DNA of 40,371 nt, taken from Myxococcales bacterium. Lineage in GTDB: Bacteria > Myxococcota_A > UBA9042. Below the pieces are notes generated by a model, which did not search any database, was not told the DNA's origin, and saw only the letters and a list, made by a program, of their open reading frames with translations. The position numbers and the translations under genes were made by a program. This document shows positions 1 to 40,371 of this stretch, in pieces; positions within the stretch are counted from its first letter, which is position 1, and each line of letters starts with the position of its first letter. Location of the stretch: NCBI GenBank assembly GCA_009692465.1, contig SHZD01000032.1:1-40371 (forward strand), read 5' to 3'.

Positions 1-39
1 AAGCTGGTTGGGTCGCAAGCTGGTTGGGTCGCAAGCTGG
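1..39. repeat. 16-bp tandem repeat at left edge
   Basis: The unit AAGCTGGTTGGGTCGC occurs twice (1-16, 17-32), followed by the first seven bases of a third copy. The array probably starts outside the window. The unit resembles the minus-strand form of the conserved core of the structured elements described elsewhere (GTGGGTCGC followed by AAG or GAG), so it may be a plus-oriented, internally amplified copy of that element; this is inference. The rest of 40-357 shows no convincing gene, RNA or promoter. Confidence 0.7.
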
Positions 40-357
40 CGTAGTTGCAGCCGACTCACTGTTCCAATCCGGGTGAGAGCGCTCAACTTGGTCGGGCACA
101 GATTCTAAGGTGCGTGACCAGTAGGCGCAAATTCGTTCGTGATTCCGCTTCGACAGGCCGTCACTCGCATTGGTGGGTGGCGGTTTTGTCGTTTTTGTCG
201 AGTCGTTCACTGGAGTGTGCGCAGGGCTTGCTCTGATTCGCCGCGCATAAACGGGCCCAAGGTCGGGCAAATCTTGCGCAGGTGGCCGAGCGTGCTAGAG
301 TGCTTATATGCAGTCGCGCGCGACGGCGCTTTTGACTGCTGGACGGCCATCGCAAGC

Positions 358-1236
358 ATGTTTCGCAATCCTGCCTTCGCAATCTTGGCCGCCGTGGTCG
401 CAGTGCCTTGCGCAACGGTGCTGCTGTGCACGCCAGCGTGGTGCGCGGCCAAACCCGCGAAAGGCACCGAAAAGACGGCTGAAAAGGCTGCTGATAAAGG
501 AGCCGACAAGAGCCCCGACAAATCCAAGCCAGACGACAAGGCCAAATTAGAGGACAAAGCCAAGCCAGACGACAAGGGCAGCGCGGACGACAAAACGAAG
601 GACGACAAAACGAAGGGCGACAGCAAGAAACCGACGAGCAAGGAAGACGCCAAGAAAGGCGAGCCGACATCCAAGCCCGCCGTCAGGGACAGCAAGCCCG
701 AGGACATCGCAACGCCGGTCGGCGAAGATGCCAGTAAACTCGGGCCTTTTGCGCCGCCCGTTCGGCCATTCCCGTTTCCACTGCTGGGCGACGACAAAGC
801 ACGCGAGGTGTTCGTCGATCGGGCTGGTAGCCTGTACAAGGAACGGCCGTATAGCGGCAACGTCCCCGACTGGAATACCGCCGCGCCGGTGGGCGGCGGT
901 GGGCGTTGCAAGGTCGAAGCCCAAGGTCTGGTGTGGATTGGTTTTCAAAACAATGCCGACGGCTCGCGGGTGTATGTTCAACTGGAGAACGCGGCCTGCG
1001 GCTACGTGTATCGGCCCGACGACCTGCATATTGTCATTGACTTGCCACAAGTTACCATCGCCGGCACCAATTTACGCCGTGAGATTCTCACTGGAGCCTT
1101 CCCTACCGCCATCGAGATGATCAAAGCGGAGGACGTGCCCGGCAAGGGCGCGCGGGTGGTGATCGTGCTACGCGAGCGGCGGCCGTACCTGTCGGCACAT
1201 CTGGGCAAGTACTTGTTTGTGGATGTGACCCGCTAG
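358..1236 (+). CDS. exported AMIN-domain protein
   Basis: 292 residues from the ATG at 358. The reading frame is open back to 139, but only from 358 does the product begin with a usable signal sequence (MFRNPAF followed by a hydrophobic stretch ending near CTPAWCAA). Residues about 28-120 are a low-complexity Lys/Asp/Pro linker made of repeated DK-AKP-DDK units. The last 110 residues are a compact beta-rich domain (VWIGFQNNADGSRVYVQL, later LHIVIDLP and a closing LGKYLFVDV). This matches the AMIN fold, which binds peptidoglycan or localises envelope proteins such as AmiC and PilQ. The likely location is the periplasm. No amidase or secretin domain is attached, so it could be an envelope-targeting adaptor. 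The ribosome-binding site is weak and the start is uncertain. Confidence 0.72.
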   Translation: MFRNPAFAILAAVVAVPCATVLLCTPAWCAAKPAKGTEKTAEKAADKGADKSPDKSKPDDKAKLEDKAKPDDKGSADDKTKDDKTKGDSKKPTSKEDAKKGEPTSKPAVRDSKPEDIATPVGEDASKLGPFAPPVRPFPFPLLGDDKAREVFVDRAGSLYKERPYSGNVPDWNTAAPVGGGGRCKVEAQGLVWIGFQNNADGSRVYVQLENAACGYVYRPDDLHIVIDLPQVTIAGTNLRREILTGAFPTAIEMIKAEDVPGKGARVVIVLRERRPYLSAHLGKYLFVDVTR

Positions 1237-1298
1237 ATTGGGCCGCGGACCGCGGCCTTGTGGCCGTTGAGCCCCCATTTTTTGCCAAACAGGTGGCC

Positions 1299-2471
1299 AT
1301 GCCCCGCAAAAAAGCGGTTGTCGACGTGAACTCGTCGTCATCGCCCCCAACGACAGCACAACCGCCCTCTTTGACTGCCGAGGGCTCGGCGGAACCGCTG
1401 GCGAGTGCGCCTGCGGCCGAATCGATGTCCGAGCGGGCGATGCGCTATCGGCAGCGGCACCTCGCGGATACTGGGCCCGTGGCTCGGCGTGGACCGCCAC
1501 CGCCACCGATTGCGCCGCCTAGGCGCCGAGAAGAGGCCGCGGCAGACCCCATCGGCGTGCGGCGCGCCCTGAGTATGGCCGAATTGGCCGAACGGCAACG
1601 TGCAGCCCGTACCATCGCCCGCCAGCCCGAATCCGGCCCAGCGCCGCCCACGCGGCCCAGTTCGACGTCGATGCAGGACCGCGCACTGCGTTTTCGCAGC
1701 GTCGCGCCCGACGATGTTCCCCAGCGCCCACTGCCAACGGCGCACATCCGCCCCCAAATGCGCCCAACGGCCGCCGATGGTTTGGCCCGAGCTGCGACCG
1801 CGACCCACCACAACCGCCCCACTGCCGAGCCACCGTCACCGACCGCGCCGATCGCGGTCAGGGCAGCCGAGCCGCCGTCGAGTGGTGTCGCTTTGGTCCT
1901 GATTGCGCGCAACGACGCCGCAGTACTGCAGTCACGGTTGCAGGCGTGGCGCACGGCAGTTCCCAATGTGGACGTGCGGCTAGCGGTTCTCGACGTCGGC
2001 TCCACGGATGACAGCGTGGCCCAGGCCCAAGAAGATTCATCAGTTACGGTTGTTTGTTGCGCGGGTGGCCTAGCTGAGCCCTTGCTCGCACTGCGAACGC
2101 TGCTGCGCGCGACCACCGCCGATGTGGTGGTTGTGGTGCAGGCCCAGCTCGCTCCGTCGGAACGCGCCATTGCCATGGTCAAGGCGGCTCGTGCTGCCCA
2201 GCCAACCCAGTGGCAAGCTTGCGCTGAGGTTGCAGTCGCCATTATTCCGGCCAAAGCGCTGCGGCGGGCTGGGGTTGCCAGTGCAACCACACTGGAGCAA
2301 TGGGCGCGACTGGCGCAAGTGGATCCGCCGCCGCGCTTGCCCCAAGTTGCCGATTGGCGGGCTGGGCTAGTGGTGGCGCTGTTTGGCCGCGCGCCGCGCA
2401 AGCGAGATCGGGCGCTGCAGCTGATTCCGCCGCAGATTCGCTCTGTAATTCAAAAGGTGTTTGGTATTTAG
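1299..2471 (+). CDS. GT2-like (degenerate glycosyltransferase fold) protein
   Basis: 390 residues from ATG 1299; a GTG at 1260 is an alternative in-frame start. The first ~190 residues are Pro/Arg/Ala-rich and disordered, with three diverged copies of a short basic motif (SMSERAMRYRQRH, SMAELAERQRAAR, SMQDRALRFR). Residues ~200-320 resemble the nucleotide-sugar-binding half of a GT-A glycosyltransferase: a strand ending VLIARND, then VLDVGSTDDSV as the DDGSTD-type loop. The metal-binding DXD position reads VVVQAQ, and the acceptor half is short, so catalysis is doubtful. It follows the AMIN-domain gene by 62 bp and is probably cotranscribed. Function unknown; a noncatalytic binding or scaffold role is possible. 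Confidence 0.6.
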   Translation: MPRKKAVVDVNSSSSPPTTAQPPSLTAEGSAEPLASAPAAESMSERAMRYRQRHLADTGPVARRGPPPPPIAPPRRREEAAADPIGVRRALSMAELAERQRAARTIARQPESGPAPPTRPSSTSMQDRALRFRSVAPDDVPQRPLPTAHIRPQMRPTAADGLARAATATHHNRPTAEPPSPTAPIAVRAAEPPSSGVALVLIARNDAAVLQSRLQAWRTAVPNVDVRLAVLDVGSTDDSVAQAQEDSSVTVVCCAGGLAEPLLALRTLLRATTADVVVVVQAQLAPSERAIAMVKAARAAQPTQWQACAEVAVAIIPAKALRRAGVASATTLEQWARLAQVDPPPRLPQVADWRAGLVVALFGRAPRKRDRALQLIPPQIRSVIQKVFGI

Positions 2472-2571
2472 GCCGCCCAAAACCACGACGACCAGTGGCT
2501 GCGTTGGTGCAGAGCCAGTCCGCAAGGACACCAGTATTCGCGATTATTTTTAGTCAGTTAGGCTGGACCGC

Positions 2572-3945
2572 TCAGTCCATCGAAGCGGCGCCGGCCTTGC
2601 GCTGAACGGGCTCGGTGGCCTTGGCGCGATTGACTTTGGCGGGGGCGACGCGCTCCGCTTCGGCGGCAGTCGTCTGCGCTTTGGCCCATTGCGCGGTCTT
2701 GCCATCGCCGGCTTTGAGCGCCGCTGCTTGCAAAGCCTTGAGCAACGCCAGCTTTTTGTTGATTTCGCTGGTCTTTTCCACTTCACCACGCAATCGTGCT
2801 ACTAGCGCGGCTGCGGAGTCTGCGCCTACAGCCTGCTGTTGCTTGCCGCGATCGTCATTCTCCGCAGCCGGTTCGTCCTTGGTGGCCACCGAGCGTTGAG
2901 CGACTGGCGCCGCCGAGGGCGCGGCCCGGTTGTCCGCCAGATTGGCAGCTGCTTGGTAGGCAGGGCGTTGGCTTTCCTCCGCTTTGCGCAATGGAGCATA
3001 GTCGACCGGCTTGGCCCCGGCATTTTCGACAGGCTTGGCCCCTGCATTTTCGGCAGGCTTGGTCGCTGCATTTTCGGCCAAATCCTCGTCTTTTGCCGCC
3101 TTCTTGTTGGCAACCATGCCTATCGCCGTGCCAGCGGGCACCGCTAGTTTGTCGTTGCGGGCGGAACCGGCATTGTCCCCCGCTTTGTCCGCGATCGCGG
3201 CGTTGGCCATTTTATCCACTCCCGCCACTTGTGCTGGCTTGGGAGGCGGTAGCGCAAGTAGCTGCTCTCGACCTGCCGCTTTTTGATATTGCCCTTTATT
3301 ATCAACAAAATCAGCCGACTCCCGCTCGCCGCCAACTGGGCCAAGCGACGCTGGTTTCGCTTCAATCGGGGCATTTTGCAGCGGCGGATCGTCGTTTACC
3401 GCAAGAGCCGCGGCAAGTGGGTCTTGCGCTGGTGCGGTTGGCGCACCCAAGTCCTCCACGGCGGCAGGTGCTGTTGCGGCCACTTGGGCGGTGGGTGCGG
3501 GACTAGCGACTGCAGCCGCAGCCGGTTCAGGCTCTGCCGTCAACACTGGCAGCGGCCGGTCGTTGAGCGCTACGGCACCCATGTCGCTCACCGGCGCCAT
3601 CGTCTTGTCGTTGCGAGCGCTCACTGCGATCAGCAGCGCCGCCGCCGAAGCGGCCACCAAGATCGGCCCCGGTCGAAACAAGTACTCCGCCAGCCGCGCA
3701 AAAATGGACTGCGGTGCACTGTTTTCGACCGCGCTTTGGGCAGCAGCCGTCAGCACCACTGACCGCACCGCTGGCGAGACTTCGGGCAACGGCAACGCCG
3801 CGATGCGGGCATGTACGCGCACCATTTGCTCGATCTCGTCGCGCCACGGCGCCGGCACTTCGGTCGCCACGCCTCCGGCTAGCCGACGCTCGTAAGCATC
3901 GACAAAAGCCGCGTCATCATTGATTTTTCCGTTGTCGTTGACCAT
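2572..3945 (-). CDS. probable membrane anti-sigma factor
   Basis: 457 residues, start ATG at 3945 preceded by a strong GGGAGGAGG ribosome-binding site. Residues 1-60 are a cytoplasmic helical segment (DDAAFVDAYERRLAGG, WRDEIEQMVRVHARIAAL) like a short anti-sigma domain; no HxxxCxxC zinc motif is visible. One transmembrane helix lies near residues 93-110 (ILVAASAAALLIAVSA). The remainder is a ~340-residue Ala/Pro/Lys/Asp-rich periplasmic region with near-repeats (NAGAKPVENAGAKPVD). It sits 61 bp downstream of the ECF sigma gene on the same strand, the usual partner position. Assignment as its anti-sigma factor rests on topology and context, not on a recognised domain. Confidence 0.65.
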   Translation of the reverse strand: MVNDNGKINDDAAFVDAYERRLAGGVATEVPAPWRDEIEQMVRVHARIAALPLPEVSPAVRSVVLTAAAQSAVENSAPQSIFARLAEYLFRPGPILVAASAAALLIAVSARNDKTMAPVSDMGAVALNDRPLPVLTAEPEPAAAAVASPAPTAQVAATAPAAVEDLGAPTAPAQDPLAAALAVNDDPPLQNAPIEAKPASLGPVGGERESADFVDNKGQYQKAAGREQLLALPPPKPAQVAGVDKMANAAIADKAGDNAGSARNDKLAVPAGTAIGMVANKKAAKDEDLAENAATKPAENAGAKPVENAGAKPVDYAPLRKAEESQRPAYQAAANLADNRAAPSAAPVAQRSVATKDEPAAENDDRGKQQQAVGADSAAALVARLRGEVEKTSEINKKLALLKALQAAALKAGDGKTAQWAKAQTTAAEAERVAPAKVNRAKATEPVQRKAGAASMD

Positions 3946-4006
3946 GGCCTCCTCCCTTGGACGCCCGCAAACGGCGGGTCATCTCGACCGGGAGCCGTTG
4001 CACTGA

Positions 4007-4624
4007 TTATGCAAAATCCGCCAGCGCATCGCGCAACACCTTGAGGGCATAACGCATCCGGCTTTTGACGGTGTTTTCGTTCGTTTGGGTCGCTTCGGCG
4101 ATCTCGGCAAAGCTCAAGCCGCTAATTTCACGCATCGTAAATACTTCGCGTTGCTCGGCGGGCAGTTGCTCCAAGGCAATGGTATAGGCCTTGCTAAACT
4201 GCAGATCGGCGGTATTGCGGCTGGCATCCAGACCGACCGCATCCGAAGCAAAACGCTCGCCCAGCGTCGGTCCATCGTCATCGCCCATCGGCGCATCCAG
4301 CGAGGGTCCGTTGCGAAAACGGTCGCGCCGCGAGGCGTCGATGCATAAGTTGCGGCCGATCGTGAACAACCAAGTCCGAAACTTGCTTTGTCCTTTAAAA
4401 CCCTGAGCATTGCGCACCACCCGTAAGAAAGCATCTTGGACCACATCATCGGGGCGAGCCGCGCCCTGTTGGATAGCAAACGCTTTGAGCGAACGACAAT
4501 GGCGATCGTACAAGATGCCAAGCGCTCGACTCTCGCCGCGGGCGAAGCGCTCCATCAGCGCCTCGTCGTCCATGGCTTCTAAGGCCATGACGGCTAATAT
4601 CGTTGCCATCAACAGGAGCCACAT
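4007..4624 (-). CDS. ECF RNA polymerase sigma factor
   Basis: Sigma-70 family, extracytoplasmic-function type. Region 2 reads GILYDRHCRSLKAFAIQQ and DDVVQDAFLRVVRN, then KFRTWLFTIGRNLCIDASRR. Region 4 reads LPAEQREVFTMREISGLSFAEIAEATQ, then NTVKSRMRYALKVLRDAL, a complete helix-turn-helix. There is no region 3. The ATG at 4624 has an excellent ribosome-binding site (AAGGAAGG, 6-nt spacing). It adds a hydrophobic N-terminus (MWLLLMATILAVMALEAM) that is unusual for a sigma factor. Family-typical sequence begins at the ATG at 4573 (MDDEALMERF), whose own ribosome-binding site is weak. It lies upstream of the putative anti-sigma gene. Confidence 0.93.
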   Translation of the reverse strand: MWLLLMATILAVMALEAMDDEALMERFARGESRALGILYDRHCRSLKAFAIQQGAARPDDVVQDAFLRVVRNAQGFKGQSKFRTWLFTIGRNLCIDASRRDRFRNGPSLDAPMGDDDGPTLGERFASDAVGLDASRNTADLQFSKAYTIALEQLPAEQREVFTMREISGLSFAEIAEATQTNENTVKSRMRYALKVLRDALADFA

Positions 4625-4788
4625 CGGCGTCCTTCCTTTGTGTGACGCGCCGGTTGCGCAATCGATCTTGAGCAGGCTGGCTGGGAGCCCCTACTGATGG
4701 CCCTGCAGGCCGTTGCTATCCTTGTTGGCGGTAGTTTCGACAGGCACTGCGCGCGTCGACGCCGCCGCTGAGGTTAGCACGGGGCAGT

Positions 4789-4953
4789 GATTTCGTTCAA
4801 ATTGGCCGTCTTGCGCCAGCCGATTTCGCTCAAATTGGCGGTCTTGCGCCAGCCGATTTCGCTCAAATTGGCCGTCTTGTGCCAGCCGATTTCGCTCAAA
4901 TTGGCCGTCTTGCGCCAGCCGATTTCGCTCAAATTGGCCGTCTTGCGCCAGCC
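4789..4953. repeat. 33-bp tandem repeat, five copies
   Basis: Five head-to-tail units of exactly 33 bp start at 4789, 4822, 4855, 4888 and 4921. Each begins GATTTCGCTC and ends GCGCCAGCC, and copies differ at only one or two bases. The array is in the 340-bp gap between the sigma gene and the rlmD stop codon. One frame on each strand stays open through it because 33 is a multiple of 3, but neither frame continues rlmD nor has a credible start, so I treat it as noncoding. The remainder of 4625-4964 shows nothing recognisable. Confidence 0.95.
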
Positions 4954-4964
4954 GATTCTTCAGA

Positions 4965-6275
4965 CTATTGACAGAATAGTGTAACAGTTTCAGTGTGAAC
5001 GGTCCACGGAAACGCATCGACGACCGCGGCAGCCACTGGGCGGTAACCGGCGTTGACCAAAGTTGCGCAGTCGCGGCCCAGCGTGTCCAACGCACACGAC
5101 ACGTAGACAACAGACTGGGGTCGCCACTTGGTGGCAGCCGCTGTCACTTCGGGTGCGCCCAGCCGGCCCGGATCAAGCAACCACAACTGCCGACCGTGTG
5201 GCGGTGTCAGCGCGGCGGCAACTTGCGATTGCACCACATGCAACCGCTGACCCCAGCCAGCCGCGGCGGCGGACTGCGCAAGTCGAGTGCAGGCGTGCGC
5301 ATCGCGCTCCAAGGCGCGGACATGGCCGTACCGGTGCAAAAGCAGGTCGGTGAAATTTCCAGCTCCTGCGAAGAATTCTTGAGCACTTTCATGGGGACCA
5401 GCCATGTCGAGCACTTGGGCGATGGTCGCTCGCAATGCCCGATTCGCGGTGGCACTGGCCTGACAAAACCCGTCGGCGGCGGTGCGCACCGTCCATGGGG
5501 CCTCGATTTCGGGCAGCGCGACGTCCATCAGGCCCCAGTGATCGCGGTGGTGCCCGATCGAGTAGCGCAGCCCAACTACGCCCAATTGTTGGGCTAGTTC
5601 AGCCGCGGCGGGGGGCGGGGCATTCGTTTTCGCGCTGAGAAGTGCGGTTATGCCCTCCTTACCAACGACCGCTGCGATTTCGCCAACTTGCAGCCAGGGC
5701 CCCAGCACTTGTGCACAGCGGCGGCGCAGTGCTTCCAGCTCGGGCTCCAGCGCCAGGCAATGCGGCGTGGCCGCAATCGAATCACTTTTGCTTGCCAAAA
5801 AGCCAACTTGCAGGCCGTCCACCGCTCGGCGCAAGTGCATGCGCGTCCGGCGGCGATGACCGTGCGGATCAATGGCGGTGGCTTGAACCTGCACCGCAGT
5901 GCCAACAATGCGCTGCAGCTGGGCGCGCTTGTGCTCCAGTTGTCCAGCAAGCGACAGGTGCTGCAGGTTACAACCGCCGCACACCCCAAAAGCGGCACAC
6001 TCTGGCTGTGATCGCTGAGGCGACGGTGTCAACAAGCGCTGCACATGACCGCGCGCCACGCCTTTGCGCAGGCCGACCACAGTCACCAGCGCCTCGTCGC
6101 CAGGCAGCAGGCCGGCGACAAACACGACTTGACCGCTAGCGAGTCGACCGACGCCGTCGCCCAAACCGCCTAGCGCGGTAATCGCCAGCGACACCGGGCC
6201 TTGCTCATTAATCTGCTGAAAAAGTGGAGTCACAGTCCTCGATCGGGTAGCAGCTTGGTGGCCAGCGTTGCCCAA
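4965..6275 (-). CDS. rlmD: 23S rRNA (uracil-5-)-methyltransferase, RlmD/TrmA family
   Basis: SAM-dependent RNA m5U methyltransferase. An N-terminal TRAM-like domain (ALGGLGDGVGRL, VVFVAGLLPGDEALV) precedes Cys residues of an iron-sulfur site (CAAFGVCGGCNLQHL). The C-terminal Rossmann domain has EFFAGAGNFT for SAM, LDPGRLGA replacing the usual LDPPR, and VYVSC with the catalytic Cys. It ends with the diagnostic DAFPWTVHTETV. The central catalytic half is compact. No ATG opens the frame: 6275 is TTG, and GTG at 6233 (VTPLFQQ, with GAGG just upstream) is an equally possible start. The PR to GR change in the catalytic loop is noteworthy. TrmA and RlmC are alternatives, but TRAM plus the Cys cluster favours RlmD. 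Confidence 0.85.
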   Translation of the reverse strand: MGNAGHQAATRSRTVTPLFQQINEQGPVSLAITALGGLGDGVGRLASGQVVFVAGLLPGDEALVTVVGLRKGVARGHVQRLLTPSPQRSQPECAAFGVCGGCNLQHLSLAGQLEHKRAQLQRIVGTAVQVQATAIDPHGHRRRTRMHLRRAVDGLQVGFLASKSDSIAATPHCLALEPELEALRRRCAQVLGPWLQVGEIAAVVGKEGITALLSAKTNAPPPAAAELAQQLGVVGLRYSIGHHRDHWGLMDVALPEIEAPWTVRTAADGFCQASATANRALRATIAQVLDMAGPHESAQEFFAGAGNFTDLLLHRYGHVRALERDAHACTRLAQSAAAAGWGQRLHVVQSQVAAALTPPHGRQLWLLDPGRLGAPEVTAAATKWRPQSVVYVSCALDTLGRDCATLVNAGYRPVAAAVVDAFPWTVHTETVTLFCQ

Positions 6276-6282
6276 GGTTCGC

Positions 6283-6312
6283 TTGACGTTTGACCGGCGC
6301 AGTCACTAGCCT
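6283..6312 (+). promoter_or_regulatory. candidate sigma-70-type promoter
   Basis: TTGACG (6283-6288), an 18-bp spacer and TAGCCT (6307-6312) lie about 60 bp upstream of the lipoprotein start at 6373, in the 97-bp divergent gap after rlmD. The -35 is close to consensus and the -10 is weak. Prediction from sequence only. Confidence 0.35.
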
Positions 6313-6372
6313 AGCGCACGCGGCATCGTCGCCCACTAGCGAGCGAATTGCCACCGCCAGCCGAGAGGGTTC

Positions 6373-7494
<1,122 letters not shown>

Positions 7495-7521
7495 CGCTTT
7501 TCGATTGAGCCGATTGCCCGC

Positions 7522-10500
7522 ATGGCCCTGCCCCCGTCTACCCACATTGCCCGCCCGTTTGACCTGCAAGGTCTGATCCTTTCGCTTGAGCACAACAATC
7601 CGCAGACCGTTCTGGCTGCTGCCGAAGGTGCGGTGCTGCCGTTTGTGCTGGCGGCGTTGCGGCAACGGCTCAAGCGCCCGCTGATTGTGGTGGCGGCGGA
7701 CAGCAAGCGCGCTCGGCAACTGCGTGAAGGACTTGCTACTTTTGAAGCCGAGCTGTGGCCCGGTCTGCCGCCGGTGCTGGCCTACGAAGACAACGACGTT
7801 TCGCCGTATCAGGCTCTGGCGCCGCTGCGTGCGGTGGTGCAACGGCGGTTGGCCGCTGGCTATCGCCTCAACCTCGGGCTGGGTATCGCCGCCGTGGTGG
7901 TGACCGCTGAAGGCCTGTTGCGGCCGACCCTTTCGGCCCAAGTGCTCGACCGAACCACCGTGTTGGCCTCGGTCGGCAGCAATTTCGACCGCCTTGAAGC
8001 CATTGAAATGTTGCAAGCGGGCGGCTACGAGCGGGTGCCGGTGGTCGAAGATGCCGGCACGTTTGCCTTGCGCGGCGGCGGATTGGACGTGTGGAGCGCG
8101 CTGTACGAACGGCCAGTTCGGGTCGAGATGGACGGCGATGATGTCGCCGACCTGCGCTTTTTTGATGCCGAATCGCAAGAAACCTTACCTGAATCCGGGC
8201 TGTTTGACTTGTTGGTGCCGCCAGCCCGCGAGCTGGTCATCGACGCGCCGCGCTTGCCGGCCATGGAGGCGGCGCTGACCGATCTGGCCAACCATCTGGA
8301 CGTCGGCAATGTGGAACTGCGCTCGGTTCTAGAGGAGTTGCGCGCGGGCCACATCATTCCGGGTATGGAATGTCTGGTGCCGGCGATTGCGCCGGAACGG
8401 CAAACGCTGCTGCAGCTGGCGGTGGGCTCAGGGGCGCTGCGCCCGGTGGTGGTGGTCGACAACCCCGATGCGGTGGCACAGGCCCTGCAGACGGCGTGGA
8501 GCCGCCATCGCGACCACTACCTGAGTGCTCAGCAGGCCAAGCAACTGTGCTTTGCCCCTGAGGCGATTTGGGCCACTGTCGCGCAGGTCCAGCAGCAACT
8601 GGCTGTGCAGACGCAGTTGTGGGTGCGGCCGTTTTCGATTCTGGAAGAAAGTGTGCGGTTGCCGACGTTTTTTCTCGAAGTTGGCAATAACCAACTCGTT
8701 TCTCAGCAATTGCGCGAGGCGCGCGGCAAAGACGAGGGCTTGCGACCGCTGGTGCAGCACATCCATACCGCGCGACTGCTCAAGCAACTGGTGGTGGTGG
8801 CAGCGCATTCCGAAGGCGGCCGTCAGCGTTTGCAGGCGATTTTGCGCCACTACGGCGTCGCCACCGAGTTGCACGAGGGCCCGCTGCGCCCTAGTGATAT
8901 CGAAGATTTGCGCATTCGCCGCGACTTGGACGCGCTGCTGGTGCTGGGAGGCTCTGGCGAAGGGTACGTGTTGCAGGCCCTGCATCTCGTGGTGTTCGAC
9001 GAAGCGGAGATTTTTGGCCAAAAATCAGCCAAGCCCGATGCGGCCAAACGCAAGACTAAGGCCTCGCACGCCCTGCGCGACATGGCCGAGCTGGCCGAGG
9101 GCGATTACGTCGTCCACACCGATCACGGCATCGGCCGCTATGTCGGTCTGCTGCGCATGGAAGCCGGTGGCTGTGAACAGGATTTCTTGCTGCTGTTGTA
9201 CAAGGACGATCAGCGCTTGTATGTGCCGGTCGCCAACTTGGAGCGGGTGCAAAAATACACCTCGGCCAGCGAAGAAAGTGGCGAGCGCGCACCGCAGCTC
9301 GATCGGCTGGGCCACGATCGCTGGCTCAAGAGCAAACGCAAGGCCAAAAAGGCCGTCGCCGAGATCGCGCAGCACTTGGTCAAGTTGTACGCCGAGCGCC
9401 AGAGTCGGCCTGGGCATGCGTTTTCGCCGCCCGACGAGGTATTTCGGCAGTGGGAAGCGCAGTTTGTATGGGAAGAGACCGTCGATCAGCAGCGCGCCAT
9501 CGATGACACCATCTTGGACCTGCAACTGGATCGCCCCATGGATCGCTTGGTGTGCGGAGATGTGGGCTATGGCAAGACCGAAGTGGCGATGCGCGCCGCG
9601 GTCAAAGTCGCGCTCGACGGCAAGCAGGTCGCGGTGTTGGTGCCGACCACGGTCTTGGCGGAACAGCATCGCCTGACCTTCGCCGAGCGCTGCAAGTCGC
9701 TGCCGATTAAGATCGAGTCGCTGTCGCGGTTTCGCAGTGCGGCCGAGCAAAAAGAGGTGCTGGAGCGCTGCGCCAAGGGCCTGACCGATATTGTGGTTGG
9801 CACTCATCGCCTGTTGTCCAAGGATGTGGTGTTTCGCGATCTGGGCCTGCTGGTGATCGACGAGGAACATCGCTTTGGGGTCAGCCACAAAGAGACGATC
9901 AAGAAGTTGAAATCCAACGTCGATTGCCTGACGTTGTCGGCTACCCCGATTCCGCGCACGCTGCAAATGGCGACGCTGGGCCTGCGCGACCTGTCGTTAA
10001 TCGCGACTCCGCCGGAAAACCGGAAAAGTGTCCGCACTCTAGTCTGTCGCGGCGATGACGCGGTGGTCAGCGAGGCGCTGCAGCGCGAATTGGCTCGCGG
10101 CGGTCAGGTTTTTTATATCTGCAATCGAATCACGCGATTGCAAGGGATCGCCGACCAGTTGCGCGCGCTGGATCCGACGGTGCGGCCAGCGATCGCTCAC
10201 GGTCAACTCGATGAAACGGCGCTCGAAGATGCGATGCTGGCGTTCATGCGCCGCGACGCCAACGTGCTGGTGACGACCACGATTGTTGAATCGGGGTTGG
10301 ATATTCCCAACGCCAATACCATGTTCATTGAGCGGGCGGATACCTTTGGTTTGGCGCAGTTATACCAGTTGCGCGGCCGCGTGGGACGGAGCAATGTGCG
10401 GGCTTACTGCTACCTGATGGTGCCTGAACGTGAGCGCATGACCAAAGACGGCATGGCGCGGGTCGCGGTGCTGGAGCGCTTTAGTGAGTTGGGCGCTGGT

Positions 10501-11220
10501 GTGCACGTGGCCAGCCATGACTTGGAAATTCGCGGGGCGGGCAATCTGCTCGGCGAGGAACAGTCGGGCCATATTGCCGAAATTGGCTATGATCTCTATA
10601 TCAAGCTGTTGCAAGAAGCGGTGGCAGAGCTGCGCGGCGACGAGCTGGGCGCGCCGGTGGACCCCGAAATCAAGACCTCGGTGACGGCGTTTTTGCCCGA
10701 TACCTATGTCCCCGATGCCAATCAGCGGCTGATGGCCTACAAGCGGCTGGCGGCAGTGCGGACCGAGGAAGAACTCGACGAAGCAGTGCGGCGGTTGGCG
10801 GATCGCTGGGGCAAGCTGCCGCAACCAGCGAAAAACTTAGTGCAAGCATTGGAGATTCGCGTTTTGGCGCTGCGGCTAGGTCTGGCCAAAGTGGAGCAGG
10901 GGCCGGCGGCGCTGGCGCTGACGTTGCACGAGCGCGGGCTGTTGCAGCCCGTTCATCTGTTGCCGTTGCTGAACAGTCAGCGCGGCACGCTGTGGCGGCT
11001 AAGCCCCGACATGGTGCTGAGTCGACCGCTGCATCGCAAAGAACAGGAAGAACCGGTGCGGGCGGTACAGGATGCTCTGCACTTCTTGCTCAAGCTGGCG
11101 GCGGATCCGCAGTTTGCGGTGATCGACCTGGCGCCCGAGCCGTTGCCGGTGGTCGCGGCGTTGCCGGTCGCGCCCAATCATGCCCGCCGCACGGGGCGCC
11201 TGCGCATAATTGGTCGCTAG
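7522..11220 (+). CDS. mfd: transcription-repair coupling factor Mfd
   Basis: 1232 residues, full family length. Mfd removes RNA polymerase stalled at DNA lesions and recruits UvrA. The UvrB-like N-terminus (residues ~1-400) is followed by the CarD-like RNA-polymerase-interacting domain near 520-600 (EGDYVVHTDHGIGRYVGL). The RecG-like translocase has Walker A GDVGYGKTE near 678, DEEH box DEEHRFGV near 778, TLSATPIPRTL, and the GRVGRS motif VI near 950. A C-terminal TRCF domain spans ~1060-1170. The start at ATG 7522 lacks a clear ribosome-binding site and lies 27 bp after the lipoprotein stop, so translation may depend on readthrough transcription from that gene. Confidence 0.98.
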   Translation: MALPPSTHIARPFDLQGLILSLEHNNPQTVLAAAEGAVLPFVLAALRQRLKRPLIVVAADSKRARQLREGLATFEAELWPGLPPVLAYEDNDVSPYQALAPLRAVVQRRLAAGYRLNLGLGIAAVVVTAEGLLRPTLSAQVLDRTTVLASVGSNFDRLEAIEMLQAGGYERVPVVEDAGTFALRGGGLDVWSALYERPVRVEMDGDDVADLRFFDAESQETLPESGLFDLLVPPARELVIDAPRLPAMEAALTDLANHLDVGNVELRSVLEELRAGHIIPGMECLVPAIAPERQTLLQLAVGSGALRPVVVVDNPDAVAQALQTAWSRHRDHYLSAQQAKQLCFAPEAIWATVAQVQQQLAVQTQLWVRPFSILEESVRLPTFFLEVGNNQLVSQQLREARGKDEGLRPLVQHIHTARLLKQLVVVAAHSEGGRQRLQAILRHYGVATELHEGPLRPSDIEDLRIRRDLDALLVLGGSGEGYVLQALHLVVFDEAEIFGQKSAKPDAAKRKTKASHALRDMAELAEGDYVVHTDHGIGRYVGLLRMEAGGCEQDFLLLLYKDDQRLYVPVANLERVQKYTSASEESGERAPQLDRLGHDRWLKSKRKAKKAVAEIAQHLVKLYAERQSRPGHAFSPPDEVFRQWEAQFVWEETVDQQRAIDDTILDLQLDRPMDRLVCGDVGYGKTEVAMRAAVKVALDGKQVAVLVPTTVLAEQHRLTFAERCKSLPIKIESLSRFRSAAEQKEVLERCAKGLTDIVVGTHRLLSKDVVFRDLGLLVIDEEHRFGVSHKETIKKLKSNVDCLTLSATPIPRTLQMATLGLRDLSLIATPPENRKSVRTLVCRGDDAVVSEALQRELARGGQVFYICNRITRLQGIADQLRALDPTVRPAIAHGQLDETALEDAMLAFMRRDANVLVTTTIVESGLDIPNANTMFIERADTFGLAQLYQLRGRVGRSNVRAYCYLMVPERERMTKDGMARVAVLERFSELGAGVHVASHDLEIRGAGNLLGEEQSGHIAEIGYDLYIKLLQEAVAELRGDELGAPVDPEIKTSVTAFLPDTYVPDANQRLMAYKRLAAVRTEEELDEAVRRLADRWGKLPQPAKNLVQALEIRVLALRLGLAKVEQGPAALALTLHERGLLQPVHLLPLLNSQRGTLWRLSPDMVLSRPLHRKEQEEPVRAVQDALHFLLKLAADPQFAVIDLAPEPLPVVAALPVAPNHARRTGRLRIIGR

Positions 11221-11300
11221 CCAATTACCTGCCGGCAGCCGATCAGCGAAAAAGGCTTGTTGTTGTCAACGCTTAGCTGGAAAAACAGTGGCGGCCCTGG

Positions 11301-12779
11301 CTAGGAGCCGGGAACATCCGGAGCCCCGCGGTGGGCCGCAAAAAGCGCAACGCCGGCTTGACCTTCCAACTTGGCCACCGCGTCCGCCAGCACCCGCTCC
11401 ACCAACTCGCGCTTGCTGGCGTGGTAGGTCACCGACAGCGAACTCATAGCGAAGCGATCGAGCACCGGCACCTCGGCGGCGGTCTGCAGGAACGCCGCCG
11501 CCTCCAAGCAGCTTTCAAAGCGGTCTTCGGGCAGCTTGGCGGTGGCTTTGACAATGAACTCGTACAGGTCGTCGGGAAGTTCGGGAATGATCCAGCGCGG
11601 ATCGGGCGTTGGCATATTGATGTGACGGGCGAACAACTGCTGCAACGTGTCGCCGTCAAAGGGCAATTCGCGGCAGCACATTTCGTAGGCCATAATACCC
11701 AGTGAATACAAATCGGCGCGCCCATCGAGCGGTTGACCCAAGATTTGCTCGGGGCTCATGTAGTACGGGGTGCCCATCACTTTGCCGCCCGGTCCCGAAG
11801 CGCCGCCACCCGGATTGGTGGCAATGCCAAAATCGAGCAGTTTGGCCTTGCCGTCCGTCAACAGGAACACGTTGGCCGGCTTGATATCGCGGTGAATCAG
11901 CCCCTGCTTGTGCGAATAGGCCAGGGCATCGGAGATTTCGCGCAAGATCCGCCGACAATTGGGCCAATCCAGCGGTTGACCGGAGTCGATGAGCGATTCC
12001 AGCAGGTCGCCGGTCAGCTTCTCCATCACAATAAAATGGGTGCCGTAGGCCTGTTCGGTGTCGAGCACTCGCACAATGTGATCGTGGTTCAGTTGCGCGA
12101 CTAGCCGCGCTTCATGCTGAAACAGGTCGGCAAAACCCGCATCAAAAACCAATGCATGCGAGAGCATCTTGAGCGCAACCGGGGTGCCGAGCGTCGGATG
12201 GATGGCCTCAAACACCGTCGCGACGCCGCCTGAGCCCAGTCGACCTTTGACTTTGTACTTGCCAACCTTACGAATCCCTTTGGATTCCATCAAACGTTCA
12301 CCAACCAAGCGCGTCAAGAACACCGCAGTATTGGGATGGCGGGCAAACAGCTCTTGCACCATCTGCTTGTTGATCCGCAGACAATGGACGGTTTCTTCGG
12401 CGACCACACTGGCGGTACGCGGTTCACGGGTAATCAGCGCCATCTCGCCAAACAGGGCTGGAGCGTTGATCGTGCGCTCAAACACCACGACATTCTTGTC
12501 GTTTCTGACGATAATTCGCATGGTGCCCGCGTCGAGCACAAACATGTCCTCGCCAGCTTCACCTTGCACCAGCACCGCGGTCCCGGCCACAAAAGTGACC
12601 TGCTCCATCGCGTCGCGAAACTGCTCTATGGCCTCTTCGGCCAAGCCGGCAAACAACGGCAGCGTCGCCCAAGATGTGGTGATCGACGATGGCGGCGGCG
12701 GAATCGGACTGGACAACCCGGCAAACTGCTGCGTCGCGGCATAGGGGGACTGGGTCTTTTCGGCGTTGGCGGTGGCCAT
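11301..12779 (-). CDS. cyclic-nucleotide-binding domain / Ser-Thr protein kinase fusion
   Basis: 492 residues. Residues ~35-165 are a cNMP-binding beta-barrel (LPLFAGLAEEAIEQF, FGEMALITREPRTASVVAEE, where the phosphate-binding cassette is recognisable). Residues ~172-430 are a Hanks-type kinase. It has glycine loop GSGGVATVF, VALKML with the ATP lysine, HRDIKPAN with the catalytic Asp near 298, DFG, GTPYYMSPEQ and DLYSLG, so all catalytic motifs are present. No transmembrane segment, so it is cytosolic. The arrangement suggests a kinase gated by a cyclic nucleotide or related ligand. It is convergent with mfd (80-bp gap) and divergent from the cyclophilin gene. The ATG start has AGGA upstream. 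Targets unknown; FHA proteins encoded later in the window are plausible phospho-Thr readers, by inference only. Confidence 0.93.
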   Translation of the reverse strand: MATANAEKTQSPYAATQQFAGLSSPIPPPPSSITTSWATLPLFAGLAEEAIEQFRDAMEQVTFVAGTAVLVQGEAGEDMFVLDAGTMRIIVRNDKNVVVFERTINAPALFGEMALITREPRTASVVAEETVHCLRINKQMVQELFARHPNTAVFLTRLVGERLMESKGIRKVGKYKVKGRLGSGGVATVFEAIHPTLGTPVALKMLSHALVFDAGFADLFQHEARLVAQLNHDHIVRVLDTEQAYGTHFIVMEKLTGDLLESLIDSGQPLDWPNCRRILREISDALAYSHKQGLIHRDIKPANVFLLTDGKAKLLDFGIATNPGGGASGPGGKVMGTPYYMSPEQILGQPLDGRADLYSLGIMAYEMCCRELPFDGDTLQQLFARHINMPTPDPRWIIPELPDDLYEFIVKATAKLPEDRFESCLEAAAFLQTAAEVPVLDRFAMSSLSVTYHASKRELVERVLADAVAKLEGQAGVALFAAHRGAPDVPGS

Positions 12780-12942
12780 CGGATTCCTGTCTACGGGCGG
12801 GCCAGAGCCGCGCGCGGGCGCCGATGGTAGAAGATCCCAACGCTAAATGCACCTTGTGGAAACTCGTCGCGCACGGCGAGCAGCAGACCAGTTTGGCCTT
12901 GCTGGAGACACAGCAACCAACGCGCCCGTGGTGGATATGTCA

Positions 12943-12972
12943 TTGTTGTTACACTTGTTTCCCAGCTATCTT
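12943..12972 (+). promoter_or_regulatory. weak candidate promoter upstream of cyclophilin gene
   Basis: TTGTTG (12943-12948), an 18-bp spacer and TATCTT (12967-12972) lie in the 301-bp divergent gap between the kinase gene and the ATG at 13081. It is the only promoter-like pair I see there. The reading frame is open upstream of 13081, but that stretch has no signal peptide and is treated as untranslated. Confidence 0.25.
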
Positions 12973-13080
12973 GACAGCCGGCAATCCGTCGTGGCCTTGG
13001 ATCGTGACCGCGACGGATCGTCGGCGGCAAGTTGGGCCCCGCAGCTTGACAAAGTCACGGCAGCTGGGCCCCAATGGGCC

Positions 13081-14109
13081 ATGCGTTGCTTAGCCTTTTT
13101 GCAAAATAGTGCCGCGGCCGCTCACCTTGGCGTCTGCGCCGCGCTGACCTTGGCCAGCGTCGCTTGTAGCAGCGCGGGTTCGACCACCCTGCTGCGACCG
13201 ACGGTGTCGCCAGCCCCGTCTGAAACCAGCGCTGAAGTGCTATCGGCGGCCGTCGCCACCGATTGGCGCCTGCTGGACCCCAAGCACACGTTGTACCTCG
13301 AGGTGCCGGCGATGCGGTCGCCCAGTGTGATCACGGAGTCGCCGCGGGACACTAAACACACGCCGCACCTCGAGTTGCCCAGCGATCGGGTGGTCATCGA
13401 GTTGGCGCCGACGTTGGCTCCGGCGCATGTGGCCAACATCTTGGCGCTAGCTGCTGCGAAGTTTTGGGACGGAGCGGCCATTTTGCGCGTCCAAGACAAC
13501 TACGTGGTGCAGTGGGGCGATCCGACTGAAAAGCGCGACCTTGGTTCCATTGACCGCCACCCGCCAGCCAATTACGCGGTAGCTGCCAAGGGCTTGGCGT
13601 TCACGCCGCTGCCCGATGGCGACGTCTACGCCGACCAGGTCGGCTGGTCGCAAGGCTTTCCAGTCGCCCGCGACGCCACCGAAACGCACATGTGGCCGCT
13701 GCACTGCTACTCGATGGTCGGAGTGGGGCGCGACATGCCGCCGGACGCCGGCACGGGCGCCGAGCTGTACACGGTGATCGGCCACGCGCCGCGCCATCTG
13801 GATCGCAATCTGGCGGTGGTCGGGCGGATCGTCGCCGGCATGGAATTGTTGACGGCGCTGCCGCGCGGCAAAGGCAAGCTGGGCTTTTACGAGACGCCGG
13901 CTGAGCGGGTGCCCATTGCCAGTGTGCGGGTGGCGAGCGAAATCGCCGCCGCCGAGCGGGTGGAACTGCAGATCCTGCGCACCGACACCGTGCTGTGGCA
14001 GCGCTACGTCAACGCCAAGCGCTGGCGCCGCGATCCGTTTTTCGTGCAGCCGAGCGGTCGGGTCGATATCTGTAATGTTCTGCCAGTGGTGCGGCCGGTT
14101 CCTAAATGA
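13081..14109 (+). CDS. exported cyclophilin-type peptidyl-prolyl isomerase
   Basis: 342 residues from ATG 13081. This start was chosen because it gives a signal peptide ([10 protein letters not shown], then [12 protein letters not shown]) with a plausible lipobox Cys. The frame is open back to 12847. A linker with two similar 'KHT.(Y/P)HLE(V/L)P' segments (near 68 and 97) leads into a cyclophilin domain: [42 protein letters not shown], then [29 protein letters not shown]. The Arg and Gln of the active-site strand are kept, but the usual FHR is LR. It is likely a periplasmic or outer-membrane-anchored folding factor. The C-terminal ~60 residues extend past the domain. It is followed by convergent structured element A. 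Confidence 0.82.
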
Positions 14110-14125
14110 CTTGAGCACTCCATAC

Positions 14126-14286
14126 GCTAGAGACCCGACCAATTAACGCCGAACCTCAAAGAACTCCCAAACAAAACGGAGCGGCCTGACGCCAACCCGC
14201 AGGCCACTGAATAAGTGGCGCAGGCTCGCGACCCACAAAGCAAGCACTGAGACGCCGAGCAAATCTTATTTGATCGGCTCTCTAGC
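14126..14286 (-). repeat. structured intergenic element, copy A
   Basis: The outer closing stem pairs GCTAGAGACCCGA (14126-14138) with TCGGCTCTCTAGC (14274-14286), 12 of 13 positions. The inner part has AACGGAGCG (14175-14183), a hairpin GCCACT/AGTGGC (14203-14219), the conserved core GCGACCCACAAAGCAAGCA (14228-14246) and a second hairpin at 14254-14278 with an AAAT-CTT-ATTT tip. The closing stem includes the TAG stop of pyrC' (14282-14284). It shares core and architecture with copies B, C and D. It may end the pyr transcript or be a small mobile repeat. Strand is assigned by the adjacent gene. Confidence 0.75.
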
Positions 14287-15568
14287 CAGCAAAGCTAACG
14301 CGGCCCTCAAACACGGTGAGGGTCACCCGACCGACCAGAGGCTTGCCCCACACAGGCGAATTGCGGCTCTTGCTCAAACTGGTGGACCTATCCAACTGCC
14401 AGTGCGCGGTCGGATCAAGCACTGCCAAGGTCGCGGGTTGGCCGTCATGCAACTCTGGCGGTGGCAGCCCCAGAATCGCACGCGGCATATTGACGGTCGC
14501 CCGGACCACCGTCGCTTCGTCCAATTCGCCGGCGCCGATCAGTTCGCACAACAGCGGCCACGCGGTTTGCAGGCCGATGGCCCCCGGTTGCGCGCGATCG
14601 AATTCCACTTCTTTTTCAGCGAGCCCCCACGGCTGGTGATCGCAAGTGATGGCATCGATGGTGCCGTCGCGCAGACCCTGGAGCAGCGCTTGGCGATCGG
14701 ACTCCTCGCGCAGCGGCGCGGCCAAGCGCAAGTTGACTTCATACTTGGCCAACTGCGCGTCGGTCAACAGTAAATTCCAGATACTGACCGCGGCCGTCAC
14801 CGCAATGCCATCGCGCTTAGCGTTGGCCACATGCTGCACCGAGCGCGCCGAGGTCAGGCGAGCCACATGCAGGCGACCCCGCGCCAACTGGCACACCGCG
14901 ATGTCGCGGGCCACGGCGATGTGTTCAGCGGCGGCCGGAATGCCCTTGAGCCCCAAGCGAGTCGACCACTTGCCCTCGTGCATGACCCCAGCGCCGGCCA
15001 AGTCGACGTCGAGCGGTTGGGTGACCACGCCCTTGTCAAAGCTGCGCGCATACTCCATGGCCCGCCGCAACATCCGCGACGACAGCACCGGGCGATCGGC
15101 GTCGCCAAACGCCACCGCGCCCGCTTCACTCATTTCGCCCATCGGCGCCAGCGTCTGGCCTTGCAGGCGATGGGTCAGCGCGCCAATCGGCAACAAGTCA
15201 CACAAGCCCAGATCGCGAGCACGGCGCACAATCAGCTCGGTGACGGCGTGATCGTCATTGCTGGGCTGGGTGTCCGGCGCCACGGCGACCGCCACGTAGC
15301 CACCCGCCGCGGCGCAGCGCGACAGCGACAACAGATCCTCATCCTGCTCTTGGCCGGGCTCGCGGCCCGCAGCACACAACTCGACCATGCCGGGCGTCAG
15401 CCAACAGCCTGTCGCATCCACCACTTGGGCGCCAGCAATGTCCAAATGCTCGCCGAGCGCAGCAACGTGGCCGCCGACCAGAAACACATTGCACGTCTGC
15501 GGTGGCAAATTAGCCCAACCGCGCAAGTCTGCCCCAACGATCAACAGGTTATCCGCGATGGTGTGCAT
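14282..15568 (-). CDS. pyrC: PyrC' - dihydroorotase homologue lacking metal ligands
   Basis: 428 residues, amidohydrolase fold of the dihydroorotase family: WLTPGMVEL at the start of the barrel and ITCDHQPWGLAEKEVEF with GLQTAWP near the end. The HxH metal motif (normally LHVHLREPG) is LCAAGREPG, with Cys65 and Ala67 replacing both His. The HCED-type ligand is replaced in VTQPLDVDL, and the HxxHVS ligand is Arg in LHVARLTS. A catalytically dead enzyme is therefore likely. In Pseudomonas an inactive PyrC' is required to assemble the PyrB dodecamer; this gene lies 6 bp after pyrB, which supports the same role. A functional dihydroorotase should be encoded elsewhere. Confidence 0.88.
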   Translation of the reverse strand: MHTIADNLLIVGADLRGWANLPPQTCNVFLVGGHVAALGEHLDIAGAQVVDATGCWLTPGMVELCAAGREPGQEQDEDLLSLSRCAAAGGYVAVAVAPDTQPSNDDHAVTELIVRRARDLGLCDLLPIGALTHRLQGQTLAPMGEMSEAGAVAFGDADRPVLSSRMLRRAMEYARSFDKGVVTQPLDVDLAGAGVMHEGKWSTRLGLKGIPAAAEHIAVARDIAVCQLARGRLHVARLTSARSVQHVANAKRDGIAVTAAVSIWNLLLTDAQLAKYEVNLRLAAPLREESDRQALLQGLRDGTIDAITCDHQPWGLAEKEVEFDRAQPGAIGLQTAWPLLCELIGAGELDEATVVRATVNMPRAILGLPPPELHDGQPATLAVLDPTAHWQLDRSTSLSKSRNSPVWGKPLVGRVTLTVFEGRVSFAG

Positions 15569-15574
15569 GGTATT

Positions 15575-16528
15575 CTAGCCTCCCACCGCGTCGAGACCAC
15601 GGGTTGCCGCCACCGCGTACAACACCGCCATGCGCACCGCCACCCCGTTTTCCACTTGCTGCAAGATGACCGACTGCTCGCCATCGGCGACCTCGGGCGC
15701 AATCTCGACGCCGCGGTTCATCGGCCCGGGATGCATGACCAGCGCGTGTGGCTGCGCCAGCTTCAGACGGGCGGCATCCAAACCAAAAAAACGATGATAT
15801 TCATGGGCATGAGGGATCAGATCATTGCCCTGGCGCTCGCGTTGAATCCGCAACATCATGACCACATCGGCGCCTTCAATGGCTGGCTCGGCCCTGGCGT
15901 GCACCGAACAGCCGAATTGCTCCAAACCGGGCGGCAACATGGTCGCCGGACCGGCTACGTGGACATGCGCTCCGAGCTTGGCCAGCCCGTGCAAGTTCGA
16001 GCGCGCCACCCGGCTGTGGGCAATATCACCAATGATTGCAACCTTCTTGCCGGTAAGGTCCCCCAGTTTTTCGCGCATGGTGTACAGGTCGAGCAAGCCC
16101 TGAGTTGGATGCTCGTGGGCGCCGTCGCCGGCATTGACCACCCCGCAGTTCAGGCGCTCGGCTAAAAAGTGCGGCGCTCCGGCCGAACTATGCCGAATCA
16201 CAACAATATCGGGAGCCATCGCCTCCAAGTTGCGCGCGGTGTCCAACAACGTTTCGCCCTTGGATAGCGACGACGTTGAGGCCGCAAAACCCATGGTGTC
16301 GGCGCTCAGACGCTTGGCCGCTAGCTCAAAACTCATCTTGGTACGTGTTGAATTTTCAACAAAAAACGTGAGGACCGTCACGCCGCGCAGCGTTGGCAGC
16401 TTTTTGATGCGCCGCTGATTGACGGCCTTCATCTGCGCGGCCAAATCCAGCAGCGCCGTGATCTGGTCGGCATTGAGGTCTTCTAGCCCCAACAAGTGGC
16501 GCAATTGCAGAGCACTTGGAGCCGTCAT
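15575..16528 (-). CDS. pyrB: aspartate carbamoyltransferase catalytic subunit
   Basis: Catalyses carbamoyl phosphate + aspartate to carbamoyl aspartate, the committed step of pyrimidine synthesis. It has the carbamoyl-phosphate motif FFVENSTRTKMSFELAAKRL, SLSKGETLLDT, HPTQGLLDLYT, and MHPGPMNRGVEI near the C-terminus. About 317 residues from ATG 16528 (MTAPSAL), normal length. GTG 16537 is an in-frame alternative, and neither start has a clear ribosome-binding site. It lies between pyrR and pyrC' in a tight minus-strand operon. No pyrI-like regulatory subunit is present, consistent with the PyrB-PyrC' class of enzyme. Confidence 0.96.
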   Translation of the reverse strand: MTAPSALQLRHLLGLEDLNADQITALLDLAAQMKAVNQRRIKKLPTLRGVTVLTFFVENSTRTKMSFELAAKRLSADTMGFAASTSSLSKGETLLDTARNLEAMAPDIVVIRHSSAGAPHFLAERLNCGVVNAGDGAHEHPTQGLLDLYTMREKLGDLTGKKVAIIGDIAHSRVARSNLHGLAKLGAHVHVAGPATMLPPGLEQFGCSVHARAEPAIEGADVVMMLRIQRERQGNDLIPHAHEYHRFFGLDAARLKLAQPHALVMHPGPMNRGVEIAPEVADGEQSVILQQVENGVAVRMAVLYAVAATRGLDAVGG

Positions 16529-16557
16529 GGCAAACACAAGGTCATGGTAAAACTAGC

Positions 16558-17106
16558 CTATTCGTTGTGGACCTGCACCACCGAATGCAAGCGACCCGCA
16601 CTGTCGCAGCGCACCTGGACTTTGCAGTCGGGCGGCACGTCGAGTCGGTAGCCAGTGGCGTCCGGGGCAATCGGCAACTCGCGTCCGCCACGATCGAGCA
16701 GCACCGCCAGCCCCACCGACTGCGGTCGGCCAAAATCGACCACAGCGTTCAGGGCGGCGCGCACGGTGCGACCGGTGTACAGCACGTCGTCGACCAGCAT
16801 CACGCGCCGCCCGGTTAGATCGCCCGGCAGTTCGGTCTGGCCCTCAGCAATTCTGGGCCCTTTGAGCCACATGTCATCGCGGTACATGCTGATATCGAGA
16901 GCGCCGACCTGAGGTGCTGTGCCCAGCGTCACCCCCACCAGTCGCGCCAGCTCATGGGCCACTGCCACGCCGCCACGACGAATCCCAATAAACCACGGAA
17001 AATCGCCGCCAGATTGCGCCCACGGCAACGCCAAGATCTCGTCGGTCAAGTTGCGCATCACCTGGTCGAGGTGGGCGCGATCGAGCAACAGCGTGGCTTC
17101 GCTCAT
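16558..17106 (-). CDS. pyrR: PyrR pyrimidine operon regulator / uracil phosphoribosyltransferase
   Basis: 182 residues from ATG 17106 (MSEATLLLDRAHL). That ATG overlaps the lepB stop as ATGA, which decides the start over the in-frame codon at 17130. The type I phosphoribosyltransferase fold has the PRPP loop VMLVDDVLYTGRTVRAAL, preceded by FIGIRRGGVAVAHEL. In Firmicutes PyrR is an RNA-binding attenuator; in pseudomonads it sits in a pyrR-pyrB-pyrC' operon as here. I see no obvious PyrR-type attenuator before lepB, though that leader holds several hairpins. Confidence 0.95.
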   Translation of the reverse strand: MSEATLLLDRAHLDQVMRNLTDEILALPWAQSGGDFPWFIGIRRGGVAVAHELARLVGVTLGTAPQVGALDISMYRDDMWLKGPRIAEGQTELPGDLTGRRVMLVDDVLYTGRTVRAALNAVVDFGRPQSVGLAVLLDRGGRELPIAPDATGYRLDVPPDCKVQVRCDSAGRLHSVVQVHNE

Positions 17107-18224
17107 AGGTCTGGGTTCCAGTTGGCGCAATCGAGATCGGGCGCCTCTTGGTGAATGACTTCAAACATGCGAGTCAATTCAGGGCGATACCAGTCGTCAA
17201 CAAAAGCCCACCAGCGCACCCCGGCCTTGCCTTTGACGGTGTCGAGCGGGACCAGCCCAAAGAAGCGGCCATCTTTGCTGTTGTCGCGGTTGTCGCCCAT
17301 GACCAGCATGTGACCGGCAGGGACCAAGTAGTCGGGAAAGTGGTTGTTCTCCGGCGGGCTGTAGCCCATGGTGTGCGGCCCGTAGCGCAGGCCGCTCCAC
17401 ATCGCGGGCGGCCAATCGGAGTTGTTGTCGCCGTCGAGCAGGCCCAAAGCGGGCGAAACGTGATGTTGAGCGATGTACAATTGGCCGCCGATGCACTCGC
17501 GCGTCACTTTGCACTTGTAACCACCCAAGGACGCCTGCCCGCAATCCGCCGCCTGCTGCAGCACCTTGCGCTTGATCGGCTTGCCGTCGATGAAGATGAC
17601 GTTGTCGACCATTCGGACTTTTTGTCCTGCCACCGCGACCACCCGCTTGATCAAGTCTTTGCCGGCCGAATCCGCATCGTCATCGTACGGATACTCAAAC
17701 ACAATAATTTCGCCGGGCTTGGGTTCGCGCCAGGTCATGTATTTTAGCCGCGTGAACGGAATCTTAAGTCCATACAAGAACTTATTGACGAACAGGTGGT
17801 CGTGAATCTGCAGCGTCTGGATCATCGACCCGGTCGGAATCTTAAAGGCCTCGAACACAAAGGCGCGAATCCCCAGCGTAAGCAGCAAGGCAATGGCGAT
17901 GGCCTCGACCAGTTCGCGGGTCGGCGACTTGCGAAATTGGCCGAGGTGAATCGACAGGGCTTCATCAAACTGCGCGACTGTTTTATCGAAAACCGTGATT
18001 TGTTCGGTGTTGGCGTCGCCAGGAGTCTGGGCGCGCGTCACCCGCAACGCACTCAACTGATCGCGCAGCAGCCGCAAAACCTCGGGCGGCAGCAGCTTGC
18101 CGCGTTTGCGCAGCAGGTTTTCGCCTGTGCTTTCAAGGTATTCGCAGCGTTCGCGCAATTCACGCAACGCCCGACGCAGCGCCTTGGGGTCGGCAGGCAG
18201 AGTGTGCGACTGGCTTTGGTTCAA
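17103..18224 (-). CDS. lepB: signal peptidase I
   Basis: Cleaves signal peptides at the membrane outer face. Catalytic Ser is in IPTGSMIQTL and catalytic Lys in DLIKRVVAVAGQ; the C-terminal signature is GDNRDNSKDGRFFGLV. A hydrophobic segment (LVEAIAIALLLTLGIRAFVF) precedes the active site. The ~110 residues before it are a charged helical cytoplasmic extension (LRRALRELRERCEYLE) longer than usual. No ATG opens the frame. TTG 18224 is my choice, and TTG 18293 lies inside a hairpin. Its stop overlaps the pyrR start by 4 bp, so it is translationally coupled to pyrimidine genes, an unusual pairing. Confidence 0.92.
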   Translation of the reverse strand: MNQSQSHTLPADPKALRRALRELRERCEYLESTGENLLRKRGKLLPPEVLRLLRDQLSALRVTRAQTPGDANTEQITVFDKTVAQFDEALSIHLGQFRKSPTRELVEAIAIALLLTLGIRAFVFEAFKIPTGSMIQTLQIHDHLFVNKFLYGLKIPFTRLKYMTWREPKPGEIIVFEYPYDDDADSAGKDLIKRVVAVAGQKVRMVDNVIFIDGKPIKRKVLQQAADCGQASLGGYKCKVTRECIGGQLYIAQHHVSPALGLLDGDNNSDWPPAMWSGLRYGPHTMGYSPPENNHFPDYLVPAGHMLVMGDNRDNSKDGRFFGLVPLDTVKGKAGVRWWAFVDDWYRPELTRMFEVIHQEAPDLDCANWNPDL

Positions 18225-18291
18225 GAGGTTTGTCCGGCAACGCCGTGAAATCTGGCAAGAGTGCCGAACTGGGCCCTGCAGGTAGGGCCAC

Positions 18292-18330
18292 AACCGGCGC
18301 GGGAGCGTACAACCCCCCGCCGGTTTTTTT
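18292..18330 (+). terminator. intrinsic terminator on plus strand
   Basis: AACCGGCG (18292-18299) pairs with CGCCGGTT (18318-18325), followed by seven T (18324-18330). This is a textbook Rho-independent terminator, but only in the plus direction, while genes on both sides run minus. A second hairpin, GGCCCT/AGGGCC, lies just beside it at about 18272-18289. It may stop antisense transcription or end an unrecognised plus transcript. Confidence 0.7.
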
Positions 18331-18344
18331 CAATCCCGCCAGAT

Positions 18345-18484
18345 TAGGGCCCGAGCAGGAGTTACTCGATCGATCCCCGATAGAAACGGAGCGTCGAGTC
18401 GGCTTGTAAAGCCGCGAGTCAGCGACCCACCAAGCAAGCATTGGGCCGGTGTGCAAAATCGACTTGATTTTGCACGGGCCCTTA
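18345..18484 (-). repeat. structured intergenic element, copy B
   Basis: Closing stem AGGGCCCG (18346-18353) with CGGGCCCT (18475-18482), ending in the stop codon of the Cys-rich lipoprotein gene (18482-18484). Inside: an ACTCGATCGAT segment shared with copy C, AACGGAGCG (18385-18393), hairpin CGGCTT-GTA-AAGCCG (18400-18414), core GCGACCCACCAAGCAAGCA (18422-18440) and a perfect 10-bp hairpin GTGCAAAATC-GACTT-GATTTTGCAC (18451-18475). It is the cleanest copy of the family. It may act as 3' end structure for the lipoprotein mRNA. Confidence 0.82.
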
Positions 18485-21400
18485 CTTGTCCGGTCGAACC
18501 ATGATGTCGTCGACAAAGATGCCGGCGCCGCTGTTGACACTGCAATCAAGCGAGTCAAAGTTGAAGACCAGCACCACGTTCTTGCCATTGAAGACCGTGA
18601 TGTCGAACGCCACATCGGCCCATTTCTTGTACGCCGAAATCTTGTTGACAACGTACTCTTTGGTGAGGGCACCGCCGCCAATTTCTTTAACAATGACGGT
18701 AAACTTGTCGTAACTGCCGGTCTCGGCGTCGACGAGGGACTTAAAGCGCAGCCAAGTGACGGCGCCGACAGCGGCTGAGGCTTTTACATTGAACACTGCC
18801 GTCTTAGCGGTGCCAGCCACTTTGGTTGTGCTGGCCGGGCAGGTGAAGTTATAGGCTGTCGCCACTAGCGAACTGAAGTTGAGCGAACAGTCGCCAGAAA
18901 AGAACGCCGCGCCGGCATTGGCGTCTACGCCCCAACCGATCGCATTGGCATTGGCGATAGTAAAGGCCGAGGCGTTGCCGCAAGTCACCATTTCGGCATA
19001 GGACGGCGCGGCGATCGTATCTAACGACAAGTCCTCGATGAACCACCCTTTGCCCTCATTGGCAGTGGAGTCTACGGAATCAAAACGGAAGCGCAGTTGC
19101 ACCTTTTTGCCCTTGACCCCAGTCAAGTCGACCCACGACCACCGCCAGCCCTTGCCGTGCTGCACGCTGGCATTGAGCGTGGAGGAAATGGGCATAGTCA
19201 CGAACGCATCGCCAGTGACCTGCACATAGCGAGCGTCGTACGATCCGCCGAATTCTGTGTCCACATATTCCTTGAACAGCAGCGTCACCGGTCCAGCGCC
19301 CGCATTGGTCAAGTCGATCACCGGCGCCATGGCGTTTGCTTGAGTCAGACCACTGAAATTAATGCCGTTATTCATGTTGAGCGAAATCTTGCTGGCCACC
19401 GTCGTATTGACCGTCGTCACGTCGGGCGTGCTGTCAATGGCAAAGCCGGTGCCAGAGGTGTTGGGCGCGCTGAATTGCCAGCCGAAGCTGTTGTTTTCAA
19501 AAGGCTCCGTCCACCAAGAACTCGGGGTAATGGCGACAATGGGGCCGCCATACACGGTGATTTGGTCGACGAATGCGCCGACGCCGGCGTTGCCGATGCC
19601 ATCGAGGGTGTCAAAGTGGAAACGAATCTGGAATTTTTTGCCAATCATGGAGGTCAAGTCCATGGCATTCAGGGTCCACGCCTTAACGCTGGGCAGCTGT
19701 TGCGAAATTTTGGTGACAAAGCCGTCGCTGCTCAGTTCAACCCAACAGCGGTCCATGGTCGGCTCCTGAACGTCGAGCCACGAGTAGAACGCCAACGTCA
19801 TCTTGGCCCCAGTGTAAGCGCTGGCATTGACAAAGAACTTGCCGAGGCCGTCCGCGATGATGTGCGTACCGTCGGCGTAACCGGTGCCGTTGTTCACATT
19901 GAGGGAGGCGGCGCCGGTCAGCTTGCCCGGAGCGGCCGGGCTGGCGTCGGTCCCCCACTTGACGCCAGCGCTGCCGCCGACGTTGACCCAGGCGGCATCG
20001 CCGAAGTCGATATTGAAATTGGCCGGCAATGGATACACCGGGCACACCACAATGTCGGTGGTCAGCACAACTTTGCAGGCGGCGGTCGTTGCATCACACG
20101 AATCGATGGTGCACGGATTGCCGTCGTCGCATTTCTTAACCGGGCCAGCGGCGCACTTGCTGTCCTTGCACACGTCGGGCCCGGTGCACTTGGCGCCATC
20201 GTCGCAGGCGGCGGCATTGGCCAGGCTGGCGCACTTCTTGTTGGCATCGTCGCAGCTGTCGTTGGTGCACAGGTTGGCGTCGTCGCAATTGCGCGCCTTG
20301 GCGACCTCGCATTTGCCTAGGTTGCAGGCGTCCGTTTCGCTGCAGAATTTGCCGTCGTCGCACACCGCCGTATTGTTCACGACCTTGCAACCAGCGATTT
20401 TATCGCAGGAATCGGTAGTGCACACATTGTTGTCATTGCAGTTCAGGTCTGCCGCGCCCTTGCAGGCGCCGACGCCATTGCAGGTGTCGTTGAGCGTACA
20501 GGCGTCGCCGTCGGCACAGGGATTGGTGTTGTTGGCGGTGCTGCACACGTTGTCCTTGCAGCTGTCCGTGGTGCACGGGTTGTTGTCGTCGCAGTTCTTG
20601 CCGATGCCCGCGCATTTGCCTGCGGAGTCACACTTGTCGGTATTGGTGCAGGTATTGCCGTCATCACAGACGCCGCCGGCTGCCGCCGGTTTGTAGGCAC
20701 AGCCAGTCTTGTCGTCGCAAGTATCGATGGTGCAAACATTTTTGTCGTCGCAATTCAGCGTCGGCTTGCCCTTGCAGGCGCCGACGGCGCAGGCGTCGCT
20801 GGTGGTGCACACATTATTGTCGGTGCACCCGGCGGTGTTGTTGACGGCCACACAGCCCTTGGTCTTGTCGCACGAATCATCGGTGCACAGGTTGTTGTCG
20901 TCGCACACTTTTGGTTTGGTGCCGGCGCAGGTGCCCGCGGTGCAAATATCGGTTTCGGTGCACGGGTTCTTGTCGTCGCAGTTGGCGGCTACGTTCTCAT
21001 GCACACAACCCGCACCGGCGTCGCAACTGTCTTTGGTGCATACGGTGCCGTCTTCGCATTTATCCACAATTGCGCTGGGTTGGCAGAGTTTGTCTTTGCA
21101 CAAATCGCCGACCGTACATTTACTGCCGTCTTCGCATTTGGCGGTGTTGGCGTTATTCGTACAGCCCTTGGCGACATCGCAGACGTCGTCCGTGCACGGG
21201 TTGCCGTCGTCGCAGTTGATACTGACGCCGCCGCACTTGCCGGCCTTGCATGCGTCTTTTTGGCTGCAGACGGTGCCATCGTCGCACAGAGTGTCGTCGG
21301 CCAGCGCTGCGCTGGCGCATTTGCCGGTGGCGTCGTCGCAAGCGTCCAAAGTGCACTGATTGCCGTCGTCACACGGGATGGGCGTGCCTACGCACACGCC

Positions 21401-22834
21401 ACCTTGACAGCCGTCTTTGCTGGTACACGCGGAGTCATCGGAGCAAGTAGTTGTATTGTTAGTAAATTTGCAAATTCCGGTTGCTTTGTCACATAGGTCA
21501 TCGGTGCAGTCGTTCTTGTCGTCGCACTTGATCGCCTCGCCGCCGCCGCACTGCTTGTCCTTGCACACGTCCTTTTGCGAACACGGATTGCCGTCGTCGC
21601 AGGGGTCGGCGTTGGCGACCGCACTGCACACATTGTTGGCACATTCCTCGTTGGTGCACGGGTTGCCATCTTCGGCGCACACCTTTCCGATGCCTTTGCA
21701 GGTACCCGCGCTGCACTTGTCGCTGATGGAGCAACTATTGTCATCGTCGCAAGCAGCGGTGTTGTCATTGGTGGCGGTGCAGCCGGCCGCGATGTCGCAA
21801 CTATCTTTGGTGCAAGCGTTTTTGTCGTCGCAGACCACCGCCTTGCCCTCACATTTGCCGGCAGCGCACGAGTCCGTGGTCGTGCAGGCGTTGCCGTCGT
21901 CGCATGTCGAAGCGTCCGGCGCTGGCGTCTGCACGCAGCCGGTCTTGGTGTCGCAAGTGTCCACTGTGCAAGCATTCTTGTCATCGCACACCGTGGGTGT
22001 GCCGGCCGCACACAACCCAGCAGCGCACAGATCGCCTTTGGTGCAGGCGGAGCCGTCTTCGCAGGCGGCGATGCTATTGGTGTGGGTGCAGCCCTTGGTG
22101 CCCTTGACGACCTCGGTGATGCCGCAGCCGTCGTCGGTGCAGGGGTTGCCATCGTCGCACTTGTCCGTAGCCCCGGGCACACATTTGCCGTCTTTACAGG
22201 CATCGGCCAGCGTACAAATGTCATTGTCGGAGCACTGAACCGTGTTGACGGCATTGACGCAGCCTTTGGTCGCCTCGCAACTGTCGTCGGTGCATTCGTT
22301 CTTGTCTTTGCAGTCTTTGGTGGCTCCAGTGCATTTGCCAGCGACGCACTCGTCTTTCTCGGTGCAGGCGTTGCTGTCATCGCAACTGGAGGCGTCCGCG
22401 GCGGGTTTTTCTGCGCACTTGCCAGTGGCCACGTTGCAAGTCGAGACGGTGCAGGCGGCAGCGGGAGCTGGACAATCCTTGTCTTCTTTGCAGCCGGACT
22501 GAACATCGGGCGTAACCGCGGTGTCGCCCGTGGTTGGCGTGTCGCCCGTGGTTAGCGTGTCGCTCGGGGCTACGGCGTCGCTGTCATCTTGCGGCGTGCT
22601 GTCACCTGTGGATGCAGCGTCTGTTCCAGTGACGGCGGTATCGACGCCGACCGTGTCAGCCGGTGAAGCCCCATCGGCAACATTGACATCGGTTGCGCCC
22701 GCGCTGTCGGCCGCAGCGGCGGCACCCGCATCAGCCGCTTCGCCGCCGCCCACACAAGCAGCGGTAATGGCGACCAAAGCGAAAGGCAGCCCAACGCGGG
22801 TAATGCGCATGGCAAGAGCAGTCCAGAGACACAT
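18482..22834 (-). CDS. giant Cys-rich repeat lipoprotein with three MAM-like domains
   Basis: 1450 residues from ATG 22834, which has GGAG at a 7-nt spacing; frame is open to 22873. The signal region (MRITRVGLPFALVAITAAC) ends in a probable lipobox Cys. A ~90-residue Ala/Asp/Thr linker with GDTPTTGDT repeats follows. Then come roughly twenty ~43-residue Cys-rich repeats of the form CDDGNPCTDDxCD..xGC...NxxxCDDGxxCTxxDxCxxGxCxG. The C-terminal ~500 residues hold three beta-sandwich domains, each ending in a shared pattern: QIRFHFDTLDG...NAGVGAFVDQI, QLRFRFDSVDS...NEGKGWFIEDL and VLVFNFDSLDC...NSGAGIFVDDI. It is likely a surface adhesion or stalk protein. Such repeats are characteristic of myxobacterial-type secreted proteins. 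Confidence 0.85.
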   Translation of the reverse strand: MCLWTALAMRITRVGLPFALVAITAACVGGGEAADAGAAAAADSAGATDVNVADGASPADTVGVDTAVTGTDAASTGDSTPQDDSDAVAPSDTLTTGDTPTTGDTAVTPDVQSGCKEDKDCPAPAAACTVSTCNVATGKCAEKPAADASSCDDSNACTEKDECVAGKCTGATKDCKDKNECTDDSCEATKGCVNAVNTVQCSDNDICTLADACKDGKCVPGATDKCDDGNPCTDDGCGITEVVKGTKGCTHTNSIAACEDGSACTKGDLCAAGLCAAGTPTVCDDKNACTVDTCDTKTGCVQTPAPDASTCDDGNACTTTDSCAAGKCEGKAVVCDDKNACTKDSCDIAAGCTATNDNTAACDDDNSCSISDKCSAGTCKGIGKVCAEDGNPCTNEECANNVCSAVANADPCDDGNPCSQKDVCKDKQCGGGEAIKCDDKNDCTDDLCDKATGICKFTNNTTTCSDDSACTSKDGCQGGVCVGTPIPCDDGNQCTLDACDDATGKCASAALADDTLCDDGTVCSQKDACKAGKCGGVSINCDDGNPCTDDVCDVAKGCTNNANTAKCEDGSKCTVGDLCKDKLCQPSAIVDKCEDGTVCTKDSCDAGAGCVHENVAANCDDKNPCTETDICTAGTCAGTKPKVCDDNNLCTDDSCDKTKGCVAVNNTAGCTDNNVCTTSDACAVGACKGKPTLNCDDKNVCTIDTCDDKTGCAYKPAAAGGVCDDGNTCTNTDKCDSAGKCAGIGKNCDDNNPCTTDSCKDNVCSTANNTNPCADGDACTLNDTCNGVGACKGAADLNCNDNNVCTTDSCDKIAGCKVVNNTAVCDDGKFCSETDACNLGKCEVAKARNCDDANLCTNDSCDDANKKCASLANAAACDDGAKCTGPDVCKDSKCAAGPVKKCDDGNPCTIDSCDATTAACKVVLTTDIVVCPVYPLPANFNIDFGDAAWVNVGGSAGVKWGTDASPAAPGKLTGAASLNVNNGTGYADGTHIIADGLGKFFVNASAYTGAKMTLAFYSWLDVQEPTMDRCWVELSSDGFVTKISQQLPSVKAWTLNAMDLTSMIGKKFQIRFHFDTLDGIGNAGVGAFVDQITVYGGPIVAITPSSWWTEPFENNSFGWQFSAPNTSGTGFAIDSTPDVTTVNTTVASKISLNMNNGINFSGLTQANAMAPVIDLTNAGAGPVTLLFKEYVDTEFGGSYDARYVQVTGDAFVTMPISSTLNASVQHGKGWRWSWVDLTGVKGKKVQLRFRFDSVDSTANEGKGWFIEDLSLDTIAAPSYAEMVTCGNASAFTIANANAIGWGVDANAGAAFFSGDCSLNFSSLVATAYNFTCPASTTKVAGTAKTAVFNVKASAAVGAVTWLRFKSLVDAETGSYDKFTVIVKEIGGGALTKEYVVNKISAYKKWADVAFDITVFNGKNVVLVFNFDSLDCSVNSGAGIFVDDIMVRPDK

Positions 22835-23003
22835 AGTTTGACTCCAAGGAAATTCTGCGCGACTTGTCAGCAAGTTTGCGAATCTATTTGCGCTTCGCCA
22901 CTGGTGCCGGAACCAACCCGAGCGCTTATTGTACGACCGGCGCGCTGCGGGTCAAGCAATGACGCATTGCGTTATTTGCCTGCAAGCCGATAAGCCGCCA
23001 AAG

Positions 23004-23202
23004 CCGCACAATCTCGGCTGTGCCTGAGTTCCCGCCCGAAAGTTTCCGCGGCCCCCGATTTGGGATGCCAGTGCACGGTCGCTCGCTGGCGCTCGACAAG
23101 GCGCAAGGAGCTGAACGATTGAGCCGTACTTGCGCACGGCGATGGAGAGAAGCGACGCAGGAAAGCAGAGATGCGCCCAAAGCGGGGGATCGCGGTGTGC
23201 GG
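23004..23202 (+). ncRNA. ssrS: candidate 6S-like RNA
   Basis: A 199-nt span closed by CCGCACA (23004-23010) with TGTGCGG (23196-23202). A second layer pairs TCCCGC (near 23030) with GCGGGGGA (near 23182). The interior is rod-like and contains CCTGAG followed by TCCGCGG, elements that also occur in this order in Escherichia coli 6S RNA. It lies about 110 bp before zapA, which is followed by 5-formyl-THF cyclo-ligase, and zapA-6S RNA-ygfA is the classic 6S neighbourhood. A further hairpin at 23234-23275 could end it. Length, fold and synteny fit; primary sequence similarity is weak, so this is a candidate only. Confidence 0.42.
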
Positions 23203-23311
23203 GGTCGTTGCCACCTCGATAGGGTTGGCGTAGGCTTGGCCCCACCGCAGTTGGCGTTCGGGCCACCAGCCAAGCGACAGGCCGGCCAACCAGCAGACGA
23301 CAGGAGGCCTT

Positions 23312-24070
23312 GTGGCGCGGACCGTGCGAATTTCAGTGCTCGGCACCGACATGCGCCTGCAGACGGACGACAGCGATGAGTTTGTGCAGCGCGTCGCCAC
23401 TGCCGTCAACGAGCGAGCAGCGCTCATCAAGCAGCGCGGGTTGCCGCCTCCACAATTGGCCTTGTTTGCTGCTTTGCAGCTTGCGGAAGAGCTCGAGCGA
23501 CTGCGCGACGCCCAGACCGAAGTGAAGGCCGCCGAGGCCCAGTTGCGCGATAGCCAGGCCCAACTGCACGATACCCTGTCCCAGCTGCGCGATACCTTGT
23601 CCCAGCTGCACGATACCCACACCCAGCTAGGCAATGCCCACACCCAGCTAGGCAATGCCCACACCCAGCTTCAAGTTGAGAATTCCCAGTTTCGCGACGC
23701 AAATACCGAGTTGGGTGATACCAATACTGAGCTGCGCGATGCCATCTCTGAGCTGAGCGGCGCTATCACAGAGCTTCGCGCTGGCAATACTGAGCTTCAA
23801 GATGAGAATTCCCAGCATCGCGCTGCCAATACCCAGATTCAAGACGTGAATTCTCAGCTTCGCGCCGCCAATACTGAGCTCGACGGTGGTGCGACTCAGT
23901 TGCGCGGCGCCAACTCCAAGCTGGTCGATTCCCACCGTCAGTTTCGTGCGCAAACAGCGGCGCAAGTTCGCCACTTCGCAGATGAAATGCTGGTGCAAGT
24001 CCGAGCCATTTCGACGTCTGCCAGCAGGCCCGACAACCACTGCCAGCCGCGCGAACGAGACACGCCATGA
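23312..24070 (+). CDS. zapA: ZapA-like cell division protein with expanded coiled coil
   Basis: 252 residues, GTG start with AGGAGG 5 nt upstream. Residues 1-70 match the ZapA head (VRISVLGTDMRLQTDD, VATAVNERAALIKQRG, LFAALQLAEELERL), which binds FtsZ and stabilises the Z-ring. Normal ZapA is ~100 residues with a short coiled coil. Here residues ~70-215 are about twenty heptads of the form xQLxxxx, encoded by imperfect 21-bp repeats (for example two near-identical THTQLGNAH units at 23614-23670). The last heptads drift to TELRxAN. The stop overlaps the next start as ATGA, indicating coupling. Confidence 0.8.
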   Translation: MARTVRISVLGTDMRLQTDDSDEFVQRVATAVNERAALIKQRGLPPPQLALFAALQLAEELERLRDAQTEVKAAEAQLRDSQAQLHDTLSQLRDTLSQLHDTHTQLGNAHTQLGNAHTQLQVENSQFRDANTELGDTNTELRDAISELSGAITELRAGNTELQDENSQHRAANTQIQDVNSQLRAANTELDGGATQLRGANSKLVDSHRQFRAQTAAQVRHFADEMLVQVRAISTSASRPDNHCQPRERDTP

Positions 24071-24693
24071 GCACCGCGACCTCCCCAGTGGCGACTTTGG
24101 CCGCCGCAACGTTGCCTGCGGTAGTGCCGATCGATAAGGCAGGTTGGCGGGCAGCCGCGGATTCGGTGGGGCGCAACCGCTCACCGCTCCTGCGAAAACG
24201 CCACGCGACGGTATTAGCTGTGCATGTTTGTTCGCTGGCGCAGGCCCTTGGCGCCCGCCTAGTCGGCTTATACAGCCCGATTGGCGCTGAGGCGGACACC
24301 CGCGATCTCGCCAATGCCCTGCTGGTTGCCGGCTATCAGTTGGCCTATCCGCGCTTGCTCCCCGATGGCTCTGCGCTGCAGATGGTGCCGTGCGCCGGGC
24401 CGAGCGCGTTGGTCCGGCGACCGCGAGCGCGCCTGTTGGAGCCGTCAGGGATGGCCTGCGATCCCGCCGATTTGGATTTGATCGTGGTGCCGACGGTGGC
24501 GCTGAGTACGGATGGCACGCGCTTAGGTCGCGGCGGTGGCCACTACGACCGCTATTTGCCCAAGATGCGCGCCGAAACGGGCACAGTCGCCGCCGTGGCC
24601 GCTGGCTGTGTGTGGCCTTGGCAACCTCAGTTAGCCCACGATGTCCGCCTGCGCTGGGCGTGTACCGAAAACGGCTTGTTTGTGATCGGTTAA
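24067..24693 (+). CDS. ygfA: 5-formyltetrahydrofolate cyclo-ligase
   Basis: ATP-dependent conversion of 5-formyl-THF to 5,10-methenyl-THF. The family signature GTRLGRGGGHYDRYLPK is intact near residues 155-170. YSPIGAEADTRDLANAL and AYPRL mark the Rossmann-like core. 208 residues, normal length, with ~25 extra Ala/Val-rich residues at the start. ATG 24067 overlaps the zapA stop by 4 bp. The zapA-ygfA pairing is conserved in proteobacteria. Confidence 0.93.
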   Translation: MSTATSPVATLAAATLPAVVPIDKAGWRAAADSVGRNRSPLLRKRHATVLAVHVCSLAQALGARLVGLYSPIGAEADTRDLANALLVAGYQLAYPRLLPDGSALQMVPCAGPSALVRRPRARLLEPSGMACDPADLDLIVVPTVALSTDGTRLGRGGGHYDRYLPKMRAETGTVAAVAAGCVWPWQPQLAHDVRLRWACTENGLFVIG

Positions 24694-24700
24694 GACGGCT

Positions 24701-25591
24701 GTGCGACTGATACCATTGGCAATCTGCGGCGTTGTGGTCGGTTTGTGCGCGTGTGCGGCACCGGTTGCCGTGCAGCCGACGCTCACGGTTGCCGACGCCG
24801 TTGGCGACCAAACAGGCGGGCAGTTTGGTGATGGCTCCGCGGCGACCGGTGCGGATCAAATGGCAGCGGCCGCAACCGACGCCAAGGCGCAGGTCGGCGA
24901 TGTCAAGGCCGACAGCAAAGCCGACGGTGGTAGCACCGGCAAAACCGATTCGGCCGTTGCCGATAGCGAATTCGACAACGGCATTACCGCACCCAAGGTC
25001 ATTTGCGGCGACTCCTTTTGCGCGCAGGGCCAAGAGACCTGCGACTCGTGCGAATCGGATTGCGGCCCATGCAAACCCGTGTGCGGCGACGGCAAATGTG
25101 GCACCGGCGAGTCGTGCAGCACCTGTGCCAAAGACTGCGGCGGCTGCGCCGGCGAATGCGGCAACGGCTACTGCGACCCGACTGAAAACTGCGCAACCTG
25201 CTCAGGGGATTGTGGAACCTGCGCACCTGGCTGCGGCAACGCCACCTGTGACAAGGCCACCGAAACCTGTGACGACTGTCCGATCGACTGCGGCAAGTGC
25301 AGCAACGAACCGTGCGACCCCTATACGTCTAAAGGTTGCAAAGACTTTGAACAGTGCTTTCCCTATAGTGGCGGCGACTTGGTGTGCATTGGCGCTGGCA
25401 AGCTGGCCAAAGGCCAAAAATGCCTGCCGCTGGTCGACTGTCAGAAGGGCTTGATTTGCATTAATTCCACCTGCTCCACCATTTGTGACGCCAGCGGCAA
25501 ACAACCGCAGTACGGTTGCCCCAGCGGCAAGCAATGCGTGCAAGTCGGCGCCAAGGGCCAGTTGAGTGCCGGCGTCGGTGCTTGCCTGTGA
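24701..25591 (+). CDS. Cys-rich repeat lipoprotein
   Basis: 296 residues, GTG start 8 bp after the previous stop. Signal peptide MRLIPLAICGVVVGLCACAA carries a plausible lipobox Cys (GLCAC). An Ala/Asp/Lys linker (~20-95) precedes four repeats of CGDGxCxxxExCxxCxxDCGxC (CGDSFCAQGQETCDSCESDC, then CGDGKCGTGESCSTCAKDC, CGNGYCDPTENCATCSGDC, CGNATCDKATETCDDCPIDC). Another Cys-rich module follows (CDPYTSKGCKDFEQCFPY ... CPSGKQCVQVG). It is probably an exported surface protein held by disulfides. The repeats differ from those of the giant lipoprotein. Function unknown. Confidence 0.78.
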   Translation: MRLIPLAICGVVVGLCACAAPVAVQPTLTVADAVGDQTGGQFGDGSAATGADQMAAAATDAKAQVGDVKADSKADGGSTGKTDSAVADSEFDNGITAPKVICGDSFCAQGQETCDSCESDCGPCKPVCGDGKCGTGESCSTCAKDCGGCAGECGNGYCDPTENCATCSGDCGTCAPGCGNATCDKATETCDDCPIDCGKCSNEPCDPYTSKGCKDFEQCFPYSGGDLVCIGAGKLAKGQKCLPLVDCQKGLICINSTCSTICDASGKQPQYGCPSGKQCVQVGAKGQLSAGVGACL

Positions 25592-25607
25592 ACGGGCCGT
25601 CACCCTG

Positions 25608-26270
25608 ATGCTGGACATCAAGCGCCTACAACTGGGCCCCATGGCCAACTTCGTGTATTTGTTGGCTCCGGTCGATGGCGAGCGCTTGGCCGTGGTCGAC
25701 CCTGGGTGGGATGCGCAGGCGATTTTGGCCGCCGCAGCGCGATCGGAGCGGCAAATTACGGATATTATTCTCACTCATCACCACCACGATCACCGCAATG
25801 CCGTTGAAGCCCTGCTGAGCGCCGGTTCAGCGCGGGTGTGGGTCAATCGCGGCGATGCCGAGTGGCTGGGCGGCACCGGCTGGACCAGTGACTGCCAATG
25901 GCTTAGCAGCGGTGACTGCATCGAGTTGGGCGGCGCCGCCAGCGTGCAGGTCATTGGCACACCTGGCCACACGCCCGGCTCGCAATGCCTGCTGTGCACC
26001 ACGGCCCAAGGTCCGATGCTGTTGACCGGCGACACCCTGTTTATCGATGGCTGCGGTCGCTGCGATTTGCCCGGTGGCGATCCAGCGGCGCTGTACCACT
26101 CGCTGTATGGCATGCTGGGTGACATCGACGGCCGCACCCAAGTGTGCCCCGGCCATGACTACGCGCCGCTGCCCCAAGCCTCGCTGGCCGAGCAGCGCGC
26201 TACTAATCCGTATTTGCATTTTGACAGTGTTGCTGCGTTTGTCGGCTATCGGATGCGCCCGAGAGCCTAA
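25608..26270 (+). CDS. metallo-beta-lactamase-fold hydrolase, glyoxalase II-like
   Basis: 220 residues from ATG 25608 (MLDIKRLQLGPMANFVYLL). An in-frame start at 25566 would overlap the preceding gene. Metal motif THHHHDH sits near residues 56-62, then GTPGHTPGSQ, TGDTLFIDGCGRCDLPGGDP and a closing PGHDYAP, so all metal ligands are present. The GR-DLPGGDP loop is typical of the hydroxyacylglutathione hydrolase/persulfide dioxygenase/YcbL branch; the exact substrate cannot be told. It is probably cytosolic, and lies 16 bp after the Cys-rich lipoprotein gene. Confidence 0.87.
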   Translation: MLDIKRLQLGPMANFVYLLAPVDGERLAVVDPGWDAQAILAAAARSERQITDIILTHHHHDHRNAVEALLSAGSARVWVNRGDAEWLGGTGWTSDCQWLSSGDCIELGGAASVQVIGTPGHTPGSQCLLCTTAQGPMLLTGDTLFIDGCGRCDLPGGDPAALYHSLYGMLGDIDGRTQVCPGHDYAPLPQASLAEQRATNPYLHFDSVAAFVGYRMRPRA

Positions 26271-26400
26271 AGTCGTGTAATCACGCGGATCTTGGGCCTA
26301 TCGCTGCCAAGAGCGTGCGGGATTGCGGCCCAGCTGCCCAAGCAACTGGCGTTGAGTGAAGAGACTAGTGTTCGCAAGTTCGCAGTTTTTCTAGTACTTC

Positions 26401-26610
26401 CGCAGTTCTACTGGCACCGCGGCAATTCTACTGGCACCGCGGCAATTCTACTGGCACCGCGGCAATTCTACTGGCACCGCGGCAATTCTACTGGCACCGC
26501 GGCAATTCTACTGGCACTGCGGCAATTCTACTGGCACCGCGGCAATTCTACTGGCACTGCGGCAATTCTACTGGCACTGCGGCAATTCTACTGGCACTGC
26601 GGCAATTCTA
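26401..26610. repeat. 20-bp tandem repeat, ten and a half copies
   Basis: Unit GGCAATTCTACTGGCACCGC repeats with a strict 20-bp period from 26401 to 26600; the first copy is a CGCAGTTCTA variant, and CACCGC/CACTGC alternates in later copies. A half unit at 26601-26610 ends the array. Each unit junction creates CCGCGG. The period is not a multiple of 3, so coding is unlikely. The last half unit supplies the CTA that is the minus-strand TAG stop of the VWA-FHA gene. The rest of the gap 26271-26400 shows nothing recognisable. Confidence 0.96.
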
Positions 26611-28170
26611 CTTGAGCCAGAACTGCAACTCAGAATCGCCGAGCTTGAGCCGGTCGCCGTCCTTGAGGAACACTTTGTTCACTTGCTGGCCATTGACCAG
26701 CACCTTGTTCTGCGAGTTTAGATCTGCGATTTCATAGCGCATTTGATCAATCTTGAGCGCAGCATGGCGGCTGGAGACGCTGGCGTCGGGCAGCACAATC
26801 GTATTGCCCTTGATCCGCCCCAAGGTGGTGACGTCATCGTACAGGTAGAATTCTTGACCGGCACACGGCCCGGCTATGCAAGCCAAGCGGCCACGGTGGG
26901 GCCCATCGGGTTTGGCCGGCCCAGTCGCCACCGCTTCTGCCGGGGCCTCGCCCTTGCGCTTGGCCACAAAGACGATAAACGCAATCAACAGCGCCAAGCC
27001 CAAGATGCCGCCGATGATCATGCCCGCATATTTTAGGTACATTTTCCATGGCGTTGCCGGCTGCGGCAACCGGACATCGTTGTAGACGCCCTCCTCGGTG
27101 GCGCCGTCCTTGAGCTTGGCCTTGACCACGATATTGTACTTGAGATCGTCTTTGCCTTTGATCGCCTCGCCATGGGTCGGCAATTCGGCCAACTTGCCGC
27201 GGACGATGTATTGCTTCTTGATCCGCGATCCAATCGAGTCCCATGCGCCGGCCACCTGCACCAATTCTTTGACGTTTTTGTAGACGCCATTGGTGTCATT
27301 GGCAGTCGACTGCAGTAACGTCATGTATTTCTTGTCGTCGGGCGCAAACGCAATGACCAGCACTCGGATTTGCTGATCGGAGTAGCGCTCAATGACGTTC
27401 TTGCGCGCCTTTTCCAGTTTGGCGACATCGGCCTCGCGGTCCTTGCCGTCCGACATCAGCACCAAATACTTGCGCCGTGTTTGCGCCAGTTTCTCAGCGT
27501 TGTCGGTCATATAGGCCAACGCCTTGTCGATGGCGGTCATCGCTTGTGGTTTGAGCGACTTCTCGGCTTTTTGCGCACCTTGAATCTGGGCATTGCCTTC
27601 ATCGTCGGCCTGCGGGCCTTTGGCGTTCTCGATGGCTTGCTGGGCGCCGGAAAAATTGGACGACCAAGTACTGATCGGCTCACTGGCATTGCTGTTGTGG
27701 TATTGCAGCACCGAGATCTTGTCATTGCCGGACAGCATCTTGACCAACCGGACCGCGCCTTCCTTTTCCGACTGATAAACCGAGTATTCCTCGCCCGCTT
27801 GCAACTGGTAGTTGTTGGAAGCATTCATCAAGATGCACACGGCCACCGGCTCTTTGGCCGCATCTGCCGTCTCAATGGTGACGTCGGTCAGCGTGAGCTT
27901 TTGGCCGCTGGCAATGATCTCCAAGTCGCCCGGCTCGACCTTCTTCATCGGTTCGCCGTCGGGGTCCAAGATATCGACATTGATGGTGATGATTTGCGTC
28001 GACGGCTCGAAGCTGACAATGTCGATCAGCACCCGTTTTTCGCTTTCGGCAAAGGTGGCTGGCGCCAACATGGAAGTGGCAAACACCACCAACGTCAGCC
28101 ACGCACCAAAGCGGGCGAACCATTTGCGCTGAGTCAAGCGACGCTTAAAGGCCATTGTTGAATTACTCAT
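26608..28170 (-). CDS. VWA-TM-FHA membrane protein
   Basis: 520 residues; ATG 28170 with GGAG 6 nt upstream. Signal peptide ends near ATFAES (residue ~41). Residues ~90-320 form a von Willebrand A domain (VAVCILMNASNNYQ, RKYLVLMSDGKDRE). The MIDAS DxSxS is NASNN, so metal binding may be lost. A transmembrane helix lies near 385-410 (MIIGGILGLALLIAFIVFVA). The cytosolic C-terminus is an FHA domain (TLGRIKGNTIVLPDASVSSRHAALKI) that reads phospho-Thr. It could pass an outside signal to phosphoproteins inside. It is the last gene of the minus-strand run that contains the eCIS genes; a role with that machine is inferred from position. Confidence 0.85.
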   Translation of the reverse strand: MSNSTMAFKRRLTQRKWFARFGAWLTLVVFATSMLAPATFAESEKRVLIDIVSFEPSTQIITINVDILDPDGEPMKKVEPGDLEIIASGQKLTLTDVTIETADAAKEPVAVCILMNASNNYQLQAGEEYSVYQSEKEGAVRLVKMLSGNDKISVLQYHNSNASEPISTWSSNFSGAQQAIENAKGPQADDEGNAQIQGAQKAEKSLKPQAMTAIDKALAYMTDNAEKLAQTRRKYLVLMSDGKDREADVAKLEKARKNVIERYSDQQIRVLVIAFAPDDKKYMTLLQSTANDTNGVYKNVKELVQVAGAWDSIGSRIKKQYIVRGKLAELPTHGEAIKGKDDLKYNIVVKAKLKDGATEEGVYNDVRLPQPATPWKMYLKYAGMIIGGILGLALLIAFIVFVAKRKGEAPAEAVATGPAKPDGPHRGRLACIAGPCAGQEFYLYDDVTTLGRIKGNTIVLPDASVSSRHAALKIDQMRYEIADLNSQNKVLVNGQQVNKVFLKDGDRLKLGDSELQFWLK

Positions 28171-28239
28171 TCAAATCTCCAGCGTTATGCACGCTAGCTA
28201 CGCTCTTGTCGTTGGGATACCTGAAAAGACCGGCTGGGT

Positions 28240-28458
28240 CTAGGAGCGTGTCGGAGTATTCCGACTCGCTCCTAGCGCCGTCTGGCTAGACGGCGGCAAC
28301 TGTCCGAAACTGCCCGAATTTGATTGGGCTAGTTCTCCGGGCAGTTCTTGGACAGTTGAGAATATTTGCCTGACTAGGAGCCTGTCAGATCGTAATAGAT
28401 TCATCGTGTATAACCTGATAGATATTTCACAACCGATTAATTTCCGACAGGCTCCTAG
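28240..28458 (-). repeat. cluster of four inverted repeats
   Basis: Four stems in 219 bp: CTAGGAGCG/CGCTCCTAG (28240-28275), CGCCGTCT-GGCT-AGACGGCG (28276-28295), a long stem CAACTGTCC...GGACAGTTG (28297-28358, with an inner AACTGCCCG/CGGGCAGTT), and perfect 13-bp arms CTAGGAGCCTGTC/GACAGGCTCCTAG (28374-28386, 28446-28458). The last pair encloses ~59 bp that is much more AT-rich than its surroundings. This fills the 379-bp gap between the FHA and VWA-FHA genes. The AACTGTCC arms recur in element C. Possibly nested small mobile repeats or a transcript 3' structure. Confidence 0.8.
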
Positions 28459-28549
28459 CCAAGGTCGCTGCTCGGCGGTTGCCGGCGTGCTGCGCAGTTG
28501 CGCACGGTTACAGCCAGTTTGAAGAGCGCCGCCAGAAGCAGGTCCTCTG

Positions 28550-29203
28550 TTATTCCAACGACTTAAACTTAAGCTCGGTCCGCCCGAGTCGAATCTTGTC
28601 GTTGTCGATAATGTCGTACTTGGTAATGCGGCGCTCATTGACAAACGAGCCGTTGGTCGAGTCGAGGTCGCTCACGGTAAACACGCCGTTTTCATGGCGA
28701 ATTACCGTATGTTTGCTCGACAAATACGGATCCGTGAGCACCACATCGCAATCGGCGGCGGTGCCCATGGTGTTCTTGCCATCGACTAGCCGAAAATCAC
28801 GTCCGCGCAGCTCGCCATTGAGCACCACCACCCAGCCGACCACCGGCTTGAAGGTGCCGCGATTGACCGCCGCCAGATCGATAGCGACCGTGCGTTCAGC
28901 GCCGCCGAACTCATCCGCAGCTTGCTGTTGCGCTTCAGGTTCCGCCTTTTTTTTGCTGAACCAACCCACGTTGCCTCCCTCCGCCTTTTGAGCGTCCTTC
29001 TTTGCCGGACCACCGCCGCCGCCCTTTGCCGCATCCTTGGCGGCCTTCATCGGGGCATCGACCGCCTTGTTGAAGCTTTTTGCGGCCGCCGATTTTGCCT
29101 TGGTAATGGCGCCCATCTTTTTGGCGTTGACCGAGTTTACGGCGCTATCAATGCGCTGCTGACCCAAATTCTTAAAAAAATCAACGACGATGTTGGCAAT
29201 CAC
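28550..29203 (-). CDS. FHA-domain protein
   Basis: 217 residues from GTG 29203, preceded by GGAG at 6 nt (the frame is open further upstream but without a ribosome-binding site). N-terminal ~100 residues are Ala/Lys-rich helices with a Gly run. Residues ~125-215 are an FHA domain with all key residues (NTMGTAADCDVVLTDPYLSSKHTVI, then DLDSTNGSFVN). It binds phospho-Thr peptides and is likely cytosolic. It follows the eCIS baseplate genes and precedes the VWA-FHA gene. Confidence 0.88.
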   Translation of the reverse strand: MIANIVVDFFKNLGQQRIDSAVNSVNAKKMGAITKAKSAAAKSFNKAVDAPMKAAKDAAKGGGGGPAKKDAQKAEGGNVGWFSKKKAEPEAQQQAADEFGGAERTVAIDLAAVNRGTFKPVVGWVVVLNGELRGRDFRLVDGKNTMGTAADCDVVLTDPYLSSKHTVIRHENGVFTVSDLDSTNGSFVNERRITKYDIIDNDKIRLGRTELKFKSLE

Positions 29204-29350
29204 GGCGCGCTCCTTCGGCAAAGGCCCAGCAACTGGGGTGGGCCTCACTGGCTGTCGCAGCCTGAGCCGGTGCCGGTCTGCAATGACCGCTTGGCGCCCA
29301 GCCTTGGCAGCCCCGCTCAGGATGCCACGCGCACCAGTTCCCTTCAAAAC

Positions 29351-29395
29351 TGTCGCCTGCAATCCTGTCGCGTTCAACACTGTCGCGTTCAACAA
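29351..29395. repeat. 15-bp tandem repeat, three copies
   Basis: Three 15-bp units, TGTCGCCTGCAATCC then two of TGTCGCGTTCAACAM, lie in the gap between the FHA gene and the next gene. The remaining gap 29204-29416 shows nothing else. Confidence 0.75.
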
Positions 29396-29416
29396 CCATT
29401 GGGCGCACGGTGCTGC

Positions 29417-30958
29417 CTATCCACGCTTGACGGGCTGATAGGCCCACATTTTGAACACATTGATGTCGCGGTCGGCCGTTACCGGCTTGAACTTCATGCG
29501 CAGGGTGACCTCGCGCAGGTACTCCGCGGGCACCACGTAGACCCAGTTGCGCCAGCGTGCCTTGCGATCCGAACCGGCGCAAATGCAGTTGGCCAGCCGC
29601 TTGTCGTTGGCTTCGACTTCGGCCTCCCAGTCGCCGTGGACGTAGTCCATACGCCAGACCACGTACACATCTTTGCCGGGTTCTACGTTCTTGACTTCAA
29701 ACTCCAACTGCCCGCCTTCGAAGGCCACGCCAGCGTCCTCGACGGTCGCGCCATCGGGGTACTTGAGCTTTTGGCGGGTGCGGTACTTGTCGCGCTCGCC
29801 GGTAATGCGCCAGTTGTGGTTCTTTTCGCTGTCGGCGTCGATCGGATCGATGGTGTCGATGAGCACCATGTCCTGGCCTTCAATGTTGAGCCGCTCCTCG
29901 AATGGCGCCGAGCGCACCTTGATATTTTCGACCACCGCCGAAGTATCGGTCGTTTTGACGTCGAGCTTTTTGGCCGGCTTGAGCTGCTTTTGGAAAATCG
30001 TCTCCATGAACTTATGGCATTCGCCCTGATAGCTCATCAGGCCATTCAGGAAGTCCATCGAGAAATGGCGCTCTTGGTAGCGTTGCAGCGAAATCTCGAT
30101 TTGTTTCTTGAAGTTAGCGAAATCGCGCTGGCTAGAAATCTGCGGAACGTTAGTTTCAATTTCCTGAATCATCGCCCACTGATGGTTGAGAATTATCAGG
30201 TACAGGTTGAAAATATTACGCAAATCGACAAGCTGCGCGTGAATTAGCATCTCGAGAGTGATAAAGCCGTGCAACACATCGGCAGCCGGCAAGATCCGCA
30301 TCTGATGGAACATCAGCGCATAGACCTGCTTACTGCGCCGAATCATCTCCATGATTTCCCACAACATCTGTGGATTCAGAAACGAACCGACGATGCCCGC
30401 CACCGGCACAAAGCGCAGATCAATCTCGTTGGGTTGCGGGTTGAACGCGTCCTTGGGATCCAGGATCCGCTTGATATCCTTGCTCACGTTCATGCGCGCC
30501 AGCTCGACCTCGGTGTGCAAGTCGGGCTCGGTCACGCTCCATTCCACCTTAACCGACTCGGCAATCTTGCGATGGCCCTTGAAGTCGAGGTTTTCCTTGT
30601 ACGAAATAAAGTCAGTGAACTCCTCAATGTAGCGCCCAACCAAGTACACAGTGGCCGGCAACTTGAAGTCGTTGGGATTAAACTGCTTAATTTCTGGTTC
30701 CCACAGGAAAATGTCGTTGCCTTGGCCGTCTACGGCGTAGCCCGATTGCACTTCGACCGCCAATTGCCCCTGCGAGCGCGCCGACACCCGCATCCCGCCG
30801 AGCGCGTGCGGCACCACCCCCGGCCCGTGCATCATGCGATTGTGCAACCGGCGCTTTTCAACGTGGTAGCGCTCGCCGTCGTTCCAGTCTTTTTCCGTGG
30901 TGCGAAAGCCGCGAAAAAAGTTCAGGCGTCGGTAATTGCGTTCGGTAATCTCGGCCAT
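29417..30958 (-). CDS. contractile-tail cluster protein, possible baseplate/fibre component
   Basis: 513 residues, ATG 30958 with GAGG 5-6 nt upstream. The N-terminus (LNFFRGFRTTEKDWNDGERY, HVEKRRLHNRMMHGPGVV, then SGYAVDGQGNDIFLWEP) resembles a module I associate with proteins encoded beside gp25, baseplate J and tail protein I in phage-tail-like clusters. The middle (~200-320) is helical. The C-terminal ~150 residues are beta-rich (EFEVKNVEPGKDVYVVWRM, VTLRMKFKPV), like a jelly-roll binding domain. There is no signal peptide. I infer a peripheral baseplate or fibre part; the exact role is unknown. Confidence 0.6.
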   Translation of the reverse strand: MAEITERNYRRLNFFRGFRTTEKDWNDGERYHVEKRRLHNRMMHGPGVVPHALGGMRVSARSQGQLAVEVQSGYAVDGQGNDIFLWEPEIKQFNPNDFKLPATVYLVGRYIEEFTDFISYKENLDFKGHRKIAESVKVEWSVTEPDLHTEVELARMNVSKDIKRILDPKDAFNPQPNEIDLRFVPVAGIVGSFLNPQMLWEIMEMIRRSKQVYALMFHQMRILPAADVLHGFITLEMLIHAQLVDLRNIFNLYLIILNHQWAMIQEIETNVPQISSQRDFANFKKQIEISLQRYQERHFSMDFLNGLMSYQGECHKFMETIFQKQLKPAKKLDVKTTDTSAVVENIKVRSAPFEERLNIEGQDMVLIDTIDPIDADSEKNHNWRITGERDKYRTRQKLKYPDGATVEDAGVAFEGGQLEFEVKNVEPGKDVYVVWRMDYVHGDWEAEVEANDKRLANCICAGSDRKARWRNWVYVVPAEYLREVTLRMKFKPVTADRDINVFKMWAYQPVKRG

Positions 30959-30978
30959 AATATCCTCAAGGTTCTGGG

Positions 30979-31125
30979 CAGTTGTGAGTGCGGCCCCAGT
31001 CGTTGCGTGTCGCTTTGCAGCAGTTACTTGTTCCGGAGCGCCAGTTAGGTGTTGCGGAGCGCCAGTTTCTCGTCACTTTTCAGAAGTTTCTCGCCACTTT
31101 TCAAGAGTTACTTGCTACTTTGCAG
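30979..31125. repeat. degenerate 21-bp tandem repeat, seven copies
   Basis: Units start every 21 bp from 30979 (30979, 31000, 31021, 31042, 31063, 31084, 31105). Most begin CAGTT or AGTTT and the tails differ (CCGGAGCGC, GCGGAGCGC, CACTTTTCA twice). It occupies most of the 188-bp gap between the tail protein I gene and the following gene of the same operon. One plus-strand frame stays open across it but has no support as a gene. Confidence 0.75.
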
Positions 31126-31146
31126 TAGATTGAACTGGCCCCAACA

Positions 31147-32070
31147 CTAGGGCGAATTGCTCCAGTCGACGTCGTCTTCGCCAACCAAGTGTTCTTCGCC
31201 GATCACAAAACCGGCATCGTCATCCGCCTGTTCGCCTTGATCGGCAAACGTCAGAAAATACACCGTATGTGCAGGCTTTTCCGCTTGAATCACCCGGTGA
31301 ATCCGAATGATCTGGTCGTTGGTGAACGCACTCGCCGGCTGCGGCAGCTTAACCACAAAGCAATGCGCCAAATTCATCGGTGGCAAAACCACCGTCGAAA
31401 TGCCGACTTCAGATGTCACCCCGACCCGAAAGGCGTCGAACGGCCAGGCGTTTTCCATCAGTTCGGGTTTGACGCCGATGTACATTTCCAGAAGCAACTC
31501 TAGCGCGTATTTGGTGCCGCGCATGCTGTACAACGCCGGCGCCTTGCGCAGCCAGCGGCGCTGCTTTTCGACCGGCCAGTCGCTTTCGAGCTGCAGGGCG
31601 ATCCAACTCGCCAGCCACGGCAAAAAGTGCGGCTCGGTTTCATGCGGCCGAAACAGCGACGGCAGGCGGTCGAGTAAGTCGCCGATCTTGTCGTGTTCCT
31701 GTTGGAAAATCCAAAGAAACTCGTGCATCAAGTGGTTTTCGTTGTCGGCGGTCAGCTGAAAAATCTGGGGCAGATACCGCACCCAGCTCTGTTTAGAGGC
31801 AGACAGCTGGGTAACGGTCGTGCTGTCAACCAGTTGCCCGCGAATCGGAAACTGTTCGACCACCGCGTTCTGGTCGGCGTAGGCTTCGACATAGCGCGGC
31901 AACGGCGGCGGCAACCCCGCTTGCTGCAACACGATCATCGCGTCGCGCAGCCGCAGACCGACGAGCTCGGGCATGATGACTTTGCGCAGGCGCCGCTCTG
32001 GTGGACGTGCCCCACCCGCGCCGCGCCCGCCCGCCGCCGCCAATGCTGATGCTGTTGTCGCTACCGCCAT
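31147..32070 (-). CDS. PASTA domain-tail protein I (baseplate) fusion
   Basis: 307 residues from ATG 32070; GTG 32076 is also possible. After a ~30-residue Ala/Gly/Arg-rich leader, residues ~31-92 look like a PASTA domain (MPELVGLRLRDAMIVLQQAG, then VVEQFPIRGQLVDSTTVTQL). PASTA domains bind peptidoglycan or muropeptides. Residues ~95-300 match the phage tail protein I / TIGR02242 baseplate family (YLPQIFQLT, HEFLWIFQQEHDKIGDLLDRLPSLF, LPWLASWIALQL, YSMRGTKYALELLLEMYIG). A transmembrane segment is absent. It follows the baseplate J gene by 60 bp and is probably part of the baseplate periphery. Confidence 0.82.
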   Translation of the reverse strand: MAVATTASALAAAGGRGAGGARPPERRLRKVIMPELVGLRLRDAMIVLQQAGLPPPLPRYVEAYADQNAVVEQFPIRGQLVDSTTVTQLSASKQSWVRYLPQIFQLTADNENHLMHEFLWIFQQEHDKIGDLLDRLPSLFRPHETEPHFLPWLASWIALQLESDWPVEKQRRWLRKAPALYSMRGTKYALELLLEMYIGVKPELMENAWPFDAFRVGVTSEVGISTVVLPPMNLAHCFVVKLPQPASAFTNDQIIRIHRVIQAEKPAHTVYFLTFADQGEQADDDAGFVIGEEHLVGEDDVDWSNSP

Positions 32071-32130
32071 CGCCACCTGCTTGTACTGGAGCGCACCACC
32101 AAAGTGGCTCCACGTCCCTCAACCGTCGGG

Positions 32131-35100
32131 CTACACGATGCGTTCGTGCGCCTTTTCAACGACTTCCACGCGAACCACGTGAACAAGCTCGCCGGTGCCG
32201 ACCTTGAACTGGTCGACCTCCAGCTTGGTCGCTTCATCGACGAGGCGCACGCGGTCGACGAAATCGACACCCGGAACATCTTCAATCACGTGGTACAAGT
32301 CGACGCGGTACACGGGTCGGCCAAACGGCCAGCCTTTGCCCTCCTTGCCACCCTTGAGCGGGTGCAAAAAGATGCGAATGCGGCGCTCGATTTCGCGCTT
32401 GACCCGGTCGGTACCCGCCGTTTGCAGCACCACAATTTCGACAATGGTCGACAATTCGCGAAAAGTCGGCCGCTGCACGTTGAGGATGGTCGAAATCAAC
32501 TTGCGGTCCGCCAAGTGGTTCCTGACTTTGCGCAACAACTCGGTGCTGGGGATCGGCTTGTCCAAGAAGTCCGGATGACTTTCAGCGACTTTGGGCACGA
32601 TCACCACCGTAATCTCGCCTTCGCGATCGTGGGTCGGCAGCGCACACACCCGCGCCACCGAATTGGACGCTTCAATCGACAGCCACTCAAAATCCTCGGC
32701 CGTCACTGCCCGACTCTTGGCCTTGAGCGAATGCGGCCCGCGCCGCTTGGCTTCCTCGATGGTCTCCAAGTCGCAACCGCCGGCCGCCGCATAGACGTTG
32801 CGCACCGCATCGACGTAGGGCACGGCCTGCATCAGCACCGTCACCGCGTCCGGTGGCACGTTGCCGCGCTCGCCATCGCCGACTTGATAGCGTCGACACA
32901 GGATATTGCGGTCGCCTTTTTGCGGAATCAGGCCGTGAATGCCGTCACCAAAGCGAATCTCGTTGGTCACGATGTCTTTGACGTAGTGGCGGGCATTGCC
33001 CTTGGACTCGTAGAGCGAATCGACGGGAATCCAGCGCACCAACACGCCCTCAGGCGTCTCATCGACGAACTTTTCGCCATAATAGCTTTCGATTTCAAGC
33101 AAATCAGGGCTAGGCGGCCGCTCGCGCTCCTTGACCCAAATCTGTTCGCCCGGCAGCACTGGACCGCGCACGAACTTGAAGCTCTGATTGGGAGTCCCAC
33201 GCGAAGTGCCCATTAATTCATCAGTGTACGTCGTCACATTGGTGCCGTACACGGTGTTGAGCATGACGTTGCGCAGCATGGGTGGCTCGTCGTAGCCGCC
33301 GAACTCCAAGCGCGCCCGCACCCAGTACAGCGGCACCCCAAAGCGCTTGTGGGCGCGATGATCGGTCGGACCGACGAATTCGATGTAGCCGGACTGTGTA
33401 AAACCGTAGGACTGGTCGCGGGTAATCAACGACGACCAATCCTTGCCGTTCCAGTACTCCCAGTTGATGACTTGTTCGGCGTGAACCTGATTAAGCTGCT
33501 TACTGGTCAACCCAGCGCCGGCCTTCAGGCGGCGACCTGGACCATCAGTTTCGGCCAGTTCAAAGTAAAGCTGAATCTTTTCATTGGGAAACGGCTGGGG
33601 GCCCGGCGGATTAGGGCCGTCGTAATTGGCCAGCTTGAAGCCCAAGTACAGCGTCGGACTCTCTTCTGCGATCGGCTGAAACGGTTGAAACGCTTTGCCA
33701 GCTTCGCTTTCGGTTGCCAGCGCCGTGTAGTCGCTGTAGAGAAAGTCGTTGTATGCCATGACCTTGTCGAACGCGTGCTCTTGCTCGACGAACCGCAGCG
33801 CCAAGTGCTTGACGTTGGGCGGGCGCAGCGGCCGGCTGTCCTTCCACACCCAGCGGTCGTTTTCCAGCTCGTAAGTACCCGGCACCCCAAAGTCGCCGCG
33901 CTCAATGCGAGCTCGGACCCACACCGCCTCTTTGCCATTGACATCAGAGGCTTTGATGTCCTTGGGCCGCCGAAACGCCACAAAGCCATTGCCAGTCAGG
34001 CACTGGGTGTCGTCTTTGAAACCGTGGCCCGGATCTTCACCGTCGTAGTCGCCAAAGCCATTGCGGCCAATCAGGCGCCATTTCTTGCCGTTCCAATACT
34101 CCCACGCCACCACCAAATCGGCAGACGGCTGCGGCAACGGCACCACCGACGGATCAGCCAACTCGAAGTCAATGCGCACATCGGCATCGGGATGGTCGAG
34201 CACCCGCGCGCAGGCCACATACAGCGCCGACTCCAGCTTGGGATCGCTGCCAAACGGCTGCACGGTGCGGTCCGCATCCAGCTTGAGGTACAAGCCGGCA
34301 GCCTGATTGGAGTAAGTCAGGTCCGGCGGTTCGCCTTCGCCGGTCAACTCCAAGCGCATCGAAACCACGTCGACCAAGGTATCGGTGGGCTGCGCCGGCA
34401 CTTCGATCAACTTGCCGCGCAAAAAAAGGCCTGTATGCTCACCGACTTGAGTCTCAGCCATCGACGGCGGGCCGATGAGCGTCACTTGGTCGGTCTCGGT
34501 CTCCAGCGGCGGACTGGCCAGCGCGCGCCAGCGGTCGCCGTCGAAGTATTCCCACTCCAATTGTTTGCTCAACGGCAGCGGCGTCGAGGCCGGCGCGGTG
34601 GTTCGAATGGTCAAAATCGACGTTTCGTTGAACGCTTCCAGACGCTTATCGCCGACAAACAGGAACCGTTCAACGCTGCGGACGCCCGACCACAATTCGA
34701 CGCCGTCGCGCTTGCGGCCAAGCAAGCCTGTGTAATCGCTAAACGTTTCATGATACTGGCTCATGCACATCGCTAGCGCAGCGTTGGTCACCACCAGATC
34801 GTTTTCGGTCTCAAAGGCAATGGTGTTGCCATCGGGACCGGGCTTGGTACCTACCCGGGTGCCGTTGGGCACCGTGACCACGTCGGCTTTGGGATTAATC
34901 CCAAATTTCAAAACGGTGCGGGCTGGTTGCGGGGGCGCCAACGCGATACCCATCAGCTCCAAGAACGCCAAGAAATTCTTGTCCGGCACCCGATTGAGCC
35001 GGTACAGCGTCATCTCGGTCATCCAAGCGAACAACTCGATGAGCGTGATGCCGGGATCGGAACGGTTGTGGTTGGTCCACTCCGGGCAATATTGCGGGAT

Positions 35101-35166
35101 AAGTCGGACCGCTTCTTGGACAATGTCCTCAAATTTGCGGTCGTCAAGGTTTGGACTGGGGATCAT
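32131..35166 (-). CDS. baseplate J-like assembly protein (eCIS)
   Basis: 1011 residues. The N-terminus is family-diagnostic for putative baseplate assembly proteins (VQEAVRLIPQYCPEWTNHNR, SDPGITLIELFAWMTEMTLY, RLNRVPDKNFLAFLELMG). The middle carries several similar beta modules, each with a WEY(W/F)(N/D)G(K/D).W pattern (four visible). The C-terminal third matches the gpJ-like wedge (EIRFGDGIHGLIPQKGD, AEDFEWLSIEASNSVARV). In contractile tails this protein closes the baseplate wedges around the hub. Its ATG overlaps the gp25 stop as ATGA, showing coupling. Confidence 0.93.
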   Translation of the reverse strand: MIPSPNLDDRKFEDIVQEAVRLIPQYCPEWTNHNRSDPGITLIELFAWMTEMTLYRLNRVPDKNFLAFLELMGIALAPPQPARTVLKFGINPKADVVTVPNGTRVGTKPGPDGNTIAFETENDLVVTNAALAMCMSQYHETFSDYTGLLGRKRDGVELWSGVRSVERFLFVGDKRLEAFNETSILTIRTTAPASTPLPLSKQLEWEYFDGDRWRALASPPLETETDQVTLIGPPSMAETQVGEHTGLFLRGKLIEVPAQPTDTLVDVVSMRLELTGEGEPPDLTYSNQAAGLYLKLDADRTVQPFGSDPKLESALYVACARVLDHPDADVRIDFELADPSVVPLPQPSADLVVAWEYWNGKKWRLIGRNGFGDYDGEDPGHGFKDDTQCLTGNGFVAFRRPKDIKASDVNGKEAVWVRARIERGDFGVPGTYELENDRWVWKDSRPLRPPNVKHLALRFVEQEHAFDKVMAYNDFLYSDYTALATESEAGKAFQPFQPIAEESPTLYLGFKLANYDGPNPPGPQPFPNEKIQLYFELAETDGPGRRLKAGAGLTSKQLNQVHAEQVINWEYWNGKDWSSLITRDQSYGFTQSGYIEFVGPTDHRAHKRFGVPLYWVRARLEFGGYDEPPMLRNVMLNTVYGTNVTTYTDELMGTSRGTPNQSFKFVRGPVLPGEQIWVKERERPPSPDLLEIESYYGEKFVDETPEGVLVRWIPVDSLYESKGNARHYVKDIVTNEIRFGDGIHGLIPQKGDRNILCRRYQVGDGERGNVPPDAVTVLMQAVPYVDAVRNVYAAAGGCDLETIEEAKRRGPHSLKAKSRAVTAEDFEWLSIEASNSVARVCALPTHDREGEITVVIVPKVAESHPDFLDKPIPSTELLRKVRNHLADRKLISTILNVQRPTFRELSTIVEIVVLQTAGTDRVKREIERRIRIFLHPLKGGKEGKGWPFGRPVYRVDLYHVIEDVPGVDFVDRVRLVDEATKLEVDQFKVGTGELVHVVRVEVVEKAHERIV

Positions 35167-35564
35167 AGATCCTGCTCCCGCCGGAGGTAGAAGGGATAGA
35201 CCATGTTCATGTCAACATTGGTTGAGCGAACCTTGTACTTGATTTCGACCATCATCAGTGATTCTGGATCCTGCTGAGGCCGGGCCGACACCCGCACTTC
35301 GGTGATCCGCGGCTCCCATTTGTTGAGCGCTTCGGCGACGTAAAACGCCACCATGCCCGCGGTCGATGACGAATTGGGATGAAACACGTAGTCGTGGATT
35401 CTACAGCCGAACATTGGGCGCATCACCCGCTCGCCTACCGCCGTGCCGACGATTAGGCGCACACCTTCCTCAATGTTTCCACCGCCCTCGGACATGGCCA
35501 TGCCACCAACAGCGTTGATCTGCAAGGGAAATCGCATGCCTTTTCCGAGAAAGCTTTTGACCAT
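35163..35564 (-). CDS. GPW/gp25-family baseplate wedge protein
   Basis: 133 residues. Signature NIEEGVRLIVGTAVGERVMRPMFGC followed by HDYVFHPNSS matches gp25, the lysozyme-like wedge protein that links baseplate and sheath. A short N-terminal extension (MVKSFLGKGMRFPLQINAVG) is present. A GAGGAG lies 12 nt before the ATG, rather far. The stop overlaps the next gene by 4 bp. Confidence 0.95.
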   Translation of the reverse strand: MVKSFLGKGMRFPLQINAVGGMAMSEGGGNIEEGVRLIVGTAVGERVMRPMFGCRIHDYVFHPNSSSTAGMVAFYVAEALNKWEPRITEVRVSARPQQDPESLMMVEIKYKVRSTNVDMNMVYPFYLRREQDL

Positions 35565-36118
35565 CGGGTACTGACGCTCCTCGGGCAGTAGACAAACTCG
35601 GATGCTAGGCGTTGTGACCTAGGTTGCCATTCCGGTTCCTTGGCCTCGCCGATGCTCATGTGCCGTGTTTTCAACGGCTTAGCGCGACGGCAGCCTCAAA
35701 ATCAGCGCAAGAACAACCTAGGCAGCCTTGCCGCAACGGCCGCAATCGTATCGGCAGCGGTGGTGGTGTCAACGGCCCGGCCCGACTACGGTCGCGATCG
35801 AGCAACCACACGGGGGGCGCCGCTTGATAACCGCCTGAAACTGCGCAGGATCGGTGCGACTGCTCGGCGACGCCACGGCATTTGCTTGGGCGTACGCCAA
35901 AAAACGCAACGATCGCGGGGCCAAGTCGGGGCGACGACCGCGCAATTAGCTAGCCACCAAGGGAGCAGGGCAATCGGCCACAGCATGTCGGCTGGCTACA
36001 GTGGGTCGCGAACGGCCATGTTACCCGGCCAGCGGAGCATGACTACAGCGGAAAATCATCATCGAGGCTCGTCGAAAAGGACAGCCGATGAAGTAGCCGA
36101 AGGTCTCAACATCACAAG
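35565..36118. other. long intergenic gap within the eCIS operon
   Basis: About 550 bp with no convincing gene on either strand; the open frames are short, Arg-rich and lack family features, and no PAAR-type spike gene is seen. It contains fragments of the structured-element family: a partial core (AGCCACCAAGGGAGCAGG, near 35952) and, in plus orientation, GTGGGTCGCGAAC (near 36001). The segment GCGGAAAATCAT occurs here (near 36040) and again in copy D. It looks like a decayed repeat nest. Confidence 0.6.
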
Positions 36119-36208
36119 CAGCGGTTAGTCGTTTCTTTTAGAAACGCAGACTTGCGACCCACCCAGCAGGCAATGACGACTGCGGAAAATCATTTCCGCT
36201 GGTGTCTA
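36119..36208 (-). repeat. structured intergenic element, copy D (short)
   Basis: Closing stem CAGCGG (36119-36124) with CCGCTG (36196-36201); hairpin CGTTTCT/AGAAACG (36130-36146); core GCGACCCACCCAGCAGGCA (36154-36172); hairpin GCGGAAA/TTTCCGC (36182-36199). The hub-gene stop codon is at 36206-36208, a few bases past the stem. It lacks the AACGGAGCG segment of copies A and B and is about 90 nt, so it is a shortened or diverged copy. Confidence 0.6.
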
Positions 36209-37360
36209 CGTGCCTTTGGTGTTGCGCGAGAACGCAATCGTGGTCTTGTAGCCTTCGTCGGGTCGGTACGAATGGGTCGCGGCGGTGATCAGAAATTTCC
36301 CAGAAAACGCCTTGCCGAACCCTTCGAATTCAATAACTTTACCCGGAACCGCCTTGGGCTCGCCCTCGATCGTCACTTCGCCAGTCAGAAAGTCCATTGA
36401 GAACTGATCAAACAAGGCCTGAGCAATGGCCTCGGCCTCGGCCTTGGTATTGACTGGCTGGTCGACCACGATGTACTTGCGGCCCGTCGAACCGGAGTTG
36501 TACAGCGCGGTGCCGGTATCGGAATGGCCCTTGATGCCGTCGAACGCATAGGTCGAACTGGTCACCTTGGCCACGATATTTTTCTTGGTCACAAAGTCCC
36601 AACTGCGCACCTCGACCGCTGCATACTGTTGAACGGTCGACAGGCGAAAATTCAAGTGCAAGTACGCGCCTGGCGACCCTTCTCCTTGACCACTGCGCTC
36701 GCGAGCAATCTTGACCACTGCAGCGCCGCTGGGTTCGGGCTTGCGAAAGGTGATCTGGGTCTTGCTGGAATCGCCGGCCTTCATTTCCAAGCTCGCGCCA
36801 ATTGCTTGCAAAAATTCAAAGTCACTGACGTTGAGTTGCGGCACATAGTGATGTTTGACGCTAGACGAGCCGACTTCGCCGGTGGTCATCTTGTCGCCGA
36901 CTTTGCCGCCTTCGCTAGACTTGGAGTTATTAATCACGTCTTTGACCGGCGTAGTCGCGCCGATCGTGGCCTGCAAGCCATCGCCCCAAGTCTTGCTGCG
37001 CTGGCCGCGGGTCAGGCGGTGGACTTTGTGGTAACCCGAAATAGTCACGTGGTTGCCATTCTCGACGTCAAAACACGGCTCAACGTAGGCAATCTCACCA
37101 TACAGCAGCGCCGCGGGTTCCTTTAACCCCATGGCAATTTCAACTTCGACGCCGGGCTTGAACGCGTCGATTAGATTGAGCTTATCCAAGGCCATCATGT
37201 CGTACTCAACCGCAAACATGTCGGGTTGATCCATCCGCAAGTCGACGGTAACGGACACGACGCCGTCGGCGGTTCTCGCTTCAATTTCCTTGCCCGTGTC
37301 GGTCTTTAGGCTCGGAAGGTCGCCGATCTTGACGCTCACGCTTGCGACATTGCTGTCCAT
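36206..37360 (-). CDS. phage late control D / VgrG-like baseplate hub protein
   Basis: 384 residues; ATG 37360 with GGAG 6 nt upstream. Family features include VEIAMGLKEPAALLYGEI, VTISGYHKVHRLTRGQR, YVPQLNVSDFEFLQAIGASL and QALFDQFSMDFLTGEV with PGKVIEFEGFGKAFSGKF. The gpD/gp27 hub sits at the tail centre and carries the spike. There is no extended needle or effector domain at the C-terminus. Upstream is the CIS-tube/LysM gene, downstream gp25, which is the order seen in Afp/PVC-type clusters. Confidence 0.9.
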   Translation of the reverse strand: MDSNVASVSVKIGDLPSLKTDTGKEIEARTADGVVSVTVDLRMDQPDMFAVEYDMMALDKLNLIDAFKPGVEVEIAMGLKEPAALLYGEIAYVEPCFDVENGNHVTISGYHKVHRLTRGQRSKTWGDGLQATIGATTPVKDVINNSKSSEGGKVGDKMTTGEVGSSSVKHHYVPQLNVSDFEFLQAIGASLEMKAGDSSKTQITFRKPEPSGAAVVKIARERSGQGEGSPGAYLHLNFRLSTVQQYAAVEVRSWDFVTKKNIVAKVTSSTYAFDGIKGHSDTGTALYNSGSTGRKYIVVDQPVNTKAEAEAIAQALFDQFSMDFLTGEVTIEGEPKAVPGKVIEFEGFGKAFSGKFLITAATHSYRPDEGYKTTIAFSRNTKGT

Positions 37361-37507
37361 GTCATTCTCCGTCTGCGGCCGCTGCCGTACTCAGCCGATG
37401 GGCGGCCCGAGGCAACAGTGGAAGCGGTTTTTCGCATCACTGTGGCCAAGCGCCTATTCGTTTCGCGCAAGCAAATCTCGCGCAGTCGGCGCCGGCCCTA
37501 GAGCGTC

Positions 37508-37649
37508 TTAGGAACTGTCCTCAAATAACTCGATCGATCTGGGCAACACAGGAGCGGCGAGTCGACCTTTCAGGACGCGAGCTTAGCGACCAACAAAGCA
37601 AGCAAACGGAACCAGTCCCACAATGACTTATTTTGGGACAGTTCCTTAG
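37508..37649 (-). repeat. structured intergenic element, copy C
   Basis: Closing stem from TTAGGAACTGTCC (37508-37520) with GGACAGTTCCTTAG (37636-37649), extended inward by AAATAA/TTATTTT. It encloses the stop codon of the CIS-tube/LysM gene (37646-37648). Inside are ACTCGATCGAT (shared with copy B), GGAGCGGCGAGTC, a weak hairpin near 37563-37577, core GCGACCAACAAAGCAAGCA (37586-37604) and hairpin GTCCCA...TGGGAC (37615-37639) with the GACTT loop also seen in copy B. The remaining gap 37361-37507 shows nothing recognisable. Confidence 0.82.
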
Positions 37650-38326
37650 CGCAGAATCGGCGGAATCAACAGGCGTTGGCCCGGCGTCAACCGCAAGGGA
37701 TTGTCGATGCCGTTGGCAACGGCGATGCGCCGCCATTCTGCTGGATCATCGTACTCGGAGGCCGAAATGGCCTGCAGCGTCTCGCCGCGGCTTACCGCAT
37801 GGACGTGCGCAGTGTCGGGACTGGCTTTTTCTTCCGTCTCGGGAGGCTCTTCCGCCAAGGTCAGCTTGCACGTCGCCCGCACCGGAGTGCCATTGGACAA
37901 GAACATCGTATAGTTAACATCCAAGCCGGTCACAAACCACATGCCCGTGTTGACTTGGCTGGGCCCGCCGCCAGAACCCCAACCGTCGCCCCACGTAAAG
38001 ACCACCCGCACTGGCCGGTGCAAATCCTTGTTGGCTTTGAGCAAGGCTTCAAACCATTGCACATGCTCGGTGTAGACGTTCTTGCGATCGTCAAAACAAT
38101 CAAACAGCAGCTCGCCAAACTCCAATTGCGCCGGGTTACCACTGGTAAACTGGTGCTTGGGAGCACTGCGCCCAGCCTGCCGTCCTTGCTTTGGCGTCAT
38201 CGACTTGGTAACGCGAACGGATTCGGGGTTAAACATAAATTCGTGGAATGCAGCAGTGCCAGTGATTCGGCCCTTGGATGCGTCGTCGCCGTAGATGGCA
38301 ATTCGTGCTTTTGTGAAGTCAGACAT
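37646..38326 (-). CDS. CIS-tube-domain protein with C-terminal LysM
   Basis: 226 residues from ATG 38326 (MSDFTKARIAIYG), preceded by AGGGGG. The N-terminal ~150 residues match the contractile-injection tube/adaptor domain (FHEFMFNPESVRVTKSMTP, LEFGELLFDCFDDRKNVY, VRVVFTWGDGWGSGG, LSNGTPVRATCKLTLAEEP). The C-terminal ~50 residues are a LysM domain (VSRGETLQAISASEYDDPAE, WRRIAVANGIDNPLRLTPGQ). It corresponds to Afp7-type proteins that connect tube and hub. It overlaps the preceding gene by 8 bp. Confidence 0.92.
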   Translation of the reverse strand: MSDFTKARIAIYGDDASKGRITGTAAFHEFMFNPESVRVTKSMTPKQGRQAGRSAPKHQFTSGNPAQLEFGELLFDCFDDRKNVYTEHVQWFEALLKANKDLHRPVRVVFTWGDGWGSGGGPSQVNTGMWFVTGLDVNYTMFLSNGTPVRATCKLTLAEEPPETEEKASPDTAHVHAVSRGETLQAISASEYDDPAEWRRIAVANGIDNPLRLTPGQRLLIPPILR

Positions 38327-40371
38327 GGAGCCCCCTTCGTTCGCGCTCACGCTTGATACGTACCATTACCGAACGGGCGATCTTGTTCGCCAACGCTTCG
38401 ATATCTTGAACATTACTCGAATGATCTTCGGATTGCTGACGGCCTTTTTCGCCGCCGCCGCCCTGACCGGACTTGCCGCCACCGACTCCGCTCATCGGCA
38501 AACCCAGCGTCGGATCGCCGCCGCTAGTCGCAATGCTTTCGGATAAGGGCTTGGCTGCTGCGGCAGCCACAATGGCCTGCGCAGCTGGCGCTACCAATGG
38601 CAACATGTTCGCGGCCGGCGACGACGTCACCGACAACACCCGAGTCATCGCCGCTGCCTGCGTGCCCTTAAGCGACGCTGTCGCCCCGCCCGTGCGACCG
38701 GCGGCTTCGACCATCGTATCGAGGCTGGAGGCTGGTTGAATCAAAGCCTGACCGCTCTGAAAATCGGCAGGCATTGTCATGCCGTCGCGAGCAACCGCAG
38801 ACGCCGCTCCGGGGCCAACGAAACCGCGCGCCACTGACGAAGCGTGACCGCGACCCAGCGAAGCCGTCCGTCGCGCTGTCACTGAAGCACTGAGGCGATC
38901 GGCACCGCGAGCGGCGGTTGGCATCGGTGCTGCTTCGCCAAAGAACCAGCCGTCGCCGCCGGTCAGGCCGACGAGTTCGCTACCGCCAAGCTGGCTACTT
39001 CCATAACTAAAGGTCGAGCCGGCGTAGCCTGAGCGCGCTGCGCTGCGCGCCGTCGACATCTTGGTGGCAAACGCGCCGCGCGGTGTGGCATGTAGCCATG
39101 CTGAGCGCCGTTGTTGGCCCACCAAATTGCGACCGCGACTCAGGCCTGCCGGCGCAAATTCGTGCATGCGCACGCCAGTCAGTTTGGCGCCAGTCAGTTT
39201 GGCGCCAGTCAGTTTGGCGCCAGTCAGTTTGGCGCCAGTCAGTTTGGCGCCAGTCAGGCTAGCTCCAGCCGAGCCCTTGGGCGCGGCTGGACTAGCTGCG
39301 CGGGCCGAGCTTGGCGCTGCCGTCAGGGTCGAGAATTCCCCAACGTCGCCGTCTGCCTTTGGCGCCAGCAACTCGCGGGGGCTCTCGGCTGCAGCCAACT
39401 GTCGGCTGCGCGTGCTCGCGAAGCCAAAAAGGTCACCGCTAGTCAGGGCCGACAAGGCGGCAAGGCCAGTCAACACCACTTGATCGCCGACACCGGCTGT
39501 CTTCAGCGGTGCCAATGTGCGCGCCGGCCCTCGCGCCGGGCTAGTAGATTGGGCACTTTTCGAATCCAACGCCTGCGAGGTCGGAGCCACCGCTGACTCG
39601 CCACCGCCGGTATTGGATTGAAGCAACTCGCCTCTAGGTGTTGCCGCCCTAGCCAATTGCGCCACAACCGAGCGGGCAACATCGCCGCGACCCAAGAAGC
39701 GCGCCACGAAGGCTGCGGCGGCGTCAGTCGGCAGATCCAAGCGCCGTTCGCCCAAGGCCGCCATGATCGCGCGCAGAGCCTGCGGGGTATCCGCACCCAA
39801 AGCAGCGGGCAGCGCCCGTTGAACCGTTTTGCCCGGTTGGCTGGCAAATTGAGCTTGAGCACGTTCTGCGCGCGCACTGCGATCCTGACGCGTAGTGGTC
39901 AAAGCTCTGGCTGCAGGCACGGTGTCGCCGGCGTCCAAGCCTGCAGTTGCTGGTTCAACCGCAGCTAGCAACTCCCCTGCTCGTTCGCCACGACTGGCAC
40001 CGAGCCCGCCAACAGCACCCGCTGCGCGCGACACAGTCCTTGTTCCACGAATCGCGGCCGCAGAAGACAGCGACGGGGTTGCCTTTTGCAGCCAAGCGGT
40101 CAATGCGTCTGGCGTGCCGCCAGGCCGGGCCGCCAGCACACCCAAATCGCGCAAGCCAGCCAAAGCCGCCAACATCGGCGCGGCGACAGTGGAACCACCC
40201 GCGCGCATCGCCACGCTTGCTCGCTCGTAGGCTTGCGCAAACGCCGTCAATGCCGCATGTGCTCCTGCTGCTGCCGGGGCGAGGCTTCGTTTGCCTGAAC
40301 CGGCGCCACTTTTGCCTGAACCGGCGCCACTTTTGCCTGAACCGGCGCCACTTTTGCCTGAACCGACGCCA
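38319..40371 (-). CDS. Ala-rich eCIS-associated protein, 5' end cut by window edge
   Basis: The frame is open without a stop to the right edge, so the gene starts outside the window; 683 codons are visible. Most of it is Ala/Ser/Gly/Thr-rich and apparently unstructured. It has two in-frame repeats: GAGSGKS units (40293-40371) and LTGAK pentapeptides (39174-39255). A Gly-rich stretch (GVGGGKSGQGGGGEKG) leads to a charged C-terminal helix (VQDIEALANKIARSVMVRIK, RERERRGLHV). That helix resembles the conserved C-terminal tail of proteins encoded just before the LysM gene in other eCIS clusters, from my recollection of the family. The role is unknown; an assembly or loading factor is possible. Confidence 0.65.
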   Translation of the reverse strand, partial: GVGSGKSGAGSGKSGAGSGKSGAGSGKRSLAPAAAGAHAALTAFAQAYERASVAMRAGGSTVAAPMLAALAGLRDLGVLAARPGGTPDALTAWLQKATPSLSSAAAIRGTRTVSRAAGAVGGLGASRGERAGELLAAVEPATAGLDAGDTVPAARALTTTRQDRSARAERAQAQFASQPGKTVQRALPAALGADTPQALRAIMAALGERRLDLPTDAAAAFVARFLGRGDVARSVVAQLARAATPRGELLQSNTGGGESAVAPTSQALDSKSAQSTSPARGPARTLAPLKTAGVGDQVVLTGLAALSALTSGDLFGFASTRSRQLAAAESPRELLAPKADGDVGEFSTLTAAPSSARAASPAAPKGSAGASLTGAKLTGAKLTGAKLTGAKLTGAKLTGVRMHEFAPAGLSRGRNLVGQQRRSAWLHATPRGAFATKMSTARSAARSGYAGSTFSYGSSQLGGSELVGLTGGDGWFFGEAAPMPTAARGADRLSASVTARRTASLGRGHASSVARGFVGPGAASAVARDGMTMPADFQSGQALIQPASSLDTMVEAAGRTGGATASLKGTQAAAMTRVLSVTSSPAANMLPLVAPAAQAIVAAAAAKPLSESIATSGGDPTLGLPMSGVGGGKSGQGGGGEKGRQQSEDHSSNVQDIEALANKIARSVMVRIKRERERRGLHV
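39174..39255 (-). repeat. 15-bp in-frame tandem repeat
   Basis: Unit GCCAGTCAGTTTGGC (plus strand) repeated about 5.5 times with near-perfect identity; it encodes LTGAK on the minus strand. The A-x-L-x-x spacing resembles pentapeptide repeats, but the run is too short for a proper pentapeptide-repeat helix. Confidence 0.93.
40293..40371 (-). repeat. 21-bp in-frame tandem repeat at right edge
   Basis: Units start at 40293, 40314, 40335 and 40356; the last is cut by the window edge. Each encodes the heptapeptide GAGSGKS on the minus strand. The array continues beyond the window to an unknown length. Confidence 0.93.

What the first reader, a model, noticed from the sequence alone, without database searches (positions are those of the whole stretch)
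23312..24070. ZapA with a repeat-expanded coiled coil
The head is canonical but the tail is about twenty heptads encoded by 21-bp repeats, more than doubling the usual protein length. A long ruler on an FtsZ cross-linker would change filament spacing in the Z-ring.
Basis: seen in the sequence. Interest (0 to 1): 0.52.

Follow-up and report, generated by a model that had tools for sequence, protein, structure and literature searches.

The report
ZapA with twenty inserted heptads
One uncultured bacterium carries a version of the cell-division cross-linker ZapA whose rod has been lengthened by exactly twenty seven-residue repeats, which would let it join FtsZ filaments over a much greater distance than the usual short ZapA.

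Summary
Window 23312-24070 (+) encodes a 252-aa ZapA (Pfam PF05164, 40.5 bits, cut-off 23.8), the only one found in its genome, directly upstream of 5-formyl-THF cyclo-ligase. Two of its five sampled congeners encode 100-aa ZapA in the same gene order. Against these, the long protein differs by a clean internal insertion, not a terminal tail: residues 68-207, exactly 140 aa or 20 heptads (window 23513-23932). It lies between the head with proximal helix and the distal helix that aligns with the E. coli tetramerisation residue I83. AlphaFold2 predicts one helix over residues 46-231 (congener: 46-93). The insert is found nowhere else in the genome. Third-position similarity at lag 21 shows it grew by local tandem duplication. 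Absence of proline and retained core leucines suggest selection for a coiled coil. In a survey of 52 genomes of the class, the other 45 ZapA proteins read are at most 126 aa, bar one of 184 aa with a non-coiled tail; none in the phylum sample matched it. Best reading: a long-reach FtsZ cross-linker, adding about 21 nm per arm. That function is inferred. Rivals are tolerated repeat expansion and a ZapB-like scaffold. New variant of a known kind.

The parts
23302..23307 (+). Shine-Dalgarno-like AGGAGG, 4 nt before the GTG start
   Evidence: read from the sequence
23312..23512 (+). ZapA head and proximal helix, residues 1-67
   Evidence: Pfam PF05164 hit; 51 of 67 residues identical to congener G002; predicted beta-beta-alpha-alpha start
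23513..23932 (+). insert of 140 residues, 20 heptads of 21 bp, residues 68-207
   Evidence: boundaries by comparison with G002 and G004; TRF; one predicted helix
23933..24010 (+). distal helix, residues 208-233, the segment that in short ZapA carries the equivalent of E. coli I83 (here V219)
   Evidence: 11 of 26 identical to G002, 10 of 26 to G004; mapping on the alignment
24011..24070 (+). C-terminal 19 residues, low confidence, and stop codon
   Evidence: pLDDT under 50 from residue 231
24067..24693 (+). 5-formyltetrahydrofolate cyclo-ligase gene, overlapping zapA by 4 nt
   Evidence: Pfam PF01812, 84.2 bits; same order in congeners
24701..25591 (+). cysteine-rich protein, next gene in the conserved order
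   Evidence: 69 and 80% identity to congener loci
25566..26270 (+). metallo-beta-lactamase-fold hydrolase, end of the conserved order
   Evidence: Pfam PF00753, 86.2 bits; 68-69% identity to congener loci

Best explanation
This is the genome's ordinary ZapA with a lengthened stalk. Its head pairs and binds FtsZ; the pair of helices leaving the head runs as a parallel two-stranded coiled coil through 20 extra heptads (leucine at d, mostly asparagine, histidine or isoleucine at a); and the conserved distal segment joins two such dimers end to end, as in other ZapA tetramers. The result is a dumbbell with arms about 21 nm longer each. Head-to-head distance would grow by about 42 nm if only the distal segments overlap, or about 21 nm if the four-helix overlap runs along the repeats. 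It would cross-link FtsZ filaments, or clusters of them, over a longer reach. Shown: the head family, the insertion, its length, its local duplication origin and the predicted helix. Inferred: expression, oligomer geometry, FtsZ binding and the effect on the Z-ring.
For: Only ZapA match in the genome, conserved gene order with congeners, good start signal. Insertion of exactly 20 heptads, with head and distal segment kept. The core columns continue from the head-proximal helix (L57, L61, L64) through the insert; the E. coli residue needed for tetramers (I83; PMC7246612, passages) aligns to L79 in congener G002 and V219 here, beyond the insert. AlphaFold2 helix 46-231, block pLDDT 89-98 from residue 61 to 190, against 46-93 in the congener. 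Zero proline in 140 residues: 7.8 expected in neutral simulations along a tree of the units, zero in 0.27% of 3000 runs; zero stops, zero prolines and at least 19 hydrophobic d positions together in 0 of 3000. pN/pS between units 0.70; pN is lowest at the Q/E, L and S/T columns. FtsZ in the same genome starts MF, the Phe2 hook for ZapA (PMC12216130, passages; sequence).
Against: No expression, oligomer or binding data. Asparagine, histidine or glutamine at many a positions makes a weak coiled coil. E. coli head residues R13 and E51 are T and P here (also changed in the congener), so FtsZ contacts cannot be read off. pN/pS of 0.70 shows weaker constraint than the head (pN 0.161, pS 0.571 against G002). 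Zero stops alone is not significant (P 0.21), nor is d-position hydrophobicity alone (P 0.06). The simulations start from the units' own consensus. One draft genome; no second strain.
Confidence: 0.58

Rival explanations
1. Tolerated repeat expansion: replication slippage lengthened the helix in phase, the protein still works, and the extra length has no role. Selection only removes breaks in the helix.
For: The window is repeat-rich (15 merged arrays in 40 kb, 3.7 per 10 kb; pooled class loci 2.2; congener loci 5.9 and 2.9), and other arrays nearby are near-perfect. pN/pS between units is 0.70. No other surveyed ZapA in the class has the insert.
Against: The units are old: synonymous difference between units 0.56, about that between this head and the congener's (0.57), yet no proline, stop or frame break accumulated. 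A 20-heptad change in a cross-linker's length is unlikely to be without effect (inference).
Confidence: 0.25
2. ZapB-like scaffold: the repeats do not space FtsZ filaments but form an inward-reaching coiled-coil layer or a binding surface for a partner, doing in one protein what ZapA with ZapB (or ZauP) does elsewhere.
For: The repeat stretch also matches Pfam ZapB just over its cut-off (33.2 against 31.5 bits, 3 stretches). In E. coli ZapB lies about 40 nm inside FtsZ (PMC4388696, passages), of the order of the added reach.
Against: 87 families match this protein at E up to 1, and the 25 shown are mostly coiled-coil families, so the ZapB match is not specific. No partner was sought or found.
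Confidence: 0.12
3. Assembly or gene-model artefact.
For: Draft assembly of 294 contigs; repeats are where assemblers err.
Against: The units differ from one another, one frame stays open over 420 bp with the homologous segment after it, and gene order matches two congeners.
Confidence: 0.05

Closest known systems
ZapA of E. coli, K. pneumoniae, P. aeruginosa (4p1m, 9isj, 1w2e, 1t3u)
   Same: head family, fold of the head, helix leaving the head, distal segment with hydrophobic residue at the I83 position
   Different: those solved chains are 104-123 aa; this one is 252 aa with 20 inserted heptads
3hnw, uncharacterised 138-aa chain with a ZapA head
   Same: ZapA-like head by profile, E 3.1e-8, with residues running beyond the matched part
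   Different: at most about 40 residues beyond the match; no heptad repeats were examined there. Its source (Eubacterium eligens) and a long coiled coil are recalled, not from a call
H. pylori fucosyltransferases FutA/FutB with heptad repeats
   Same: variable number of heptad repeats acting as a molecular ruler (2 to 17 heptads; PMC2583950, passages)
   Different: an enzyme, unrelated family; there repeat number varies between isolates, which could not be tested here
ZapB
   Same: all-coiled-coil Z-ring factor (PMC4388696, passages); weak Pfam match of the repeats
   Different: separate protein; match is of the kind any coiled coil gives

Membership tests
ZapA | profile match to the ZapA head over the curated cut-off | tested here: met
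   40.5 bits, cut-off 23.8
ZapA | head fold of solved ZapA | tested here: met
   best Foldseek matches are all ZapA: 2mmv, 1w2e, 1t3u, 4p1m, 9isj, probability 1.00, though E-values are 0.0017 to 0.024
ZapA | C-terminal helix with tetramerisation segment | tested here: met
   distal 26 residues match congener at 11 of 26; V219 at the I83 position; tetramer formation itself not tested
ZapA | short length (about 80-126 aa in the class); a common rather than a defining property | tested here: not met
   252 aa against 79-126 aa in 44 of the 45 other class proteins read
ZapA | FtsZ binding and bundling | not testable with these tools
   E. coli R13 and E51 not conserved here or in the congener
ZapB | profile match | tested here: inconclusive
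   33.2 bits over cut-off 31.5, but 87 families match at E up to 1

The most novel reading that the evidence does not exclude
A natural lengthening of an FtsZ cross-linker by a whole number of heptads, inserted between its FtsZ-binding and tetramer-forming parts, sets an unusually wide spacing of FtsZ filaments or clusters (tens of nanometres) in this species. Because the similar repeats allow neighbouring registers, repeat number could be a tuning knob for Z-ring architecture that evolves by slippage.
Probability: 0.25. Interest if true: 0.7.

Novelty: new variant of a known kind. Interest (0 to 1): 0.45.

Why it matters
ZapA is treated as a rigid, short dumbbell, and models of how it aligns FtsZ filaments rest on that shape. 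A natural version about 21-42 nm longer, with both end parts kept, is a ready-made test of whether cross-linker length sets filament spacing, bundling and Z-ring order: the same head can be assayed with 0 to 20 heptads in a laboratory strain.

Tried and rejected
Terminal tail: rejected, since the congeners' distal segment follows the repeats. MAFFT alignments placed the congeners' distal segment mostly at the start of the insert instead and so hid this; the ungapped placement at 208 is my choice, supported by 11 of 26 against 7 for the next best slide. Repeat imported from elsewhere in the genome: rejected; no other DNA match better than E 0.047 and no close protein match (genus). A 6S RNA between zapA and the cyclo-ligase, as I recall for E. 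coli: no Rfam match in the window at gathering thresholds, and the genes overlap. PDB search with the head alone gave polyubiquitin chains on top; each repeat scored about 4 bits, so chance sums. A co-varying FtsZ linker: the FtsZ here is about 493 aa against about 469-482 in the four congeners read whole, a modest difference not pursued (sequences, lengths counted by hand). Strain comparison: not possible with the collections open to me. Literature: searches for ZapA with coiled-coil/heptad, Myxococc, Clostrid, and spacing terms listed no paper that I recognised as describing a lengthened ZapA; I read titles and abstract starts only there.

The phylum survey is partial: one search found ZapA in 303 of 377 genomes but printed only part of the matches. 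Every printed match with an open frame of 200 aa or more was either among the class loci or fetched. In one search (55 of 79 genomes of one family) all 16 with an open frame of 181 aa or more were fetched and read. Start codons were chosen by rule, so lengths may be off by some residues. An earlier version of the class script read minus-strand loci in the wrong orientation; its minus-strand rows were discarded and redone. One class match (G041, cut by a contig end) was not fetched; one (G039, 79 aa) runs off its contig.

Full report
Observation. The ORF at 23312-24070 (+) starts with GTG after AGGAGG, encodes 252 aa, and its stop overlaps the start of a 5-formyltetrahydrofolate cyclo-ligase gene. 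Pfam ZapA matches residues 5-91 with 40.5 bits (cut-off 23.8). It is the only ZapA match in the genome.

Relatives. One search covered 52 genomes (own, genus, family, class): 46 have ZapA (one search covered the same 52). I read 46 proteins from 45 of these genomes. Besides the window's, 44 are 79 (cut by a contig end) to 126 aa, and one (G016, 58% complete genome) is 184 aa with an alanine-, glycine- and aspartate-rich tail, not heptads. In the genus the other five are 91, 91, 99, 100 and 100 aa. In a phylum draw, 303 of 377 genomes have ZapA. Of 20 printed matches chosen for long open frames, the longest protein is 183 aa. In one large family, 55 of 79 genomes match, and the 16 with the longest frames give 94-201 aa. 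By eye the longest ones in both sets end in proline-, glycine- or charge-rich tails, not heptads. So a long coiled-coil ZapA was not seen elsewhere in this sample; the printed list is not complete.

Anatomy. Between them lie exactly 140 residues, 20 heptads. Standard multiple alignment placed this gap differently. Gene order zapA, cyclo-ligase, cysteine-rich protein, hydrolase is the same in both congeners.

Origin. Similarity at lag 21 exceeds synonymous-codon shuffles (0.639 against 0.587, z 4.2, 0 of 2000; lag 42, 20 of 2000; lag 63, 67 of 2000; lags 84 and 105 not significant), which points to DNA-level tandem duplication. The insert has no other copy in the genome or genus. The unit before it (LERLRDA) already has the repeat's LRDA, so it is a plausible seed. 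Units differ at synonymous sites by 0.56, about as much as this head from the congener's (0.57), so the expansion does not look recent.

Selection. pN/pS between units is 0.70, with the lowest pN in the columns of Q/E, L, S/T and D. Neutral simulation gave, for a star model, P(no proline) 0.0003 and P(no stop) 0.13; for a tree of units, P(no proline) 0.0027, P(no stop) 0.21, P(at least 19 hydrophobic d) 0.06, all three together 0 of 3000. This supports keeping an unbroken helix; it does not show that length matters.

Structure. AlphaFold2 with 30 sequences gives strands 3-9 and 12-18, helix 22-40 and a single helix 46-231 (mean pLDDT 86.2, pTM 0.44). The alignment has almost no depth in the insert, so the helix rests on the sequence itself. 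Congener G002: helix 46-93 (mean pLDDT 93.2). Foldseek's seven best hits are ZapA chains. The a/d core (columns 0 and 3) runs on from L57, L61, L64; after 211 the core moves to columns 0 and 4 (V219, F222, M226), as in the congener (L79, F82, L86). The insert therefore extends the head-proximal frame and leaves the distal one alone. Asparagine at a with leucine at d favours parallel dimers; that is recalled knowledge. At 0.1485 nm per residue (recalled value) the insert is 20.8 nm.

Mechanism. ZapA forms a dumbbell tetramer whose heads bind FtsZ (PMC12754632 and PMC12216130, passages) through a central four-helix bundle assumed rigid (PMC6917738, passages). A mutant blocked in tetramer formation (I83E) does not complement (PMC7246612, passages). 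The insert lies between the FtsZ-binding and tetramer-forming parts, so the simplest reading is longer arms and a longer bridge. Whether the Z-ring is changed is untested. Rivals are tolerated expansion and a ZapB-like scaffold; the repeats do pass the Pfam ZapB cut-off narrowly, which I read as coiled-coil cross-match.

Verdict. A true, rare variant of ZapA. The heptad-ruler principle is known from H. pylori fucosyltransferases (PMC2583950, passages), and a solved ZapA-headed chain of 138 aa exists (3hnw), so longer ZapA-like proteins are not without precedent elsewhere.

Noticed in passing
window 26402-26612: 20-bp tandem array, 10.6 copies, 97% matches, between the ends of two convergent ORFs.
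   Followed up: no
window 39173-39257 and 40290-40371: Near-perfect in-frame arrays (15 bp x 5.7, 21 bp x 3.9) in one long minus-strand ORF, coding LTGAK and SGKSGAG repeats.
   Followed up: partly
window 4789-4957: 33-bp array, 5.1 copies, 96% matches, giving LAQDGQFERNR repeats in a minus-strand ORF.
   Followed up: partly
window 18482-22873: 1463-aa minus-strand ORF with many cysteine-rich DDGNxCTxDxC-type repeats; congener loci hold related sequence.
   Followed up: no
L054 (G000 contig C98): FtsZ of the same genome is about 20 aa longer than in the nearest congener G002, with a His/Ser/Gly-rich stretch in the linker.
   Followed up: partly
L030 (G016) 1489-2043: 184-aa ZapA with a long non-coiled alanine-, glycine- and aspartate-rich tail.
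   Followed up: no
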